The translations under genes were made by a program, and so were the position numbers. From a bacterium (GTDB lineage Bacteria; Verrucomicrobiota; Verrucomicrobiia; Limisphaerales; J093): a DNA stretch of 64,000 nt. Below, piece by piece: positions 1 through 64,000 of the stretch; positions within the stretch are counted from its first letter, which is position 1, and every line of letters starts with the position of its first letter. Location of the stretch: NCBI GenBank assembly GCA_021780105.1, contig JAJXZJ010000052.1:62001-126000 (forward strand), in the 5' to 3' direction. A model generated the notes under the pieces. That model had not been told where the DNA came from and ran no database searches. It was given only the letters and a program-made list of their open reading frames with translations.

Positions 1-66
1 TGGTTTCGGTGGAGGGTTTGGTTTCGTTGGAAGCAACAGCTTACCAGCAAGGCCAAACAGACTCAC
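1..66 (-). CDS. Partial N-terminus of a virion-region protein, runs off window edge
   Basis: Downstream of the capsid gene, a GTG codon (66-64, minus) opens a frame that stays open to the window edge. It reads MSLFGLAGKLLLPTKPNPPP, a short hydrophobic stretch followed by proline- and lysine-rich sequence. Only 22 codons are visible, so function cannot be assigned. Its position right after the capsid gene in the same direction suggests another structural or membrane protein of the same operon. The start codon and even the reality of the gene are uncertain. Confidence 0.35.
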   Translation of the reverse strand, partial: MSLFGLAGKLLLPTKPNPPPKP

Positions 67-91
67 GACGACTCTGAAAAAGAGAGCCACT

Positions 92-1153
92 TTACACCCC
101 GGAAACCTGTTGAGTGATAGATTGCGGTATCAACAACTTGTGCGTCGTCATCGTGGTGATGGCCGCCGAGTTCGCAATGTTGCTGCCGGTGATGCGCATC
201 TGCCCGCCGGCGAGCGCGGTGGCGTCCAGGGGCCACGCGGAGCGCAAAGCGAACGTGTCCGTTTGTGTCATGTCCCCAATCAAGTCGTAGTGTAAAACGC
301 CCAGCCCCGCGTTTGTCATGGGAATAGCCGAGAGCTGGTTCATGTGAACACGAGCCATCGGGGTGTCCCGGAACACCGTTCGACCTTGATACTCAATACC
401 ATACGTGTCGTTGTATTCGTCGGCCAACGACCACGTTCGGGAATATCCCGTTGAGCGGCCCGAACCGTAATCAATGAGGGTAAACCCGGTCAACAGACCA
501 CCTTGCGCAATTTGGTCCAGCGTCACATTCCCGGTTCGCCCCCACGGGAGCGATGTCGTGCGCAGTTCGCTTTTCCAGTGCGGAAAAGTGTTTGTCGGGT
601 CAATAACCGACGCATAGTGGAGAGTTAAATCCAACTTAACTCCTGGGTATGTCAAGTCGGCGGTGAACGTGTTCGCGATTGACGCGCGCGTCGGAATGGA
701 AACATTCAACAGTGGAGGAGTCGCGTAGCGCGGAAGCGGTAGCGCACAGTAGGTCTTGTAAGGTTCGCGCAATTCGGGGTGAGCGAACCAGATGTTATGC
801 TGCATATGGAACCACGTCGCTGCTGTCACGCCCTGCCATGAGAGCGAGTCGTAATCGCGGTTGCCAAAAACCTGCCTCTCATATTCGGCGATACCGGCCC
901 CTTCCGCATTAACACAATCCCGCTTGCCATCTGGGCCTTCATCCACGGTGAGCGTGATATTCCGACACAGCCCGAACAGACAGTCGGGAGCGTAGCCAGA
1001 CACGGCGGAACCGTCGGTTTTAACCGACGCGGAAATGGTCATTCCCTCCAGCCAGAAGCCCCGGTTCGGCAACTGTTTGGAAACGACGGTGCCAAAGTTG
1101 TCCTTTTTACCGTCAGACAACGAGAGTGTATCGGTGAACTTTTTGAAAAGCAT
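92..1153 (-). CDS. Putative double-jelly-roll major capsid protein
   Basis: The 353-residue protein has no signal peptide and is rich in beta-prone segments, aromatic residues, Thr and Ser. The N-terminal part reads like the first strands of PRD1/PM2-type capsomers: a polar stretch, then LPNRGFWLEGMTISASV (about residues 28-44), then a FGLCRNITLTV strand near residue 64. Length fits double-jelly-roll capsid proteins (PM2 P2 about 270, PRD1 P3 about 395). The packaging-type ATPase two to three genes upstream and the intervening single-helix proteins support a capsid role. The family assignment rests on pattern reading and synteny, not on a search. A different beta-rich virion protein, such as a spike, is the alternative. 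The start at 1153 has no strong Shine-Dalgarno. Confidence 0.66.
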   Translation of the reverse strand: MLFKKFTDTLSLSDGKKDNFGTVVSKQLPNRGFWLEGMTISASVKTDGSAVSGYAPDCLFGLCRNITLTVDEGPDGKRDCVNAEGAGIAEYERQVFGNRDYDSLSWQGVTAATWFHMQHNIWFAHPELREPYKTYCALPLPRYATPPLLNVSIPTRASIANTFTADLTYPGVKLDLTLHYASVIDPTNTFPHWKSELRTTSLPWGRTGNVTLDQIAQGGLLTGFTLIDYGSGRSTGYSRTWSLADEYNDTYGIEYQGRTVFRDTPMARVHMNQLSAIPMTNAGLGVLHYDLIGDMTQTDTFALRSAWPLDATALAGGQMRITGSNIANSAAITTMTTHKLLIPQSITQQVSGV

Positions 1154-1176
1154 AGTAAAAAGCGTTCAGGTGAAAC

Positions 1177-1275
1177 TCAGGCGGCGGATTTGACGGCGGT
1201 ATACTTGTTGTAAAGCCAAATGCCGATCAGCGTCGCGACGACGGTGGCCAGAAAGGGTGCGATGTATCGGTTCAT
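1177..1275 (-). CDS. Single-transmembrane viral membrane peptide, 32 aa
   Basis: The minus-strand ATG at 1275 opens a 32-codon frame ending in TGA at 1177-1179. The product starts MNRYIAPFLATVVATLIGIW and ends in a charged YNKYTAVKS-type tail. It has one hydrophobic helix of about 17 residues, a short N-terminus and a basic C-terminus. It begins one base beyond the stop of the 40-residue gene upstream and lies 23 bases from the capsid gene start. Small single-helix proteins are typical of the internal membrane of PRD1/PM2-like virions; that role here is inferred from position and topology. Confidence 0.6.
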   Translation of the reverse strand: MNRYIAPFLATVVATLIGIWLYNKYTAVKSAA

Positions 1276-1276
1276 A

Positions 1277-1399
1277 TCAGGGGTTGATGGTGGTATTTTT
1301 CGCTTTCCAGTTCGCGATGGCGTAGTTGAGTCCAATCCCCACGGCAACGGCAACCGACGAAATCAGAACGAGAAGCCAGTTTTGTTTGATCCAGTTCAT
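1277..1399 (-). CDS. Single-transmembrane viral membrane peptide, 40 aa
   Basis: The minus-strand ATG at 1399 opens a 40-codon frame closed by TGA at 1277-1279. The protein begins MNWIKQNWLLVLISSVAVAV and continues GIGLNYAIANWKAKN, giving one clear membrane helix flanked by Trp and Lys residues. It directly precedes the 32-residue membrane peptide with only one base between them, so the two are probably co-translated. It is the first minus-strand gene after a 290-base stretch occupied by an opposite-strand frame. It is likely a minor capsid or internal-membrane protein of the virus; there is no sequence family I can name. Confidence 0.6.
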   Translation of the reverse strand: MNWIKQNWLLVLISSVAVAVGIGLNYAIANWKAKNTTINP

Positions 1400-1422
1400 T
1401 GTTGGAAGTGTATACCGGACGC

Positions 1423-1480
1423 TTTGAGTATCAAACTTCCTTTGTTCCCCATTGTTACTCTGTTATTTACTTGAGTATGA
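1423..1480. promoter_or_regulatory. Palindrome and direct repeats in a divergent intergenic space
   Basis: Between the membrane-peptide gene (minus, start 1399) and the plus-strand frame (start 1500) lies TTTGAGTATCAAA (1423-1435), a perfect TTTGA-N3-TCAAA palindrome. The core TTGAGTAT recurs at 1471-1478. The spacer is more AT-rich than the surrounding genes. This is what operator sites for a divergent promoter would look like, with the plus-strand protein as possible regulator. No convincing -35/-10 pair was assigned. Confidence 0.35.
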
Positions 1481-1499
1481 GTGGTGATACCTTGCAACC

Positions 1500-1769
1500 A
1501 TGTTTTATTTTACATCTGCGCCGCCGAGACCGGCCACGGCCACGGCCACCACCGCCACCACCGCGCCGGAGCGGAAGCGAAACCTGCTTGTCATTGACCT
1601 CGACGATCCGGATGAGGAAAGTTTGCGTAAAGCTCACTCGCTCGCCATGAAGAAGCTCTACGCGCGGAAAGGCGGCCGGCCAAAGAAGATCAAATCCTCT
1701 CCAGTCGCGGACGGTTCCGCACAAACCGGAGCCGGTAGCGTTCCGTCTGCAACCGCTCCGTCTGCCTGA
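1500..1769 (+). CDS. Small basic protein with AT-hook-like motif, opposite strand to the viral operon
   Basis: The frame encodes 89 residues: a low-complexity Ala/Thr/Pro N-terminus, an ordered-looking core RNLLVIDLDDPDEESLRKA, then MKKLYARKGGRPKKIK, whose GRPKK resembles an AT-hook or other minor-groove DNA-binding patch. The composition is more protein-like than the competing minus-strand frame (1467-1814), which is rich in Arg, Cys and Trp. Its last 80 bases run antisense to the 3' end of the ATPase gene. It is the only plus-strand gene in the element and faces away from the capsid module, so a regulatory or nucleoid role is possible. That is inference; the gene itself is only moderately secure. 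Confidence 0.48.
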   Translation: MFYFTSAPPRPATATATTATTAPERKRNLLVIDLDDPDEESLRKAHSLAMKKLYARKGGRPKKIKSSPVADGSAQTGAGSVPSATAPSA

Positions 1770-2418
1770 GCAGACAGGTTTTTTCAGGGAGGGAAGCAAC
1801 CTCCCCTTTTTCAAGCCCGCACGTTTCTAAGAAGTCGAGCGCGCGGGTTTCGTTTTGCCGGAACGCGAGGACTTGGTTGAACTGTGAACGAAGCCGATTG
1901 TTCACGAAGTTTGATGCTTGAGCGATGCACAACAGCGAAGTCCGGTAACAGCGTCCGGTTTCGGCTAAACAAGACAACCCGCGTGGAATGTCGCTCCGCG
2001 CGGCTCCCACGAAGTTTTGAAGCTCGTCAATCACGACGAGTTTTTCGCGCGCCGGTCCTTGCGAACACGCGAGAAAAGTCCAGTCCGTGAAAAACTGAAA
2101 CGCGACATCCAGCGAACCTGTGAAGCAGACGTGCGGGTTAAAAACTACCGTTGCACCGCGCTCGAAAGCCGCTTGCATCTGCCCCGGCCGGGAAAGCTGT
2201 CGCGCGGGAAGCCGGAGCGAAAACTCCCCTTTATGGTCGAATACGAATAGTTGACCGGCCGGGTTTTTTTTCTTCCATGAAGTGATCAAGCAAAGGGCGG
2301 CCGATGTTTTTCCGCTCCCGCTGGGTCCGGTGATGAGTGTTCGACGCGTCTCCGCTCGATAGTCTGGTTTCATAAAGTTGCCGGCCGGAGGAATATCACT
2401 CCGGCCGGCGGCGCGCAT
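1690..2418 (-). CDS. Genome-packaging ATPase (FtsK/HerA P-loop superfamily)
   Basis: The 242-residue protein carries a clear P-loop GPSGSGKTSA (Walker A, residues 31-40), the segment VFDHKGEFS (59-67) often seen in HerA/FtsK/VirD4 ATPases, and Walker B LVVIDE (117-122) followed by LQNF. A CIAQASN segment near residue 154 could be the sensor region with its glutamine. The size and minimal single-domain layout match the packaging ATPases of PRD1 (P9) and PM2-like viruses, which pump DNA into a preformed capsid. It lies upstream of the membrane peptides and capsid gene. An internal ATG (codon 16, at 2373) is an alternative start; neither start has a good ribosome-binding site. Confidence 0.8.
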   Translation of the reverse strand: MRAAGRSDIPPAGNFMKPDYRAETRRTLITGPSGSGKTSAALCLITSWKKKNPAGQLFVFDHKGEFSLRLPARQLSRPGQMQAAFERGATVVFNPHVCFTGSLDVAFQFFTDWTFLACSQGPAREKLVVIDELQNFVGAARSDIPRGLSCLAETGRCYRTSLLCIAQASNFVNNRLRSQFNQVLAFRQNETRALDFLETCGLEKGEVASLPEKTCLLRQTERLQTERYRLRFVRNRPRLERI

Positions 2419-2451
2419 GAAGATGTCGGCATTATCCGGCCGACGCGGAGA

Positions 2452-3192
2452 TTATGTTTTCGCGGACGGGGCGGCCGGTTTCTGCAGGCAAGAAAGCTCG
2501 ATCAACTGGCCGGCGACTGCGGTCGCTGACGGAGCATCTACCACTTCGGCAACCAGCTTTGACACCTGGGCGAGAACTCCTTTTTCGGCTTGGTGTTGGA
2601 TAAGCCAGCTTTTGAAGCGTTCACCGGCGAGTTGTCCTTGCTGGGTTTCGATGAGCTTCCGCGCAACTTCCACACCCTGCGCGAGCGCGGTTGAAACTTT
2701 ATTTGCTTGTTTGCTGCGGAGTGTTCCCCACAGCCCAAAAACAGCCCCAATTCCAACGGAAATCACGTCTCCCCACACCGGCACCGCACTCGCGACGTTC
2801 TGTGCGAGTTGAACCGACGGGGCAGGGGAGTAGGTATAAAGCTCGTTGGTGGTGACGACTGGAACGCTCTGGGTGGTGCCGCTCACCACCGGAACGCTCT
2901 GGGTGGTGAGCGTTACCACCGGAACAGTGGAAGTGAACACGCCGGATGGTGAGGACACCACCACCGGCGCGAAGTTCGTCGTCGTGGTGACGACTGGCGC
3001 GAAGTTCGTCGTCGTGGTGACGACTGGCGCGAAGTTCGTCGTCGTGGTCCGGTTCGTTTCGATGGTGAACAGCTTTTGTTCCAACCTCGTGGGGCCGGGA
3101 CTTCCGCAGCCGGAAAGTAAAAAAAGCCCGCACACCGCCGCAAGCGCGGCGGCGGCGGGCATCGGTGTGGTGGGGCGCGAAAGTTTCATCAC
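2452..3192 (-). CDS. Repeat-containing lipoprotein with C-terminal membrane/helical domain
   Basis: This 246-residue protein starts with a lipoprotein signal peptide ending in the lipobox FLLSGC (Cys near residue 29). Residues about 48-115 are Thr/Val repeats: three copies of TTTTNFAPVV and two of TQSVPVV, encoded by 30-bp DNA repeats. A hydrophobic glycine-containing segment VWGDVISVGIGAVFGLWGTL follows near residues 138-158. A charged helical tail ends the protein. The start ATG overlaps the stop of the upstream gene. A lipid-anchored protein in a tailless-virus operon could be a receptor-binding, membrane-remodelling, superinfection-exclusion or lysis protein; the sequence does not decide. 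Confidence 0.7.
   Translation of the reverse strand: MMKLSRPTTPMPAAAALAAVCGLFLLSGCGSPGPTRLEQKLFTIETNRTTTTNFAPVVTTTTNFAPVVTTTTNFAPVVVSSPSGVFTSTVPVVTLTTQSVPVVSGTTQSVPVVTTNELYTYSPAPSVQLAQNVASAVPVWGDVISVGIGAVFGLWGTLRSKQANKVSTALAQGVEVARKLIETQQGQLAGERFKSWLIQHQAEKGVLAQVSKLVAEVVDAPSATAVAGQLIELSCLQKPAAPSAKT
2861..3048. repeat. In-frame 30-bp tandem repeats inside the lipoprotein gene
   Basis: Two related repeat blocks with the same 30-bp period (10 codons) are visible. GGAACGCTCTGGGTGGTG begins at 2861 and 2891, with a diverged third start at 2921. GAAGTTCGTCGTCGTGGTGA begins at 2971, 3001 and 3031, the last copy truncated. The period keeps the reading frame, so copy-number change would alter protein length without disrupting it. 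Confidence 0.85.
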
Positions 3193-3578
3193 ACGGCCGG
3201 GACAGGGGCCGGGGCGGCCGGGGCGGCCGGGGCGGCGGTAACTATAGGCGTAACCAACGCAGCGGCGGCGTCGGAAAGGCGTTTCGCGGAGTGTTTTTTT
3301 CCGGGGACGAACTTGCCACCGGCGGCGGCAATGAGCGGCTCCATGGCGGTTTGCAGCTCCACGGTCGGGGTCACATCCCCGGAAGCAATCGGGTCGCTTG
3401 CGTGTTCCGCGGGAACTTGGAGGCCGGACGACAGTTCGTGAACGTTCAGGAAGTTTCCATCATTGGTGACGCCGGAAACGATGCAGAGTCGGGGCACCGC
3501 GTAAACATCACCCGGCCGGGCAATCTTTACAATGTCCCCGACTGCGGGAGCGTTTCCTGACGGATAGTTCTTGCTCAT
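3189..3578 (-). CDS. Hypothetical protein of the viral operon, 129 aa
   Basis: The protein has a compact, probably beta-rich N-terminal half (GNAPAVGDIVKIARPGDVYA, then LCIVSGVTNDGNFLNVHEL) and an Ala/Pro-rich flexible tail (PAAPAAPAPVPAV). There is no signal peptide or membrane helix. Its stop overlaps the ATG of the following lipoprotein gene and its start follows the previous stop by 9 bases, so it belongs to the operon. I do not recognise a family. A small virion or assembly protein is plausible from context only. Confidence 0.62.
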   Translation of the reverse strand: MSKNYPSGNAPAVGDIVKIARPGDVYAVPRLCIVSGVTNDGNFLNVHELSSGLQVPAEHASDPIASGDVTPTVELQTAMEPLIAAAGGKFVPGKKHSAKRLSDAAAALVTPIVTAAPAAPAAPAPVPAV

Positions 3579-3587
3579 ACTTTGTTT

Positions 3588-4091
3588 TTACTCTGTTTCG
3601 TTGCGTTTTTGGTGTTTTTCGGCCGCAACCTGCCGGACTTCGGCGGCGGCGGCTAAAAGGGAAGGGGCGCGGGTCGCGTAAAAAATTACGAGCGCGCCGA
3701 GCGGCGTGGTGGCCCACTGTTGTCCGTATTCGACAATCACGTCGCCCCAATGCTGCCCGGCTTGCTGGATGTCGGCTTCATCGGGTGATATGCTGGCACA
3801 GATTTCGCGCGCTTCGTCCTTCGACAGCCCGGCGCGGCGGGCGAAGATGGAGAGGCCCCCGGCGATTCCGCGCTCGATTGAGCGAGCCACCGTGACACCA
3901 GCCTTGACAGCGAAAGCTCGATCAAGGGAGGAACCACGGACAGCGCCACCTTGCGGCGCGCTGCCTTCTTCCACCGACACAGCCAGCCCGTGGGCTTGGA
4001 GCACGGGGCCGAAGTCCACAGGGCCTTCCGACCGGCTTTCGACAGCGGTTTCGACAGGAGCTTGAGCACGAAAAGCGGCGTGTTCACTCAT
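3588..4091 (-). CDS. Hypothetical protein of the viral operon, 167 aa, one possible membrane segment
   Basis: The first 80 residues are polar and low in structure-forming residues. A central helical part contains LSKDEAREICASISPDEADI, and near residues 127-148 lies the moderately hydrophobic TTPLGALVIFYATRAPSLLA, possibly a membrane-associated helix. The C-terminus is charged (AAEKHQKRNETE). The gene overlaps the upstream 73-residue gene by four bases (ATGA) and is followed by the 129-residue gene after 9 bases. No family was recognised; a membrane-linked assembly protein would fit the setting. Confidence 0.6.
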   Translation of the reverse strand: MSEHAAFRAQAPVETAVESRSEGPVDFGPVLQAHGLAVSVEEGSAPQGGAVRGSSLDRAFAVKAGVTVARSIERGIAGGLSIFARRAGLSKDEAREICASISPDEADIQQAGQHWGDVIVEYGQQWATTPLGALVIFYATRAPSLLAAAAEVRQVAAEKHQKRNETE

Positions 4092-4309
4092 GGGCAGGCG
4101 GGCCGGATGTCGAAGGTCTGGTGAATCGCAACGCGGAAGGAACTTTCCAAAGCGTCTGCAGCGGCGGTGGAAATCGGGATGCGTTTTCCCGCGTAGCGGG
4201 CGCGGCGGCCGTCGGTGGGTGGCACCTTGTAGGGCTTCTCTCCGGTGAGTCGTTGTTTCGCAAGAGTTGTCGGTCGCGGCATAGTTTTCGCGTCCGGTCT
4301 AAGCTCCAT
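4088..4309 (-). CDS. Small basic hypothetical protein, 73 aa
   Basis: The ATG at 4309 is preceded by AAGGGGAC, one of the better ribosome-binding sites in this operon. The product is basic and Pro/Arg-rich (PTDGRRARYAGKRIPIS) and ends FDIRPACP. Its stop overlaps the next ATG as ATGA. A longer minus-strand frame over the same bases (4084-4515) has poor, Arg/Pro/Ser-scrambled composition and was not chosen. The basic charge could indicate nucleic-acid contact. No family was recognised. Confidence 0.52.
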   Translation of the reverse strand: MELRPDAKTMPRPTTLAKQRLTGEKPYKVPPTDGRRARYAGKRIPISTAAADALESSFRVAIHQTFDIRPACP

Positions 4310-4370
4310 GTCCCCTTGCTGTGCGACGCAAACCTTAGCAGCTTCCGCTTCGCGGTCAAGCGGTTTTCGC

Positions 4371-5195
4371 TCAATCGGACAACGTTTCTCCCTTCCAAAA
4401 GGTTTCCAGCACGGCTGCCCGGCTCGCTACCGGCTTCGATCTCGACAAGCGGGCTTCCAACTTGCAAACACAGTAGGCGACCTTCCCAAGGTCCACTTGG
4501 CAGCGTTTTCCCCATTTCCCAGCGTCGTTCGTGAACTCGTCGCCCAGCAGCCGTCGAAGTCTCCCCATGTATCGCTTTCCAAGTCCGGCGTCCTGACTCG
4601 AACCTTTAGAAGCAGCTTGCATTTCCTCGTTTCCTTCTGTCGAGCGAAGCGAGCGCGATTGTTCCTTTCCTTCTTTCCCGCCGCGAAGCGGCCCGCTGTG
4701 CAAAGAATCCCGCTTCGCGGAAAGATTTGGAGAGAGAACCCTTTTCCTGATAAGGGATGGACTACATTTTAGCCCAGAATCCGGGCTAGTTTTTAGCCCA
4801 GAATCCGGGCTAGTTTTTAGCCCGGAAGCGTCAAATAAAAGAGTCAACCGGGAGAGGTAAAACCACCCCCGGCGGAAAGCCCACTCCTGTTGAAAGGAAA
4901 TCAAACCGGAAGCTTGGAGTTGAAGCCGGTAGGCCCGCTGGGTCATGCGTGCCCGTCCGGTTTCGCGCTCGATGTCGCGCTCGGAGTGCTCGAAAGAGTC
5001 GCCCCCGGAGCGGCGGGCACGCTCCGCGTAGTGCTTCAAGAGACAGAACGCGCCGGAGGAGATGGCTCGCGCGGAGAGCGCCGCCTCCGCGCGGAGCCAG
5101 AACGCACGGAGGCGGCGGTGTTGATCAATAATTTCTGCCGTTTGCACAGTGGGATCTTTCCTTTTCAGACCGTGCAAACGCGTGACTTTGCTCAC
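4371..5195 (-). CDS. Putative replication initiator with N-terminal winged helix and internal origin
   Basis: The 274-residue protein begins at a GTG (5195). Residues about 45-115 (AISSGAFCLLKHYAERARR through ERETGRARMTQRAYRLQLQA) look like a winged helix-turn-helix of the kind found in plasmid and phage initiators. Residues about 123-146 are an eight-residue repeat SGLKTSPD encoded by 24-bp palindromic iterons. A Lys/Arg-rich linker and a C-terminal helical domain follow. The layout (DNA-binding domain, iterons inside the gene, C-terminal domain) parallels lambda O. The start overlaps the previous gene by 71 bases; a GTG at 5147 preceded by AAAGGAAAGA is an attractive alternative. A transcription regulator is the other possibility. 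Confidence 0.58.
   Translation of the reverse strand: MSKVTRLHGLKRKDPTVQTAEIIDQHRRLRAFWLRAEAALSARAISSGAFCLLKHYAERARRSGGDSFEHSERDIERETGRARMTQRAYRLQLQASGLISFQQEWAFRRGWFYLSRLTLLFDASGLKTSPDSGLKTSPDSGLKCSPSLIRKRVLSPNLSAKRDSLHSGPLRGGKEGKEQSRSLRSTEGNEEMQAASKGSSQDAGLGKRYMGRLRRLLGDEFTNDAGKWGKRCQVDLGKVAYCVCKLEARLSRSKPVASRAAVLETFWKGETLSD
4767..4823. repeat. Iteron-like 24-bp palindromic repeats, candidate replication origin
   Basis: The unit TTTTAGCCCAGAATCCGGG plus CTAG starts at 4767 and again at 4791, and a third, partial unit (TTTTAGCCC) starts at 4815; the period is exactly 24 bp. Each full copy contains the inverted half-sites TAGCCC and GGGCTA seven bases apart (4770-4788 and 4794-4812). The repeats sit in the middle of the putative replication gene and keep frame. 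Tandem palindromic repeats inside an initiator gene are the classic form of a phage origin. Confidence 0.6.
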
Positions 5196-5325
5196 GGTAA
5201 ACGACCGCCGCCAGCAAACAGTCGGCAGCGGCTTCGCGGAAACCCTCCCCAGCGCGGTTGCACACCTTCCATCCGACGGCGGCTTCGCGCATTTTTTTGC
5301 GGAGATGTTTGCAGGAACTTTTCAT
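5125..5325 (-). CDS. Small hypothetical protein, 66 aa
   Basis: The ATG at 5325 overlaps the preceding stop as ATGA, so translation is probably coupled. The product begins MKSSCKHLRKKMREAAVGW, is helical and basic, and continues through FREAAADCLLAAVVYREQS. It could be a small DNA-binding or regulatory protein, but no family is evident. Its 3' end overlaps the start region of the replication gene in another frame; this tells against either the last part of this gene or the earliest start of the next. Confidence 0.5.
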   Translation of the reverse strand: MKSSCKHLRKKMREAAVGWKVCNRAGEGFREAAADCLLAAVVYREQSHAFARSEKERSHCANGRNY

Positions 5326-5522
5326 AGCTCGTAGCAGGTTGGCTTCTGGCAAATGGCAAGCGGAAGCCACGGTTGCTCCATTTCCTCCAACTGCCGCAGT
5401 GCGCGGCGGCGGCGGCGGATGACGTTCGCGGCACCGGGGCCGGCTCCACACGGAGAGTCGAGGAAGGCATCAAACTCGCGGAGGGATTCCAGTAGTTGTC
5501 CTTTTGTTCTTGGCTTTTTCAT
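5322..5522 (-). CDS. Small hypothetical protein, 66 aa, well-supported start
   Basis: The start at 5522 is preceded by GGAGG at a spacing of 8, the clearest Shine-Dalgarno in the viral region, and the ATG overlaps the upstream stop (ATGA). The protein is MKKPRTKGQLLESLREFDAF, then a Gly/Pro turn, then an Arg-rich helix (IRRRRRALRQLEEMEQ) and a Cys-containing tail. It is probably a small helical nucleic-acid-associated protein of the early region. No named family. Confidence 0.62.
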   Translation of the reverse strand: MKKPRTKGQLLESLREFDAFLDSPCGAGPGAANVIRRRRRALRQLEEMEQPWLPLAICQKPTCYEL

Positions 5523-6037
5523 TGATGTTCCTCCGTTCTTGGAAGGTTCCCCGTTAAGAACGCAAAGATGAGGTCCAGACGGCGGTTGACTCCGTCGCGG
5601 AACTCCTTGTCCGGGGTCACGAACGACGGCGCGCGGTTGTCGCGGCGAGTCAGTTCGACGGCGGCAACAAAGTCGGCAAGCGTGAGCGCGTAGAGCAGCG
5701 CCCGGTCGCTGCGAATGCACTCGTCAGTGTCAACGAAACGGTTGGCGATGGCAGCGTCAGCCACGGCTAGCCAGTCGTCGAGCCGGGCGATGGCGCCGGG
5801 CAACTGAACGGCCGGGCAGGTGGTGACGTGACACATGATTTCGCGCGCCTGGCGCTTCAGGAGCGCGGCGAATTGATCTTGCTTTCGCGGTGAGAAGCGT
5901 TCGGGATGCTGAACGTGTTCGTTCAATATTCGGACTTCCATGTCCTGAAGATATTTCGGCCGCGAATCCTGCCGGGGCAGGTCAAGCCGCATTAACTTCT
6001 GTGTAACTGCTATGCTTTGCACTTTTTTGTTTCCCAT
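5519..6037 (-). CDS. First gene of the leftward viral operon, hypothetical, 172 aa
   Basis: From ATG 6037 the protein begins MGNKKVQSIAVTQKLMRLDL and is mostly alpha-helical and charged, with MEVRILNEHVQHPERFSPRK and a C-terminal VNRRLDLIFAFLTGNL. No membrane segment or recognised motif. The same frame extends to a GTG at 6097, which would put a perfect palindrome and a run of nine T (plus strand) inside the gene, so the downstream ATG is preferred; neither start has a clear ribosome-binding site. Being first in the operon, it may be an early regulatory or replication accessory protein. Confidence 0.6.
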   Translation of the reverse strand: MGNKKVQSIAVTQKLMRLDLPRQDSRPKYLQDMEVRILNEHVQHPERFSPRKQDQFAALLKRQAREIMCHVTTCPAVQLPGAIARLDDWLAVADAAIANRFVDTDECIRSDRALLYALTLADFVAAVELTRRDNRAPSFVTPDKEFRDGVNRRLDLIFAFLTGNLPRTEEHQ

Positions 6038-6065
6038 TTGTTCAACGCTGTTTTTTTTTGACCGG

Positions 6066-6077
6066 CGGGCTAGCCCG
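6066..6077. promoter_or_regulatory. Perfect palindrome sharing the iteron half-site
   Basis: CGGGCTAGCCCG is a perfect 12-bp palindrome just upstream of the preferred start of the first viral gene. Its halves, GGGCTA and TAGCCC, are the same hexamers that form the inverted arms of the iterons at 4767-4823, here joined without the seven-base spacer. This would fit autoregulation of the operon by the iteron-binding initiator. Confidence 0.4.
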
Positions 6078-6097
6078 TGGTTGCCGAACATCGGCAC

Positions 6098-6244
6098 AGA
6101 GCCAACCCGCCGGCCGGCACAGCGAAGACCCGGAGCTACCGGGCACGCGTATTACGCACAATGTTTGTTATATTTAATAAAGTTTCGTCGCGGTTTGCAC
6201 CCCTCGATGGCTGATCGCTTGAATCGTCAACCCGGTTCTGAACC
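6098..6244. other. Junction between viral region and chromosome, AT-rich
   Basis: This non-coding stretch contains an AT-rich island (about 6161-6184, TTGTTATATTTAATAAAG), a plausible site for divergent promoters of the leftward viral operon and the rightward glycosylase gene. A short inverted repeat CCCGG-AGCTA-CCGGG lies at 6129-6143. No tRNA, integrase or obvious attachment repeat is visible; the partner repeat would be outside the window. Confidence 0.35.
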
Positions 6245-6949
6245 ATGCCGTTGCCAATGGCGCTTGCCCGCACCGCCCGCTCGTTGCGACAGGCTTATCG
6301 CTTGATGCGGGCGCGAAACGGTCATCAACACTGGTGGCCGGGTGAAACGCCTTTCGAGGTCTGCGTCGGTGCGATCCTGACGCAGAACACGAGCTGGACC
6401 AACGTCGAGCGGGCCATTGCCAATCTCAAGGCCGCCGGGCCGATTGCGCCGGACGCGCTTTACGGGATGTCCCGTCCGCAACTCCGTGAGTGCTTGCGTC
6501 CCACCGGGTATTTCAATCTGAAAACGGAGCGACTCGGCGCCTTCCTCAAAGTCCTGGTCGAGGAACACGGCGGCCGGTTGGACCAACTTTTCGCCGGCGA
6601 AACTGCCGTGGTGCGGGAGCGCCTGCTGCGCATTCATGGCATTGGTCCGGAGACGGCCGACAGCATGTTGCTGTATGCCGGCGGTCATGCGCGGTTCGTG
6701 GTGGACGCCTATACGAGGCGCATTTTGGGGCGCCACGGCTGGTGCGACCCGACAATTGAATACGATGATTTGCAGGCGTTGTGCGAGGCCGCGCTGTCAC
6801 ACCGGCCGGCTGATTGGCAGCTCGATTACTGGCAGGATTATCACGCGCAATTGGTGATGGTGGGCAAGGATTACTGCCGACGGCGGGAAGCGCGCTGCGA
6901 GCATTGTCCGCTGCGACCGCTCCTGCCGGCCGACGGTCCAAAGGCGTAA
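6245..6949 (+). CDS. Endonuclease III-like HhH-GPD DNA glycosylase
   Basis: The 234-residue protein is of the EndoIII/MagIII type used in base-excision repair. ILTQNTSWTNVERAI is the typical first helix of the fold. The helix-hairpin-helix LLRIHGIGPETADSML lies near residue 131, and the catalytic-Asp segment VVDAYTRRIL follows. Where bifunctional EndoIII has the lyase lysine (GRKTA), this protein has Glu (GPETA), as in monofunctional MagIII-like glycosylases. At the C-terminus only three of the four cluster cysteines are present (CX6CX2C, no fourth), so the iron-sulfur cluster may be missing. It is more likely a simple alkyl-base glycosylase than an AP lyase; substrate unknown. Confidence 0.82.
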   Translation: MPLPMALARTARSLRQAYRLMRARNGHQHWWPGETPFEVCVGAILTQNTSWTNVERAIANLKAAGPIAPDALYGMSRPQLRECLRPTGYFNLKTERLGAFLKVLVEEHGGRLDQLFAGETAVVRERLLRIHGIGPETADSMLLYAGGHARFVVDAYTRRILGRHGWCDPTIEYDDLQALCEAALSHRPADWQLDYWQDYHAQLVMVGKDYCRRREARCEHCPLRPLLPADGPKA

Positions 6950-7061
6950 TTTGCTGACAGGCCAGGCCGCAGCCGGTTCGATCCATCCTGTTTCCTTGGT
7001 GTGTCAACTTGGCTTGTGTTTGGCTCAAAGATTGCTAGTCTTCGCGCAAGGCCGTCGTTTC

Positions 7062-7817
7062 ATGAGCTGTGACACCCTGATCATCGTGCCGACCTACAAC
7101 GAGCGGGAGAATCTCCCCGAACTCGTGCGTTGCGTGTTGGGCCAGCCCGTGACGCCGGCTATTCTGGTGGTGGATGACAATTCACCGGACGGCACGGGAC
7201 AGCTCGCGGATGGCATCGCGGCGAAGGAACCGCGGGTCAACGTCCTCCATCGCCAGGAGAAAAACGGTCTGGGCCGCGCGTATTGCGACGGCTTCAAGTG
7301 GGCGCTGGAACGCGGCTACGAATTGATCTTCGAGATGGACGGCGACTTCTCGCACAATCCCGACGACCTGCCGAAGTTCGTGGCCGCGGCGGCCAGCGCC
7401 GACCTGGTCCTCGGCTCGCGTTACACGGACGGCATCCGCGTGATCAACTGGCCGCTGCGCCGGCTCATGCTGAGCCTCGGCGCGGCGAAATACGTTCGCA
7501 TGATCACGGGAATGCCGTTCACTGATCCGACCGGCGGCTTCAAATGCTTTCACCGCCGGGCCTTGCTCAGCCTCGATCTCGATGCCGTGCGATCAAACGG
7601 CTACAGCTTTCAGATCGAGGTGACGCACAAAATCTGGCGCCAGGGCATGAAGGTGGTCGAAGTGCCGATCATCTTCACCGACCGTTTCCAGGGCACGTCC
7701 AAAATGTCCCGCCGGATTGTGTTCGAGGCGTTGTGGATGGTCTGGCGGCTATGGCTGCAGAACGGCCTGCGCCGCTCCCCCCGCCCTGCCCTGTCCGCCG
7801 CCGCCGCTGGCCGGTGA
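7062..7817 (+). CDS. Polyprenol-phosphate mannosyltransferase-type GT2 glycosyltransferase
   Basis: The 251-residue enzyme resembles dolichol/polyprenol monophosphomannose synthases, which move a sugar from a nucleotide donor to a polyprenyl phosphate at the inner membrane. Seen in sequence: LIIVPTYNERENLPEL at the N-terminus, VVDDNSPDGTG with the first acidic pair, the metal-binding FEMDGDFSHNPDD, GSRYTDG, and the acceptor-loop region TDPTGGFKCFHR. It lacks C-terminal membrane helices, like the soluble DPM1 class. The in-frame extension upstream to 6951 was rejected because the family starts at this ATG. Transferred sugar not determinable. Confidence 0.88.
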   Translation: MSCDTLIIVPTYNERENLPELVRCVLGQPVTPAILVVDDNSPDGTGQLADGIAAKEPRVNVLHRQEKNGLGRAYCDGFKWALERGYELIFEMDGDFSHNPDDLPKFVAAAASADLVLGSRYTDGIRVINWPLRRLMLSLGAAKYVRMITGMPFTDPTGGFKCFHRRALLSLDLDAVRSNGYSFQIEVTHKIWRQGMKVVEVPIIFTDRFQGTSKMSRRIVFEALWMVWRLWLQNGLRRSPRPALSAAAAGR

Positions 7818-7822
7818 ATGCT

Positions 7823-8965
7823 TCATGCGGCCGTGCCGCCGCGGTAAATTCGCGGCACGCGATGGTTGATGCCTGTGAGCACTTCCCAGGGAATCGTCCC
7901 GAACCACGTCGCCAGTTCCGTCACCGTGATCGCGTCGTCACCCTGCTGGCCGATCAGCACCGCCTCGTCTCCCGGTTTTGCTTCCGGCGACCGCGATACG
8001 TCCACGAGCATCTGGTCCATGGTCACGCGGCCCAGGATCCGGCAACGATTGCCGCCGATGAGCACCTGCGCGCGGTTGCTGCCCATGCGCGAGTAACCGT
8101 CGCCGTAGCCCACGGTGGCGGTGGCCACGCGCAGCGAGCGCGTCGTGGTGTAGGTGCGTCCGTAACTCAAGGAAACGCCGCGCGGCACGGTCTTGACCAG
8201 GCTGACGCTGGTTTTCCAGGACAAGGCCGGCCGGAGCCGGTCAGGCAGCGTGAGCGTGCTTCGCCGGGTTCCGGGCGGCACGATGCCGTAAACGAGCAAT
8301 CCCGGCCGCACCACGTTGAAAAGCACGTCCCGTTCGTGCAGCAGCGCGCCGCTGTTGCTCGCGTGGACCAGCGGCACCTGGATGCCGCGCACCCGCACCG
8401 CCGCCAACGCCTGCTGAAATTGCTCCGCCTGGGTCTGGGTGAAGTCGGCGTCGTCCTCGGACGACGCGAAATGCGTGAACATGCCCTCCAGTTTCACGCC
8501 AGGCAGCGACCGGATTTGATCTGCCAGGTCCGCCGCCCCTGCCGGGGTGACGCCCAACCGCCCCATGCCGGTGTCCACGGCCAGATGCACGCGCACCAGC
8601 CGGCGCTGCCGCATGGCCGCCCGCGAAAACCACTGCGCCTCCTCCGCCGTGGAGATGGTCGGCATCACCTCGTCATGCACCGCGTCCGCCACCTCGCCCG
8701 GCAGGCAGGCACCGAGCATCAAAATCGGCCAGCCCTGGCCCACACTGCGGATCGCGCGCGCCTCGGCGAGATTTGCCACGCCGAAGATGTCCGTGCCGCT
8801 TTGCATCAACAGCGCGGCGATTTGCTTCAAGCCGTGTCCGTAGGCGTCCGCCTTGACCACCGTGAGCACCTTGACCTCGGGCCCCACCCGGTCGCGAATC
8901 CACGCGAGGTTCTCGCGCAGCGCGTCCAGGTCCACTTCAGCCCAAGAGCGATTGATCATTGCCAT
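7823..8965 (-). CDS. alr: Alanine racemase
   Basis: A PLP enzyme that makes D-alanine for peptidoglycan in the cytoplasm. The pyridoxal lysine lies in VLTVVKADAYGHG near the N-terminus. VHLAVDTGMGRLGV, VRPGLLVYGI, the SYGRTYTTTR segment and VGYGDGYSRMGSN with the second catalytic tyrosine are all present, followed by GRVTMDQMLVDVS. About 380 residues is the normal length. The start was set at MAMINRSW because the 13 codons upstream do not resemble the family; MINRSW six bases later is equally possible. It is convergent with the GT2 gene, six bases apart. Confidence 0.95.
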   Translation of the reverse strand: MAMINRSWAEVDLDALRENLAWIRDRVGPEVKVLTVVKADAYGHGLKQIAALLMQSGTDIFGVANLAEARAIRSVGQGWPILMLGACLPGEVADAVHDEVMPTISTAEEAQWFSRAAMRQRRLVRVHLAVDTGMGRLGVTPAGAADLADQIRSLPGVKLEGMFTHFASSEDDADFTQTQAEQFQQALAAVRVRGIQVPLVHASNSGALLHERDVLFNVVRPGLLVYGIVPPGTRRSTLTLPDRLRPALSWKTSVSLVKTVPRGVSLSYGRTYTTTRSLRVATATVGYGDGYSRMGSNRAQVLIGGNRCRILGRVTMDQMLVDVSRSPEAKPGDEAVLIGQQGDDAITVTELATWFGTIPWEVLTGINHRVPRIYRGGTAA

Positions 8966-9021
8966 AAGCCAATTGCAACTTCGCTTTGGCCCGGACGCCA
9001 GCAAAATCCGCTCATGACGCC

Positions 9022-10440
9022 TTAAACTTGTTTCGTCATGGCCATGCCGAGCCGGAGGAGCGCTCGCGCCCCGGCCTCGGTCGCCGCCTCCGCGTAGATG
9101 CGGAGGATGGGCTCGGTGCCGGAGCCGCGGAGCATCAGCCAGGCGCCGTCCCGCGCCACGTATTTCACGCCGTCGAACGATTTCACCTCGGCCACCGGCG
9201 ACCGCAGCAGCCGCGCCGGCGGGTTGGCCTGACAGAACGCCATGAGCGCCGCGCGTTTTTCCAGCGGGAAATGCGTGTCAACGCGCGCATACCGGTGCGG
9301 CCCGAATTCCCGCTCCAGGCCCGTCAGCAACCGCGTGATGGGTTTGCGTTCCATCGCCAGCATTTCCAGCAGCAGCAGCCCGGCGGCGATGCCATCGCGC
9401 TCGGGAATGTGGCCGGGAAAACCGATGCCCCCGCTTTCCTCCGCGCCCAGCAGCACACCGCCCTTCATCATCTCCGCGCAGATGTATTTGAATCCGACGC
9501 CGGTTTCGAGCAACGGCAGGTTCCACGCGGCGCACATTTTGTCCACCATCGAAGTCGCCGTCAGCGCCTTGACCACGCGGCCGGTGCCGTGCCGGTTGCG
9601 GACAAAATGCCGCAGCAACAGGCAAATTAGTTGATGCGTGGTGAGCGGGTTGCCGCGGCCGTCCATGCCGCCCACGCGGTCGGCGTCGCCGTCGGTCACG
9701 AGGCACACGTCATGCGGATGCCTGCGAAGGTAGGCGCTGCTCGGGCCGTAGTTGAGCGCGATCGGCTCCGGGTTGATGCCGCCGAAGTTGGGATCGTGGT
9801 TCCCGTTCAACGTGGTCACGCGACACGTCGTGCCGGCGAGCAGTTCGTCGAAGCAATACGCGCCGACCCCGAACAGCGCGTCGTGGGCGAACCGCAATTT
9901 CGATGCGGCGACCAGCTTGAAATCCGCCAGTTTTTTCACGGCGCGATAATGCGCCGGCCGCAGGTTTCGCACCGTCACGCGGCCTGCCGCCTTGGCCTCG
10001 GCCAACGGCATCCGGCGGACCGGATTCGCATCCAGCCGCGCTTCCACCGCCTGGCAAATCGCCGGCTCGGCTGAGCCGCCATACCAGCCCTTGAGCTTGA
10101 ATCCATTGAACGCCGCCGGATTGTGGCTCGCGGTGATCACCACGCCGCCCACCGCCTGTTGTGCCTTCACGGCGAGCGAGATCGCCGGCGTCGGCGTTGG
10201 ATCGGGCGTGAGCGTCACCCACAGACCATTGGCCGCGAGCACCTCGGCGGTCCGCTGCGCGAAGCGGTCCGACGCGAACCGCCGGTCGTAGCCCACGACC
10301 ACCGCCGGTTTCGTGCCGGGCGCCGGCTCCGCGTTCCAATAGTCCGCGGCGGCCTGCGCCACACGCTCGACGTTGGCAAACGTGAAGTCCTCGGCGATGA
10401 CCGCCCGCCAGCCGTCCGTTCCGAATTTGATCTGGTTCAT
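9022..10440 (-). CDS. Phosphoglucomutase/phosphomannomutase family protein
   Basis: An alpha-D-phosphohexomutase of about 472 residues that interconverts hexose 1- and 6-phosphates. All four family signatures are visible: the phosphoserine loop VVITASHNPAAFNGFK, the metal loop VTDGDADRVGG, the sugar-binding loop AEESGGIGFPGH and the phosphate-binding RGSGTEPILRIY near the C-terminus. The start FGTDGWRA after MNQIK is typical. The ATG overlaps the stop of rpe upstream (ATGA), so both are translated together. Substrate preference (glucose, mannose or glucosamine) cannot be read from the sequence. Confidence 0.93.
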   Translation of the reverse strand: MNQIKFGTDGWRAVIAEDFTFANVERVAQAAADYWNAEPAPGTKPAVVVGYDRRFASDRFAQRTAEVLAANGLWVTLTPDPTPTPAISLAVKAQQAVGGVVITASHNPAAFNGFKLKGWYGGSAEPAICQAVEARLDANPVRRMPLAEAKAAGRVTVRNLRPAHYRAVKKLADFKLVAASKLRFAHDALFGVGAYCFDELLAGTTCRVTTLNGNHDPNFGGINPEPIALNYGPSSAYLRRHPHDVCLVTDGDADRVGGMDGRGNPLTTHQLICLLLRHFVRNRHGTGRVVKALTATSMVDKMCAAWNLPLLETGVGFKYICAEMMKGGVLLGAEESGGIGFPGHIPERDGIAAGLLLLEMLAMERKPITRLLTGLEREFGPHRYARVDTHFPLEKRAALMAFCQANPPARLLRSPVAEVKSFDGVKYVARDGAWLMLRGSGTEPILRIYAEAATEAGARALLRLGMAMTKQV

Positions 10441-11177
10441 TTCTGGCTCCCCGTCACAGCGGCCGTTGCGGCGCACAACACCAGTTCGGCCGGCGCGGAC
10501 ACCACCACTCCCCTGCCCTTGCTCGCGGCCGTCACCACCCGGCGCATCCGCGCGATGGCCGCCTTCAAATTGTGATGGCCGAACAAACCTGTGCCGCTGA
10601 CAAACGTGTCCGCACCGGTGCGGGCGCATTCCGCCGCCGTCGTGTCCACAATGCCGCCGTCCACTTCCAGGCGGAAATGCGAGCCGGCCTCGCGCCGCCA
10701 GGCGTCGGCCTGTTGCAGCTTGGGCACGGTCTCCTCGATGAACGACTGCCCGCCGAAACCGGGGTTCACCGTCATTACCAGCAGCAGGTCAATTTGCTTC
10801 AACCACGGCCGGACATGGGCGATGGGCGTCGGCGGGTTCACGGCGAGGCCCACCTTCAAACCGAGGGATTTGATCTTCCACAGCAGCGGCTCAACCCGCG
10901 CGCCCAGTTCCACATGCACCGTCAAGCCGCTGGCGCCCGCTTCCGCGAACGGTTCCAGCAGGATTTCCGGCCGCGAACACATCAGATGAACGTCCAGCGG
11001 CAGCCGGCTCGCGTGCCGCACCGCCTGAACAAACGCCGGACCGAAGGTGAGGTTCGGCACGAAGTGACCGTCCATGATGTCCACGTGCAGCCAGTCGGCG
11101 CCGGCGCGTTCGGCGCGGCGGGCTTCGTCGGCAATGCGCCCCACGTCGGCAGCCAGGAGTGATGGAGCAATCAACAT
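10437..11177 (-). CDS. rpe: Ribulose-phosphate 3-epimerase
   Basis: A TIM-barrel enzyme interconverting ribulose 5-phosphate and xylulose 5-phosphate in the pentose phosphate pathway. Motifs in order: MLIAPSLLAADVGRI, LHVDIMDGHFVPNLTFGP, LDVHLM, VMTVNPGFGGQSF and LEVDGGI, which supply the metal ligands and phosphate site. At 246 residues it is about 20-25 longer than usual because of a C-terminal extension (ASKGRGVVVSAPAELVLCA), which also allows the ATGA overlap with the hexomutase gene. The xylose isomerase gene elsewhere in the window would feed this step. Confidence 0.95.
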   Translation of the reverse strand: MLIAPSLLAADVGRIADEARRAERAGADWLHVDIMDGHFVPNLTFGPAFVQAVRHASRLPLDVHLMCSRPEILLEPFAEAGASGLTVHVELGARVEPLLWKIKSLGLKVGLAVNPPTPIAHVRPWLKQIDLLLVMTVNPGFGGQSFIEETVPKLQQADAWRREAGSHFRLEVDGGIVDTTAAECARTGADTFVSGTGLFGHHNLKAAIARMRRVVTAASKGRGVVVSAPAELVLCAATAAVTGSQK

Positions 11178-11419
11178 CCCGCCCAACCTACGCGAACCGA
11201 CCAACCGCCGGCAAGCCCGGCCTGTCACCCGCATGGCCTTGGTTTGGACCCGCCCGAGCCGCGGCCTTGAAGGATCACGAAAGTGGCAGCCAGGACGGGC
11301 GAAAACCGCCAACCGTCAATCTCGGTCTGGTGTCTGCCACATTGGCAACCGGTGATCAGGTCCCTTCATGACCGATCGCGGATGGCGCCAGGCATGGCGT
11401 TCGCGGCGTAATGCCAAGT

Positions 11420-13951
11420 TCACGGTTCACGCCGCGGTTCCACGCCGAGCAGGTTGCGGACAAAGAAGTCCGCCCGCCGGCGTTTGCCATACGGAGTCTC
11501 GGCGGCACCGTGATCCGAACCGGTGATCACCAGCATTTCGAAATCTTTGTCGGCCTTTTCAAGCGCGTTGACGACTTGCATGGTCGAGGACGGGTCCACG
11601 TTGTGATCCAGTTCGCCAACGATCAGCAGCAGTTTGCCTTGCAATTTGTGGGCGTCGGCAACGTTTGAGCTGCGGACGTAGCTTTCATCCACCGGCCAGC
11701 CCATCCAAAGCTCGTTCCACCAGATTTTGTCCATGCGGTTGTCGTGGCAGCCGCAGTCGGCCACGCACACCTTGTAGAAATCGCCGTGATCCAGCAGCGC
11801 ACGCAAGGCGTTTTGTCCGCCCGCGGAGCCGCCGTAAATGCCCACGCGCGTCAGGTCCAATTCCGGATGCGCGGCGGCGGCGGCCTTGATCCACGGGATG
11901 CGGTCTGGGAAGCCGGCGTCGGCGAGGTTTTTCCAGCAGACGTCGTGGAACTTTTTCGAGCGATTCGAGGTGCCCATGCCGTCCATTTGCACGACGACGA
12001 ACCCCAGTTCCGCCAGTTCCTGCTGACCGTAAAAGGGCCGAAATGCCTTGGGCGTGAACGAATCCTGCGGCCCGGCGTAAATGTCCTCAATGACGGGATA
12101 CTTCATCGCCGGATCGAAGTTCGTCGGCCGGAAAATGACGCCATAAATATCCGTGGTGCCGTCCCGTCCTTTGGCGACGAACCGCTCGGGCACGCGCCAG
12201 CCGTTTTGCAGCAGGGCAGTCCAATCGGCGCGCTCCAGTTCGCAGACAAGTCTGCCGTCCTCAGCGCGCCGCAGCACGGTGACCGGCGGTTGGTCCACCC
12301 GCGACCAGGTGTCGAGGAAGAACCGGCGGTCGGGCGAGAATTGCACCGTGTGCGTGCCGTCGCCCGCGGTGAGCACCGTCAGGCCGGTGCCGTCGAAATT
12401 CACGCGGCAGAGTTGGAGATAATACGGATCCTGGCCGGGGCGGATGCCACCGGCGAAGAACCAGATTTGCCGCGTCGGGTCGCCCACGTGCTCCACGCTG
12501 CGCACGATCCACTCGCCGCGGGTGATCTGGTTCTTCACCTGCCCGGTCGCGGCGTCGTAGAGGTAAAGGTGGTTCCAGCCGTCGCGCTCGGACATCCAGA
12601 TGATCTCGCCGGTGTCCGGGAGATAATGGACGTAATATTTGCCGGCGTAATCAATGAACGTCCGGCTGTGCTCGTCCACGATGGCGCGCGCCTCGCCGGT
12701 CGCGGCGTCCACCGCAATGATGCGCAGAACTTGGTGCCCGCGCTGGTTATAGACGAAGGTGAACCGCTTCGAATCGCGATCCCAGCGGATGTCCTCCGCG
12801 CTCCACGGATTGGGAAACAGCGCGTCGCTGACGGGAATTTCCTTGTGCTTGGCAATATCAAAGAGGCGCGGACGGGCCAGGGGAATCGGATCGCCCGGCT
12901 TGAGATAGTCGTAGGAAAGGAGCTTGGGCTGGAGTTGGTCCTTCGGCGACGACTCGACGAGAAACACCTTTCGATCGCCACCTTTCTTCGTGCGCACCGC
13001 CACCAGTTTCAGCGAATCCGGTGACCACGCAATCCCACCGCCGTAAGTGTCATCGTCCGTGCCGTCGGTGCTGAGGGCAAACTCCCCGCCGCTCTTCAAA
13101 TCACGCAGCCAGATGTTGTGCTCCTTGACCAGGACGGTCCAGTGACCGTCGGGCGAAACGTGCCCGGGCGGCGCGGGTGGTGGAGGCGTTTCCGGCTCCG
13201 GTTTGGGCGTCGTCGTGGCTGCTTCAATGACCGCTTCGCCACCATTTTCCGCGGCTTCAAACACGGCCAGCGTCCGCCCCTGGGCATCCGCGGCGAGCCA
13301 GACGTGGCCGGCAAACGTGTGCTGCCGATAGCGTCCGCTCGGCGCGATGGTCGCGTAACGCTGCCGCTCACCCTGCCCGTTCAGCCAGAAGACGACCGCC
13401 TCGGTCTTGGTGTGATTGACGAACGTGATGGCGGTTTCCTCGCCGGTGCGCCGGGTGGCACGCGGCTGCTTCAGGATCGGCAGCGAAGAAAGCGGCGGTT
13501 CGTTTCGCGCTTCGGGATGAACTTCATAAGATTGCAGGTCGCACCGCCACCATTTGTCGCCGCTGCTGAAAATCACCGCGGCGTGGTTCGTGGCGAATTC
13601 GAGCCGTTCCAACGGCAACCTGTCGGCGGTGACGGTTTCGCCCGTTGCCTTGGCCAGCGCGACGGCAAACCTGGCGTGGTCGAACGCCGGTTCGCGCGTG
13701 CCGCGTTCGGCGTCCACGAGAATGAACTCACGGGTGCCGCCAGCCAGGTCGTTGCGATACCAGAACTGCGTATTGTCGCCGAACCAATGCGGCTCGACCC
13801 GCGCGCGAAACACCTTGCCCTCGGTTCGCTGGCGCAGGTTGGCGGCGCGTTCGTAGTCGGCCCGCGTGCCTTGGGCCAGCGCAACCGCGCAAATGACCAG
13901 CGACGCGAGCCCGCACGCCGCCCAGAGTGGCAAACCCGAAATCCGCTTCAT
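11420..13951 (-). CDS. Secreted S9 family peptidase (dipeptidyl peptidase IV-like)
   Basis: An 843-residue serine peptidase with a signal peptide (PLWAACGLASLVICAVALAQ). The first two thirds form a DPP4-type beta-propeller with repeated tryptophan/aspartate blades such as HVSPDGHWTVLVKEHNIWLR and WSPDSLKLVAV. The C-terminal alpha/beta-hydrolase has nucleophile YGGSAGGQN (Ser near residue 707), acid ELDHNVDPSS (near 787) and His in TGSDHGAAE (near 816). It probably removes N-terminal dipeptides outside the cytoplasm. The gene starts four bases inside the preceding pepP-like gene; the two form a proline-directed peptide degradation unit. Confidence 0.93.
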   Translation of the reverse strand: MKRISGLPLWAACGLASLVICAVALAQGTRADYERAANLRQRTEGKVFRARVEPHWFGDNTQFWYRNDLAGGTREFILVDAERGTREPAFDHARFAVALAKATGETVTADRLPLERLEFATNHAAVIFSSGDKWWRCDLQSYEVHPEARNEPPLSSLPILKQPRATRRTGEETAITFVNHTKTEAVVFWLNGQGERQRYATIAPSGRYRQHTFAGHVWLAADAQGRTLAVFEAAENGGEAVIEAATTTPKPEPETPPPPAPPGHVSPDGHWTVLVKEHNIWLRDLKSGGEFALSTDGTDDDTYGGGIAWSPDSLKLVAVRTKKGGDRKVFLVESSPKDQLQPKLLSYDYLKPGDPIPLARPRLFDIAKHKEIPVSDALFPNPWSAEDIRWDRDSKRFTFVYNQRGHQVLRIIAVDAATGEARAIVDEHSRTFIDYAGKYYVHYLPDTGEIIWMSERDGWNHLYLYDAATGQVKNQITRGEWIVRSVEHVGDPTRQIWFFAGGIRPGQDPYYLQLCRVNFDGTGLTVLTAGDGTHTVQFSPDRRFFLDTWSRVDQPPVTVLRRAEDGRLVCELERADWTALLQNGWRVPERFVAKGRDGTTDIYGVIFRPTNFDPAMKYPVIEDIYAGPQDSFTPKAFRPFYGQQELAELGFVVVQMDGMGTSNRSKKFHDVCWKNLADAGFPDRIPWIKAAAAAHPELDLTRVGIYGGSAGGQNALRALLDHGDFYKVCVADCGCHDNRMDKIWWNELWMGWPVDESYVRSSNVADAHKLQGKLLLIVGELDHNVDPSSTMQVVNALEKADKDFEMLVITGSDHGAAETPYGKRRRADFFVRNLLGVEPRREP

Positions 13952-15234
13952 CGCTGCATCAGGGCTTCGATTTCCCGCGCCTCGATCGGAATGTCCGCCA
14001 TCAAATCCACCGGGCCTTGCTCGGTGATGAGGATGTCGTTTTCCAGGCGCACGCCGAGACCTTCCTCGCGGAGGTAGATGCCCGGCTCGCAGGTCATCAC
14101 CCAGCCGGCCTGCATCGGCTGCGTGATCAATCCCACGTCATGCACGTCCAGCCCGAGCGGGTGGCCAACGCCGTGCATGAAGTATTTCTTGAACGCCGGC
14201 TTCTCTGGATCCTGTCGGCGGATGTCCGCCATACGCAGCAGTCCCAGATCAACCAGTTCCTTCTCGACGAACGTCTCGGCCTCCTTCTGCCAGGTCTTGT
14301 GCAGTTTGCCCGGCACCAGACCGGCGACGCATTGCCGGAACACGCGCAGCACGGCGTCATAGACCTGCCGCTGCCGGCGCGTGAACCGGCCGCCCACCGG
14401 GATGGTGCGCGTGAGGTCGGACTGGTAGTTCGCGCGACCAGCGGCGACGTCGAGCAGCAGCAGCTCACCTTTGCGGCACGGCTGGTCGTTGTCCAGGTAG
14501 TGAAGCACGCAGGCGTTGGCGCCGGACGCGATGATCGGCGGGTAGGCAAACTTCCCGCCGCCGCGGATGAACTCGTGCGCGAACTCGGCTTCGACCTGCG
14601 TTTCCGTCACCCCCGGTTTCACGAACCGCGTCACGCGGCGGAAGCCTTTTGCGGTCAGCGCGCACGCTTTGCGGATCAGCTCCACTTCCACCGGTGACTT
14701 CACGGCGCGGAGCTGGTGCATCAACCGCGCCAGCCGCTGGTAGTCGTACAGCGGATAACGCGCCCGGCAATCGCGCACAAACCGCGCCTCGCGCGTCTCC
14801 ACCTCGATGACCGCCCGCTTGTGTTCGTTGGTGTTCAGATACGCGTGATCGGCCTCGCACATCAACCGGTGGAAGATGGCCGGAAACTCGGAAAGCCACT
14901 GGACGTTCCTGATCCCGCTGATCGCTCGCGCCTCGTCGCGGCTCAATTTGTGGCCCTGCCAGATCGCCAGCAGTTCGTTCGGCTCACGGAGGAAGAGCAC
15001 CTCGCGCAACCTCTCGTCGTCGGCGTCCGGGTAGAGCAGCAGGATGGTTTCCTCCTGCTCGATACCGGTGAGATAAAACAGGTCGCTGTTCGGCTGCATG
15101 AGCAGCGTGCCGTCGGCGTTGGTGGGCAGGATGTCGTTCGCGTTCACCACGGCGAGCGAGCGGCGGAGCATCAACTTGCCGAGGTTCGCGCGGTTTGCCT
15201 GAAACAATTTGGGGTCAATGTTTTCGTAGCGCAC
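13948..15234 (-). CDS. pepP: Xaa-Pro aminopeptidase (M24B)
   Basis: A metallopeptidase of 428 residues that removes N-terminal residues preceding proline. The GTG start (15234) gives VRYENIDPKLFQANR, the normal beginning of the AMP_N domain; a longer frame to 15387 lacks family resemblance. The dinuclear metal ligands are visible: LLLDVAAGRANYQSDLTRTI (two Asp), MHGVGHPLGLDVHD (His), TCEPGIY (Glu) and LENDILIT (Glu). It overlaps the S9 peptidase gene by four bases, consistent with coupled translation and joint use on proline-containing peptides. No signal peptide, so cytoplasmic. Confidence 0.92.
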   Translation of the reverse strand: MRYENIDPKLFQANRANLGKLMLRRSLAVVNANDILPTNADGTLLMQPNSDLFYLTGIEQEETILLLYPDADDERLREVLFLREPNELLAIWQGHKLSRDEARAISGIRNVQWLSEFPAIFHRLMCEADHAYLNTNEHKRAVIEVETREARFVRDCRARYPLYDYQRLARLMHQLRAVKSPVEVELIRKACALTAKGFRRVTRFVKPGVTETQVEAEFAHEFIRGGGKFAYPPIIASGANACVLHYLDNDQPCRKGELLLLDVAAGRANYQSDLTRTIPVGGRFTRRQRQVYDAVLRVFRQCVAGLVPGKLHKTWQKEAETFVEKELVDLGLLRMADIRRQDPEKPAFKKYFMHGVGHPLGLDVHDVGLITQPMQAGWVMTCEPGIYLREEGLGVRLENDILITEQGPVDLMADIPIEAREIEALMQR

Positions 15235-15396
15235 ACCGGCGTCATACGGCCAATCGCGCTGGCACGCCAGCGGATTTAATTCAACCGCCTTGATCGCCTG
15301 GCCTTCGGGAGTTCGGAACGAAGCGATGTGGATCAGGCGAGGAGTGAAGTGACAACCGGGCTGGACTTGGCCGCGGCCCGGCGGCATAACGCTCCC

Positions 15397-16956
15397 ATGA
15401 AATCCTGGTTACTGCGCTGCCCCGCCTTGTCACTCTGGCTCCTGGTGCTGACGTGCGCGGGGGCAGCCGGCCTGCGCGCCGCTGAGATGCCTGCTGCGTC
15501 CCGCATTAACGTCATCCTCTGGTTTGATACCGAGGACTATCTTTTGCCGGCCTCGGACGATTCGGCCAAACGCCTCGCCGAATTGCTCACCGAACGGGGT
15601 ATTCGCGCCACGTTCAAGGTGGTCGGCGAAAAAGCGCGCACGCTCGAACGCCGCGGGCGAACCGATGTCATCGCCGCGTTGCGCAAGCACGCCATCGCGT
15701 ATCATTCCAACTTCCATTCGGTGCATCCGACGCCAACCGAGTATCTGGCCGACTGCGGGTTCGAGGATGGTGTGGCCGAGTTCGTGCGCCGCGAAGGCGC
15801 CGGCGCGGCGGACGTGCGGCGAATCTTCGGCGTGGACACACTGGCGTGCTATGGCCAGCCCGGCTCGTCGTGGGCGCCCCAAGCGATGGCTGCGCTCGGC
15901 CAGATCGGCGTCGCGCCGTCGGGTGTGCCGTGTTACGTGGACGAAGGCGACCACGTGGGCCTGAACGGGCAGCCGTTCTGGTATGAGGACACGCTGACCG
16001 TCTATCACATGAGCCCCAACCTGACCCGCATGGAGTTGCACGACCCGGCGGCAGTCGAACCGGCCAAGCAGAAATTCGCCACAATTGCCGAGCGGCTCGC
16101 GAAGGAACAAGGCGGCGGACTGATCAGCATTTTCTACCACCCGTGCGAGTGGGTGCATGAGAAGTTTTGGGACGGCGTCAACTTCAGCCGCGGCGCGAAC
16201 CCGCCGCGCGCCGAGTGGAAGGCGCCGCCGCAACGCCCGGCCGCGGAAACCAACGCCGCGTTCCGCCGCTTTGCGGAATACCTTGACTACATCCGCGCGT
16301 ATCCGGGTGTGCGCTTCGTGACCGCCAGCGATCTGCCCGCCATTTATCCCGACCGGGTGCGGACGGAAGGCGCCACCGCAGCAGACTTGGACGAACTCGC
16401 ACGCCGAATTCTCGCGGGCGGCCAAGGTGGCGTGGATTTCCAGGTCGTCGGCAGCAAGGCGTTCTCCGTCGCCGACCAGTTCGAGTTGCTGACCTTGGCC
16501 GTCGCGCGACAGATCAACGGGCAGCAAGCGCGGTGGCCCTTGGCTGCGACCGGATTGTTCGGACCTGACAATGCGCCGCCGGCCGACCAACCGGACAGGC
16601 ATCTGACCTGGCCACAGTTTCAAACCGCAACGCTGGACGCGCTCAACTTCGTTCAGAGCCAGCATCGCGTGCCGGCACGGGTGTTCATCGGCCCCGATCC
16701 GGTGCCGCCGGCGGACTTCCTGGTTGCGCTGGCTGCGGCTTGGGGTTACCAACGCGAGCACGGAACACGGCCGGAATCCGAAGGTGTGAACCTCGGCGCG
16801 GTCCGGGAGGTTTTGCCCGCGCGCCATATCGCCAAGGACACGCCCGATCTGTTCGGCGGCTGGGTCATTCACCGCGAAGGCTTCCGCGCGCCCAAGTTGC
16901 TTGAAATCGCCCGGCTGCAAGCGTGGACTTTGAAGCCGGCCATCCGCGCTGATTGA
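15397..16956 (+). CDS. Secreted polysaccharide-deacetylase-like protein
   Basis: 519 residues with a signal peptide (MKSWLLRCPALSLWLLVLTC and on to AAGLRAAE). The N-terminal half reads as a NodB-type barrel: NVILWFDTEDYLL with the acidic metal/catalytic positions, ERGIRATFKVVGEKA, and the metal-histidine segment IAYHSNFHSVHPTP. SIFYHPCEWVHE is a later conserved-looking histidine site. The C-terminal 200 residues resemble no family I can name. Likely acts on extracellular or periplasmic glycan. It is followed 47 bases later by a secreted beta-helix protein in the same direction. Confidence 0.72.
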   Translation: MKSWLLRCPALSLWLLVLTCAGAAGLRAAEMPAASRINVILWFDTEDYLLPASDDSAKRLAELLTERGIRATFKVVGEKARTLERRGRTDVIAALRKHAIAYHSNFHSVHPTPTEYLADCGFEDGVAEFVRREGAGAADVRRIFGVDTLACYGQPGSSWAPQAMAALGQIGVAPSGVPCYVDEGDHVGLNGQPFWYEDTLTVYHMSPNLTRMELHDPAAVEPAKQKFATIAERLAKEQGGGLISIFYHPCEWVHEKFWDGVNFSRGANPPRAEWKAPPQRPAAETNAAFRRFAEYLDYIRAYPGVRFVTASDLPAIYPDRVRTEGATAADLDELARRILAGGQGGVDFQVVGSKAFSVADQFELLTLAVARQINGQQARWPLAATGLFGPDNAPPADQPDRHLTWPQFQTATLDALNFVQSQHRVPARVFIGPDPVPPADFLVALAAAWGYQREHGTRPESEGVNLGAVREVLPARHIAKDTPDLFGGWVIHREGFRAPKLLEIARLQAWTLKPAIRAD

Positions 16957-17003
16957 CAACTTGCCGGTTCATCTGCGAATACGCTGCACCACTTCGCCCA
17001 TTT

Positions 17004-18344
17004 ATGAATACTCGTCCTGCGATTCTCAGACTCCTTTGCCTTGCCATCCTCGCCGTATTCATTGAACCCGCGCTGCGGGCGCAAACTGACACTGCGACGA
17101 ATGCTGCTTCTCCTTTCCGCCAGGTTGGTTCCGCCATGCACGGCGCCATGACGGAACGCCCGCGCGTGACGGTTGGTTTGCACGACGCCGACATCGTCGG
17201 AGCCGACAACCGCGCGTTGCAGGCGGCCGTGGATTACATCGCGGATTTGGGCGGCGGCACGGTCGAGATCGGCGCCGGCGAATATCTGATGCGCGATTCG
17301 TTGCATCTCCGGTCCGGCGTCACCGTGCGCGGCCTGGGCGGGAAGACGATTCTGCGCAAGGCCAAGGCCGCCGTGTCGCCGCTGCAACTCGATGGCGATT
17401 ACGGCGAGGGGCAAATCACGTTGAAAAACCCGGAGGGCTTTGCAGTCGGTGATGGTGTGGCAGTTTGGGACAAAAACGCCCACGGTTTCCACACGACCGT
17501 CGCCCGGATCATCGGCCGGAACGGGAACACCTTTGCGATCAGTCTGCCCTTGAATGCCGATTGCATGGTCGCCAATGGCGGGGGGGCGGCGAGTGTGTTC
17601 CCCGTGATCAGCGGCTACAATGGCGAGGGCGTGCGTGTCGAGTCGCTGACGGTGGACGGCAACAAGGACGAAAACGTGCCGCTCGATGGCTGCCGCGGCG
17701 GCGGCATTTTCCTCTATCGGTGTCCGGGCGCGGTGATTTCGCACTGCACCGTCCGCCGCTACAACGGCGACGGCATCAGCTTTCAGCAATCCAATGACGC
17801 GCAGGTGCTCGAATGCGTGAGCGAGGACAACGCCTCGCTGGGCCTGCATCCCGGCAGCGGCTCGCAGCGTCCGCTCGTGCGCGGTTGCGTCGCGCGTGGC
17901 AACGGCGACGACGGCCTTTTCCTGTGCTGGCGGGTCAAGAACGGTGTGTTCGAGAACAACACCCTCGAAGCGAACGGCCGTTACGGCATCAGCATCGGCC
18001 ACAAGGACACCGACAACCTGATACGCAATAACCATGTCCAAGGCAACCACGAGGACGGCGTTTACTTTCGCAACGAAACCGAAGGCATGGCCGGGCACCG
18101 AAATCGGGTCGAGGACAATCTCATTGAAAACAACGGCGTCGGACGCGACGCGGCGGGCATCCGCGTCCGCGGTGAGACGCACGACCTGGTTTTCAAAGAC
18201 AACCTGATTCGCGACACGCGCACCGGCGCGGAGCGACACCAAACCACCGGCATCGCCTTGGAGAAGAACGTCGGAGCCGTCCAAATTGAAGGCAACAAAA
18301 TAGACGCCGCCACGCTGGTTCAGGACGAGCGGCAAAACCATTGA
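17004..18344 (+). CDS. Secreted right-handed parallel beta-helix protein
   Basis: 446 residues with a signal peptide (LLCLAILAVFIEPALRAQ). The rest is a parallel beta-helix with Asn/Gly-rich coils, e.g. IRNNHVQGNHEDGVYFRN, VFENNTLEANGRYGISIGH and IEGNKIDAATLVQ. The front part (ADNRALQAAVDYIADLGGGT and RSGVTVRGLGGKT) is the usual entry of pectate-lyase/NosD-type folds. The fold is clear but the activity is not: candidates are polysaccharide lyase, epimerase or binding protein. Located after the deacetylase-like gene, so probably glycan-related. Confidence 0.8.
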   Translation: MNTRPAILRLLCLAILAVFIEPALRAQTDTATNAASPFRQVGSAMHGAMTERPRVTVGLHDADIVGADNRALQAAVDYIADLGGGTVEIGAGEYLMRDSLHLRSGVTVRGLGGKTILRKAKAAVSPLQLDGDYGEGQITLKNPEGFAVGDGVAVWDKNAHGFHTTVARIIGRNGNTFAISLPLNADCMVANGGGAASVFPVISGYNGEGVRVESLTVDGNKDENVPLDGCRGGGIFLYRCPGAVISHCTVRRYNGDGISFQQSNDAQVLECVSEDNASLGLHPGSGSQRPLVRGCVARGNGDDGLFLCWRVKNGVFENNTLEANGRYGISIGHKDTDNLIRNNHVQGNHEDGVYFRNETEGMAGHRNRVEDNLIENNGVGRDAAGIRVRGETHDLVFKDNLIRDTRTGAERHQTTGIALEKNVGAVQIEGNKIDAATLVQDERQNH

Positions 18345-18409
18345 CAACCCACCGCAGCAGCGCCGCAAATCGGGCCAGATGGATTCTTTGTGTCTTGACC
18401 GGAACCTCT

Positions 18410-18424
18410 AATGGGTAACCCATT
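18410..18424. terminator. Short palindrome with AT-rich flank between convergent genes
   Basis: AATGGGTAACCCATT is a 7-1-7 perfect inverted repeat in the 94-base gap between the convergent beta-helix and HAF-repeat genes, followed on the plus strand by TATTATTTA. The stem is short and the T-tract broken, so it is a weak terminator candidate or a protein-binding site. Confidence 0.3.
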
Positions 18425-18438
18425 TATTATTTACTGAC

Positions 18439-19473
18439 TCAACCTCCCGCCGCTGGGGTGCATCTAGTCAAACACCGCATCCACGCAAATCCAAGGAGAG
18501 CCAAACTCGCGAGTGACATGGCTGCGGCCGGCTCCGGGATAGGATTCCACAGGACGCCCTTCGAGGCCACTTGGTAATAATCACCTGAGAGGCCGACGAT
18601 CTGGCCCTGATCGTTGATGCTGAACGCGGCGCTCCATGTGTCCCCAGACAACGCACCCAGCGCCTGCGGCTTGCTCATGCCTGCTTCCCAGACAAATGCA
18701 TGACTGCGGAGGGAGTAGTTAATCGTCTCGTAGGAGTAGCCAACAACCACGCCACTTTCGTTGATGCCCGATGCGACGCAGTAATTGTCGCCTGGCAGTG
18801 GGTCAATGTATTGAATGTTCCCATTCTGCCACAGAAACCCCTTGTCTTGGATATATCCCACCACTTGGCCTGCGTTGTTAATGTCAAAAGCTATACCAAT
18901 TCCAGGCTTCAGGTTCGCCAGTTCTTGCATGGACCCGTTCTGCCACAGGACAGGGCGGGCGAGGCCGACACCATTACCCGAAGCCCCGACCACTTGGTTG
19001 GCGTCATTGATGGCGTTGGCTGAACTCGTTGCTTGGCCGGGCAACGTGCCCAAATCCTGGATCAGACCCCCACCACCCCAGAGAACGGCGCGCGCGCTGG
19101 TCGCTACGCCGGATTGGTCCGAATAACCGACTGCAATGCCTACATTATTGATGCCTGAAGCGACGCTTCTGTCGCGGGTGCCGCCCAGCGTGCCCAAATC
19201 CTGCATGGTGTTGTTCTGCCACAGGAAGGCGTGGCCGTTGTAGCTTCCCGAACCATAGGAACTACCAACCACCTGGCCGAAGTTGTTGATGGCACTCGCC
19301 CCGCTGAAGACGTTGTACGGTGCGTTCAACGTGCCCAACAATTGCATTGTGCCGTTTTGCCACAAGAACGCATAGGCGCCAGAACCCTCCCCCGAACTAC
19401 CGACCACTTGGCCCGCGTTATTGATGCCTGAAACGACCCAGTCCCCCCACAAGAACGGGCGGCTCGTAAGCAA
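18439..19473 (-). CDS. HAF-repeat PEP-CTERM protein, signal peptide in another frame
   Basis: The protein is built of repeats of about 45-50 residues with the pattern GINNAGQVVGSS...AFLWQNGTMQLLGTL, as in extracellular HAF-repeat proteins. It ends in a PEP-CTERM sorting tail (IPEPAAAMSLASLALLG, then a basic end), implying export and exosortase processing. The open frame lacks a signal peptide. One starts in the next frame at 19552 (MKPKTLIVGAMVLAIA) and would join LKNSAASAAQVLL in this frame after a one-base shift. The shift point coincides with a perfect 8-bp hairpin (19505-19526). The gene is therefore either a recent frameshift mutant or contains a sequencing error. Surface role unknown. 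Confidence 0.75.
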   Translation of the reverse strand: MLTSRPFLWGDWVVSGINNAGQVVGSSGEGSGAYAFLWQNGTMQLLGTLNAPYNVFSGASAINNFGQVVGSSYGSGSYNGHAFLWQNNTMQDLGTLGGTRDRSVASGINNVGIAVGYSDQSGVATSARAVLWGGGGLIQDLGTLPGQATSSANAINDANQVVGASGNGVGLARPVLWQNGSMQELANLKPGIGIAFDINNAGQVVGYIQDKGFLWQNGNIQYIDPLPGDNYCVASGINESGVVVGYSYETINYSLRSHAFVWEAGMSKPQALGALSGDTWSAAFSINDQGQIVGLSGDYYQVASKGVLWNPIPEPAAAMSLASLALLGFAWMRCLTRCTPAAGG

Positions 19474-19504
19474 GACCTGCGCGGCAGATGCCGCCGAATT
19501 CTTC

Positions 19505-19526
19505 AGCTATGGCCAAAACCATAGCT
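19505..19526. repeat. Perfect hairpin at the frameshift point of the HAF gene
   Basis: AGCTATGG-CCAAAA-CCATAGCT forms an 8-bp stem with a six-base loop. It lies where the signal-peptide frame (start 19552) and the HAF-repeat frame need to be joined by one base. Such hairpins promote polymerase slippage and local inversion, so the frameshift may be mutational or an assembly artefact. Confidence 0.6.
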
Positions 19527-19782
19527 CCGACAATCAGTGTTTTCGGTTTCATACTCTTTTATTGATGCCCGCCTATTACGGTGACACTGACACCCGTTAA
19601 AATGCGGGCCCGCGAGCGTCACCCTATTATGCGCGGCTCAATAATATAGCGGAACCGAACCGATCACGCTGGTCGGCTATTCGAGGGACATCCGGTGGTG
19701 CGGGTGGTGACGCCGTCGTCAAGGGAGGCATGTTCAGGCGTGGAGGATGGGGTGCCGCTCGCGAGGTTGACGCCGGGTGGTG

Positions 19783-19943
19783 CTAGGCACCCAGGGGGCA
19801 CAGGATTTTTTCCACGACTTCGCGCTGGTCAATGACGGCAATAACACGCGGGGAGTTCTGGCAGGATTGGCAGCGCAGCGGATTCACATGCCAGACGCGC
19901 AGGATGAGATCGCCCAAAAGGGGTCTGTCCTCACTTTTGATAT
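19783..19943 (-). pseudogene. C-terminal remnant of an IS91-type transposase
   Basis: On the minus strand the frame reads LLGDLILRVWHVNPLRCQSC, then PRVIAVIDQREVVEKIL and a stop at 19783-19785. This matches the end of IS91-family transposases, where a V(Y/W)xVDPLxCPxC segment is followed by a MxVIAxIxDxxVIxKIL helix. Only the last 50 or so codons remain and the region upstream is occupied by the Uma2-like gene, so this is a decayed fragment. The remaining bases between 19553 and 19948 show no gene. Confidence 0.55.
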
Positions 19944-19948
19944 TGTTT

Positions 19949-20521
19949 TCATGCTGCAAACAGGCGGTCCAAATCCACCGTGAAGCCCGGAACCGCCGTG
20001 CTGGTCACGCTTCCGCCCGGCCCGTGGACGGAGCACTCGGCATATTGCTCGCCCAGCGGCTGGCGGTGGACTTCGATCTGGTTTTCCGGTCCCAGCACCA
20101 ACCAGCATTCTTTCACGCCGGCGCTGGCGTAGGCGCGGAGTTTGGAGCGGTCGTAATCGTGACTGCTCACGCAAATCTCAATCACCAATTCGGCGGTGTG
20201 CGGGTGCTCGTCGGCGTAGTCGTTGATGGAACCCCGGATGACGGAAAGATCGGGTTCCGGCTCCGAATCGCCGCAGAGAATCGGCTGCTCTGGTTGCACA
20301 TGCAGGCCGGGCGGCAGGTTGCGCTGAAGCAGTTGCAAGAGCCGCATGAGGAGGAGCCGGTGGAAGGGAGACTTGGGCATTTTATGGAAGATTTGGCCGT
20401 AAAGCAGTTCGGTCTTCTCGGGAATGAGACCCAACTCGCCCAACGCGTGATACGCTTTGATGCCAAGAGGCCAGACTTGAGGCCCACGGACGACTGGTTT
20501 CGGTGCTTCAATGACCGGCAT
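19949..20521 (-). CDS. Uma2 family (DUF820) putative restriction-like nuclease
   Basis: 190 residues from ATG 20521 (MPVIEAPKPVVRGPQVWPLG). The fold is the PD-(D/E)XK type seen in Uma2 proteins: EPEPDLSVIRG supplies the acidic Asp and LVIEICVSSHDYDRSKLRAYASAG the ExCxSS segment with the following Lys, and VHRQPLGEQYAE lies near the end. Uma2 genes are abundant in cyanobacteria and some Verrucomicrobiota; their biological role is unsettled. It ends next to an IS91-type fragment, in keeping with a mobile neighbourhood. Confidence 0.85.
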   Translation of the reverse strand: MPVIEAPKPVVRGPQVWPLGIKAYHALGELGLIPEKTELLYGQIFHKMPKSPFHRLLLMRLLQLLQRNLPPGLHVQPEQPILCGDSEPEPDLSVIRGSINDYADEHPHTAELVIEICVSSHDYDRSKLRAYASAGVKECWLVLGPENQIEVHRQPLGEQYAECSVHGPGGSVTSTAVPGFTVDLDRLFAA

Positions 20522-20636
20522 GGGGCAAAAGTAATCCTTCGCGGTGTCGCCGCGCAAGTACGCTTGTTGGCCGGTTGGCCGGAGCAACTTGGGGTTGCCC
20601 GACTGGGACCGGCGGTGTTTACTCGCCGTGCCGCCT

Positions 20637-23600
20637 ATGAAAATGAGTTTCTTCGCCCCCAGTCTGGTCGCTCTGACATTGCTCGCCAATGCCCAGAATC
20701 TGTTGCCCAATTCAGGTTTTGAAACAGGCACGGCTGAGCCAACCGGTTGGCGGTTGAGTGACGGGACCGGGCAATGGCTGGCGTCCGGCGTCGCAAACAC
20801 AAACCACGTGATCCGGGTTCGCGGCAACGGTGACGACCAAAGCATCTGGCGCACCGATTCCCTGCCGCTCAAGCCCGGCGGTTTGTATGCGCTACACTTC
20901 CGCGCCCGACGCGTTGCGGACGCCAGCGGCGGCACGGGCGTCGCCGGCACCGGCCGCGTGAACCGTGATTTCCCGCTCGATCGCGATTGGCGCGACTACG
21001 CGTTCATGTTCCGCGAGCCGGACGATGCGGCGAACGACTTTGTCCGCCTCGGCCAGTGGCACGTGAACGGCACCGTGGAATTCGACGACGCCGAACTGCT
21101 GCCGGTGCTGGCGAGTCACACCGCCGTGGCCGGAAGCGGCGTCACCGCCGTTCGCCTCGGCGAAGGGGAAACTCTTCAGGAAGGCGTTTACCGGTTCGCA
21201 CCGGATTTCGGCTGGCCGGCGGCGAACTTTCATCGCCCGCTGTGGCACGCGACGGCGAACTTCAATTCCGACCGCTGGGTGTTCTCGCCGGGCGCCGAGC
21301 TGGTTTACCGCTTCGGGCTGGGCGGCCTGATTCAAACCAACGCGCAGGTCAGCGTCGGGATCAATTACCACGTCGCCGGCGCACTGCACGTCGAGGCGAG
21401 TCGCGACGGCGAACAGTGGACGCCGCTGGCGACCTTTGACGGCAAAACGCCAGGCGGGACTTGTGCCGTGCCCGCGAGTCTGCTGCCTGCAACGAACCTT
21501 TTCGTGCGGCTGCGGACGCCGGACGCGAACGCCAATTTGCAGGTGAGCCAGTTCGCTTACGAAGCGCGGATTGAAGGCGCAACCAAGGTGAGGGCCACAG
21601 GCGGAACGGATTTCATGGACGTGCTGCAAGACGATCCGTCGCTGGTCGTGGACGGGTTCGAGGTTCGAACGACGCTGGGCCAGGGTTTGCTGCAACTGAG
21701 TCTGGCCGCGACTTCCCGGCTCTCAAATCAAGAGGAAGTCGTGACCGAGTTGAGCGGACCAACGGTTCACTCGACGCCCGATTCCCGAAAGCAGTCAGTC
21801 ATGCAACCGAGTCTGACCACGGCGCTTGAAGTGAAGGCAGACCAACCGGGTGAACACGAACTGCGTTTCCGCGTCAGGACCAAGTCGGGCCATGCGCTGC
21901 TGGAAACCCGCGTCGTCGCACGGCTCAATGACCTCTACGATCCACGCGCTGGCTATCGTGTGACGGAGACGAACGGAGTGGCGGTGTGGTGGTGCGAGAG
22001 CGGTTGGAAAGTCGGGCGAACCAGCGAGCCGCCAACCGCCAATGCACCGGTCAAACCGGTCACGGTTGCGGCGGCGCGGGGTGAGTTCGAGGCGGCGCAG
22101 GTGATGATTCGTCCGTTGAGCAAGGGGCAACTGATTTCGGCGAACGTCTCGCCGTTCACCAGTGCAACAGGCCAGGATGGGCAAATCAGTGTGCGGCTTG
22201 ATGAGGTGGCGTATGTCCACGTCACCCGACCGACCGACGGCACATGCATGGCCGACTGGTATCCCGACCCGCTGCCGCCGTTAAAACTGCCCCGCGACCT
22301 GGCAGGCGGGCAGAATTTTCCGCTCTGGCTCACGTTTGACGTGCCCCGCGGCGCGAAACCCGGTGACTACACCGGCACGCTGTCGCTGAAGATGAACACC
22401 AGCGACGGCGAAACCGAACTCCGTGTTCCACTCGCCGTCCATGTCTATGATTTCGAGCTGCCGCGCGAAACGCATTTGCACAGCGCGCTCGGCTTGGGTT
22501 CCGGCTCGATCAACCGCTACCACAAGCCGAAGGATCGCGCGGAGCAGATCGCCGTGTTCGACAAGTATCTTCAGAACTTCGCCGAGCACCGGATCAGTCC
22601 GTATTCCTTCTACGACTACGCGCCGATCGGATTGCGGTTCACCGGCGAAGGGACGAACCAGCACGCCGTGCTGGACTTCACCCAGTTCGACGCCGCGGCG
22701 AAGCATTGGCTGGACGACGAGCGGTTCAGCACGTTCCAACTTCCGGTGCAGGGCATGGGCGGCGGCACGTTTTACGAACGCAGCCTCGGCCAACTGGCCG
22801 GCTTCAAGGAAGGCACGCCGGAGCACGCGCGGCTGTTCAAGGATTACCTCGGCCAGGTCGAACAACACCTGCGCGAGAAAGGCTGGCTGAACAAGGCGTT
22901 CGTCTATTGGTTCGACGAACCGGATCGGAAGGACTTTCCGTTCGTGGTCGAAGGCATGAAGCGGCTGAAGGCCGCGGCACCGGGCCTGCGCCGGATGCTC
23001 ACCAAGCAGCCGGAGCCGGAGTTGATCGGCAACGTGGACATCTGGTGCGGCCTCACGCCGGAGTGGACGCCGGAGAAGGTCCGCGCCCGCCGCGCCGCCC
23101 GCGAGGAAGTCTGGTGGTATATCTGCACCGGACCGAAGGCGCCTTACGTCACGGAGTTCATTGACCACCCCGGCACCGAGCTGCGGCTCTGGCCGTGGCA
23201 ATCGTGGCAGTATGGCGTGACCGGCATCCTGATCTGGGCGACGACTTATTGGACCAGCCCGGCCGCCTACCCGCATTCACTGCAAAACCCGTGGGACGAC
23301 CCGATGAGCTGGGTGGAAGGCTACGGCACACCGGTCGGCACGCGCAGTCCGTGGGGCAACGGCGACGGCCGTTTCCTCTATCCGCCGCGGCGCGACCCGA
23401 ACACCGCCACGACGCCCGACCTCGACGGCCCGATCAACTCGATCCGCTGGGAAAACCTCCGCGACGGGATGGAGGACTACGAGTATTTCTGGCTGCTCGA
23501 TCAGGCGGTAAAGCGTCTTGAAGCGGCGAAGCCAGACGACGACGAACGAACCAAGTTGATTGCCACAGCCAAGGCGCTGCTGGTGGTGCCGGCGAACGTG

Positions 23601-23699
23601 TCGAAGGACTTAACCCACTTCACCACCGACCCGCGGCTCATGCTGGAACGACGCGACAGGATCGCGCGGATGATTGAGACGTTGCGGAGAATTCACTGA
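20637..23699 (+). CDS. Large secreted DUF4091 protein, putative glycoside hydrolase
   Basis: 1020 residues. The signal peptide is MKMSFFAPSLVALTLLANAQ. Next comes a carbohydrate-binding-like beta-sandwich (LLPNSGFETGTAEPTGWRLS, typical of CBM4/9-type entries), a second beta-rich region, an Ig-like linker near ARGEFEAAQVMIRPLSKGQ, then a TIM-barrel-like part with KAFVYWFDEPDRKDFPF (candidate catalytic acid) and a C-terminal DUF4091 segment with ENLRDGMEDYEYFWLLD. DUF4091 proteins are common in polysaccharide-degrading Verrucomicrobiota and Bacteroidota. Substrate unknown. Confidence 0.85.
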   Translation: MKMSFFAPSLVALTLLANAQNLLPNSGFETGTAEPTGWRLSDGTGQWLASGVANTNHVIRVRGNGDDQSIWRTDSLPLKPGGLYALHFRARRVADASGGTGVAGTGRVNRDFPLDRDWRDYAFMFREPDDAANDFVRLGQWHVNGTVEFDDAELLPVLASHTAVAGSGVTAVRLGEGETLQEGVYRFAPDFGWPAANFHRPLWHATANFNSDRWVFSPGAELVYRFGLGGLIQTNAQVSVGINYHVAGALHVEASRDGEQWTPLATFDGKTPGGTCAVPASLLPATNLFVRLRTPDANANLQVSQFAYEARIEGATKVRATGGTDFMDVLQDDPSLVVDGFEVRTTLGQGLLQLSLAATSRLSNQEEVVTELSGPTVHSTPDSRKQSVMQPSLTTALEVKADQPGEHELRFRVRTKSGHALLETRVVARLNDLYDPRAGYRVTETNGVAVWWCESGWKVGRTSEPPTANAPVKPVTVAAARGEFEAAQVMIRPLSKGQLISANVSPFTSATGQDGQISVRLDEVAYVHVTRPTDGTCMADWYPDPLPPLKLPRDLAGGQNFPLWLTFDVPRGAKPGDYTGTLSLKMNTSDGETELRVPLAVHVYDFELPRETHLHSALGLGSGSINRYHKPKDRAEQIAVFDKYLQNFAEHRISPYSFYDYAPIGLRFTGEGTNQHAVLDFTQFDAAAKHWLDDERFSTFQLPVQGMGGGTFYERSLGQLAGFKEGTPEHARLFKDYLGQVEQHLREKGWLNKAFVYWFDEPDRKDFPFVVEGMKRLKAAAPGLRRMLTKQPEPELIGNVDIWCGLTPEWTPEKVRARRAAREEVWWYICTGPKAPYVTEFIDHPGTELRLWPWQSWQYGVTGILIWATTYWTSPAAYPHSLQNPWDDPMSWVEGYGTPVGTRSPWGNGDGRFLYPPRRDPNTATTPDLDGPINSIRWENLRDGMEDYEYFWLLDQAVKRLEAAKPDDDERTKLIATAKALLVVPANVSKDLTHFTTDPRLMLERRDRIARMIETLRRIH

Positions 23700-23727
23700 A
23701 CTGCCCCCAGGCCCGCGCGGCGGCGGA

Positions 23728-24528
23728 CTACTTTGTCGAGCGCGTGGTGTGGTCCATCATCCAGAACACGTCCTGGTTGTTGGGCGAGGCCACGTTCAGA
23801 TTCAGTCCGCTTTTCGAGATGGGCGGCGTGGTGCGGGAATCGTGCCATTTCTTGACCTCGGAATGGCCGTCCGCGAAGGCGAACCCGGCCGCGCCCAAGT
23901 GGTAGCTCGCCGGGTAGTCCACGATCTTCCATTGCTGCGGCTGATTTGGGTAGCCGAACATGCCGACGACCATCTCGCCGTCGTTGATGCTGTCCTCGCG
24001 CTCGTCGAGGAACACCCACGTCATGGTCGGGCCGGGGTCCGTCAGGTCGCTCGTTTTCTTGTAGATGCGCATGCCCGACGGTCCGAATCCCGAGACGTCC
24101 GTGCTGTCGAACCACGCGTTCATGGAAATGCTGCGGACGCGGGGCAGCACTTTGCCGTTGACCTTCACCGTGCTTTTGTCGGCCGGGCAGCGCCAGATGC
24201 CGGCAGAATTGCCGCAATACGGCCAGAGCAGGCTCTTGGTAAGGTCGTGGGTGATATCCCAGTTGTCCGGGGCGGATGAGAAGTCCAGGTTCCCCTGCAC
24301 CCAGGCGTAGGGTCCGAAGGACTGCGGCACCTTGTCCTGGTTGTCGTCCACGTAGAGGCGCCAGGCGAGCATCATCTGGTGGCTGTTGTTCATGCAGCCG
24401 ATGCCCTGGGCCTTGGCTTTCGCCTTGCTCAAGGCCGGCAACAACATCCCGGCCAGGATGGCGATGATGGCGATGACCACCAGCAATTCGATCAGGGTGA
24501 AGGCGGATCTGCGGCGCGTCGTGTTCAT
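23728..24528 (-). CDS. Pseudopilin-like protein with N-terminal methylation helix (DUF1559-like)
   Basis: 266 residues beginning [20 protein letters not shown]: a short basic leader, then the type IV pilin/T2SS pseudopilin helix with the conserved Glu at position +5 of the mature protein, followed by [19 protein letters not shown]. The globular part has IWRCPADKS and the terminal [15 protein letters not shown], the (H/A)DGH-type ending of this large family in planctomycetes and Verrucomicrobiota. Cleavage and methylation by a PilD-type peptidase is expected. It converges with the DUF4091 gene, and the paralogues are at 39535 and 57863. Confidence 0.9.
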
Positions 24529-24706
24529 ACGGTTTGGACTTTGGGCGACTGGCGCAAACTACCCGTTTTGGCCGCGATTGCAAGGTTTGCCCGGGACGCT
24601 CAGCCGGGCGGCAGCCGGGCTTCGTGACGTTCTTTGCCCGTGCCGAACGTGTTGAACGTTGCATTGGCAGGCTCGATTCGGCAGAGTGTGCGGAACAACA
24701 CATTGT

Positions 24707-25504
24707 ATGAAACGCCGCGAATTCCTGAAATCCACCCTCGTCACCGCCGGCCTGACCACCGGCTTCGCCGTTCACGCTGCCGACCCGGCTGCCAGCGGGC
24801 CGCGTGAGTTTTATGAACTGCGCCTCTACCATCTGAAAAACGCCGCCAAGCGGAAATTGTTCGAGGATTACGCCCGCGACGCCGCCCTGCCGGCTTTCAA
24901 CCGCGCCGGCAGCCGCCCCGTCGGCGTGTTCTTTCCCGTGCCCAAGGCCGGCGTCGAGAGCGAGGAAAGCACCGCCTACATGCTGATCCCGTTCAAGAGC
25001 ATCGAAGATTTCGCCGCGTTCGGCGGCAAGCTGGCGGCGGATGCGGACTATCACCAGGCGGGCGCTGAGTTCATCAACGTCCCGGCCACCGACCCGGCGT
25101 TCATGCGTGTGGAAAGTTCTTTGATGCTGGCCTTCGCCGGAATGCCGCAGGTGGTCGCGCCACCGAAGACCGACCGTATTTTCGAACTGCGCACCTACGA
25201 AAGCCACAGCAAGAAGGCGAACCTGAAGAAGATCGAGATGTTCAACCTCGGCGAGATCGCGATCTTCCGGCGCAACGGCCTGACGCCCGTGTTCTTCGGC
25301 GAGACGCTCATCGGCGCGCGGCTGCCGAACCTGACCTACATGCTGGTCTATGACGATATGGCCGCGCACGATCAGTGCTGGCGCAAATTTATCGCCGACC
25401 CTGATTGGAAGAAGCTCAGCAAGACGCCCGGCTACACGGACCCGGAAATCGTGTCGCACATCACGAACTTCTTCCTGAAGCCCGCGCCTTATTCGCAGAT
25501 TTGA
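24707..25504 (+). CDS. NIPSNAP family protein with twin-arginine-type signal
   Basis: 265 residues. The N-terminus MKRREFLKSTLVTAGLTTGF is a Tat-like export signal ending near AVHAADPA. Two related ferredoxin-like NIPSNAP modules follow: FYELRLYHLKNAAKRKLFED and later IFELRTYESHSKKANLKKIE. NIPSNAP domains are dimeric alpha/beta barrels often found beside sugar or phosphonate metabolism genes; the bacterial function is unclear. A clear terminator follows the gene. Confidence 0.9.
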   Translation: MKRREFLKSTLVTAGLTTGFAVHAADPAASGPREFYELRLYHLKNAAKRKLFEDYARDAALPAFNRAGSRPVGVFFPVPKAGVESEESTAYMLIPFKSIEDFAAFGGKLAADADYHQAGAEFINVPATDPAFMRVESSLMLAFAGMPQVVAPPKTDRIFELRTYESHSKKANLKKIEMFNLGEIAIFRRNGLTPVFFGETLIGARLPNLTYMLVYDDMAAHDQCWRKFIADPDWKKLSKTPGYTDPEIVSHITNFFLKPAPYSQI

Positions 25505-25532
25505 CGGCTCGCTTGCCGACAGTGCGCAGAAC

Positions 25533-25561
25533 GCCCCGGTCATTGTCGGCCGGGGCTTTTT
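25533..25561 (+). terminator. Rho-independent terminator after the NIPSNAP gene
   Basis: GCCCCGG (25533-25539) pairs with CCGGGGC (25550-25556) across a ten-base loop and is followed by five T residues. It lies 28 bases beyond the NIPSNAP stop and between convergent genes, so it ends the plus-strand transcript. Confidence 0.8.
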
Positions 25562-25562
25562 G

Positions 25563-26414
25563 TTACCGCATCGTCCAGCGCGCGGTGGCAATCAGGCCCA
25601 ACCCAAACGCGAGCGAATAGCCGACCTCCGTCCACGCGAGCCGCTTGATTTGCAGTTTCGGTGACAGCCGCCACGCGCCCACGGCCGCCCGCACCACGGC
25701 GGGCGCAAACACCAGTGCCACCGCCCACGGGAGTTGTCCGGCCAGCACCAGCGCCGTCAACGCTGCCACCAGCGCGACATGGTAGGCCACCGTGCCCGCG
25801 GTCACGCCAGCGGTGGTCCGCCGGATGGCGGCCGCGAGGTGCATTTTCACATGGAAAAAGGCGCCCGCAAAAAACAGCGAGTTGAGCAGCCACAATCCCC
25901 ACGCTCCGGCATCGAGCCGGCCGGTGGCCACATACCACGCCGCCGGCGCGGTAAGCGTCAATCCGGTCATGGCCAGCAACTGCATGGGCAGCGCGCGCTC
26001 CGTCTTCCGGAACGCCAGCGGTGCCGCCAGCGCCCCGAACGCCAGCAACCACCACCGGTGCCAAACCAAAACCAGTGGAATTGCCGCCGCCGCGCTGAGC
26101 GCCAGCAGCCCCAGCGCCCATTTGGCGTTCGCCATCGTGTCCACCGCGGAAAGCGAAGCTCCCGGTCTCAGTCGAAACCCTGCGGCGATGGCCCGCAGCA
26201 GGCTGGCCCGCGCGATGAAGAAACACAGGACGCTTATCAGCAGCAGCCCCACCGGCAGGGTGAAGGCCCCGCTGATGCCGACCGCGGTTGCAAACGGCAC
26301 CAAAAGGACCGCCCAGGCTCCGTGTTCGCGCGGCAGCGGTGGCTTCGCCGGCGAATGCGTCGTGTTCACTACAGCCGGCGATGGTTGGGCCGGCGTTTCG
26401 ACCAACGTCTTCAT
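25563..26414 (-). CDS. YwiC-like integral membrane protein
   Basis: 283 residues with about eight to nine hydrophobic segments after a 28-residue cytoplasmic N-terminus. The signature PREHGAWAVLLVPFATAV is that of YwiC-like proteins. Further helices include LPVGLLLISVLCFFIARASL, WALGLLALSAAAAIPLVLV and GLWLLNSLFFAGAFFHVKM. The family is sometimes grouped with UbiA-like membrane proteins but has no established reaction. A longer frame upstream to 26706 is rejected because the family motif begins after this ATG. Confidence 0.85.
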   Translation of the reverse strand: MKTLVETPAQPSPAVVNTTHSPAKPPLPREHGAWAVLLVPFATAVGISGAFTLPVGLLLISVLCFFIARASLLRAIAAGFRLRPGASLSAVDTMANAKWALGLLALSAAAAIPLVLVWHRWWLLAFGALAAPLAFRKTERALPMQLLAMTGLTLTAPAAWYVATGRLDAGAWGLWLLNSLFFAGAFFHVKMHLAAAIRRTTAGVTAGTVAYHVALVAALTALVLAGQLPWAVALVFAPAVVRAAVGAWRLSPKLQIKRLAWTEVGYSLAFGLGLIATARWTMR

Positions 26415-26747
26415 GCCAGTTAAAATAACCTCGCACCGTGCCGGGTTCGTTGACTTGCATCAACCATCCCGGCTCCGTGTTGAGACTCGAAATGAAGCCG
26501 TCGCTGGGGGCAGAGTGGCGCAGCAATCGTGCGTTTCCATGCCTTCCACCAGACTCGCATCCTCTGAACATAGATGCTGTGTTAAGCCGCGTCTTCGAGC
26601 CATGGATCCTCAACGTGTTAGTGATCTCAACTGGACTCCTTCCCACGCAGCAAATCTTCAAGTGTTCGGGACGCCATCTGGCGGATTGATCACGATTGTT
26701 GTTCAACGCTCGACTTCCGTGGCCGGGACCGGTAGGAGTGTCGGCCC
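26415..26747. other. Intergenic region, no convincing gene
   Basis: The 333 bases between divergent ywiC-like and MBL-fold genes carry the promoters of both. Open frames on either strand (for example 26438-26689 plus) have Ser/Arg/Pro-rich, low-plausibility products. A minus-strand stretch near 26456-26706 reads ARWRPEHLKICCVGRSPVEI and could be part of a dispersed repeat or a decayed short gene; not supportable from one copy. Confidence 0.4.
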
Positions 26748-28142
26748 ATGAACGTCCAGTTTCTCGGCGCGACGCGAACCACGACCGGCTCGATGTATCT
26801 GCTGGAGGTGAACGACCGGCGGGTGTTGCTTGAATGCGGTCTTTACCAGGGCAAGCGCGGCGAATCCATCGAGCGGAACCTCAACTTCCCGTTCGATCCC
26901 AAGACGCTCGACGCCGCGATTCTCAGCCACGCGCACATTGACCATTGCGGCAATTTCCCGAACCTCCACCGGCAGGGGTTCCGGGGGAACATCTTCTGCA
27001 CCTTTGCCACGCGCGACCTGGCGAACATCATGTTGCAGGACAGCGCGCACATCCAGCAGGCGGACGTGCTGTTCGTGAACAAACTGCGGGCCAGGAAAGG
27101 CCAGCCGCCGGTGCAGCCGCTCTACAGCATCACCGAGGCGGAAATGGTGACGCGGCAATTCATCGCCGTGGGCTACGACCGGCCGATGCTGGTGAGCGAC
27201 GGGCTGACGGTGACGTTTCGCGACGCCGGGCATATCCTTGGCTCGGCGCAGGTGATTCTGGATGTGCGCGAAGGCGGGCGGAAGTTCCGCTACCTGTTCA
27301 GCGGCGACGTGGGCCGGGGCGGCGATCCGATCCTGCGCGATCCCGATCCAGTGGACGCCGTGGACTTTCTCCAGGTGGAAAGCACCTACGGGAACCGCCT
27401 GCACACAAATCGCCACGAGGGCACGCAGGCAGCGGTGAAGGCGGTGCTGGAAACATTGGAGCACGGCGGCAAGGTGATCATCCCGTCGTTTGCCGTCGGC
27501 CGCACGCAGCAGGTGGTGTACGCGTTGCACCGGGCGATCTGCGACCACCATTTCCCCGCCGTGCCGACGTTTGTGGACAGTCCGCTCGCGGTGAACGCCA
27601 CCGAGGTTCACCGGCTGCATCCGGAGTGTTTCAACCAGGACATCTACGAGTTCCTCCGCTCGGTGGCAAACCCGTTCGAGATGGGCAACCTGACTTACAT
27701 CCGCGACGTGGAACAGTCCAAGAAACTCAATGACCTCGCCGGGCCGCTGATCATCATCAGCGCGTCAGGCATGGCGGAATCCGGCCGCGTGCTGCACCAC
27801 CTGCGGAACAACATCGGCGACCCGAAAAATCTGGTCCTGTTCGTGGGGTATTGCGCGGAGCACACGCTGGGGGCGCAAATCATGGCCGGCCGGGAGATGG
27901 TCAACATCTTCGGCGAACCGCATCGCGTCCGCGCGCGGGTGGCGTCCGTGGACGCGTTGTCCGGCCACGCGGACAAGGATGAGCTGGCGCGCTACGTGCA
28001 AGGCCTGAACGGCAACCTGAAACGCATCTTCGTCATCCACGGCGAGGAGGAGCAGTCGCTGCCGTTTGCGGAAACGCTGCGCGGCCTGAAGCCGGACGCC
28101 GACGTGCTGGTGCCCGAGCGGGGCCAGAAGGTGGAAATCTAG
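26748..28142 (+). CDS. MBL-fold ribonuclease of the beta-CASP/RMMBL (CPSF-like) type
   Basis: 464 residues. The metallo-beta-lactamase core has SHAHIDHCGNFP (HxHxDH at residues 61-66), DAGHILGSAQ and LFSGDVGRGGDP as metal ligands. The beta-CASP insert includes GGKVIIPSFAVGRTQQVVY and ISASGMAESGRVLHHL. The C-terminal RMMBL motif VDALSGHADKDEL provides the last histidine. Such proteins are RNA endo- or exonucleases related to CPSF-73 (TTHA0252-like). Full length, cytoplasmic. Confidence 0.94.
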   Translation: MNVQFLGATRTTTGSMYLLEVNDRRVLLECGLYQGKRGESIERNLNFPFDPKTLDAAILSHAHIDHCGNFPNLHRQGFRGNIFCTFATRDLANIMLQDSAHIQQADVLFVNKLRARKGQPPVQPLYSITEAEMVTRQFIAVGYDRPMLVSDGLTVTFRDAGHILGSAQVILDVREGGRKFRYLFSGDVGRGGDPILRDPDPVDAVDFLQVESTYGNRLHTNRHEGTQAAVKAVLETLEHGGKVIIPSFAVGRTQQVVYALHRAICDHHFPAVPTFVDSPLAVNATEVHRLHPECFNQDIYEFLRSVANPFEMGNLTYIRDVEQSKKLNDLAGPLIIISASGMAESGRVLHHLRNNIGDPKNLVLFVGYCAEHTLGAQIMAGREMVNIFGEPHRVRARVASVDALSGHADKDELARYVQGLNGNLKRIFVIHGEEEQSLPFAETLRGLKPDADVLVPERGQKVEI

Positions 28143-28280
28143 CGTCCGTCAAAAAAACCGGTTCGTCGTGGCCGCCAGGGTAACGAGGCTTCGATCAACT
28201 CCGATTTTCGGTAAATGAAAGCGTGAGCCTCCGGACGTCAGCAGCTACTGGTTGAACCGGCAGTCAGCGCTGCCCCGGCG

Positions 28281-29696
28281 TCAGTTTAACAGCTTGGGTC
28301 GCTCTTTGAAGGTCTTCAGCACGAGTTCGCCGAAGATCGTGTTCGCCCACGCAAACCAGGAGCGGGTGAACTTCTTGGGATCGTCCTGGTTGAACGCCTC
28401 GTGCATGAAGCCGGTGCCGGCGTGGGTCTTTTGCAGGGTGACGAGGCAGTGGCGGATTTCCTGATCACTCGTGCTGGTCAATCCCTCCACGATCAAGCCC
28501 AGCGGCCAAATCATGCCGCGGCCGACGTGCGGCCCGCCGGGTCCGGACGCCGCCTTGCCCTGGCAGTAATACGGATTGCCGTCGGACAGCACCAACCGGC
28601 GGGTGTTGTGATAAACCGCATCGTGGGCATACGCGGCGTCAAGGTAGGGCAGCGACAGCAGGCTGGGCACGTTCCCATCGTCAATGCAGTAGAAGTTGCC
28701 GTAGGCGTCCACTTCGTAAGCATAGACGCGGCCGAACTTGGGATGGTGGACCACCGCGTGCTCGCGCAAGGCGCGTTCCACCTCGTGGGCGAGGCTGCGG
28801 CAGGCGGCGGCGGTCGTGGTGTCGTGGCGGAGTTGTTCCAACATCGCGGCGGCCTGGCGCAGGCTGGTGACGGCGAAGAAATTCGATGGCACGAGGAAGG
28901 GAAAAATCGTGGCGTCGTCGCTGGGGCGGAACATGGAGAAAATCATGCCCACGGGTTTGGCGGGGTTGCCGTAGCCGCCGCCGGGCAGCGTGTCGGTGGC
29001 GACCTCCGTGCGGCGCTGGAAGCGGTAGGGGCCATTGCCCGTTTTGCGCTGTTGTTCGCGGAAGGTCTGCAAAATCCGCTCCACGGCGCTTTGCCACCCG
29101 GCGTCAAACGGCGCGGTGTCGCCGGTCGCCTTCCAGTAGTAATACGCCAGGCGCAGCGGGTAACAGAGCGAGTCCACCTCCCACTTGCGTTCGTGGACGC
29201 CGGGCTTCATGTCGGTGCGGTCGCTCTTCCATTCACTGACCTTGTTCTCGTCCTTGTAAAACGCGTTGGCGTAGGGGTCCTTGAGGATGCAGCGCGTCTG
29301 GCGGTTGATGACACCGGCGATGAGTTGCTGGAGCGCGTGGTCTTCTCGCATCAACGGCAGGTAAGGCCAGACTTGCGCCGTGCTGTCCCGCAGCCACATG
29401 GCGTCAATGTCGCCGGTGATCACATACGTGTCCGGCCGGCCGTCCACGACGGAGAAATCCACCGTCGTGTCGAGCGTGTTCGGGAAGCAGTTGCCGAACA
29501 TCCAGGCCAGTTCACGGTTGCCGATGGCCGTCTGAACCTCGCGGATGGTGCGCTCCACGGCGTCGCTGTGGAACCGGCGTTTGTCCACGGGCGTGCGGAC
29601 GGTCGGAAAGCTGGTTTCGGCTGTCAGGTGCGGAGCGGCCAGGACGGCGCCCGAGACGGTTAATGACGTGCGGAGAACGAATTGTCGGCGATTCAT
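28281..29696 (-). CDS. GH125 family exo-alpha-1,6-mannosidase, exported
   Basis: 471 residues with a Tat-type leader (MNRRQFVLRTSLTVSGAVLA). The body matches the metal-independent mannosidases of GH125: GNCFPNTLDTTV, ITGDIDAMWLRDSTAQVWPY, DPYANAFY and the long (alpha/alpha)6-type helical region with KWEVDSLCYPLRLAYYYWK. These enzymes release mannose from alpha-1,6-linked manno-oligosaccharides. The neighbours to the left are Gfo/Idh/MocA and a PEP-CTERM gene on the same strand. Confidence 0.92.
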   Translation of the reverse strand: MNRRQFVLRTSLTVSGAVLAAPHLTAETSFPTVRTPVDKRRFHSDAVERTIREVQTAIGNRELAWMFGNCFPNTLDTTVDFSVVDGRPDTYVITGDIDAMWLRDSTAQVWPYLPLMREDHALQQLIAGVINRQTRCILKDPYANAFYKDENKVSEWKSDRTDMKPGVHERKWEVDSLCYPLRLAYYYWKATGDTAPFDAGWQSAVERILQTFREQQRKTGNGPYRFQRRTEVATDTLPGGGYGNPAKPVGMIFSMFRPSDDATIFPFLVPSNFFAVTSLRQAAAMLEQLRHDTTTAAACRSLAHEVERALREHAVVHHPKFGRVYAYEVDAYGNFYCIDDGNVPSLLSLPYLDAAYAHDAVYHNTRRLVLSDGNPYYCQGKAASGPGGPHVGRGMIWPLGLIVEGLTSTSDQEIRHCLVTLQKTHAGTGFMHEAFNQDDPKKFTRSWFAWANTIFGELVLKTFKERPKLLN

Positions 29697-29934
29697 GAGA
29701 TCAACGTTGAGCGATTCAAACAGGCACAGGTCAGCAAAGGCACGGCGTTCGGCCGGAGTCTTCCGGCGGCCGCGGCTGTTTCAGAATGTCGCGGTCTTGA
29801 GAGTGGAACGCGCATACTTGCATCGCGTGAGTTTCCCCTCCGGGGGCGGATGACGTCAACCCACAACCGCCCATGCACGCACTGAGTGGAACTTTTCCTC
29901 GCCGCCGGAATGAACCGTTGACCAAGCGACTTCG

Positions 29935-31239
29935 TCACAGCCGCCACGGCGACCGCATGGCGCGCGCGAGATAACGATCGGCAATCGGATCGTCCACGAA
30001 GCGCTCCTTCGCCGGATCCCACCTCAACGGCCGGCCAAGCTGGTCGGCGATGTTGCCGAGATGGCAGACGGTGATCGAGCGGCAGGCCACCTCGGCGTCG
30101 CTGCCATTGCGCACCCGCGTGCGGACGCTGCGCAGAAAATCCGTGTGGTGATTGTCGCTTTCGTGGAGGTGGATTTCGTTTGGCCCGATCACCTGCCGCT
30201 TCAGGCTGGCCGGCTCGGTTTCAAACACTTCGCGGCTTACCTTCACCCAGCCTTTGGCGCCCTCGAACAGAATGCCCTTGCTCACACCGGGAATGTGGTT
30301 GCGGACGACCGTCGCGCCGTTGGCGTAGCGGTAGGTCAGGTATTTCACGTCCTTGCCGTTTGCCGGAATGATCTCAACCGGCCCGGAATCGTCCATGCCC
30401 AAACCCCACTGAACAATGTCCCAGACGTGCGCACCCCAGTTCGTCATGTCGCCGCCGGAGTAGTCATACCATCCCATCCAACTGCCAACGACGCGGGAGT
30501 TGTAAGGCCGCCACGGCGCCGGCCCCAGCCACATGTCGTAATCCAGCCAGTCCGGCGCCGGTTCGCCGGGCAGGTCCGGCACGGGCGGCACGCCGGGATC
30601 AATGTCGCCGGTGACGAGCGTGAGGTCGCCGATGTAGCCGTTGCGGACGAGTTCGCACGCGAAACGGAAGTTCGCCATCGAGCGTTGCTGCGTGCCAATC
30701 TGGAAAATGCGGCCGGTGCGCTTCACGGTGTTGGCCAGCGCACGTGCCTCGGCAATCGTCACCGAAACCGGTTTCTCCGAGTAAATGTCCTTGCCGGCTT
30801 CGACGGCGGCGATGCCGATGAGCGGGTGCCAGCGCTCGCCCGTCGCGGAGAGAACGATGTCAATGTCCGGCCGCGCGAGCAGTTCGCGGAAATCCCCGTA
30901 GGTCGCGCAATCCTGGTTGCCGTATTTGGCGTTGACGATGTCGCGGGCGTGGTTGCGGTTGTTCCGATTCACGTCGCAAACGGCGACGATGTGAATCTCC
31001 GGCCGGCCGATGAAACCGCCTTCCGGCGCCCAGATGCCGCCCGCCATGCCGCGCGTCCCCTGCCCGCCCACCCCGATGCAGCCCATCACCAGCCGGTTGC
31101 TCGGCGCCACGGTGCCGGCGAGGCCGAGCGTGGACGCGGGAACCAGGAGCGGAACCCCGACCACCGCGGCGGCCGTGCGAAGGAAGTGGCGGCGGGAAAC
31201 AGAACCGCGGGAGCGTTTGACGTGCAAAGTGGCGTTCAT
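29935..31239 (-). CDS. Gfo/Idh/MocA family oxidoreductase, Tat-exported
   Basis: 434 residues. The leader SRRHFLRTAAAVVGVPLLVP is a twin-arginine signal, as common in this phylum. The Rossmann N-terminus has MGCIGVGGQGTRGMAG and VAVCDVNRNN. The sugar-dehydrogenase signature is SEKPVSVTIAEARALA, with the catalytic Lys in EKP. The C-terminal domain contains PAPWRPYNSR and GGDMTNWGAHVWDIVQW. Likely an NAD(P)-dependent sugar or cyclitol oxidoreductase in the cell envelope. Upstream, 31240-31500 has no gene. Confidence 0.92.
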   Translation of the reverse strand: MNATLHVKRSRGSVSRRHFLRTAAAVVGVPLLVPASTLGLAGTVAPSNRLVMGCIGVGGQGTRGMAGGIWAPEGGFIGRPEIHIVAVCDVNRNNRNHARDIVNAKYGNQDCATYGDFRELLARPDIDIVLSATGERWHPLIGIAAVEAGKDIYSEKPVSVTIAEARALANTVKRTGRIFQIGTQQRSMANFRFACELVRNGYIGDLTLVTGDIDPGVPPVPDLPGEPAPDWLDYDMWLGPAPWRPYNSRVVGSWMGWYDYSGGDMTNWGAHVWDIVQWGLGMDDSGPVEIIPANGKDVKYLTYRYANGATVVRNHIPGVSKGILFEGAKGWVKVSREVFETEPASLKRQVIGPNEIHLHESDNHHTDFLRSVRTRVRNGSDAEVACRSITVCHLGNIADQLGRPLRWDPAKERFVDDPIADRYLARAMRSPWRL

Positions 31240-31500
31240 TTGTGACGGCGCTCTTTTTAAGCGCACCCAAGCGCCAACGCAAGCGCTGTTCCGGCCGTCC
31301 CGCTCACGCGGTCTGGGAACGGCTCGGGCCTGCCAACGAATCGTTCTCCCGAGCCACCCTGCGCAAGGGGCACCGCGAACCGATGACTTGCCGTCCGGCG
31401 CCGCGCGAAAACCCCGTTCCGCAGCTTCACGCCGCAATGCCCGGCGCGGTTTGACATCCAGACAAGCGAGTTCCACCGCTGCACCGAACGCCGGCGGCGG

Positions 31501-32286
31501 CTACGGATCTTTGCGCAAGGCGAGTTCACGCTGGCGTCGCAAGCCCGTCACCGCCAGGAGGCCCAGGCCGAACAGCGTTCCATAGGCGGCCGGCTCGGGG
31601 ACGGTGGACACGGTGGCCGCCGCCAGAAACGGCTTTCCGTTGCTGGCATCGGCAACGGAGTAGAATTGAATGTCCGTCAGCGTGGCCGTGCTGAACGAAC
31701 TCGGCAGCGTGAAGGCCTGCATGTCCAAATGCGAGTTTCCCGGCGAATTCAGTCCGAACACCGCCTCGGTGGTGGTCGGGTCCGAAGTCGTGTCCACAAA
31801 CCCGCCATAGTAGTGATCGCGCACATTCGCGCCTTCGATCAGGTCCACCGTGTAGGTCAGCCCGCCGGAGCCGTTGAACGTGACTGAACCCACGTTGCCT
31901 CCCGAGACACCAAAGGCCGTGTTGATGATGGTGTAAACCTTGCGGATGCCGAACTGGCTCACCGGGATGTCCAGTGTGTCCGAAACGGGGCTGCCGAGCG
32001 TGCCGCCGTAAAAGACGGTGTTGCCGTTCGCATCGCTCTGAAAATCAAACGGAACCCCGGCGAAGGTCTGCGAACTGCTGGGAAACAGCGGATCATAGAC
32101 CGCGCCATCCGTCCACGTCCGGATGTCGTCCGTCAGCGTGGGCAACGTGAGCGTGGTAAATCCGCCGGCGCTGGCCGTGCAGGCAAGCAGAAGTCCGGCG
32201 CCCCAGACAACGGGGTGCAGCCGGCGCAGCGTGACGTTGAAACCTTGGTCCGGGAACGGGCGGCGAACAGGGAGGGTTTGGTTCAT
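31501..32286 (-). CDS. Secreted PEP-CTERM sorting-domain protein
   Basis: 261 residues. The signal peptide is long (hydrophobic core VVWGAGLLLACTASAGG near residue 27-43). The body is a beta-rich, Ser/Thr/Gly-rich domain (LTYTVDLIEGANVRDHYYGG). It ends in a classic PEP-CTERM: VPEPAAYGTLFGLGLLAVTG followed by LRRQRELALRKD. Exosortase-dependent anchoring or secretion is expected; no exosortase gene is in the window. Specific role unknown. Confidence 0.88.
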   Translation of the reverse strand: MNQTLPVRRPFPDQGFNVTLRRLHPVVWGAGLLLACTASAGGFTTLTLPTLTDDIRTWTDGAVYDPLFPSSSQTFAGVPFDFQSDANGNTVFYGGTLGSPVSDTLDIPVSQFGIRKVYTIINTAFGVSGGNVGSVTFNGSGGLTYTVDLIEGANVRDHYYGGFVDTTSDPTTTEAVFGLNSPGNSHLDMQAFTLPSSFSTATLTDIQFYSVADASNGKPFLAAATVSTVPEPAAYGTLFGLGLLAVTGLRRQRELALRKDP

Positions 32287-32464
32287 AGGCTTGGGCGTGG
32301 CAGTCTATTCACTAACTCTTATTTCTTCAATTAGCAGACTACACGCCCAAGCTACGAACGTCACCTTGCGTTGTCAAATTGCGCGGCCCGGATAATTCGC
32401 GGCCCGGCCGGCGCGCGGGGCGGACCGGCTTGAACAGCAGCGGCCGCCATAGTTGAATCGGACC

Positions 32465-33484
32465 ATGAACCAGCCGCTGATCAGCGTGGTGATGCCGGTG
32501 TTCAACGCCGCCGGCGTTGTCGGCCAGGCCGTGGCGAGCATCCGCCGGCAGACGTTCGCCGGCTGGGAACTGGTGGCAGTGGACGACGGCTCCACCGACG
32601 GCACCACCGGGCGGTTGCGGCAGGAAGCCGCCGGCGAGGCGCGCTTGCGCGTGGTCAGCCAGCCGCACAGCGGCATTGTCGCAGCGTTGAACGCGGGCCT
32701 GGCCGCGGCACGCGGCGAGTTCATCGCACGCATGGATGCCGACGATGTCGCGCATCCCGAACGGCTGGCCGAACAGGCGGCGCTTCTGGCCAACCGGCCG
32801 GAGATCGGCGTCGTCGGCTGCCGGATCGAATTCGGCGGGAGCCGCGCCCGTCAGGCCGGCTATGCGCTGCATGTGGACTGGTTGAACACGGTAATGACGC
32901 CGGAGGACATTGCGCTGAACCGGTTTGTCGAATCGCCGTTTGCCCATCCGTCGGTTCTGTTCCGACGCGAGCTGGTGAGTCGCTGGGGCGGCTATCGCGA
33001 CGGCGATTTCCCGGAGGATTACGAGTTGTGGTTGCGCTGGCTGGAGGCCGGCGTCCGGATGGCCAAGGTGCCGCGCGTGCTGCTGACGTGGAATGATCCG
33101 CCGGCACGGCTCTCGCGTTGCGACCCGCGCTACGCGGTCGAGGCGTTCTATCGGTGCAAGGCCGGTTATCTCGCCCGCTGGTTGAACCTGCACGTGGCCG
33201 GGCGCCAACCGGTGTTGGTCTGGGGCGCGGGCCGGCCGACCCGCAAGCGCGCCGAGCTGCTGACGCGCCACGGCGTCCGGATCGCTGGTTACGTGGACAT
33301 TGACCCGAAAAAGCGAGGGCGCCGTCTGGCGAATGGCCCGGTCATCGGTCCGGAAGCATTACCGCCCCCGCACGCGGTGTTTATCGTTGGCTACGTGGCC
33401 AGGCGCGGCGCGAGGGAATTGATTCGCGGCGCGCTCACCGGCCGGGGCTTCCGTGAAGGACGCAACTTCATCATGGCCGCTTGA
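32465..33484 (+). CDS. GT2 family glycosyltransferase
   Basis: 339 residues from ATG 32465 (MNQPLISVVMPVFNAAGVVG). The GT-A core shows VAVDDGSTDGTT (donor-binding acidic residues), GEFIARMDADDVAHPERL (DxD-type metal site) and DFPEDYELWLRWLEAG with the probable catalytic ED. The C-terminal 100 residues (QPVLVWGAGRPTRKRAELL) look like a Rossmann-like extension, an unusual addition that might bind a nucleotide. Probably builds cell-surface polysaccharide; donor and acceptor unknown. Confidence 0.87.
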   Translation: MNQPLISVVMPVFNAAGVVGQAVASIRRQTFAGWELVAVDDGSTDGTTGRLRQEAAGEARLRVVSQPHSGIVAALNAGLAAARGEFIARMDADDVAHPERLAEQAALLANRPEIGVVGCRIEFGGSRARQAGYALHVDWLNTVMTPEDIALNRFVESPFAHPSVLFRRELVSRWGGYRDGDFPEDYELWLRWLEAGVRMAKVPRVLLTWNDPPARLSRCDPRYAVEAFYRCKAGYLARWLNLHVAGRQPVLVWGAGRPTRKRAELLTRHGVRIAGYVDIDPKKRGRRLANGPVIGPEALPPPHAVFIVGYVARRGARELIRGALTGRGFREGRNFIMAA

Positions 33485-33558
33485 ATTGCTGACGCTCGAA
33501 GTCCGGGCGGCGCACGCTGCGGGTTGACGGTGGCGCGCGTCCCGACCACAATGCCGGC

Positions 33559-34143
33559 ATGCGCATGACCACCGCCAACAAGATCACGATCGGCCGGATC
33601 GTGTTGGTGCCCTGCTTCATCGTGGCGCTGCTGGCCTACACGGAGAATGGCGAAGACCTCTACCGCTGGCTCGCGATCAGTTTTTTCACGGTGGCGGCCG
33701 TCGGCGACGGCGTGGATGGCTGGGTGGCGCGGCATTTCAATCAACGCAGCGAAATGGGCGCGCTGCTCGATCCGCTGGCAGACAAGCTGCTGCTGGTGCT
33801 CGGATTGGTCATCCTGTCGCTGGACAACGGGCCGCAGTTGGACCGCATTCCGCTCTGGCTGACCGCCACCGTGTTGTGCCGCGACGTGATGCTGCTGGTG
33901 TTGCTGGTGCTGGTGAACTACCTCGTCGGCAAAGGCACGGTGCGCCCGCACATCATCGGCAAGGCCGCCACGGTGTTCCAGATGGCCTGCGTGCTGTGGG
34001 CCTTGTTGAAATGGGATCCGCACTGGCTGTTCATCCTGGCCGCGGCGGCCACGGCTGGGACGGGAATTTCCGGCCTGCTCTACCTGCGCGACGGCATCGC
34101 CATGATGCGTCGCCGCCATACGCCGCCCGCCGCTGCGAAATGA
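33559..34143 (+). CDS. pgsA: CDP-alcohol phosphatidyltransferase, PgsA-like
   Basis: 194 residues, integral membrane enzyme with about five or six helices. The family motif DGxxAR...G...D...D is seen in GDGVDGWVARHFNQRSEMGA followed by LLDPLADK. The N-terminus MTTANKITIGRIVLVPCFIV is typical of CDP-diacylglycerol-glycerol-3-phosphate 3-phosphatidyltransferases, which make phosphatidylglycerophosphate. Another CDP-alcohol transferase specificity is possible. Runs with the upstream GT2 and downstream peroxiredoxin genes. Confidence 0.88.
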   Translation: MRMTTANKITIGRIVLVPCFIVALLAYTENGEDLYRWLAISFFTVAAVGDGVDGWVARHFNQRSEMGALLDPLADKLLLVLGLVILSLDNGPQLDRIPLWLTATVLCRDVMLLVLLVLVNYLVGKGTVRPHIIGKAATVFQMACVLWALLKWDPHWLFILAAAATAGTGISGLLYLRDGIAMMRRRHTPPAAAK

Positions 34144-34248
34144 TTCGCCGCGTCCGGACGGCGACTGCCTGTTTACGCCCGCCGGTTTGTCTGGCACATT
34201 GCCGACGCAACGTGGTCGCGCGAACGCGACGATGGCGTGTTGGACTTT

Positions 34249-34758
34249 ATGGCAAAACTGGAATTGAAACTGAAGGTCGGCGATGTCGCCCCGGATTTCA
34301 CCGCTCCAACCCAAAACGGCGAAGCCGTGTCGCTCGCGGGACTCCGTGGCCGCTGGGTGGTGCTTTACTTCTACCCGAAGGACAACACGCCGGGCTGCAC
34401 GGTCGAGGCGTGCGGTTTTCGCGACAACTGGGACGCCATCCAGGCCCGCGGTGCGGTCGTGCTGGGCGTCAGCAACGATTCAGTCAAATCGCATGAACGA
34501 TTCGCCGGCCTTTTCAAACTGCCCTTTCCGTTGCTGGCCGACGCCGACAAAAAAATCGTCACCGCTTACGGCGTCTATGCCGAGAAAAGCTTCATGGGCC
34601 GGGTCGGGCTGGGTATCCACCGCGTGACCTTCCTCATCGGGCCGGACGGCCGCATCGCCGAGATCTGGCCCAAGGTCAAAACCGCCGGCCACGCGGCCGA
34701 GGTGCTTGCCGGTTTGGAAAAGCACGCCGCCGCGACGGAAAAGCCGGCCGATCATTGA
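34249..34758 (+). CDS. bcp: Peroxiredoxin of the Bcp/PrxQ type
   Basis: 169 residues. The peroxidatic cysteine lies in [18 protein letters not shown], with a second Cys five residues on (CTVEAC), the PrxQ/Bcp resolving arrangement. Further family features: [33 protein letters not shown] and [18 protein letters not shown]. Reduces peroxides using thioredoxin in the cytoplasm. ATG 34249 was preferred over the GTG four codons upstream. Convergent with xylA. Confidence 0.93.
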
Positions 34759-34815
34759 CGGATGCCGCCCGCCCGCTTCGATCGGCGTTCAGCAACACCG
34801 GGGGAGTGAACATGA

Positions 34816-34855
34816 AACGACCCGGACGGCGCAGTCGCAAGCCGACCGGGTTGTT
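34816..34855. terminator. Inverted repeat between convergent prx and xylA genes
   Basis: AACGACCCGG (34816-34825) can pair with CCGGGTTGTT (34846-34855), one G-T pair, 20-base loop. It lies in the short gap between convergent genes where a bidirectional terminator is expected, but a long T-tract is missing. Confidence 0.35.
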
Positions 34856-34874
34856 CGTGGTTCTCAACTCCCGC

Positions 34875-36203
34875 TCAGATGAAGTCGTTGATGAGGTTTT
34901 CCAGCAACTCCTGCCGGCCGCTGGTATTCGCCGCCGCCTCACCTTGCTTGAGCATGTAGGCTTCGAGTTCCTTGAACCCGACCTTGCCCTTCTCGATGTC
35001 GGCGCCGACGCCGCTGTCCCACGAGCTGTAGCGACATTTGACGAACTCCGCCAACCGGCCGTCCTTGCGGATGGCGCTGGCGATTTTCAATCCGCGCGCG
35101 AACGTGTCCATGCCGCCGATGTGGGCGTGGAACAAGTCCACCGGCTCGAAGCTCTCGCGACGCACCTTGGCGTCGAAGTTTGTGCCGCCGGTGGCAAAGC
35201 CGCCCATCTTCAAGATTGAAAGCATCACCTCGGTGGTCAGGTAGAGGTTGGTCGGGAACTGGTCGGTGTCCCAGCCGAGCAGCAGATCGCCGGTGTTCGC
35301 GTCAATGGAACCGAGCGCATTGGCGGCGATGGCGGTCTCCAGCTCGTGCTGCATGGTGTGCCCCGCGAGCGTCGCGTGGTTTGTCTCGATGTTGAGCTTG
35401 AGCGACTTCAGCAGGTCGTATTGACGCAGAAAGTTCAGGCAGGCCGCCGCGTCGGAATCGTATTGGTGCTTGGTGGGCTCCTTGGGCTTGGGCTCGATGT
35501 AGAACTGCCCCTTGAAACCGACGGACTTCCTGTAATCCACCGCCATGTGCAGGAACGCGGCCAGATGGTCGAGTTCGCGCTTCAGATCGGTGTTGAGCAA
35601 CGTGCTGTAGCCTTCGCGGCCACCCCAGAAGACGTAGCCTTCGCCGCCCAGTTCGTGCGTGACTTCGATGGCCTTCTTCACCTGCGCGGCCGCGTAGGCA
35701 AACACGTCGGCGTTGCAGCTCGTCGCGGCGCCGTGGCAGTAACGCGGGTGGACAAACAGGCAGGCCGTGCCCCAGAGCAGTTTGATGCCGGTGCGCTCCT
35801 GTTCGGCCTTGAGCACCCTGACGATCGCGTCGAGGTTCTTGTTCGACTCGCGCAGGTCCCTGCCCTCCGGCGCCACATCGCGATCGTGAAAGGCGTAGTA
35901 AGGAGCGCCCAGCTTCTCCATGAATTCGAAGGCCACGCGCGCCCGCGTCTCGGCCATCGCCAGCGAATTGGTGCCGTCTTCCCACGGCCGGATCGCCGTG
36001 CCCACGCCAAACATGTCCGCCAATTGGCCGCGGATCGTATGCCAGTAAGTCACCGAAAAACGCAGGTGATCCTTCATTGTTTTCCCGTCCACGAGTTCGT
36101 CGGGATTGTAGTGCTTGAAGGCGAGCGGATTTTTCGACTTCGGTCCCTCGTATTGGACCTTGTCAATGCCGGGGAAGAATTCGCGGGCGGCGGATTTTTT
36201 CAT
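34875..36203 (-). CDS. xylA: Xylose isomerase
   Basis: 442 residues, the length of class II xylose isomerases. Signatures: [26 protein letters not shown] with the catalytic His, [26 protein letters not shown] with metal-binding Glu, and [12 protein letters not shown] with Asp ligands. Converts xylose to xylulose in the cytoplasm. No xylulokinase gene is next to it; a rpe gene lies elsewhere in the window. A sugar-phosphate-isomerase-like gene follows upstream on the same strand. Confidence 0.96.
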
Positions 36204-36291
36204 AACGGTGTTCTAAATTGCTGGCGGCACTCTAGAAAACCGCCCTGGCGTTTGACAAGCGCGGATTCGTCGCGCGGCGGCCCGCCAAACC

Positions 36292-37368
<1,077 letters not shown>

Positions 37369-37525
37369 GGCAGCATCGGCATCAAATTGCGACCGGCGCG
37401 GCCAGCGACCGACCGGGCGCGGGCCACTGTGTTCGCAGGATGCCCTGCCAAACGCAAGCCTTCTTCGCCGCGCGGCCGTGCCTCCGCGTTGACAGCGGCC
37501 CGTTTCCCCGCTAGTCACAGACGCG

Positions 37526-38362
37526 ATGCTTGCTGCCACCTCGTTTACCGGCCGGGTAGAGTTCACCCCGGGCTTCGCGCCCCGGCCCGACATCAGCCAC
37601 GTTTTGTTCGATTTTGACGGCACGCTGTCGCTCATCCGCCAGGGCTGGCCGGAGGTGATGGTGCCCATGTTCGTCGAGGCGTTGCCGCGCCGGCCGGGCG
37701 AAACAGACGATGACCTGCGCCGCCTCGCCTTCGAGGACATCATGCGGCTGAACGGCAAGCAAACCATTTACCAGATGATCCAACTGGCCGAACGGATCAC
37801 GGAACGCGGCGGCGTGCCGCGCGATCCGCTGTGGTACAAACACGAATATCTGCGCCGGTTGGACGATCGCATCCGCGTCCGCGTGGACGGTCTGCGCGCG
37901 GGCACGATCCGGCCGGAAGACTTGCTGGTTTACCACGCGCGGCCGCTGCTGGAGGAACTGCGGCGCCGCGGCCTGCACCTCTATCTGGCCAGCGGCACAG
38001 ACGAGCAATTTGTGAAGCAGGAATCCGAGCTGCTGGACTTGACCCGCTACTTCGGCCCGCACGTCTATGGCGCGCTGGACGACTTCAAAAAGTTTTCCAA
38101 GAAGATGGTCATCGAGCGAATTCTGCGCGAAAACCAGATTCGCGGGGAACAACTGCTCTCCTTTGGCGACGGCTACGTGGAAATCGAGAATACCAAGCAG
38201 GTTGGCGGCCTGGCCGTGGCCGTGGCCAGCGACGAGGCCAACAACGGCTCCGGCAACTTCGACGAATGGAAGCGCCAGCGCCTGCTGGGCGTCGGCGCCG
38301 ACGTGGTGATCCCGGATTTCCGCGACGCGCTGACGCTGCTTCAACTCATTCTTGGCCGATGA
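37526..38362 (+). CDS. HAD family hydrolase (phosphatase-like)
   Basis: 278 residues. Motif I is VLFDFDGTLSLI, motif II the LYLASGTDEQF segment, the Lys lies in FKKFSKKMVIERI, and the acidic motif IV is LLSFGDGYVEIENTK. The family dephosphorylates small metabolites, often sugar phosphates. Its stop overlaps the start of the next gene (ATGA), and a pseudopilin and a PfkB kinase gene follow in the same direction, so it probably belongs to a sugar-phosphate pathway. Substrate unknown. Confidence 0.88.
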   Translation: MLAATSFTGRVEFTPGFAPRPDISHVLFDFDGTLSLIRQGWPEVMVPMFVEALPRRPGETDDDLRRLAFEDIMRLNGKQTIYQMIQLAERITERGGVPRDPLWYKHEYLRRLDDRIRVRVDGLRAGTIRPEDLLVYHARPLLEELRRRGLHLYLASGTDEQFVKQESELLDLTRYFGPHVYGALDDFKKFSKKMVIERILRENQIRGEQLLSFGDGYVEIENTKQVGGLAVAVASDEANNGSGNFDEWKRQRLLGVGADVVIPDFRDALTLLQLILGR

Positions 38363-39468
38363 ACCCAACCCCGAAGACCGACTTGTCCCGGCTGCAAGTC
38401 TTCCCGCTCGCGGAACGACAAAGTCTGACGACGCTGTCCGACGTGCTCGTCGAACCATCCGACGCGCCGCCGGCCGTCAGTGATGCACTGGCAAACACAA
38501 TTGGCGACTGTGCCCGCAACATCCACGCCGCCCTGGCGCGTCGCGCCTCCGTGATGGTGATTTATGGCGCGCATCTCATCAAAAACGGCGGCCAGCTTCT
38601 GCTCGTGCAGATGCTTGACCACGGTTGGGTCAGCCACCTTGCGACCAACGGCGCGGGCACGATTCACGACTGGGAATTCTCCTGGCTCGGCCGCTCGACG
38701 GAAAGCGTCCGCGCGAACGTCGCCACCGGAACCTTTGGCACCTGGGACGAAACCGGCCGCAACATTCATCTCGCGCTGCTCATCGGCGGCATCAATGGCG
38801 AGGGCTACGGCCGCGCGCTGGGCCGGTTCATTTACCAGGACGGCGGCCTGCTGCCGGCGCCGGAAGAACTGGAGCGACAAATCCGCGCGGAGCCGGCGAA
38901 CCCGTTGACACCCGCCCGCGCCGACCTGCTCCTCGCCCTGCGCCAGCACGGACTCGCGCCAGGGCGTTTGCTGCTGAATCATCAATGGCGGAACGCCTCG
39001 CCGCTGGCCAACGCCTTCCGCCATGACGTGCCGTTCACCGCGCATCCGGGCATCGGCTACGACATCATCACGAACCATCCGATGTTCAACGGCGCCGTCA
39101 TCGGCCGCGCGGCCGGGCTCGATTTCCGCCGGTTTGTCGAGTCTGTGGAATCACTCGACGGCGGCGTGGTGCTGTCCATCGGCTCCGCGATCATGGGGCC
39201 GCAGGTTTTCGAAAAATCGTTGAGCTGCGTGAACAACCTTCGCCTGCAGGCCGGCCGGCCCATCGTCAGCGGCCACTCCATCTACGTCGTGGACCTGCAG
39301 GATGGCGGCGGCTGGGACTGGACGAAAGGCGAGCCGCCGCGGGACAACCCGGCCTACTACCTCCGATTCTGCAAGAGCTATTCGCGCATGGGCGGCGCCA
39401 TGCACTATGTTCAGTGCGACAATGTCACGTTCCTGCACCATCTTTTCCACGCGCTGCGCCGGCTCTGA
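38359..39468 (+). CDS. Conserved protein of unknown function, Rossmann-like, in HAD-PfkB cassette
   Basis: 369 residues without signal or membrane helix. Glycine- and histidine-rich segments suggest an enzyme: VMVIYGAHLIKNGGQLLLVQ, HLATNGAGTIHDWEF, TGTFGTWDETGR, FTAHPGIGYDIITNHP and VVLSIGSAIMGPQVF. The order of the first two segments is distantly reminiscent of deoxyhypusine-synthase-like proteins, but I could not confirm this. Translation is coupled to the HAD gene by ATGA. Role is probably linked to the HAD and PfkB products. Confidence 0.78.
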   Translation: MNPTPKTDLSRLQVFPLAERQSLTTLSDVLVEPSDAPPAVSDALANTIGDCARNIHAALARRASVMVIYGAHLIKNGGQLLLVQMLDHGWVSHLATNGAGTIHDWEFSWLGRSTESVRANVATGTFGTWDETGRNIHLALLIGGINGEGYGRALGRFIYQDGGLLPAPEELERQIRAEPANPLTPARADLLLALRQHGLAPGRLLLNHQWRNASPLANAFRHDVPFTAHPGIGYDIITNHPMFNGAVIGRAAGLDFRRFVESVESLDGGVVLSIGSAIMGPQVFEKSLSCVNNLRLQAGRPIVSGHSIYVVDLQDGGGWDWTKGEPPRDNPAYYLRFCKSYSRMGGAMHYVQCDNVTFLHHLFHALRRL

Positions 39469-39534
39469 ACGCCAGCCACGGCGATGGCTCGCGCAACGGC
39501 GTCCGCGGACGCCTGAACGCGGCGCCGGCCACGC

Positions 39535-40287
39535 ATGAACACTTGCCGACACCAGCCGCCGGAACGATCCGGCGCGTTCACCTTGATCGAACTGCTGGTG
39601 GTCATCGCGATCATTGCCATCCTGGCGGGCCTTCTGTTGCCCGCGTTATCACGGGCCAAGACCCGCGCCAACAGCGTCAAATGTTCGTCGAACATCAAAC
39701 AAGTTGGCCTGGCCTTCATCCTTTACGCCGACGACTTCAACCAGTCCTTCCCCGACCTTTACACCAAATGGTGGACCGGCGGCGGCGTGGCGGCCGGCGG
39801 CCTCTGGTGGTGGCAGCTTCTTTCCACCAACCACTACATGGTGGCCACCAGTGTCTCGAACAACGTCTGGCGCTGTCCGGCCGTCCGCGATCGGGACATC
39901 AGCACGGTGTTCGACACCCGGTGGGAAGGCTACGGGCCGGTCGAGAGCACGATCATCCGCTACGGCTTCAACGTGGGCGGCGGCACTCCCCAGCACAGCC
40001 GCCGCATCACGGAAATTCTCCGGCCAAGCCAGGTCTGGCTGATGGGCGACACGGGCGTCCCTTATGACCCCAACAAAGTGCCGTCGAGCGGCTACATGAC
40101 CGAAATTGTCACTTTCCCGCCGGATCCCGCCACCCACGATTGGAAGAACTATCTCCCGCCGAAGCAGCCCGGCTGCCGGCACAATGTGCGCGCGAACATT
40201 GTCTTCGTGGATGGCCACGGCGCTGGCCCGCGTTACGTGGATTTGAAATACAACCTGGACGACATCTTCGCGCTCAACAGCCTCTAA
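39535..40287 (+). CDS. Pseudopilin-like protein with N-terminal methylation helix
   Basis: 250 residues. The leader ends [20 protein letters not shown], followed by [20 protein letters not shown]. The globular region has [12 protein letters not shown] and ends with [20 protein letters not shown], the DGH ending of the family. It sits between the unknown gene and the PfkB gene in the same direction, an unexpected place for an envelope protein and possibly only a passenger. Confidence 0.88.
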
Positions 40288-40296
40288 GTTCCGGCC

Positions 40297-41322
40297 ATGT
40301 TACCCAACCGCTCCCTCGCCCTGACCACCGGCTACGCCCAACTGCGTGTGGCCATCGTCGGCGACTTTTGCCTCGACCGTTATCTGGAAATTGATCCGTC
40401 GAAGGCCGAAACTTCTCTGGAAACCGGCCTGCCGGTGCATAACGTCGCCAACGTCCGCAGCCAACCCGGCGCCGCGGGCACGATCCTCAACAATCTCGTC
40501 GCCCTCGGCGTCGGCGCGATTTATCCGGTGGGCTTTTGTGGCGAGGATGGCGAAGGTTATGAACTCGTCCGTGCGTTGCAGGCGAGGGCCGGCGTGCGAC
40601 TCGACCATTTTCTGCAAACCGCCGAGCGGCGCACCTTCACCTACTGCAAGCCGTTGGTGGTGAGGGCTGGCAATCCGCCCGTCGAATTGAACCGGTTGGA
40701 TACTAAAAACTGGACGCCGACTCCGGACGCGGTCAGTGCGAAGCTGGCAGCCTCCTTGAACACGTTGGCGGATGAAGTGGACGCCGCGATCTTGATGGAC
40801 CAAGTGGACCTCGCCGAGACGGGCGTGGTCACCAGCCGCGTGTTGAGTCAGGTGCAGCAAATCGCTGCCCGCCGGCCGGGCTTGCCGATCCTGGCCGACA
40901 GCCGCCGGAGTCTGCGCGGCTTCCCGCCGGTCATCTTCAAAATGAACGGCAAGGAACTGGCGTTGCTGACGGGTTCCACCGGCGACGCCGAAGTTGACGC
41001 GCTCAAGCCCCTCGCCGCGGATCTCGCGCGACGACAGGGCCGGACCGTCTTTGTCACCCTGGCGGAGCGCGGCATGATCGGCGCAACACCCGACGGCGCG
41101 ACGAAGCATGTCCCCGCCCTGCCCTTGCGGGGTGAAATCGACATCGTCGGCGCCGGCGATGCGGTAACGGCGAACCTGGCGGCGGCCCTGGCGGCGGGCG
41201 CTACGGTGCGTGAAGCGATGCAACTGGCGATGGCCGCCGCCTCGATTGTCATCCACCAGCTCGGCACCACCGGCACCGCGTCCGTGCCCCAAATCCAGCG
41301 GCTGCTGTTTCCGACATCCTGA
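40297..41322 (+). CDS. PfkB family carbohydrate kinase, RfaE/HldE-like
   Basis: 341 residues. Ribokinase-type fold: RVAIVGDFCLDRYLEI at the N-terminus, SQPGAAGTILNNLVALG (the GG-like substrate motif), FKMNGKELALLTG, TLAERGMIGA, and the catalytic DIVGAGDAVTANLAAAL with the base Asp. The N-terminal style resembles heptose-7-phosphate kinases (RfaE/HldE N-domain) but no nucleotidyltransferase domain is fused. Together with the HAD phosphatase upstream it could serve a kinase/phosphatase pair in sugar activation. Confidence 0.88.
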   Translation: MLPNRSLALTTGYAQLRVAIVGDFCLDRYLEIDPSKAETSLETGLPVHNVANVRSQPGAAGTILNNLVALGVGAIYPVGFCGEDGEGYELVRALQARAGVRLDHFLQTAERRTFTYCKPLVVRAGNPPVELNRLDTKNWTPTPDAVSAKLAASLNTLADEVDAAILMDQVDLAETGVVTSRVLSQVQQIAARRPGLPILADSRRSLRGFPPVIFKMNGKELALLTGSTGDAEVDALKPLAADLARRQGRTVFVTLAERGMIGATPDGATKHVPALPLRGEIDIVGAGDAVTANLAAALAAGATVREAMQLAMAAASIVIHQLGTTGTASVPQIQRLLFPTS

Positions 41323-41444
41323 GCGTGGGCGGATAACACACGCTCCGAAATGGCGTTGCGGCGCTGCGAGGTGGGAAGAGTTGAAATGGAACAACGCAGT
41401 GAATCCGCTTCACGCGGCTTCGCGCAGCAACTAAAAACCAGACG

Positions 41445-41918
41445 TTACTGCACCTTGTGCAAGCGGTAGTATTGGTTGCTCCCGGCCTCCGGGGAATAAT
41501 ACTTCAACTGGGTTCCTTCCACTTGGTAGGACGAAGGATCAATCTGCTTCCAACCCGCGTTTACCCCGTTTACTGAAGGCGACCACTCGAGCACCCAACC
41601 AGTCGTTGACTCCGGCCATGACACGACCAGTTGCCCTGTCGGGCTCATGGAAATGGTTAGAGTCGGCGCGCCCTCGCTTTGCACCACCGCCAAGATGCTC
41701 CAGAAACCGCCCGTGAGAGTGAAATTGCCGCCGCTCATGACGGCAGTGCTCGCGTCCGCCTGGCCGATGGTGCCGGTGACCGCAAAAACACCACCAGTGC
41801 TCGTGCCGCCGCCGCCAGAGACCTTGCCCCAGTCGAGGGAATAGTTCTGGGCTGCGATCCGAAGGCCGCCGTCAGTCGCACTCAAGGCGAGCAAGCTCAG
41901 CAGAAACAAGGTTTTCAT
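41445..41918 (-). CDS. Small secreted protein of a Verrucomicrobiota-type family
   Basis: 157 residues with a short signal peptide (MKTLFLLSLLALSATDGG). The pattern KVSGGGGTSTGGVFAVTGTI, then GGNFTLTGGFWSILAV, then SWPESTTGWVLEWSPSVNG is one I associate with small exported proteins recurring in this phylum. The last part resembles an Ig-like or beta-sandwich ending YYRLHKVQ. Function unknown. 41919-42139 upstream contains no gene. Confidence 0.72.
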   Translation of the reverse strand: MKTLFLLSLLALSATDGGLRIAAQNYSLDWGKVSGGGGTSTGGVFAVTGTIGQADASTAVMSGGNFTLTGGFWSILAVVQSEGAPTLTISMSPTGQLVVSWPESTTGWVLEWSPSVNGVNAGWKQIDPSSYQVEGTQLKYYSPEAGSNQYYRLHKVQ

Positions 41919-42139
41919 GAACGTGCTTCAGCGGTTCGTTTTACATTTTCGTCGTCAACGCGCACCGAACATCAACCAGGTCAGACCCAGGTTCAAGCGA
42001 TCCGAACTGCAGCCAGCTAAGCACACACTCCTTAACATCTGCAATCATCCATTTTCGTCGCCGACCGGCGCAACTGTAAACTCAAACGGCCTCACGGTTT
42101 CGAGGAGAAACCGCGGCCCCCACGCCGCGAGCACCGCGG

Positions 42140-43468
42140 TCAAACCCACGGATAATCGTAGCCCGGACGGTAATCGCGCCTGAGCAAGGTGTTCGCGAAG
42201 GCGTCGCCCTTGATGGCTTCGCTCTGGCCGTCCCACAGCACCGAGCGACCGAGCTTGAGACTGAGCATTCCCAGGAGACTCATGGTGGTCGAGCGATGAC
42301 CGGACTCGATGTCGCAGACCGGCAGCCGGTTTTGCTCGATGGCGCTGATGAAGTCGGCCCAAAGCTCCTTGATGTTCTGGTTGTCCGGCTGGTGCAGTTT
42401 GGCCGGTTCTTCAATGACCGGCTGGTTCCGGTCCACCGGATAAAACTTCCAGCCGTCCAGCCAGCCGAGATGAAGCGTGCCTTCAGTGCCGTGAAAATAG
42501 CAGCCCACGTTCTCGCCCTTCTCCGTGAGGTTGCCCGCAAAAAGCCGGTGTTCCCAGACGGCGGTGAAGGTCTCGAATTCGAACGTCACCGACTGCGCCT
42601 CCGGTGCGTCCGTCGTCTGCACGTCCGGCAGGTTCACTCCGGGACCGCTGATCGGCCGCCCGCCGCTGGAAAAAACGCGCCGCAGCCACCGCTCCTCCGA
42701 CCACCACAGAATCTGGTCCATCCAATGAACGCCCCAGTCGCCCAGTGTCCCGTTGGCGTAGTCGAGGAATTGCCGGAAGCCCCGCGGGTGGATCAATTTG
42801 TTGTAAGGCCGCTGCGGGGCCGGGCCGCACCAACGGTCCCAATCGAGCGTTTTGGGCGCCGCCTCATTGGGCTTGCCCTGCTCCGGCCGGCGCAAACCGT
42901 CATACATGACGAACGCCCGGACGAACCCGATTTTCCCCGCCTTCCCGGATCGCAGAAAGTTCATCGCCGAGATGTTGTGCGGCGAGACACGCCGGTGCAG
43001 ACCCACCTGCACCGTGCGGCCGTATCTGCGGGCGGCGGCCACCATCGCCCGGCCCTCGTTGATTGTGTGGCCGATCGGTTTCTCGACGTACACATGGGCC
43101 CCCGCGGTGACGGCGGCTATGGTGATCAACGGATGCCAATGGTCGGGCGTGGCCACGATGACAATCTCCGGCCGCTCCAAGTCCAGCAACTCCTGATAGT
43201 CGCGGTAGGTGCGTGGCCGGGCACCGGTAAGCTGCGCCACCTTGTCCGTCGCCGGCTTGAGCTGGGCGTCATCCACGTCGCACAGGGCGACGACCTTGGC
43301 GCGCTTGGAGGCGATCGCCTCGCCAAGAATGTTCATGCCCCACCAGCCGGTGCCGACAAGGGCGGTTCTGTATCTGCCGAAAACATCGGCGCCAAGTGCC
43401 GGGACGGCCGACAATGCCGCGGCGGCGCCGCTCGTGCGTTTCAGAAACTGACGACGGTTGAGATTCAT
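42140..43468 (-). CDS. Gfo/Idh/MocA family oxidoreductase, Tat-exported
   Basis: 442 residues. A good Shine-Dalgarno (AAAGGAG) precedes the ATG. Leader NRRQFLKRTSGAAAALSAVP is Tat-type. Rossmann motif YRTALVGTGWWGMNILGEA, cofactor Asp in VALCDVDDAQ, catalytic signature VYVEKPIGHTINEGRAMVAA. The C-terminal part has NGTLGDWGVHWMDQILWW. It is a second member beside 29935-31239 but clearly a different subgroup. Probably oxidises or reduces a sugar derivative at the envelope. Confidence 0.92.
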   Translation of the reverse strand: MNLNRRQFLKRTSGAAAALSAVPALGADVFGRYRTALVGTGWWGMNILGEAIASKRAKVVALCDVDDAQLKPATDKVAQLTGARPRTYRDYQELLDLERPEIVIVATPDHWHPLITIAAVTAGAHVYVEKPIGHTINEGRAMVAAARRYGRTVQVGLHRRVSPHNISAMNFLRSGKAGKIGFVRAFVMYDGLRRPEQGKPNEAAPKTLDWDRWCGPAPQRPYNKLIHPRGFRQFLDYANGTLGDWGVHWMDQILWWSEERWLRRVFSSGGRPISGPGVNLPDVQTTDAPEAQSVTFEFETFTAVWEHRLFAGNLTEKGENVGCYFHGTEGTLHLGWLDGWKFYPVDRNQPVIEEPAKLHQPDNQNIKELWADFISAIEQNRLPVCDIESGHRSTTMSLLGMLSLKLGRSVLWDGQSEAIKGDAFANTLLRRDYRPGYDYPWV

Positions 43469-43891
43469 GGCTGGCTCCTTTCTTTGGATGGCATGATATA
43501 TCTTGCTGGCTAAGCGTTTAGCGTGCAAGCCAAACCTGCCGCCGTCAAGCTGGAAAACACCTGTCGCACGTCAGCCCGCGCTTCTGTCCGCCATCCTGGC
43601 AAACTGTACCGGTGCGGAGGGAAGAAGCCCGCTTTGCAGCGGCTTTGCGCGAAAGTTGCCCGGGCTTTCGCCGGACAATCCGCCGACGCACCCGATTGCG
43701 TGCGTCGCATCCACCATCCCGCGCCCAACCTTGGAGGCGGGGTGCGCAATACCTTGTGCTTCCCCACAGGGGATCACGATCTACCCGGTCTTTCCCGGCA
43801 ACCGCGCAAACGAAGATTGAATTCTCCCGGCGAGCAGCGCATTTTGCGCCGAAAGTTCAATGAACGCCCGTTGCCAAGAAAGGATTTTGCC
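43469..43891. other. Long divergent intergenic region
   Basis: This 423-base space separates two divergently transcribed exported-protein genes. Open frames on both strands are Pro/Arg/Ser-rich and unconvincing. AAGAAAGGATTTTGCC just before 43892 is the ribosome-binding site of the plus-strand gene. No riboswitch or RNA gene was recognised; the length leaves room for a long leader. Confidence 0.4.
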
Positions 43892-44842
43892 ATGAGCACC
43901 CGTCTAGATCGTCGCGCCTTCGTGAAGGCCACGGTTCTCGCCTCCGCCGCTGCGCCGTTGCGAGCGACCGCCGAACAACAGGTCAACGTCCCGCCGGTCG
44001 CGCCGTTGCCGGCGGCCGTGGAATCGCTGCCGGTGGGCCACATCGCCAGCGTGGAGTTCAGCCGGTTGATTCTGGGCGGCAACCTCATTTCCGGCTACGC
44101 GCACAGCCGCGATCTGCCCTATGTCGCCGCGCTGATGAAGCATTACAACACCGAGTCCAGGGTGGCCGCGACGCTCGAACTGGCCGAGACGCACGGCATC
44201 ACCGCCATGAACAGCTACGTCATGGACGGCAACCAGGATTTGCAGGCGCACTGGAAACGCGGCGGCAAGATGAAGTGGTTTGCCCAGGTGCGGCTCGACC
44301 TGCAAGGCGGCTTTACGCAGGTGAAGAAGGCGGTGGATTTGGGCGCGGTCGCCATCCATATCACCGGCGACACGACCGATGCGCTTTACGAGCAGGGCGA
44401 CCTTGACACGATTGCCAGGATCGTGGACCTGATCAAATCGCAGAAGGTGATCGCGGGTGTGGCCGGGCACGGTCTGGCAGCCATCCAGGCGTGCGTTAAA
44501 GCCAACATTGACGTGGACTTCTATCAAAAGACGCTGCACACACACGACTACCCCTCGGCACCGCGGCCGGGCGAGACCGGAGACCTCGGCCTTTACGACA
44601 ACTCCTGGTGCAAGGATCCGGAGGAGGTCGCGGACTTCCTGTTCAACGTCAAGAAGCCGTTCATCGCGTTCAAGGTGATGGCGGCGGGTGCCATCCCGCC
44701 GCAGCGCGCGTTCCAGTACGCCTTCGACAACGGCGCGGACTTCGTCCTCGCCGGCATGTTCGACTGGCAGGTGGCCGAGGACGTGAAAATCGCGAAGGAA
44801 GCGCTGGCGAACGTCAAACGCACGCGGCGTTGGTGCGGCTGA
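43892..44842 (+). CDS. Tat-exported TIM-barrel-like protein of unknown function
   Basis: 316 residues. AAAGGA precedes the ATG. The leader RLDRRAFVKATVLASAAAPL is twin-arginine type. The body reads as an alpha/beta barrel: FSRLILGGNLISGYAHSRDL resembles the beginning of aldo/keto-reductase-like proteins, followed by MKWFAQVRLD, VAIHITGDTTDALYEQ, VIAGVAGHGLAAIQAC and VDFYQKTLHTHDYP. No NADPH-binding end typical for aldo/keto reductases was recognised, so the enzyme class remains open. Confidence 0.75.
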   Translation: MSTRLDRRAFVKATVLASAAAPLRATAEQQVNVPPVAPLPAAVESLPVGHIASVEFSRLILGGNLISGYAHSRDLPYVAALMKHYNTESRVAATLELAETHGITAMNSYVMDGNQDLQAHWKRGGKMKWFAQVRLDLQGGFTQVKKAVDLGAVAIHITGDTTDALYEQGDLDTIARIVDLIKSQKVIAGVAGHGLAAIQACVKANIDVDFYQKTLHTHDYPSAPRPGETGDLGLYDNSWCKDPEEVADFLFNVKKPFIAFKVMAAGAIPPQRAFQYAFDNGADFVLAGMFDWQVAEDVKIAKEALANVKRTRRWCG

Positions 44843-44978
44843 TCCGACGGACGCAAAGGCATCCACAGGCTGAGGACGGTCGCAACCCGCCGGCGAGTTC
44901 TGTTCATACGCGAACTACGGTGGTGCCGGCCGGTGTGCCTTGCCTGCCCGGCTTCCGAGGGTTAGCCTGTTTCCGCTG

Positions 44979-46307
44979 ATGAATTCGCTGCTTGCTTCCG
45001 CCGCTCCATCCTGCGGCACGGTCACGCCCGCGCAAGTCGTCGAGGTTGTTGCCGCCGCGTGCCCGCCCGACGCCTACCGCGGCCAGCGCGTTCTCCTGAT
45101 CATTCCCGACGGCACGCGCACGGCGCCGGTTGGGCTGATGTTCAAAACGCTCCACACCCAGATCGGCGGCGTGACGAAAGCCTTCGACATCCTCGTCGCG
45201 CTGGGCACACACCAGCCGATGAGCGGGGAGGCCATTTGCCGGCGGTTGGAAATCACAGAGGAAGAGCGTCGCGGTCGTTACGGCAAAGTCGTCTTTCACA
45301 ATCACGCCTGGGACAATCCCGCGGCGCTCCGGCGGGTCGGCACGCTCGCGGCGAACGAAATCCGCGCGCTTACCGGCGGCCTGTTCGCAATGGACGTGCC
45401 GGTGGAGGTCAACAAGCTCGTCTTCGACTACGATCAGGTCATCATCGTCGGCCCCGTGTTCCCGCACGAGGTCGTTGGCTTCAGCGGCGGCAACAAGTAT
45501 CTCTTCCCCGGCGTGGCCGGCCCGCAAATTCTGAACTTCTTCCACTGGCTCGGCGCGGTCGTCACCAATCCGATGATCATTGGCAACCAGTGGACGCCCG
45601 TCCGCCGCGTGGTGGACAAGGCCGGGGCGCTCGTCAACGTGCCCAAACTCTGCTTCTGCCTGGTCGTCGAGGGGCACGATCTCGCGGGCGTTTACGCCGG
45701 CACGCCGGAAGGCGCGTGGGCAGCCGCCAGCGAACTGTCGCGCCGTTTGCACATCACCTACAAGGACCGCCCGTTTCACACCATCCTTTCCTGCGCGCCG
45801 CCGATGTATGACGAGCTTTGGACCGGTGCAAAGTGCATGTACAAGCTGGAGCCGGTGCTGGCCGACGGAGGCGAGCTTATCATTTACGCGCCGCACATCG
45901 CCGAAATTTGCGTCAGTCACGGCGCGGTCATTGAAGAAGTTGGCTACCACTGCCGCGACTACTTCCTGAAGCAATGGGACAAGTTCAAGCATTTCCCGTG
46001 GGGCGTGCTCGCGCACTCGACGCACGTCCGCGGCATCGGCACCTTTGAAAACGGCGTCGAGAGATTCCGCGCCCAGGTGACGCTCGCCACCGCCATCCCG
46101 GAAAGCGTTTGCCGGAAGATCAATCTCGGCTACCGCGACCCGTGCAGCCTGCGCCAGGAAGACTTCGCCCACCGCGAAGACGAAGGCGTGCTCCTTGTCC
46201 CGAAGGCCGGCGAAATGTTGTTCCGTCTGCAGCAACCGCCGGCGTGGGCGGGCGACCGTCAAGAGGCCGGATTGAACCACGACGCACCCGGCGGGAAGCA
46301 CAGGTGA
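44979..46307 (+). CDS. Lactate racemase-domain (LarA-like) protein
   Basis: 442 residues. LLIIPDGTRTAPVGLMFK, ILVALGTHQPMSGEAI with the His, and VGFSGGNKYLFPGVAGPQI are the characteristic LarA-like elements. LarA enzymes use a nickel-pincer nucleotide cofactor to racemise 2-hydroxyacids or sugar acids. No lar maturation genes (larB/C/E) are visible nearby, so the exact reaction and even the cofactor are uncertain. No signal peptide. Confidence 0.85.
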   Translation: MNSLLASAAPSCGTVTPAQVVEVVAAACPPDAYRGQRVLLIIPDGTRTAPVGLMFKTLHTQIGGVTKAFDILVALGTHQPMSGEAICRRLEITEEERRGRYGKVVFHNHAWDNPAALRRVGTLAANEIRALTGGLFAMDVPVEVNKLVFDYDQVIIVGPVFPHEVVGFSGGNKYLFPGVAGPQILNFFHWLGAVVTNPMIIGNQWTPVRRVVDKAGALVNVPKLCFCLVVEGHDLAGVYAGTPEGAWAAASELSRRLHITYKDRPFHTILSCAPPMYDELWTGAKCMYKLEPVLADGGELIIYAPHIAEICVSHGAVIEEVGYHCRDYFLKQWDKFKHFPWGVLAHSTHVRGIGTFENGVERFRAQVTLATAIPESVCRKINLGYRDPCSLRQEDFAHREDEGVLLVPKAGEMLFRLQQPPAWAGDRQEAGLNHDAPGGKHR

Positions 46308-46343
46308 ACAGGCGGTGGTTCAGCCAACCGGCGCGGCGGACGG

Positions 46344-49130
46344 CTACTTCCCGTCGGTGAGCACCATATACATCGAGTTGGTCGGCAACGTTGCGGTGAC
46401 GCCGCTCCTCGTGGAGCGTAACGTCACCGGTGTGTCGGTGGCGTTCAGGTTGGCGTCGAGCAGGATCGCCTTCGCGAGGCGCGGATTGCGGACGGCAACG
46501 CTGGCCGCGGTGTTCTTCACCTGCCACGGGAATTTGCCCGTGTTCCAGATGCGCGCGCCGGCCACGGGGCCTTCGGGAGTCGGCACCTGCATGGGACGCT
46601 CCTCCCACCCGGTGGGCCGGCTGGAAGTGCCCACCTGCACCAGCACCCGCCGGGACTTGGCGATCGGCTGGTCGTCCAGCGGCACGACCACGATGGACGC
46701 GTAGTCGTTCGTGCAGGCGATGGTGACATCCGCGAGTTGCAGTGGTCCGGCCGAGCCCAGAAAGCCCACGGCGGCCTGGGCCTTGGGGGCGTTGACGAGG
46801 AACAGCCCGCGGCGGAGATCGGTGGTGATTTCACCAGTGATGCTTTTCACCAGTTTGCGGTCGGCGGAAATGAAGGGACCAAGGTTGACGACACGGCTGT
46901 TCGCCGCCTGGCCGCCGTAGTTGACTTCCACGCGGCCGATGAGGTAGGCGAGCGGGTCCACGGCGGTTTTGATGGGCGTGCCGGCGGGCATGGAACCTTT
47001 GTCGCGATTCGGATCCCAGGCGCCTTCCTCGGCGATCATCGGCAGCTTGCGGCCGAAGACATCGGCCAGCGAGCGTTCCTCGTGGACGACCGCCGGCCCT
47101 TGCTTCACGTAACCCTTGCGGAACACCAGCGCCGCCGCCGGGAACTGGCCGAGTGTCGTCGGCACGGAGTAGGTCCATTTGCTCAACGGCGGCTGCCATT
47201 CCTCCTCGCCGGTGCAAAACCAGTAGAAGGTGTCCAGACCGGTGAGGCAACTCTGCGCCGCCACGATCAGCGGGGCTTCGGACTCGTAGAGCGAGGGCGG
47301 CACCCACAGACTCTCGCTGATGATGAACGGATGACCGACCACCTGCCGGATGCACAGCGGCGAGCCGATCGGGTCGCGCGTCCAGGAGCGCGAGGTGTAA
47401 ACCTGCCCGGCGAGAATCTGCCAGCCGGTGTTGAGGCCGTTGTGAATGCCGGTGAAGTAGTGGTTCTTGGCGATGACGTCGTTGGCGGTGTAGCTCCAAC
47501 GCTCGACATCATCCAATACCACCTGGTCCGCGGTGCGCCAGTTGCCCGCGTTGATAAGCTGCCGGCAGCCGAGATCGTCACGGAGGTAGCGCGCGATTTC
47601 ACGGTTGAAGTCGAACATCAACCGCCCCATGAACTCGGCCTGGTCGGCCAGGCGTGCCTCGCGTCCAGGGGCGTCACCCTTCTTGTTGCGCGCGTCCTCG
47701 GTGAGTTCCCAGACGATGAACATGCCGGGGCGGCCGTGGGCGAAATCGTCGTCGTCGTGCTTGTAGTCCTGCCAGGCCTTCCTGGCGTTGTCGAAGGTGT
47801 GATACTTCTTCAGCACCCACTGGCCGAACAGCGAGCGCAGGTTCAACAGCGCCTGGCCCTTTACGCTCTGCATCGTCCAGAACAACATGCTGTCCTCGTT
47901 CTGGATTTGGATGATCGCCACGGCGGGATCCCTGGCGAGCGGGATGCCGGTGTAAGGATTCACGTCCGCGTAGATGCGTTTGAGCCACGCCTTGTAACCT
48001 TGTTGCAGCGCGGGGTCGAAGAACAGCAGCGCCGTCAGGTTGCCGTTCCCCGAATCGGCCACGCCCCAGTCCTTCTGCGCGTGGGCCTGCACCGCCCAGT
48101 AGGGCGAAATGATCGTGTAAATGCCGGCTGTCTTCATCGCAGCGACAAGGCGGTACATTTCGTCCAGCTCGTTCTCGTCCACGTCGGTCACTTTGCTGCC
48201 GGGCTTCTTGGCGTAGATGGCACCATGCAGGCGCACGACGTTCACGCCACGCTTGGCGAGGAACCGCGCGTGATGCTCCAGAATACCCTGGTCCTTCCGC
48301 TCACGGGCCAGCCGCTGGACGTAATCCGACCCGCCCCAGAAGCGGATTGGCTGGCCGTCGCCGCGCACGAAATCGTTGCCGTCCGGGCTGAGGCGGATGA
48401 ACCCGTGCTCGCCCGCCACCTTTTCGTTCAGGCTGCGCAGGTCGAACTGCGCCTCCGGCGAGAACGTGTCGCGCGCCGGCTCGAACGGCCAGGTCGTGCC
48501 CGGCGCATCCGACACAATGTCCTTCGGTTCCTCGCCCGGATGGAACTGGAAGTTGGGTTTGAATTCGCCGGTGGTGAGCACGAAACAATCGAGCGCGGCG
48601 AAGCGCTTGGTGTTCGGCGTGTCGCCGCCAAGGCTGAACCGGATGACGTGTTTGCCCTCGGCCAGGTCGAGGTCACCGACGTTGAACCACGTCATCGTGC
48701 GCGCGTCATGGGTGCCGTCGGCGGCGACATTAAACGCTTGCTGCACCTTGCGGACGTAGCCGCGGTCGTTGCGGTGCTGTTGGTCCCGCGCCTCCAGGGC
48801 CGGCTGGTCCAGCGTCGTCCACACGCCGCCGTCCACGCGAAACTTCAAGCCGGAGCAGGGATTGGCCCGGAGCCAGAAGTGGTAGTTGCCGGCGGCCGGG
48901 GTCGCGAGGTCGTATTCGGCCCAACCGTCGGGCTGGCTGGTTTCGGAGAAGTTGGCGATCTGCGCGCCGCTGGAAAGTTCTTGCGGGTCCACCGCGTCGA
49001 ACCAGGCGTTGGGATGCACTTCGCGGCGGGCGGCGCTTTCGCCTTCGATCCACAGCAACGGTTCGGCGGCAAGGGCCGTGGCACCAAACAAGGCAAAGAC
49101 TGCGGCCATGACTACAGAGCGGTTTTTCAT
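46344..49130 (-). CDS. Secreted clan GH-A (GH5-like) glycoside hydrolase
   Basis: 928 residues with signal peptide (VMAAVFALFGATALAAE). The N-terminal 200 residues form a CBM-like sandwich (LLWIEGESAARREVHPNAWF, AEYDLATPAAGNYHFWLR). A TIM barrel follows, with VNVVRLHGAIYAKKPG, the acid/base Glu in IIQIQNEDSMLFW and the nucleophile candidate in PFIISESLWVPPS. A C-terminal beta domain completes it. Acts on an unidentified beta-linked polysaccharide outside the cell. Forms a same-strand pair with the GH29-like gene. Confidence 0.86.
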   Translation of the reverse strand: MKNRSVVMAAVFALFGATALAAEPLLWIEGESAARREVHPNAWFDAVDPQELSSGAQIANFSETSQPDGWAEYDLATPAAGNYHFWLRANPCSGLKFRVDGGVWTTLDQPALEARDQQHRNDRGYVRKVQQAFNVAADGTHDARTMTWFNVGDLDLAEGKHVIRFSLGGDTPNTKRFAALDCFVLTTGEFKPNFQFHPGEEPKDIVSDAPGTTWPFEPARDTFSPEAQFDLRSLNEKVAGEHGFIRLSPDGNDFVRGDGQPIRFWGGSDYVQRLARERKDQGILEHHARFLAKRGVNVVRLHGAIYAKKPGSKVTDVDENELDEMYRLVAAMKTAGIYTIISPYWAVQAHAQKDWGVADSGNGNLTALLFFDPALQQGYKAWLKRIYADVNPYTGIPLARDPAVAIIQIQNEDSMLFWTMQSVKGQALLNLRSLFGQWVLKKYHTFDNARKAWQDYKHDDDDFAHGRPGMFIVWELTEDARNKKGDAPGREARLADQAEFMGRLMFDFNREIARYLRDDLGCRQLINAGNWRTADQVVLDDVERWSYTANDVIAKNHYFTGIHNGLNTGWQILAGQVYTSRSWTRDPIGSPLCIRQVVGHPFIISESLWVPPSLYESEAPLIVAAQSCLTGLDTFYWFCTGEEEWQPPLSKWTYSVPTTLGQFPAAALVFRKGYVKQGPAVVHEERSLADVFGRKLPMIAEEGAWDPNRDKGSMPAGTPIKTAVDPLAYLIGRVEVNYGGQAANSRVVNLGPFISADRKLVKSITGEITTDLRRGLFLVNAPKAQAAVGFLGSAGPLQLADVTIACTNDYASIVVVPLDDQPIAKSRRVLVQVGTSSRPTGWEERPMQVPTPEGPVAGARIWNTGKFPWQVKNTAASVAVRNPRLAKAILLDANLNATDTPVTLRSTRSGVTATLPTNSMYMVLTDGK

Positions 49131-49221
49131 AATTCAAAAGTCGCGTTCGGCGTTCCCTTGGGAAAAACTTGGCGCCGGCATCGGGCCGGCGTGGATGCCG
49201 CCGCGCCCGGTCCTGCCGTTT

Positions 49222-50208
49222 TCATTTGGGCGCGCTGGCGCCGCTGCGGATCGCCGTCTTGATGGCCTTCACCTGCGCCAATTGGGTTTCGTCCAGCGAG
49301 CCGATTGGTCCGTTGGCCGGATTCCAGTTTGGTCCCATGTCCAATGTGACGACGCCTTCGTGCCGGACCACGGCCTTGACCCAATTGACCCACTGCTCGG
49401 TCGGATACCGCGTGTCACGGCGCGACCAACTGGAGCCAAGAAACGTCAGCGCGTGCCATTGCGAACCGCCCAGCCAGCGCGAGGCCGGAATCACCGTGAA
49501 CGGTTCGTTCAACTCGCCTGCCGTGTAGTCTTCCGCGTCCGTGTAATGGATCACCTTCACGCCGGGGTTGTAGGTCGCGATGACTTGCCGATTTCCGTGC
49601 TTCACCGCCTTTTCGTAGATTTGCGCGATGGCCTCGTTGAAGTGGATGTGCTCGTAACCGCCGTCGAACCACCAGCCGGCCACCTTGTCGCCGTAACGGT
49701 CGGACCACTCCTGGATGACCGCGGCCCACTGGCGGGCGAATCCGAGCGAGAGCGGTTGGTCCTGCGGGCCTTCGCGCAGGCCGAAGGCGCGTTGGGCCCG
49801 GGCATCCTGGTTCGGAACCTGGCACGGCAGATAGAGCATCAGCTTGATGCCCCGCGGGTGCAGCGCCCGGAACAAGTCCAGCGGCAGGTCGCGCCTGGCG
49901 CACCGCTCGCCCGGCGCGTAGCCGGTGATTCGATCATAAGTCGCGTTGGGCGAAATGAAGCAGCCCGAGTTTTGACCCAGTGTGATCACAAAATATCCGG
50001 CGCCAGCCGCCTGCAATTGCCGCGCCAACGCGTCCACGTCAAAGCGATCCACAAGGGCAAGCCCCTGCCTGTCGGCCGGCAGGAAGTGCATGAAGACGCC
50101 AAGCTTCGCGTCCTTGAACCAGTCCGTGTTGGGGTTATACGGCGACGCGACTGCTGCGAGGGAAACCAGGAACTCCATGGCGACAAGCGTTGCAGTGATG
50201 CGGTTCAT
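49222..50208 (-). CDS. GH29-like alpha-L-fucosidase, secreted
   Basis: 328 residues with signal peptide (ITATLVAMEFLVSLAAVAS). DWFKDAKLGVFMHFLPADRQ, AGYFVITLGQNSG and the nucleophile segment VAGWWFDGGYEH match the catalytic domain of GH29. The typical C-terminal beta-domain of full-length fucosidases is lacking. Releases alpha-linked fucose or acts as a relative of such enzymes. Adjacent to the clan GH-A enzyme on the same strand, which suggests shared glycan targets. Confidence 0.85.
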   Translation of the reverse strand: MNRITATLVAMEFLVSLAAVASPYNPNTDWFKDAKLGVFMHFLPADRQGLALVDRFDVDALARQLQAAGAGYFVITLGQNSGCFISPNATYDRITGYAPGERCARRDLPLDLFRALHPRGIKLMLYLPCQVPNQDARAQRAFGLREGPQDQPLSLGFARQWAAVIQEWSDRYGDKVAGWWFDGGYEHIHFNEAIAQIYEKAVKHGNRQVIATYNPGVKVIHYTDAEDYTAGELNEPFTVIPASRWLGGSQWHALTFLGSSWSRRDTRYPTEQWVNWVKAVVRHEGVVTLDMGPNWNPANGPIGSLDETQLAQVKAIKTAIRSGASAPK

Positions 50209-50342
50209 GGCCGGTCATTGTTCGCGGAAACGGTGACGCTGTCGAACGATATTCTGCGCCGAGACACGACCGTTTCCGCCCATGACCGCAAGGCACGCCG
50301 GCGTTGACCGAAATGCGATGCTCGCCTACGGTGGACAGTGCG

Positions 50343-50546
50343 ATGAGCTTTGCGTGCCCACATTTTGACGTGGCAAAGGATTACTGCCTGCGACTGGACG
50401 CCGAATGTGTTCCCGGTCGGCCGGGCTGCGTGCTGCGCAACAATTCTGTCTTCTACGTCCCCGTGGAGGAACGGCTGGAGCAAAGTCAGACGCCCGTTCA
50501 TAAGCATCCTGCCCCGGTCCCAGACTCAAATTCTGACCGCGGTTAA
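50343..50546 (+). CDS. Small four-cysteine protein, 67 aa
   Basis: From ATG 50343: MSFACPHFDVAKDYCLRLDA followed by ECVPGRPGCVLRNN. The cysteines at positions 5, 15, 22 and 29 are spaced as for a small metal or iron-sulfur site. The tail is polar (VEERLEQSQTPVHKHPAP). It reads like a small conserved protein recurring in this phylum, but I cannot name the family. Alone, between the fucosidase and the tRNA gene. Confidence 0.62.
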   Translation: MSFACPHFDVAKDYCLRLDAECVPGRPGCVLRNNSVFYVPVEERLEQSQTPVHKHPAPVPDSNSDRG

Positions 50547-50759
50547 CACGTTGGAATGCCCCGTCTCCCGTGACGGTGGGCTTGGCTGTGGCGATGGTGG
50601 AAGTTGATCCGATTGCTGACGGCGGCAGAGGCGGCTTAAATCCCTTCAATTCATTTGCCGCAGCCAGACTGGTGGCGGGAACGAAAGGCGCCTGCAGACG
50701 AGCGGACCGATTCAACGTGGCCAAGATCCTTTGCCGGAAGCGGGAAACCTTTTGTTGAA

Positions 50760-50835
50760 TGGTGGAGCCGAGGGGATTCGAACCCCTGACCCCCACAATG
50801 CCATTGTGGTGCTCTACCAACTGAGCTACGACCCC
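50760..50835 (-). tRNA. tRNA-Ala (anticodon GGC)
   Basis: On the minus strand the gene starts GGGGTCG (acceptor), D arm GCTC-AGTTGGTA-GAGC, anticodon arm CCACA-ATGGCAT-TGTGG with anticodon GGC, T arm AGGGG-TTCGAAT-CCCCT, and the 3' acceptor CGGCTCC plus A. The acceptor stem pairs fully with two wobble pairs. CCA is encoded. It reads GCC and GCU alanine codons. Confidence 0.96.
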
Positions 50836-50967
50836 ATCACCAAAAGCGGCGGACACCTTATCTGCGGCGCGCGCGGTGTCAATGCTTTTGCCGGACCGTT
50901 CGTCCGCCGCGGCTGACTGACTTGCGCGTTGCCGGGCGGCCGGGCGGCCCGTAACTTCAGACCACGC

Positions 50968-52668
50968 ATGAAGCGGTTTGATTTGAACGGGACAACGCTG
51001 GCCTTCCTGGGCCTCCTGCTGTCTTTCTTCGGCGCGTTCCTGTTTTATCCGGTCAGCTTCATGTTGCGACGCGCCTTCGGCGAGGGCGGCCAGTTTACGC
51101 TGCAATACTTCGGTTTGCTGCTCGCCAGTCCGCTCCAGCGCGAGGCGCTCTGGAACAGTTTTGCCATCGCGCTGCTGACCACGGGCTTGACGACGCTCAT
51201 CACGTTGCCACTGGCGCAACTGATGACGCGCTTCGCGTTTCGCGGCAAGGCGCTGCTCGGCGGGCTGATCCTGGTGCCGATGATCATGCCGCCGTTTGTC
51301 GGGGCCATCGGTTTGCAGCAGTTGCTGGCCCGCTTCGGCTCGCTGAATCTGCTGCTCGGTCAACTCGGCGTGCTGTCACCAGCGAAGCCGGTGGACTGGC
51401 TGGGACAGGGCGGTTTCTGGGGCATCGTGGCGCTGCAAACCCTCAGTCTGTATCCGGTGATGTTCCTGAACGTCTCGGCGGCGATGGCGAACGTGGACCC
51501 GACCTTGCGCGAGGCGGCCCAGAACCTCGGTGCCGGCGGCTGGCGGCTGTTCCGCACGGTGACGCTGCCGTTGATTCTGCCCGGCTGGTTTGCGGGCGCG
51601 ATCATCGTGTTCATCTGGGCATTCACCGACCTGGGCACGCCGCTGATTTTTGGTTTCTCGCGGGTGGTGCCGGTGCAAATCTTCGACTCGCTGAACGAAC
51701 TGAACACGAACCCGCAGGGCTACGCGCTGGTGGTGTTGGTGCTCGTCCTGACGCTGGTGCTGTTCCTCGTGTCCAAACGTTTCTTCGCCGGCCGGCGCTT
51801 TGAAATGATCGCCCGCGGCCACTCCGCCGGCACGGAAACGTGCGCCAGCGCCCGGCAAACCGCGGGCATCTGGGCGGCGTTCGGCGGGGTGATCGTGCTC
51901 GCGCTGCTGCCGCACGCGGCGGTGATCGTGCAGTCGCTTTCCGAACGCTGGTTCATCACCGTTCTGCCGACCGCGTGGACGACGGCGCATTACGCCGACA
52001 TCTTCCGCGACGCCATGACCGCGGCGAGCATCCGCAACAGCCTGTTCTACGCGAGCCTCAGCGCGGGCGTTGACCTGGCGCTCGGCGTGTTGATTGCCTG
52101 GCTGCTGACACGCCGGCGCATTCCCTTCGCCAATCTCCTCGACGCGCTGGCCATGTTGCCGCTCGCGCTGCCGGGACTCGTGCTGGCGTTTGGCTACGTG
52201 GCCGGTTTCGACTTCGACATCGCCTGGCTCAACCCGCGGCAGAATCCGACTTTGCTCCTGGTGGTCAGCTACAGCGTGCGGCGGCTGCCCTACATCGTGC
52301 GCGCGGCGTTCGCCGGGTTCCAGCAAACCAGCGTGACGCTGGAGGAGGCGAGCGCGAACCTCGGCGCCTCGCCGTGGCGGACGCTGCGCAAAATCACGCT
52401 GCCGCTGGTCATGGCGAACCTCGTCGCCGGCACGATTCTGACTTTTTCCTTCGCCATGCTGGAAGTCAGCGACAGCCTGATTCTGGCGATGCGTGACCAG
52501 TTTTCCCCGATCACGAAAATGATTTACCAGCTCATGGGCCGCATCGAACCGGACGCGCCGAGCGTGGCGTGCGCTCTCGGCGTTGTTGGCATGGTCATTC
52601 TGAGCGCAAGCCTGCTGATCGCCGGCAAGATTCTGGGCAAGAAACTCGGCCAGTTGTTCCGGGCGTGA
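50968..52668 (+). CDS. Iron(III)-type ABC transporter permease, fused two-domain
   Basis: 566 residues with about twelve membrane helices in two BPD_transp_1 halves, the FbpB/AfuB layout. Each half carries an EAA loop: VDPTLREAAQNLGAGGWRLF and SVTLEEASANLGASPWRTLR, which contact the ATPase. The family imports ferric iron or, in other branches, 2-aminoethylphosphonate or sugars. No substrate-binding protein or ATPase gene lies in the adjacent sequence, so the partner genes are elsewhere. Confidence 0.92.
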   Translation: MKRFDLNGTTLAFLGLLLSFFGAFLFYPVSFMLRRAFGEGGQFTLQYFGLLLASPLQREALWNSFAIALLTTGLTTLITLPLAQLMTRFAFRGKALLGGLILVPMIMPPFVGAIGLQQLLARFGSLNLLLGQLGVLSPAKPVDWLGQGGFWGIVALQTLSLYPVMFLNVSAAMANVDPTLREAAQNLGAGGWRLFRTVTLPLILPGWFAGAIIVFIWAFTDLGTPLIFGFSRVVPVQIFDSLNELNTNPQGYALVVLVLVLTLVLFLVSKRFFAGRRFEMIARGHSAGTETCASARQTAGIWAAFGGVIVLALLPHAAVIVQSLSERWFITVLPTAWTTAHYADIFRDAMTAASIRNSLFYASLSAGVDLALGVLIAWLLTRRRIPFANLLDALAMLPLALPGLVLAFGYVAGFDFDIAWLNPRQNPTLLLVVSYSVRRLPYIVRAAFAGFQQTSVTLEEASANLGASPWRTLRKITLPLVMANLVAGTILTFSFAMLEVSDSLILAMRDQFSPITKMIYQLMGRIEPDAPSVACALGVVGMVILSASLLIAGKILGKKLGQLFRA

Positions 52669-52825
52669 GGCCGCAACGCGGTGGAGTCGTTGCCGGCCGT
52701 CGAACGACAGCACCCCGACATCGGATTTATCAATTACCCTGGTCAATGGGTTTGCCCGTAACGTCGTCGCATGAAAACCATCTTCGAGACCGGCCGGAGC
52801 CACCAGTCGCAGCCTGACCGGCAGG

Positions 52826-53257
52826 GTGATTCGGTGGACGGCGCGGGGCTTGAGCCTGACGATGATTGGATTTCTGGCCTTGATGTTTGCCGGTGAAGGC
52901 GGCCTCGGATCCTTCACCTCTCCGCAGGCAATCTGGCATTTCATCTCCCGCGCAGGCTGGTTGTTCTTCTTTTTCCCGGTGGGAATCGTGGTTGGCCTGG
53001 TGATCGCCTGGTGGCGGGAAGATTGGGGCGGCGGCGTCGCGCTGGGCAGCCTCGCCGCGTTCTATGGGACACACTGGCTGGGAATGGGCGGCCTGTCGCC
53101 GCGTGGCCCGTGGTTTTTGATCGCAGCGGTGCCGGCCTTTGTCTTCCTGCTGTCGCGCCGGTTGACGGAACACGCTTGCCGCTGCGCGGCGCTGTCTCCT
53201 AGATTCGGCCCGTGGTCTTTGGGGTTTATCTTGGCGTCGCGTTGCTCGCTTATCTGA
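52826..53257 (+). CDS. Small membrane protein, 143 aa
   Basis: GTG start (52826). Four hydrophobic segments: LSLTMIGFLALMFAGEG, WLFFFFPVGIVVGLVIAW, GGGVALGSLAAFYGTHWLG and PWFLIAAVPAFVFLLSRRL. The N-terminus resembles widespread small DUF membrane proteins but I cannot name one. The last 15 codons overlap plsY in another frame, so the C-terminus or the plsY start is uncertain. Confidence 0.65.
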   Translation: MIRWTARGLSLTMIGFLALMFAGEGGLGSFTSPQAIWHFISRAGWLFFFFPVGIVVGLVIAWWREDWGGGVALGSLAAFYGTHWLGMGGLSPRGPWFLIAAVPAFVFLLSRRLTEHACRCAALSPRFGPWSLGFILASRCSLI

Positions 53258-53862
53258 TCGGTTCGATTCCGACCGGCTTTCTGGTGGCGCGGGCGCGCGG
53301 CGTGGACATCCGGTCGGCCGGCAGCGGCAACATAGGCGCGACCAATACGTTTCGCGTCCTTGGTCGTTCGGCGGGCGTGGCCGTCCTGCTGGCGGATGCG
53401 GCCAAGGGCGCCGTGCCGTGCGCCGTGCTGCCGCCGCTGGCGTGGCGCGTGGCCAGCGCCGGCGACAGCCTGAACGCGGAGTGGCTGGCCATCGCGGCCG
53501 GCGTCGCGGCCGTGCTGGGGCACAACTACACCTGCTGGCTGCGGTTCAAGGGCGGCAAGGGCATCGCGACGACGGCCGGCGTGCTGCTCGTGTTGATGCC
53601 GGTGGCGTTCGGCGCCTGCCTGGCCGCCTGGGTGGTGGTGTTCGCGCTCAGCCGCTACGTTTCGCTGGCCTCGCTCGCCGCCGCCGTGACGCTGCCGGTT
53701 TCCGTCTGGTTGTGGGGACAAAGCCGGGCGTTGCTCGGCATTGCGGCCGCGCTGGGCCTGCTCGCCATTGGCAAACACCGCGCCAACATCCGGCGTCTGT
53801 TGAACGGCACGGAAAGCCGCGTTGCCCGCCGCAAGCACGATTCGCCGCCTCCTTCATCATGA
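53212..53862 (+). CDS. plsY: Glycerol-3-phosphate acyltransferase PlsY
   Basis: 216 residues, integral membrane. Family motifs: LLAYLIGSIPTGFLVARARG, DIRSAGSGNIGATNTFRVLG, LLADAAKGAVPCAVL, AAVLGHNYTCWLRFKGGKGI. Transfers acyl from acyl-phosphate to glycerol 3-phosphate, the first step of phospholipid synthesis. GTG start. The stop overlaps the ATG of gpsA, which makes its substrate, so the two steps are co-expressed. Confidence 0.95.
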   Translation: MVFGVYLGVALLAYLIGSIPTGFLVARARGVDIRSAGSGNIGATNTFRVLGRSAGVAVLLADAAKGAVPCAVLPPLAWRVASAGDSLNAEWLAIAAGVAAVLGHNYTCWLRFKGGKGIATTAGVLLVLMPVAFGACLAAWVVVFALSRYVSLASLAAAVTLPVSVWLWGQSRALLGIAAALGLLAIGKHRANIRRLLNGTESRVARRKHDSPPPSS

Positions 53863-54839
53863 ACATCACGATACTTGGCACCGGTGCCTGGGGCACGGCG
53901 CTGGCCCGGCACCTTCATGCCGGCCAGCATCGAATCACCGTCTGGGACCACGACACGGACAACTTGCGCGTGCTCGGGCAAAGCGGCCGCAACGAAAAAT
54001 ATCTGCCCGGCATCGAACTGCCGCGCGGCCTGCGGGTCGAGCCTGAGCTGGCGCGTGCCTGGGAAGGGGCGGATCTGGTCGTGCTGGCCGTGCCCTCGAA
54101 GGCGGTGCGAACGGTGAGCCAGGCGCTGGCGCCGTTCAACGGCATCGTGGTGAGCGTCACCAAAGGGATCGAATACGAAACCGGCCTGACGATGAGCGGC
54201 GTGTTGCACCAGACGGCGCCGCGGGCGCGCGTGGCGGCGCTGTCCGGCCCGACGCTGGCGATGGAGGTGGCGCGGGGCATTCCAACGGCGGCCGTGGCCG
54301 CCAGCGCGGATCCGACGGTGGCGAAGCTGGCGCAGGATTTGTTCCACCGGCCGGCCTTCCGGATTTACACGAGCACGGACCTGCGCGGCGTCGAGCTGGG
54401 CGGCGCGCTGAAGAACATCATCGCCATCAGCGCCGGACTGTGCGACGGCCTCGGGTTCGGCGACAATTCCAAGGCGGCGCTGGTGACGCGGGCGATTGTC
54501 GAAATCCGCCGGCTGGGCGTGGCCTGCGGCGCGCACGCGGAGACGTTTGCCGGCCTGAGCGGCCTGGGCGATCTCGTGGTGACCTGTTTCTCGCGACTGA
54601 GCCGGAACCGGACGCTCGGCGAGCGGCTCGGTCGCGGCGAGCAGTTGAAGGACATTCTGGCCGGTTCCGTCAGCGTGGCGGAAGGCTATCCCACCGCGCG
54701 GGCCGCCTGGCAACTGGCGCGTTACCACGGCGTCGAAACCCCGATCATGGACGAAGTTTACGCGCTGCTTTACCAGGGAAAGGATCTGCATCAGGCAATC
54801 CTCGACCTGACCGGCCGCGGCTCCAAACCGGAGAACTGA
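53859..54839 (+). CDS. gpsA: Glycerol-3-phosphate dehydrogenase (NAD(P)+)
   Basis: 326 residues. ITILGTGAWGTALARHL is the Rossmann loop; GADLVVLAVPSKAVRTVSQ, SVTKGIE, AALSGPTLAMEVARGIPTA, the catalytic Lys in VELGGALKNIIAISAG and GLSGLGDLVVTCFS are all present. Makes sn-glycerol 3-phosphate from dihydroxyacetone phosphate for PlsY. Overlaps plsY by four bases. Confidence 0.96.
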   Translation: MNITILGTGAWGTALARHLHAGQHRITVWDHDTDNLRVLGQSGRNEKYLPGIELPRGLRVEPELARAWEGADLVVLAVPSKAVRTVSQALAPFNGIVVSVTKGIEYETGLTMSGVLHQTAPRARVAALSGPTLAMEVARGIPTAAVAASADPTVAKLAQDLFHRPAFRIYTSTDLRGVELGGALKNIIAISAGLCDGLGFGDNSKAALVTRAIVEIRRLGVACGAHAETFAGLSGLGDLVVTCFSRLSRNRTLGERLGRGEQLKDILAGSVSVAEGYPTARAAWQLARYHGVETPIMDEVYALLYQGKDLHQAILDLTGRGSKPEN

Positions 54840-54845
54840 CCCGGT

Positions 54846-55448
54846 TTAGGCGGCGGCCTGAATCAGCGCGAGAAGTTCGTCGTAGTCGTCAGCCGCGCGG
54901 AACTGGGAGAACTCCGCGCGAACGTTGGCCGGCGCGCGAAACAGGAAACCGACGTCCGCCGCCTTCAACATCGCCGTGTCGTTGTAGGAGTCGCCGGCGG
55001 CGATGACGCGGTAGTTCAGGCTGCGCAGCGCGACGACGGCCTGCTGCTTCTGCTCGCGGACGCGCAGTTGATAATCCACGATCCGGCCATCTTCCACCAC
55101 GAGCCGGTGACAAAGGAGGGTGGGCCAGTCAAGCTGGCGCAGCAGCGGTTGGGCGAATTGCTCGAAGGTGTCCGAAAGAATGATGACCTGGGTGAAGCGG
55201 CGGAGCGCGTTGAGGAATTCCGGCGCGCCGTCAAGCGGACGGAGCGAGCCGATGACAGCCTGGATGTCCGCGAGTTTCAGGCCGTGTTGGGCCAGCAGCT
55301 TCAGGCGGCCGCGCATCAGCACGTCGTAATCGGGAACGTCCCGCGTCGTCAGCCGGAGTTCAGCGATGCCGGTCTTTTCGGCGACGGCAATCCAGATCTC
55401 CGGCGTCAACACGCCTTCCATGTCCAGGGTGACCAACGATTGTTGCAC
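54846..55448 (-). CDS. thrH: ThrH-type phosphoserine phosphatase/homoserine phosphotransferase
   Basis: 200 residues, HAD fold. Motif I is LVTLDMEGVLTPEIWI, with Glu where most phosphoserine phosphatases have Asp, typical of ThrH. VIILSDTFEQFAQPLL and VIAAGDSYNDTAMLKAADVG are motifs II and IV. Bifunctional in Pseudomonas (phosphoserine phosphatase and homoserine phosphotransferase). Monocistronic, convergent with gpsA. Confidence 0.92.
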   Translation of the reverse strand: MQQSLVTLDMEGVLTPEIWIAVAEKTGIAELRLTTRDVPDYDVLMRGRLKLLAQHGLKLADIQAVIGSLRPLDGAPEFLNALRRFTQVIILSDTFEQFAQPLLRQLDWPTLLCHRLVVEDGRIVDYQLRVREQKQQAVVALRSLNYRVIAAGDSYNDTAMLKAADVGFLFRAPANVRAEFSQFRAADDYDELLALIQAAA

Positions 55449-55505
55449 GGGCGGATGCTTCCAAGGCGGCGGCCGGGTGTCGAGCAGAAGCCGGCAAACT
55501 GGTGA

Positions 55506-56072
55506 TTATTTGCTGCCGGGATGCACGGCCGGCAGCGCCGCGAGGTCGGGCGGCAGTCGGTTCGCGTCAAACGTCTCCACGTTCATGCGCAGCACGCTGA
55601 ACAACGGCACGCCAAGGTCCACGGCGCCGTTGGAGCGGTCCACCAGCATGGCAACGCCGAGGACATGGCCCTGCCGCGCCCGGACGATGGCCAGGGTTTC
55701 CTGAACCCGGCCACCTTTGGTGACGACATCCTCCACGACGAGCACCCGCTCCTGGGGCGCAATCTGAAAGCCGCGCCGCAGCGCGAGCCGGCCGTCTTCC
55801 TTTTCGGCGAAAATGAACCGTGCCCGGAGCTGCCGCGCCACCTCCTGGCCAATGACCAGCCCGCCCATCGCCGGCGCAATCACCGTCGCCACCTGCAGGG
55901 ACCGCACGCGATCCGCCAGTGCGGCGCCCAGGCGCTCGACCACCGGCATGGATTGAAGCGCGAGGGCGCATTGGAAATACTGGCGGCTGTGCAGGCCGCT
56001 GCGCAGGATGAAATGGCCTTCGAGCAGCGCGCCGGTTTCTCGAAAAACTTGCAGAACCTCGTCGGTTGTCAT
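55506..56072 (-). CDS. pyrE: Orotate phosphoribosyltransferase
   Basis: 188 residues. N-terminal MTTDEVLQVFRETGALLEGH then FILRSGLHSRQYFQ is typical PyrE. The PRPP-binding motif is RVLVVEDVVTKGGRVQETLA; ATVIAPAMGGLVIGQEVA supplies another binding loop. Converts orotate and PRPP to OMP in pyrimidine synthesis. A longer frame to 56135 was not used. Divergent from the membrane-protein gene. Confidence 0.93.
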   Translation of the reverse strand: MTTDEVLQVFRETGALLEGHFILRSGLHSRQYFQCALALQSMPVVERLGAALADRVRSLQVATVIAPAMGGLVIGQEVARQLRARFIFAEKEDGRLALRRGFQIAPQERVLVVEDVVTKGGRVQETLAIVRARQGHVLGVAMLVDRSNGAVDLGVPLFSVLRMNVETFDANRLPPDLAALPAVHPGSK

Positions 56073-56197
56073 GCGGCGATGAAACACAACTTCGGCCGGC
56101 GCGACAATGGCGAAACCAATGCGGGCCGGGGACAATGCGGACCGGCATGGGAAGCGGGTGTCGTGCGATTGCCTTGTTGAAAAGCTTCAAACGGGTG

Positions 56198-56226
56198 TTG
56201 ACGAGAACTGGTTTGCATTGCAAACT
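56198..56226 (+). promoter_or_regulatory. Promoter with overlapping palindromic operator
   Basis: TTGACG (56198-56203) is a good -35 element; 17 bases later CAAACT (56221-56226) is a weak -10. The perfect palindrome GTTTGCA-T-TGCAAAC (56211-56225) fills the spacer and reaches into the -10, a typical place for repression. The winged-helix protein encoded second in this operon (57029-57325) is the obvious candidate binder. Confidence 0.55.
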
Positions 56227-56234
56227 AGTCGGCG

Positions 56235-57032
56235 ATGACAAATCCATTTCGGGCTTACATCGATTTCGTCCGGTCCATTGAACGCGCCAAACGCGAAGGA
56301 CGCACGGACGAATTACTCCGCGCGGCGAAAGAGCGGCATGAGCTTCAATTGAAAATGCTCCGTCCGGCGCGCTACGAGATGATTGACGGTTCCGGCGAGA
56401 TTGGCTGGGGAATGTCACAACTGTGCTTTGCCCTGGCGGCCTACACGTCGGTTTTCCTGCCGAATTCGCCGGCGAAAACCTGGCTTCCTTGGCTGCTCAT
56501 GGTGAGCGCCTGCATCGCAATGCCTCTGTCGCGCTGGCTCATCAAGAAGTTCATCACCTGGCCGCGCACCGGCTATGCCGTCCGCCGCCGGGACAAGTCA
56601 TCTTGGATCACTATTGTCACGAGTGTTGTTGTAACGGCCGGCATCAGTATCGCGATGGTTCACCTGCTGCGACCCGAAATGAACCAGGCGATCCAGGCCC
56701 AAATTCAGTCCCGGATTCACCACAGCGGCGTGGCCGCACCCGGCGAGTTAACTCAGAACGGGACCATCATGCTGGCAGTCTATGTGGTGTCGAGTGCGAT
56801 GATGTATCTGATGATGTCCGCCAGCGCGATGGGAAAACACCCGTGGAAATGGTTCGCGTTGACCTTGATGGTGCTGGGTTTGATTGGGATCAGCCTCGGC
56901 GTCCCCGGCAATTTCAACGAACGGATGCGGCCGTTGGGATTGTTTGCCGGCGTGGTTTGGACTGTCTCCGGTGGTATTGTGTTTCTTTCCTACCTTCGCC
57001 ACAGCCACCCGCCTGACACCGAGCTTGTATGA
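56235..57032 (+). CDS. Membrane protein paired with winged-helix regulator
   Basis: 265 residues with about six hydrophobic segments after a 60-residue soluble N-terminus: QLCFALAAYTSVFLP, WLPWLLMVSACIAMPLSRWL, ITIVTSVVVTAGISIAMVHL, IMLAVYVVSSAMMYLMMSAS, FALTLMVLGLIGISLGV and LFAGVVWTVSGGIVFLSYL. No family recognised. It overlaps the following regulator gene by four bases, so both are probably one unit controlled from the palindromic promoter. Confidence 0.8.
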   Translation: MTNPFRAYIDFVRSIERAKREGRTDELLRAAKERHELQLKMLRPARYEMIDGSGEIGWGMSQLCFALAAYTSVFLPNSPAKTWLPWLLMVSACIAMPLSRWLIKKFITWPRTGYAVRRRDKSSWITIVTSVVVTAGISIAMVHLLRPEMNQAIQAQIQSRIHHSGVAAPGELTQNGTIMLAVYVVSSAMMYLMMSASAMGKHPWKWFALTLMVLGLIGISLGVPGNFNERMRPLGLFAGVVWTVSGGIVFLSYLRHSHPPDTELV

Positions 57033-57325
57033 ACGCGCAACTCCGCGCCATTTCCGAGCTGGACCGGGTCATTCATGAACCCGGCCGGCTGATGATTGTC
57101 GCCCTGCTCGCGGGGGTGAAGGAATGTGATTTCCTTTTCCTGTTGCGCGAAACAGAGATGAACAAAGGCAATCTTTCCAGCCATCTGGCCCGGCTGGAAG
57201 AGGCCGGCTACGTCGAAATCGAGAAGACCTACCGCGGCAAAGTGCCCCAGACGCTGCTGCGCTTGAAGCCGGCGGGCCGGACGACGTTTGACAACTATCG
57301 GAAAGGACTGATGGCCGCCTTTTGA
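57029..57325 (+). CDS. Winged-helix transcriptional regulator (HTH_34/MarR-like)
   Basis: 98 residues. The single winged-helix domain is IHEPGRLMIVALLAGVKECD, then TEMNKGNLSSHLARLEEAGY as recognition helix region and VEIEKTYRGKVPQTLLRLK as wing. Such small regulators are typically dimeric repressors of an adjacent membrane protein gene. Translation is coupled to that gene by ATGA, and the palindrome in their promoter suggests autorepression. Confidence 0.9.
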   Translation: MNAQLRAISELDRVIHEPGRLMIVALLAGVKECDFLFLLRETEMNKGNLSSHLARLEEAGYVEIEKTYRGKVPQTLLRLKPAGRTTFDNYRKGLMAAF

Positions 57326-57479
57326 CGCCGGGGCGAAACGCCGAACGGGGAGCAATCCGGCAACTTTTCCGCGAATCCGGCCCGCCAACTCGTCGCGTGA
57401 GTCACTCGTTCATTCGCGTCCGAGACGGCCGGGCAAAAACGAAGCGGTTAGGTTGACAGCCGGCGGCGCGGGCGCGGAC

Positions 57480-57707
57480 TCACGCTGGGCGGGGGTTGCG
57501 GTCCGTCTGGCACCAAAGCAGATAGATGATCGGCAGAATGCCGACGGTGTTGAAGATGGCAATGCAGACGAACCACGCGAGTTGATTATTGCGCGCGCTC
57601 TTCCACATGCCGATGGCTTTCCAGACTCCATCCCACAGGGCGATGAGCATGATGACGGGGATCAGCAAACCAAACCATGCGGGAGAAAAATTGACGTTCG
57701 GGCTCAT
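57480..57707 (-). CDS. DUF5652-like small membrane protein
   Basis: 75 residues with two membrane helices: [20 protein letters not shown] and [20 protein letters not shown], then LLWCQTD. The pattern [20 protein letters not shown] is characteristic of DUF5652 proteins of unknown role. Sequence and length fit. Stands alone between convergent and divergent neighbours. Confidence 0.78.
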
Positions 57708-57862
57708 ACGAGCGGCAGAGTGTTCCGTCGGTCACGCGCGTCAAGAACAAATGTCCGGTCTTCGTCACGCCTTCGCCGGGCGGAGAATTCAGGGCAGATC
57801 GGAGGCGGCCACGCAAAAATGCTTGTAACCGGATCGTTGTTGCCGGAATGGTTTCAACAGCT

Positions 57863-58735
57863 ATGAACGCCATTCACGTCCGCCGTCCGCCCGCGCGGGG
57901 GTTCACCCTGATCGAATTGCTGGTGGTGATTGCGATCATCGCCATCCTCGCGGGCATGTTGCTGCCGGCCCTGTCCAAGGCAAAAGCCAAAGCGCAAGGC
58001 ATCTTGTGCATGAACAATGGCAACCAGCTCATCAAGGCCATGCACATGTATGCCGGGGACTTTAACGATTTCCTGCCACCCAACTACGCCGACGGAACCG
58101 ATGCCCCCTACTGCAACTGGTGTTGCGGCCAGGCCGGCCCTGGTGGTGCGCAGGAGTTCAACACGGACATCCTTCAGGACCCGACCCGCTGTCTTCTGGC
58201 TTCCTACCTCGGCAGCACCATCGCTGTCTGGCATTGCCCGGCCGACAAGCGCCTCGGTTTGTATCAAGGGACCAACGCCATGTATCGCGGCAAGAAAATC
58301 CCCTGCGCCCGGTCGGTCTCCATGAGCCAGGCGGTCGGCACCAATCCTTACGTGGCCGGCGGCAAAACCGCCGTGTTCGGACCGTGGCTGACCGGCACGT
58401 TGAACTGGGCTTACAACAAGTGGCAGACTTACGGCCGATTGTCCGACTTCAACAATCCCGGCCCGGCCTCGACGTTCATGATTTTGGACGAGGACCCCAA
58501 CAGCCTCAATGACGCGGGTTTCGCGGTTTCCTGCCAGACGCCGGTGTGGATCGACTGGCCGAGCACTGCGCACAACATGGCCTGCGGCTTTGCCTTTGCC
58601 GACGCGCATTCCGAGGTTCACAAGTGGATCGTCCCCAGCACCAAGGTCGTCAACGGCAACATCAGCCAGAAGCCGGTGCCTGGCAGCGCCGACTGGCTGT
58701 GGATTTCGTCGCGCACCTCGGCACCGCGCCAATGA
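57863..58735 (+). CDS. Pseudopilin-like protein translationally coupled to GH16 gene
   Basis: 290 residues from ATG 57863. After RRPPARG the mature helix is [18 protein letters not shown], then [20 protein letters not shown], nearly the same as the copy at 23728. The globular part has [10 protein letters not shown] and ends with [17 protein letters not shown]. The TGA stop overlaps the ATG of the following GH16 gene. That coupling makes a shared function or co-export with the glycosidase plausible. Confidence 0.9.
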
Positions 58736-59592
58736 AAACTTCGCTGATGAATACCCGTCGCGTTTCGCTCGGACGGCGATTCGTTTCCGCTGCCAGGTGG
58801 TGGCTGGCCGTGTTGGGCGTCGCCTGCATCGCCAACTGCCTGGCGCAACGACCCGCCCAAAACCCCATGTCGTCCGTGCGGTATACCCCGGAAGCGCTCG
58901 GCTATGAACTGGTCTGGCAGGACGACTTCAACGGCCATGCGCTCGATACGAACAAATGGGAGGTTCGTGGCGTGGGTCCCCGAGCGTTGGGCTTCGTGTC
59001 GCCCGAGGCGGTGACCGTGGAGGACGGCTATTTGAAGTTGCACGCGTTGAAGAAAGACGGCCGCTTTCTGCTCGGCGCCGTGGGGACGCAGAATCACTTC
59101 ATGACCCGCTATGGCTTCTACGAATGCCGGGCGCAGCTTCAAAAGTCGCCGGGCATCTGGGGAGCCTTCTGGATCCAGTCGCCCGACATTGCCAAGGGCG
59201 AAGACCCCGCGGTCTATGGGGCCGAGATTGACATCATGGAGTTCTTCAAGAAACTCGGGCCGGACATCGTCTCCCACAATGTTTACTGGGCCTATGGTCC
59301 GCATCAACAGACCACCCACGGCATGCAAAGCTATCGCCCGGGCGTCAGCGAAGGCTTCCACACGTTCGCCCTGGAGTGGACCCCGGACAAATACGTGTTC
59401 TTTGTGGACGGTTACAAATACTACGAAGTCACCACCGGCATTTCCCACATCAAGGAATATTTGATCCTCAGCATGGAAATCCCCTCGGATGCGAAGGACA
59501 TCCAACACACCGTCTTCCCGGACGTGTTCACCGTGGATTACGTGAAGGTGTATCAGAAGAAGGCGGGCCAGCCAGGGCAGACTGCCAGGTAG
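58732..59592 (+). CDS. GH16 family glycoside hydrolase, secreted
   Basis: 286 residues. The leader has a basic start and hydrophobic core [17 protein letters not shown]; the Cys in IANCLA could be a lipobox. The jelly-roll body starts [20 protein letters not shown] and has the catalytic EIDIMEFF (about residues 165-172), EXDXXE type, plus [22 protein letters not shown]16 enzymes cleave beta-1,3 or beta-1,4 glucans and galactans such as laminarin or agar. Starts inside the stop of the pseudopilin gene. Confidence 0.92.
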
Positions 59593-59811
59593 GAGGCGTC
59601 AACAGATGCGAGAACGGTGCCTGCTGCCTCCGTCGCCGGGCATCCCAGCGCCATGCAAAGGCGCGGTGAAGCGCCGGAAGGGAGGAACTCTTCGGTCGGT
59701 TGCGTCACCGTGACGTTTAAGCGCCGACAACCGGCCGGGAGACCGAAAGACCTGATCACTGCCAAACCGCTTTTTCCGTGCGGATCACCGCTCGGCCGGT
59801 AAAATGCCGTC

Positions 59812-60696
59812 ATGTCCGACGCGTTCCGGCAATTGCTCAACGCCATGATCGCCCACCTCGACGATCTGGCCGCCCACGGCACCCGCTTTGTGCCCGTGGC
59901 GCCCGCCACGCTGGCGGCGCTGGCCACGGCGCGTCCCTGGCGCACGATGCCGGCAAAACCAACCGTCTCACAACCCGCGCCCCCCGCCGTTCGCCCCATG
60001 CCAAAACCCCCAACTGCCCCCGCCGCGCCGGCGATACTTAATTTTCATTCGCCCCCTGCCCCGCTGTCGCCCGCAGAAAAGGAAGCCCGCATGGCGGCAC
60101 TGCGTGAGCGCGTGTTGCCCTGCCGGAAGTGCGAGCACCTGGCCGCGGCGCGGCGGAACGTGGTTTTCGGCGTCGGCGACATTCATTCGCCGTTGATGTT
60201 TGTCGGTGAAGCGCCGGGTGCCGACGAAGACGCCCAGGGCGAGCCGTTTGTGGGGCGCGCCGGCCAGCTTCTGACGAAAATCATCCAGACAATGGGACTG
60301 GGCCGCGACCGGGTTTACATCGCCAACATTCTCAAATGCCGCCCGGATACTCCTGGCCAGACGGCGGGCAACCGCAAGCCGACACCGGCGGAAATGCACA
60401 CCTGCCTGCCGTATCTGCTGGAGCAGATTCAAATCATCCAGCCACGGGTCATGGTGGCCCTCGGCGCGACGGCCATCGAGGGTCTGTTCGGCCGCACTGA
60501 AGGCATCACCCGCTTGCGCGGCAACTGGTTGGAATTTCAGGGCGTGCCGGTCATGCCCACCTACCATCCGGCCTACCTGTTGCGCAACCAGGCCCTCGCG
60601 GAAAAACGCAAGGTCTGGGAGGACATGCTGGCGGTGATGACGAAACTCGGCCTGCCGATCAGCGAGAAGCAGCGCGGCTTTTTTCTCAAAGCCTGA
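59812..60696 (+). CDS. Family 4 (type IV) uracil-DNA glycosylase
   Basis: 294 residues. An Ala/Pro-rich N-terminal 90 residues precede the domain. Iron-sulfur cysteines sit in [18 protein letters not shown] and EMHTCLPYL. Active-site motifs: [20 protein letters not shown] and [15 protein letters not shown]. Removes uracil from DNA in base-excision repair. The long proline-rich leader is typical for members in this phylum and resembles a flexible linker. Confidence 0.94.
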
Positions 60697-60750
60697 GCCG
60701 CGTCGAGATCAGGCCCGGACGTGGATAAACGCCCGGCCGGCCAACGAAAA

Positions 60751-60772
60751 GGCCGCGCCTGGCGGCGCGGCC
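60751..60772 (-). terminator. Hairpin terminator for the small minus-strand gene
   Basis: GGCCGCGCC (60751-60759) pairs perfectly with GGCGCGGCC (60764-60772), four-base loop, flanked by AAAA on both sides. On the minus strand it gives a strong stem followed by TTTT, 30 bases after the stop of the 54-residue gene; on the plus strand it may serve the udg gene less well. Confidence 0.65.
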
Positions 60773-60801
60773 AAAACTCATAATTGGTTAATCCTTTAGA
60801 A

Positions 60802-60966
60802 TCAAGCAGCGGTCTGTTCAGACCAGTCGTTTAGCCGGAGATACTCCCGGATTTTCCGCCGTTCATAGCGGTTTTTCTTGGGTTTGTCCGGCCGGTCAGC
60901 CACCTGCCGGAACGGATGTTTGCTGCTGCGAATGACTTCAGTGATGGTTTCGATCGACTTGGTCAT
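60802..60966 (-). CDS. Small basic protein, 54 aa
   Basis: ATG 60966 is preceded by AAGGAAAG, a good ribosome-binding site. The product is MTKSIETITEVIRSSKHPFR with a Lys/Arg-rich middle (DKPKKNRYERRKIREYLRLN) and SEQTAA end. Helical, strongly basic; nucleic-acid binding or ribosome association would fit. Followed by its own terminator. The frame extends upstream to 61020 but the ribosome-binding site argues for this start. No family recognised. Confidence 0.68.
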   Translation of the reverse strand: MTKSIETITEVIRSSKHPFRQVADRPDKPKKNRYERRKIREYLRLNDWSEQTAA

Positions 60967-61040
60967 GGCTTTCCTTCGTTGGATTTTTGCTGAGCCGTGG
61001 AAGGATGACACCTCCCGCACTTTCCTCGGTGCGCCCGTTC

Positions 61041-61132
61041 TGGTTTGAACGTCAGTGTCATTTCAGCTCAATGCTGTAATGTTTGAAAGCTGGGCGCCTT
61101 CAACGTTCAAACCAATGTCACAAAATTGTGAC
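61041..61132. promoter_or_regulatory. Nested inverted repeats upstream of the small basic gene
   Basis: TGGTTTGAACGT (61041-61052) and ACGTTCAAACCA (61103-61114) are a perfect 12-bp inverted pair, 50 bases apart. Next to it is GTCACAA-AA-TTGTGAC (61117-61132), a 7-2-7 palindrome, and TGTCA recurs at 61056-61060. Likely operator sites or an RNA stem in the leader; on the minus strand they lie between prmA's end and the small gene's promoter. Confidence 0.45.
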
Positions 61133-61182
61133 CTGTCCAGCACAAATTTTTCTGCTGGCCCGGATTAGCCGCTCGCCCGAAG

Positions 61183-62103
61183 TCAGGCCCGCGTTCCGCG
61201 CCGGCCCATCCGGCTGAACGCGCCGGATTGCCATTCCTTGTCCGCCTTCGTGGCGACCAACGAAAGCCCGGCCGCCTCGTAGTGCCGGCGCACGCGCGGA
61301 AATTCCGCGGCGAGAATCCCCGCGAGCACCAGCCGTCCCGCCGGACGCAACCGGCACAGGATGCGGTCGCGTTCGGCCAGCAGCAGATTGGCCAGCAGGT
61401 TGGCGCACACCACATCAAACCGCTCGTTGGATTCCAACGGCAGTTTCGTCAGGTTCCGGCGGGAAAGCTGAATCTGGCGGGCGACGCCGTTTTGCCGCGC
61501 GTTTTCGCGGGCCACGCGGATGGCGGCGGCGTCGAAATCGAACGCCGTCACCGGCGCAAAACCCAGCCTGGCCGCGGCAATTGCCAGAATGCCCGATCCG
61601 GTACCCATATCGAGCAACGACCGGCCGCCTTCCACTGGCCGGCACGCCACCACCTGTTCCAGACAGAACGCCGTCGTCGGGTGATGGCCGGTGCCGAAGC
61701 TCAAACCCGGATCGAGCACGATTTCCACCTCGCCGGCCCGTGGTCGGCGCCGGCTCCAGCTCGGCTTCACGAGTAGCGCGCCGCCGATTGCCAGCGTCTT
61801 GAAATGCCGTTTCCACGCCTCCGCCCAATCCCGGCGCTTGATGGCGCGCACCTTGACCCGGGCGCGGCCGCTGACCAGGCCGGCCTCCCGCAGACGCCGC
61901 CACCCGCGCTCCAGCCGCTCGCGCCGCGCCGCCGACCACGTCGCGAGGCGGGCGCAATAGACGCTGATGTCGCTGACGAGCGTTTCCTCGTCCGTGTAAA
62001 TCACCGGCGTCTGACGAACAATGCGTTCCAGCAGGTCGGCCACCGGTTGCTCCGCCTCCACCGGCACGGACACGGAAATTTTCCACAACTCGCCGGCGCT
62101 CAC
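61183..62103 (-). CDS. prmA: Ribosomal protein L11 methyltransferase
   Basis: 306 residues from GTG 62103, which overlaps the preceding stop (GTGA). LWKISVSVPVEAEQPVADLL is the N-terminal substrate-recognition domain. The SAM-binding part has LDPGLSFGTGHHPTTAFCLE, LLDMGTGSGILAIAAARLG, AFDFDAAAIRVARENA and the NLLANLLL active-site segment. Trimethylates L11. The frame continues upstream to 62163 without resemblance. Confidence 0.93.
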   Translation of the reverse strand: MSAGELWKISVSVPVEAEQPVADLLERIVRQTPVIYTDEETLVSDISVYCARLATWSAARRERLERGWRRLREAGLVSGRARVKVRAIKRRDWAEAWKRHFKTLAIGGALLVKPSWSRRRPRAGEVEIVLDPGLSFGTGHHPTTAFCLEQVVACRPVEGGRSLLDMGTGSGILAIAAARLGFAPVTAFDFDAAAIRVARENARQNGVARQIQLSRRNLTKLPLESNERFDVVCANLLANLLLAERDRILCRLRPAGRLVLAGILAAEFPRVRRHYEAAGLSLVATKADKEWQSGAFSRMGRRGTRA

Positions 62104-62720
62104 GGTTGGTGTGTCCACGGCGTGTGGTTGAGCAACTTCAGCTCGGCCCGGTGCGGCCGGCACCAGACCAGCGAGATGCTGGCGTAGTCCACCTCAAAAT
62201 GTGCCATCGCCGGCAACGGCAGCGTCAGCAGTTGGGACAGCAACATCCGGATGACGCCGCCGTGACAAACCAGCGCCACGGTTTGTCCGCGGTGCGCAGG
62301 AACCACCCGCTGCAGCACGCGCGCCGCGCGGCCGCAAAAATCCGCCGCCGGCTCCGCCCCGGCGATGCCATTCCGGCTCAACTCGGCCAGCCAGTCAAAC
62401 GCGCTGACGCCGAAGCGGGCATGCACTTCATCCCACGTCAGACCCGTCCACGCGCCGAAATCCACCTCGCGGAGTTCGTCCACGACCACCGGCGCGTAGC
62501 CGTTGGTCGCCGCCAGCGCGGCGACGGTTTGCTGCGCGCGGCGCAGCGGGCTGGCATATACCGCGTCGAAATGCGTCGTGCGCAAATGCTCCGCCACGCG
62601 GCGCGCCTGCTCGCGGCCGAGCGGGGAAAGGTCCATGTCAATCCGCCCGCCGAAAACGCGTTGATAGCGCGCCTCGACTTCGCCGTGGCGGATCAGCACC
62701 AGTCGCGTGGTAATGTTCAT
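62100..62720 (-). CDS. Histidine phosphatase family protein
   Basis: 206 residues. The catalytic RHG motif is in TRLVLIRHGEVEARYQRVFG, the second His in TVALVCHGGVIRMLLSQLL, and LSPLGREQARRVAEHL plus YASPLRRAQQTVAAL complete the phosphoglycerate-mutase-like fold. LREVDFGAWTGLTWDEV resembles alpha-ribazole phosphatase/PhoE-type members. Substrate unknown. Overlaps prmA by four bases; 17 bases from rph. Confidence 0.92.
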   Translation of the reverse strand: MNITTRLVLIRHGEVEARYQRVFGGRIDMDLSPLGREQARRVAEHLRTTHFDAVYASPLRRAQQTVAALAATNGYAPVVVDELREVDFGAWTGLTWDEVHARFGVSAFDWLAELSRNGIAGAEPAADFCGRAARVLQRVVPAHRGQTVALVCHGGVIRMLLSQLLTLPLPAMAHFEVDYASISLVWCRPHRAELKLLNHTPWTHQP

Positions 62721-62737
62721 GGCTGGTCCGCGACGTT

Positions 62738-63502
62738 TTACGCCGCGGCGAGCGCGGCTTCCTGCGCGGCGACAAGCTGGCGGATGCCGGCCTTGCCCAA
62801 CGCGAGCAGCTCGGCGAGCTGGCCGTCGGTGAACGTCCCCTTCTCGCCCGTGCCCTGGACTTCGATGAATTCGCCGCGCGCGGTCATGACGAGGTTCAAG
62901 TCCACCTCGGCGCCGGAATCCTCGGCGTAATTCAAGTCGAGCAACGGCCGGCCGTTGACGATGCCGACGCTCACCGCGGCAACCGGGTTGACCAGCGGAT
63001 TCTCGGTCAGCGCGCCCGCGGCGACGAGCTTGCGGATCGCCAGTGCCAGCGCCACGTAGCTGCCCGTGATGGACGCCGTCCGCGTGCCGCCGTCGGCCTG
63101 GATAACGTCGCAGTCGATCCAGACCGTCCGGGCGCCAAGTTTGCCGAGGTTCACCGCGGCACGCATCGCCCGGCCGATGAGCCGCTGAATCTCCTGCGTG
63201 CGGCCTTCGAGCTTGCCCTTCGCGATGTCGCGCGGTTTTCGCTGGAGCGTCGAGTAAGGCAGCATCGAGTATTCCGCCGTGAGCCAGCCGCCGGGAACGC
63301 CCTGCTCCTTCATCCAGCGTGGCACCGTTTCCTCAACCATCACGCCGCAGATGACGCGGGTGTTGCCGCACTCGATGAGCGTGGAGCCGGCGGCGTGCGG
63401 CGCAATCTGGTGCTGAAAACGCACGGGCCGCAACTGGTCCGGCGCGCGCCCACCAGCCCGCGCGGCGGTGGTGGTAACGGAGGGTGAACCGACATTTTCC
63501 AT
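62738..63502 (-). CDS. rph: Ribonuclease PH
   Basis: 254 residues. RAPDQLRPVRFQHQIAPHAA, GSTLIECGNTRVICGVMVEE, GWLTAEYSMLPYSTLQRKPR, the RGG-like site, VWIDCDVIQADGGTRTASIT and LDLNYAEDSGAEVDLNLVMT are the typical sequence of the phosphorolytic 3'-5' exonuclease that trims tRNA ends. ATG 63502 was preferred to the longer frame upstream (to 63607). Confidence 0.95.
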   Translation of the reverse strand: MENVGSPSVTTTAARAGGRAPDQLRPVRFQHQIAPHAAGSTLIECGNTRVICGVMVEETVPRWMKEQGVPGGWLTAEYSMLPYSTLQRKPRDIAKGKLEGRTQEIQRLIGRAMRAAVNLGKLGARTVWIDCDVIQADGGTRTASITGSYVALALAIRKLVAAGALTENPLVNPVAAVSVGIVNGRPLLDLNYAEDSGAEVDLNLVMTARGEFIEVQGTGEKGTFTDGQLAELLALGKAGIRQLVAAQEAALAAA

Positions 63503-63603
63503 GCGCGAAGCGTATTGACGGGAGCCAGGCCGGGCAATGGCGAAAAAACGGACCGCAGCAAGTGGATGGCTTTGCTGAAGATTTCCGGTGCGGCAGCGTT
63601 GGA

Positions 63604-64000
63604 TCAACCCAGCCCCAGCGTGCCGCTCAGATAGCGACCCGTGTGCGAACGCGGCTGGTGCGCCACTTCCTCCGGCGTGCCCTCGGCGACGATCCGCCCG
63701 CCGCCGGCGCCGCCTTCCGGGCCGAGGTCAACAATCCAATCCGCCTCGGCGATCAAATCGAGGTTGTGTTCGATGACCATCACCGTGTGGCCCGCGTCCA
63801 CCAACCGCTGGAGCACCTCCACCAACCGCCGCACGTCGGCCATGTGCAGGCCGATGGTCGGTTCTTCCAAGATGAACAAGTTGCGCTTCTGCCGCGGGTC
63901 GGGCAATTCGAGTTGCGGCTTGAGACCGGCGAGCAGGTGCGTGACCAGCTTCACGCGCTGCGCCTCGCCGCCGCTCAGCGTGGGGCTGGTCTGACCGAGC
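63604..64000 (-). CDS. uvrA: UvrA excinuclease subunit, C-terminal part
   Basis: About 131 codons are visible; the frame runs off the window edge. The ABC signature [11 protein letters not shown] lies at the edge, followed by the Walker B region [19 protein letters not shown], the switch segment [20 protein letters not shown] and [20 protein letters not shown]. These belong to the second nucleotide-binding domain of UvrA, the damage-recognition ATPase of nucleotide excision repair. The protein ends [11 protein letters not shown] as is common for UvrA. Confidence 0.95.

Follow-up and report, generated by a model that had tools for sequence, protein, structure and literature searches.

Verrucomicrobia are already reported to harbour tailless prophages (PMC9502842), and temperate tailless phages integrated at dif are known from Vibrio (PMC9966536, PMC11630473). 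Among the latter, Vibrio phage fNo16 (proposed Asemoviridae, Vinavirales) has a circular genome of about 10.6 kb, for which XerCD integration at dif has been proposed (PMC9966536). Whether the Vibrio prophages use host recombinases was left unresolved, because tailless prophages at dif there regularly carry an integrase gene (PMC11630473). In Verrucomicrobia, PMC9502842 calls the integration mechanism of tailless prophages unclear, and describes Vinavirales clade A prophages, placed by PM2-like capsids, in which a major capsid protein (MCP) gene is paired with an ATPase gene, a small membrane ORF lies between the two and no lysin is known. Further afield, the bacterial subgroup of the STIV group includes PVC-labelled contigs (Yutin et al. 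2018, PMC5894146).

The DNA analysed here, which we call the window, is a 64,000-nucleotide stretch (G000:C8:62001-126000). It comes from a draft genome of the verrucomicrobial order Limisphaerales, assembled into 78 contigs with a total of 4.55 Mb, the phylum having been named correctly from the letters by the first-pass annotation. Its left end lies within what is very probably an apparently intact temperate provirus of the PRD1/adenovirus type, small, icosahedral and tailless with a double-jelly-roll capsid, integrated at dif via the host Xer system. The element resembles PRD1 (Tectiviridae) in having an ATPase, two tiny ORFs (ORFi/XX in PRD1) and a capsid gene in the same order, and PRD1 was also the top Foldseek match; the PRD1 genome, by contrast, is linear, protein-primed and equipped with a DNA polymerase, and its ATPase is more distant. 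It is like fNo16 in genome size, in its presumed temperate life style and proposed Xer route, and in having a single capsid gene, here a candidate with a predicted double jelly roll, adjoining a P9-type ATPase gene (ATPase hhalign 2e-14), whereas the fNo16 capsid has 265 aa and no detectable sequence similarity, the host is a Vibrio, and no further shared gene was found. Host phylum, provirus state, the MCP-ATPase pair, the intervening small membrane ORF and the lack of a known lysin are all common to clade A as described in PMC9502842, but the Limisphaerales capsid profile matched neither PM2 P2 nor NO16, clade A itself being compared by description. Likewise compared by description, the bacterial STIV subgroup of PMC5894146 has an STIV-like ATPase and a capsid of similar length (345 aa in STIV), though no significant match to the STIV capsid sequence was obtained.

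Reading was extended 12 kb leftward beyond the window edge. The provirus extends from G000:C8:58128 to 68155, or from about -3,872 to 6,155 in window numbering, a total of 10,027 bp, and the interval 1-6097 to which it had been assigned at first is its right two thirds. It lies between two direct copies of the 15-bp CGCACAATGTTTGTT, at C8:58128 and C8:68155 (window 6155), which are the only two in the whole genome (whole-genome pattern search; reversed control, 0). The left attachment site occupies G000:C8:58128-58142, from about -3,872 in window numbering. At the right attachment site (6152..6178, plus strand; core 6155-6169, the element end), the CGCACAATGTTTGTT copy runs on into TTATATTTAAT, giving TTACGCACAATGTTTGTTATATTTAAT, which reads as an XerC arm, a 6-bp centre and an XerD arm, and so as an almost perfect dif site. 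Bacterial dif is the site by which the host separates its chromosomes. With up to three mismatches to the reconstructed host site, the dif 27-mer turned up exactly once per genome in 23 Limisphaerales genomes out of 97 searched, and the reversed pattern in none of the 97. An empty site is provided by the genome G006, which belongs to the same family as the host: there lepB1, lepB2, dif, nth and a glycosyltransferase gene are contiguous without the element, dif lying about 20 bp after lepB2 and about 140 bp before nth. In the window's genome the element is flanked by lepB and lepB on one side and by nth and glycosyltransferase on the other, in the same order as in G006. The provirus is thus inserted exactly at the host dif, between lepB and nth.

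The first-pass annotation had proposed leftward extension in search of an integrase and an attachment site. Attachment sites were found as described, but no integrase was: a six-frame search of C8:58128-68169 gave no tyrosine recombinase (PF00589), and none of the element's proteins matched a recombinase in Pfam. Elsewhere in the same genome PF00589 had five clear matches and one borderline match. Given insertion at dif by an element lacking a recombinase gene, the host Xer recombinases most likely integrate the provirus, and we infer dependence on XerC/XerD. The element shows two features of integrative elements exploiting Xer (IMEX): exact integration at dif with direct dif-like repeats, and the lack of a recombinase of its own. 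In the element's own site, as reconstructed, the XerC arm would be intact but the XerD arm degenerate, TTGTTCCTGTC. This is the arrangement to be expected of attP, and a circular-looking contig of a related element in G012 carries a single dif-like site of that kind, in which the intact XerC arm is the same and the XerD arm is likewise degenerate.

All genes that the first-pass annotation had listed (capsid-like protein, ATPase, two single-helix peptides, lipoprotein and initiator) were found on the minus strand where it had placed them, and the repeated ATGA overlaps it had noted are ATGA/GTGA-type overlaps at four junctions (5519-5522, 5322-5325, 4088-4091 and 3189-3192). Read leftward from the right attachment site, the minus-strand genes begin with an att-adjacent gene of 140-192 aa (5519..6097), which has homologues beside the attachment site in the G295 element and at the chromosomal dif of G012, the latter adjoining a homologue of the 192-aa form. 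Two 66-aa ORFs follow, one with a Shine-Dalgarno-like GGAGG upstream (5322..5522) and one with an ATGA overlap with the preceding gene (5125..5325). The 274-aa product of 4371..5195 is replication-initiator-like, with a weak match to phrog_270 'replication initiation protein' (E 0.022) and a 36% identical homologue on the G012 circular-looking contig. Three 24-bp direct repeats, which had been called iterons, are indeed present at 4759..4830; they lie within the initiator gene, so they could also be a coding repeat (SGLKTSPD). Next come genes for a 73-aa protein (4088..4309), a 167-aa protein predicted to have a single membrane helix (3588..4091), a 129-aa protein without a family match in Pfam or PHROGs (3189..3578) and a 246-aa lipoprotein (2452..3192) with a GTG start, the lipobox LLSGC and tandem TTTTNFAPVV repeats, also without a family match. 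The genome-packaging ATPase (242 aa, 1690..2418; Walker A GPSGSGKT, Walker B KLVVIDE) is separated from the MCP candidate (92..1153), a protein of 353 aa for which a double jelly roll is predicted, by two peptides that translation and hydropathy mark as single-helix membrane peptides, one of 40 aa (1277..1399), comparable to PM2 gene VII, and MNRYIAPFLATVVATLIGIWLYNKYTAVKSAA (1177..1275). On the opposite, plus strand, an 89-aa ORF without a Pfam match (1500..1769) may perhaps encode a small regulator.

A gene for a 65-aa membrane protein starts inside the window (1..90, minus strand) and runs on across its edge. With it, the left part of the element (-1 to -3,872) holds genes for an 89-aa transmembrane protein, a 210-aa protein, a 156-aa transmembrane protein, a 157-aa protein, a 61-aa transmembrane protein and a repeat protein. 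The 156-aa protein has a C-terminal helix and is conserved among relatives, occurring in six or seven of 8 elements; three relatives have a protein at a similar position, but no connection between it and the 210-aa or 157-aa protein could be established. At the left end, a protein of about 436-451 aa carries pentapeptide-like repeats, its sole match in the family libraries being to the pentapeptide repeat, and a 149-aa secreted protein is encoded on the plus strand next to that end. Similarity searches recognised no lysin, penton or spike in the element.

The ATPase matched the packaging-ATPase family phrog_2666 (E 6e-12), which all eight ATPases of the element set match, and its profile matched STIV B204 in the PDB over the full length (E 5.7e-6). 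An FtsK/HerA-type viral packaging ATPase, as in Bamfordvirae, is therefore present, and the B204 match is of the kind found in the STIV group (Belfryvirales). With hhalign, the profile gave E values of 7e-15 for P23-77, 2e-14 for NO16, 1e-11 for SH1, 5e-11 for PM2 and 9e-5 for PRD1, against 2e-3 for the host's own FtsK as a control. The best Pfam match was TrwB_AAD_bind, just above the cut-off at 22.4 bits over 49 residues around Walker A only, which would suit a conjugative or mobilisable element whose ATPase is a coupling protein and whose 353-aa protein is a cellular DUF2961/GH172 enzyme. Viral packaging ATPases match over the full length, however, and host FtsK weakly; neither the capsid candidate nor the ATPase matched a plasmid in PLSDB; and the element, read to both ends, contains no relaxase or conjugation genes, a gene content that largely refutes such an origin. 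We regard it as exceedingly improbable, and its profile matches place the ATPase among the packaging enzymes of viruses and not among conjugation proteins, as the first-pass annotation had read it.

By sequence, the closest packaging ATPases are those of Thermus phage P23-77 and haloarchaeal SH1, and the ATPase of the related G053 element found those of SH1, HHIV-2, PH1 and HCIV-1 by tblastn. These matches, with P23-77 closest in the profile comparison and phrog_2666 common to all homologues, would fit a single-jelly-roll virus (Helvetiavirae, P23-77/SH1 type) in which the ATPase lies by chance beside a large capsid protein. Yet the ATPase of the double-jelly-roll phage NO16 is nearly as close as that of P23-77, and Helvetiavirae encode two separate small single-jelly-roll capsid proteins of 173-291 aa, whereas one protein of 350-372 aa is conserved in all eight elements of the set with no second conserved capsid-sized protein. 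VP16, VP17, VP4 and VP7 showed no similarity to the capsid candidate with hhalign. Together with the structural matches below, these points make the Helvetiavirae reading quite unlikely.

Searched by sequence against Pfam, PHROGs and the PDB, and against phages and plasmids, the 353-aa protein matched nothing. Only three sequences were usable for AlphaFold2, and both models are poor for that reason: pLDDT 45 and pTM 0.48 for the window protein, pLDDT 41 and pTM 0.46 for its L040 homologue. With the window model, Foldseek returned PRD1 P3 (E 9e-7) and PM2 P2 (2.5e-6), and also iridovirus and PBCV-1 capsids; with the L040 model, PBCV-1 Vp54 and the STIV MCP (4.9e-6). In the viral library BFVD, the tectivirus-type MCPs of Gluconobacter phage GC1 (6e-8) and Bacillus phage Wip1 (4e-7) were matched. 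Across these two low-confidence models and two libraries, almost all matches were double-jelly-roll capsids, which headed the list in every search, with TM-scores of about 0.3. Single-jelly-roll capsids scored 7e-3 or worse (L040 model, PDB), and no P23-77/SH1 capsid was among the top 50 matches. The GH172 enzyme 7v1v also appeared (E 3e-5), as the cellular-enzyme reading would have it, but viral capsids outranked it, and Pfam DUF2961 did not match the 353-aa protein. No virus genes were found near the cellular double-jelly-roll enzymes (PMC8812541). Some of the Foldseek signal might come from any two-domain layout rich in beta strands; the ranking still carries information, since the libraries offered thousands of other beta-rich folds. 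With TM-scores near 0.3, the double-jelly-roll fold, and with it the capsid assignment made by the first-pass annotation, is supported by these models but not proven. In sequence, the candidate stands apart from the described groups: hhalign gave E 0.07 over 35 columns for PM2 P2 and E 0.25 for the NO16 MCP, no significant match to the STIV capsid, and no similarity to the FLiP MCP. The presence of a packaging ATPase also separates the element from the FLiP group (Finnlakeviridae).

A protein search followed by profile searches found capsid homologues of 350-372 aa, 19-23% identical to the window protein, in seven further genomes of the order, two of them represented by WRPG01000001.1 (Limisphaerales bacterium) and JACQFQ010000030.1 (Verrucomicrobia bacterium). 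The ATPase gene lies beside the MCP gene in all eight elements. Since these neighbours recur in seven other genomes of the order, the MCP-ATPase region is more than a chance arrangement. Outside the order, the class and phylum samples held no homologue barring one chance-level match: a hit in G742 in the phylum-wide search (E 2.9e-4), inside an 853-aa frame, was taken as chance. Aligned together, the eight capsid proteins diverged too far to yield patterns that could be searched with. IMG/VR searches with capsid and ATPase returned nothing, by a method that needs conserved peptide stretches and so has limited sensitivity, and INPHARED phages and PLSDB plasmids gave nothing for the window's own proteins.

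The ends of the related elements are of two types. The G024 and G053 elements each carry a tyrosine recombinase and end in direct repeats of tRNA sequence, 46 bp of tRNA-Met in G024 and 23 bp of tRNA-Leu in G053, and in G308 a tyrosine recombinase adjoins tRNA-Val. The ends of the G295 element are dif-like sites that share the core GTCGCACAATAATAG and lie 10.9 kb from each other. In G062 one end of the element directly adjoins a perfect dif next to lepB, its second boundary not having been found. The G012 contig, of 14.3 kb, has a single dif-like site and an initiator gene split between its two ends, and looks circular, though no terminal overlap was found. PIN/antitoxin genes occur in some members of the Limisphaerales set; these and tyrosine integrases are also recorded for some members of the bacterial STIV subgroup (PMC5894146).

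The provirus might instead be defective or domesticated and no longer produce particles, as the Verrucomicrobia Vinavirales prophages have been suspected to be degenerate (PMC9502842); the small size of the element and the lack of an integrase and of a recognised lysin would agree with this. We consider it a lesser possibility, since MCP and ATPase genes are open and full length with intact Walker motifs in 8/8 elements, the genes are compactly arranged, the element retains two intact attachment sites and a related element sits on a circular-looking contig.

For an intact provirus, the following cycle can be proposed. A circular dsDNA genome of about 10.0 kb would enter the host cell carrying a dif-like site whose XerC arm is good and whose XerD arm is degenerate, and the host Xer recombinases would join it to the chromosomal dif between lepB and nth. 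After integration the left end would be a hybrid site and the provirus silent; because the right end would keep a complete dif, chromosome dimers could still be resolved. In a productive cycle the genome would be excised and then replicate from its own initiator with the 24-bp repeats, the capsid protein would assemble with the membrane proteins, and the ATPase would pump the genome into preformed shells. The virion would probably contain a membrane. Virion type, activity, replication mode and the steps after integration are modelled here on gene content and on PRD1 and PM2 biology.

The element represents a new lineage, probably at family level, of a known kind of virus. We lean somewhat towards a stronger statement, that it belongs to a family- or order-level double-jelly-roll lineage confined to Limisphaerales, with a capsid that retains no sequence similarity to known groups and with members that switch between host Xer at dif and a tyrosine recombinase of their own at tRNA genes. 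What is new is a capsid unlinked by sequence to the groups tested and so far seen in Limisphaerales only, the PVC members of PMC5894146 and PMC9502842 having been compared by description, together with boundaries defined precisely at dif, an empty site as control and the occurrence of both Xer-type and integrase-type members. The earlier suggestion of an undescribed lineage thus keeps its basis in the divergent capsid and is toned down because tailless prophages are already reported in Verrucomicrobia (PMC9502842) and the PVC group (PMC5894146). Most virus finders miss tailless phages, and the eight related genomes can serve as search seeds for the lineage. The element also supplies a Limisphaerales dif sequence, and a tailless provirus at dif without an integrase, with exact ends and a matched empty site, makes the Xer route directly testable.

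A tandem pair of signal peptidase I genes precedes dif in several Limisphaerales relatives (loci L022, L052 and L054; compare L003:5682-8117 in the stretch left of the window) and is a conserved part of the dif neighbourhood in these relatives. In the window's own genome, the tandem genes adjoin lepA (L003:5682-8117). To the left of lepA, at L003:31-3400 (window about -11970 to -8600), are type I restriction-modification genes: those for the specificity and modification subunits are separated by a Fic/Doc-like gene.

In G062, the relative whose element abuts dif beside lepB, a tRNA-Met gene (L014:8912-8985) sits immediately upstream of the ATPase gene, and may be carried by the element or mark another insertion. 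A partial second copy of the capsid gene family occurs at a contig edge in G012 (L036:1-800, contig C202), which brings the number of related elements in that genome to at least two.

PIN-domain toxin-like genes, accompanied by small antitoxin-like partners, were found in two related elements (L011:8303-8988 and L013:10507-11147), between the capsid and ATPase genes or beside them, and are possible addiction modules or defence cargo. Replication genes also varied among related elements, comprising a DUF5906 primase-helicase, a DnaB-like helicase and an initiator (L034:3319-4734, L011:9516-11000), a pattern similar to the replication-module swapping reported for Vinavirales.

Follow-up and report, generated by a model that had tools for sequence, protein, structure and literature searches.

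A palindromic array within an initiator gene, the probable replication origin of a tailless double-jelly-roll provirus

Three 24-bp units lie on the minus strand (4756-4826) of the 64,000-nucleotide stretch of bacterial DNA analysed here (the window), inside a 274-codon gene (4371-5195). This array is probably the replication origin of a temperate, tailless double-jelly-roll (DJR) phage of ~10 kb, located inside the initiator gene as in phage lambda. The units are palindromic, they occupy the same position in related genes, they are conserved at the DNA level despite changed letters and frame phase, and the AT content rises downstream of them. From these features we infer that the initiator binds the array and that the array has origin activity.

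The GGGCTA/TAGCCC hexamers of the array repeat in a 24-bp register (4759-4830). Searching the window for GGGCTA-N5-TAGCCC with at most one mismatch yielded three matches, all in the array, while 100 dinucleotide shuffles gave a mean of 0.07 and no shuffle reached three. The exact motif occurred at two sites in the 4.55-Mb assembly, both in the array, and the backwards-read control at none. The sequence-only reading had proposed two complete 24-bp units and a partial third, with 6-bp arms; the units were found where it had placed them, but the arms are 9 bp long and the third unit is degenerate (Table 1). The ATCCCTTATC at the array end is possibly the start of an unwinding region.

Table 1. 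Features of the provirus and its initiator gene in the window
Feature	Position	Strand	Details and evidence
Major capsid protein, double jelly-roll	92-1153	-	AlphaFold2 on 9 sequences and Foldseek
Packaging ATPase	1690-2418	-	phrog_2666, E 6e-12
Initiator (Rep-like) gene	4371-5195	-	274 codons, GTG start, holds the array; ORF; homologues P0002 (G012) and P0004 (G467)
Predicted helical C-terminal domain	4386-4592	-	Codons 202-270; AlphaFold2 model; kept in G467, separate ORF in G012
Linker holding the array	4593-4835	-	Codons 121-201; low confidence, presumably disordered; pLDDT <50, residues 125-202
ATCCCTTATC, array end	4749-4758	-	Same sequence at the corresponding place in G012
Iteron 3	4756-4778	-	Degenerate, 6/9 Watson-Crick pairs, spacer AAATG
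Iteron 2	4780-4802	-	8/9 pairs, spacer AAAAC
Iteron 1	4804-4826	-	Perfect dyad, 9-bp arms, 5-bp spacer AAAAC
Predicted winged helix-turn-helix (H-E-H-H-E-E)	4839-5057	-	Codons 47-119; AlphaFold2 model
dif-like site (presumed)	6151-6178	+	Right end of the provirus; holds the 15-bp direct repeat CGCACAATGTTTGTT (6155-6169)

The array units encode the octapeptide SGLKTSPD twice and one variant of it; translation and the AlphaFold2 model agree with the earlier reading that this eight-residue repeat lies between two predicted domains. Among 55,296 synonymous codings of SGLKTSPD, 1,344 give at least 8/9 pairs in this register. The test on the unit gave p=0.048, and gene-wide shuffling of synonymous codons p=0.042 for the palindromes of the window gene. 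With respect to selection on DNA rather than protein, the window alone is suggestive and not decisive. Because these protein-fixed tests are modest, the weight of the case comes from the relatives.

The initiator gene sits in a 10,027-bp provirus, a dormant tailless phage. Both a DJR capsid protein and a packaging ATPase, the two marks of a double-jelly-roll virus, are encoded by the provirus, and the capsid model matched PR772/PRD1 P3 in Foldseek (E 7e-12 to 2e-11). A second copy of CGCACAATGTTTGTT is located at C8:58128 (L008 8123-8142), beyond the window, and the direct repeat at both flanks implies a circle of 10,027 bp. The site at the right end appears dif-like by the general dif consensus, which suggests that integration was Xer-mediated. 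Two tandem TTGTTCACA, resembling DnaA boxes, lie just inside the left end (L008 8172-8191, C8, beyond the window); no further copies were found in L008 or the window. GC skew, put forward in the earlier reading as a check, gave no origin signal and was uninformative.

The same reading had recognized a winged helix at the N-terminus of the protein. This fold was predicted with fair confidence (ten-residue pLDDT means of 68-87, residues 21-100) in an AlphaFold2 model built from a three-sequence alignment. Foldseek listed winged-helix proteins, none below E 0.04. The initiator had no match in Pfam up to E 5 and none to the lambda O family (PF04492/phrog_277), and hhalign with lambda O gave a probability of 0.14 percent. 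Its sole profile match was a weak one to replication proteins (phrog_270, E 0.022). The initiator of G464, one of the related genomes described below, matches phrog_186 (E 1.5e-4; replication protein, DnaD-like/replisome-organiser test), and the window gene has no such match. The C-terminal domain is fused in the window and G467 and forms its own ORF in G012 (L009, where the contig ends). We also observed that CGCTYCGCTC, encoding SLRS, recurs in-gene 3' of arrays (window 4642-4651, L056, L063 and others).

Palindromes and winged-helix proteins are typical of repressors, and the Foldseek list contains many such regulators, weakly matched. The units could thus be operators for autorepression or for repression of an antisense transcript, with the origin elsewhere. 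However, the sites lie hundreds of bases into the gene, number up to nine units and are followed by AT-richer DNA, and the profile matches to phrog_270 and phrog_186, weak as they are, point to replication proteins. We consider operators an unlikely explanation and favour a replication origin.

A protein search of 58 related genomes returned one true homologue of the window initiator, on contig 276 of G012 (JAKANS010000157.1; 14,255 bp), whose overlapping ends indicate that it is probably circular. When 320 genomes of the order were scanned with the ATPase profile, 27 contained elements, among them the genome of the window; 30 regions around the ATPase matches were taken for comparison, and capsid homologues were present in nine of 32 loci searched. 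G467 provided a third homologue. Iterated profile search linked a second set of winged-helix genes that are related to one another (G053, G618, G607, G630, G486, G599 and G464); most of them lie ~2 kb upstream of the ATPase. The initiator of G693 was found by profile/protein search alone, and its ATPase is on another contig. No winged-helix initiator was identified in the remaining loci, several of which end at contig edges; L052 and L061 carry other replication genes, as judged by eye. The weak matches L004, L005 and L010 were judged on reading to be host genes and were dropped, and the A5 matches L077-L083, examined by ORF filter alone, are outside the array counts. Elsewhere, viral_contigs held no close relatives with P0001, A2, A3 or A5, tblastn of the phages collection gave no match to P0001 or P0004, and the winged-helix profile A8 had no matches in 387 genomes of the phylum, a sample without a known positive for A8. 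One locus (L065 4522-4903; G479 contig 442) contains six palindrome-bearing repeats in ~71-bp steps with unique spacers, a CRISPR-like array at a distance of about 1 kb from the gene for the packaging ATPase.

Palindrome arrays were present in ten of the 11 initiator genes examined, at the same place (3' of the winged helix), with different arm letters and a spacing of mostly 22-24 bp. In G012 three 9-5-9 dyads, TCTGCCGTA-AAAAG-TACGGCAGA and two variants, occur at 48- and 24-bp steps and encode SAVKSTAE. Compared with the window, both sides of the arms have changed together, so that pairing was kept. G467 carries nine palindrome units with a period of 22 bp; this period shifts the frame at each unit, and thus the octapeptide repeat is gone while the DNA repeat is retained. 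Arrays with a 24-bp period were found in G053, G618, G607, G630, G486 and G693, and units in a 23-bp step in G464; the exception was G599 with a single degenerate unit. The palindromes of G618 and G607 are poor (p=0.18 and 0.35) and without an A-tract. Reading of ORFs or a repeat scan brought six of the ten arrays to notice (G464, G618, G630, G053, G607 and G486); where the gene itself was first detected by protein search (G012, G467, G599 and G693), three of four had arrays.

The sequence-only reading had asked for conservation of the repeats as DNA and not as protein. This is what the relatives display, since the palindromes persist where the protein repeat changes (G012) or vanishes (G467). 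The pattern that it had named as refuting, a protein repeat kept while palindromes are lost, was looked for in the relatives and not seen; the opposite was found.

These data also bear on whether the units arose by plain tandem duplication of a disordered linker, the palindromes being due to chance or codon bias. The same provirus does have further tandem repeats of 30 bp within genes that look structural, at 2452-3192 (minus strand) and L008 ~9,400-9,600, and the synonymous tests on the window alone gave modest values (p ~0.04). However, the palindromy of those 30-bp repeats was not significant against shuffles, and palindromic arrays with differing letters occur in ten of 11 initiator genes. 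The repeat of G467 moreover breaks the reading frame, which disfavours duplication of a linker. We regard this explanation as very improbable, and a replication origin accounts better for the arrays.

In tests across genes, the palindrome score of the consensus unit exceeded that of shuffles at p≤0.022 in six of nine arrays (Fisher 1.7e-7), whereas with the same score five tandem arrays taken from other genes at these loci all stayed at or above 0.05. G693 gave p=0.058. The consensus of G464 rests on 1.1 copies, owing to cutting; without G464 and the window the combined p was 6.4e-6. Synonymous shuffling was significant (p<0.05) in four of six initiator genes: the window, G012 (0.002), G467 (0.001) and G464 (0.021), but not in G618 (0.19) and G630 (1.0). 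The sole significant control gene was the ATPase of the window (p=0.005, two ORF lengths counted). A cruder generic dyad count was discarded because controls scored too, so that initiator genes could not be told apart from them.

In ten of ten genes tested, AT content over the 30 bases 3' of the last unit exceeded that of the gene, the last units being picked by hand; in the window the rise is small (0.53 versus 0.42; rank 0.21 among the 30-mers of the gene). In six loci (L045, L056, L063, L066, L067 and L093) we saw an AT-rich stretch after the array and then a small hairpin (for example TTCCTTTCAGGAA or CTCCCTTCGGGAG), with stems that differ between phages; it may be a further origin element. 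As a feature shared after the AT tract, the hairpin was seen by eye and registered poorly in the alignment, and we make no such claim. The idea of a GCGAAGC mini-hairpin was dropped, as this motif occurs widely in the loci.

Each DNA dyad also yields a hairpin in the transcript, and the palindromes might therefore act in the mRNA, slowing or regulating translation or transcription of the initiator, rather than as DNA sites. On the coding strand of the ten arrays, G-T mismatches outnumber A-C mismatches (20 versus 8), which is the direction expected for RNA pairing, but a few units present in identical copies account for much of this excess. Regular spacing of 22-24 bp, A-tracts and a downstream AT rise answer no obvious RNA need, and in lambda the same iteron layout is a proven DNA-binding site (PMC7466680). 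An action in the mRNA thus seems improbable to us, and we return to the array as an origin on DNA.

In lambda, the origin is located centrally in gene O and is made up of inverted-repeat iterons and an AT-rich tract (PMC7466680). In the lambda sequence (J02459, annotated 39034-39118) the iterons read TCCCTC-AAAAC-GAGGGA with variants, at 20, 24 and 23 bp. In the dyad comparison of the arrays, the lambda rows fell one base out of register and were excluded. The array and the lambda origin share palindromic iterons within the initiator gene, after the (in the window, predicted) DNA-binding domain; in both, the inverted repeats are imperfect, surround AAAAC and are spaced at 20-24 bp. AT-richer DNA follows downstream in each, but the AT tract of lambda is far richer and the rise in the window is small. 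Unlike the window provirus, lambda is a tailed phage, its initiator belongs to PF04492/phrog_277 and its iterons do not keep the frame. The lambda-O-style plan of the earlier reading was thus borne out as an architecture (central iterons, A-tract, 20-24 bp, with a small downstream AT rise) with a putative origin function, and the protein, as judged from its sequence, is lambda-O-like in layout only.

A similar plan is described for phage SPP1, whose gp38 binds repeats in its own gene 38 (oriL), beside an AT-rich unwinding element (PMC6316719). SPP1 is a tailed phage and its repeats are described as direct; we compare it by description and not by sequence. Origins embedded in initiator genes are thus of a known kind (lambda, SPP1). 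What appears to be new is the recurrence of this layout in tailless DJR proviruses, with an initiator lacking detectable homology to lambda O.

Close parallels to the provirus include the prophages of Vinavirales, which are tailless, DJR and ~10 kb in size, with DnaD-like winged-HTH initiators listed among replication genes that are often replaced (PMC9502842); embedded origins are not described in its main-text passages. The corticovirus PM2 and PM2-like prophages resemble the provirus in capsid/ATPase plan, genome size and occurrence of several replication types (PMC1950889), but PM2 has a rolling-circle initiator, unlike the type proposed here. The word 'iteron' is absent from the main texts, supplements aside, of PMC9502842, PMC5894146, PMC8812541 and PMC1950889. 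A literature search combining tailless phage, iteron and origin of replication found no paper, and in the passages and searches consulted we met no tailless prophage with a winged-helix initiator whose origin has been mapped.

If the array is an origin, the winged-helix domain would bind each palindromic unit as a pair of protomers that contact one arm apiece, on either side of the A-tract. Bound and bent in this way, the array would then melt the AT-richer DNA just downstream within the gene, and the C-terminal domain would recruit the host helicase or a helicase loader, after which theta replication would start. A point against an origin is that a 24-bp step does not correspond to an integral number of helical turns. 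Private arm letters would be expected to restrict each initiator to the origin of its own phage.

We tentatively extend this to the tailless DJR prophages of one bacterial order, which may use embedded lambda-style origins with palindrome letters private to each phage, an idea to which we give somewhat less than even weight. If true, the diversified arms would create plasmid-like incompatibility groups, and such groups would explain the frequent replacement of replication modules in these phages. The private arm letters fit the proposal in PMC9502842 that module replacement may reflect incompatibility, and this driver becomes directly testable. A plan of arm, A-tract and arm without initiator homology would mean that the design either originated repeatedly or outlived sequence similarity. 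The arrays also illustrate clearly how sites in the DNA can take precedence over the encoded protein within a gene. The 11 genes are concrete, testable origin candidates for tailless prophages, and because a constant plan is combined with arms that vary from phage to phage, the specificity of initiator for iteron can be swapped and measured.
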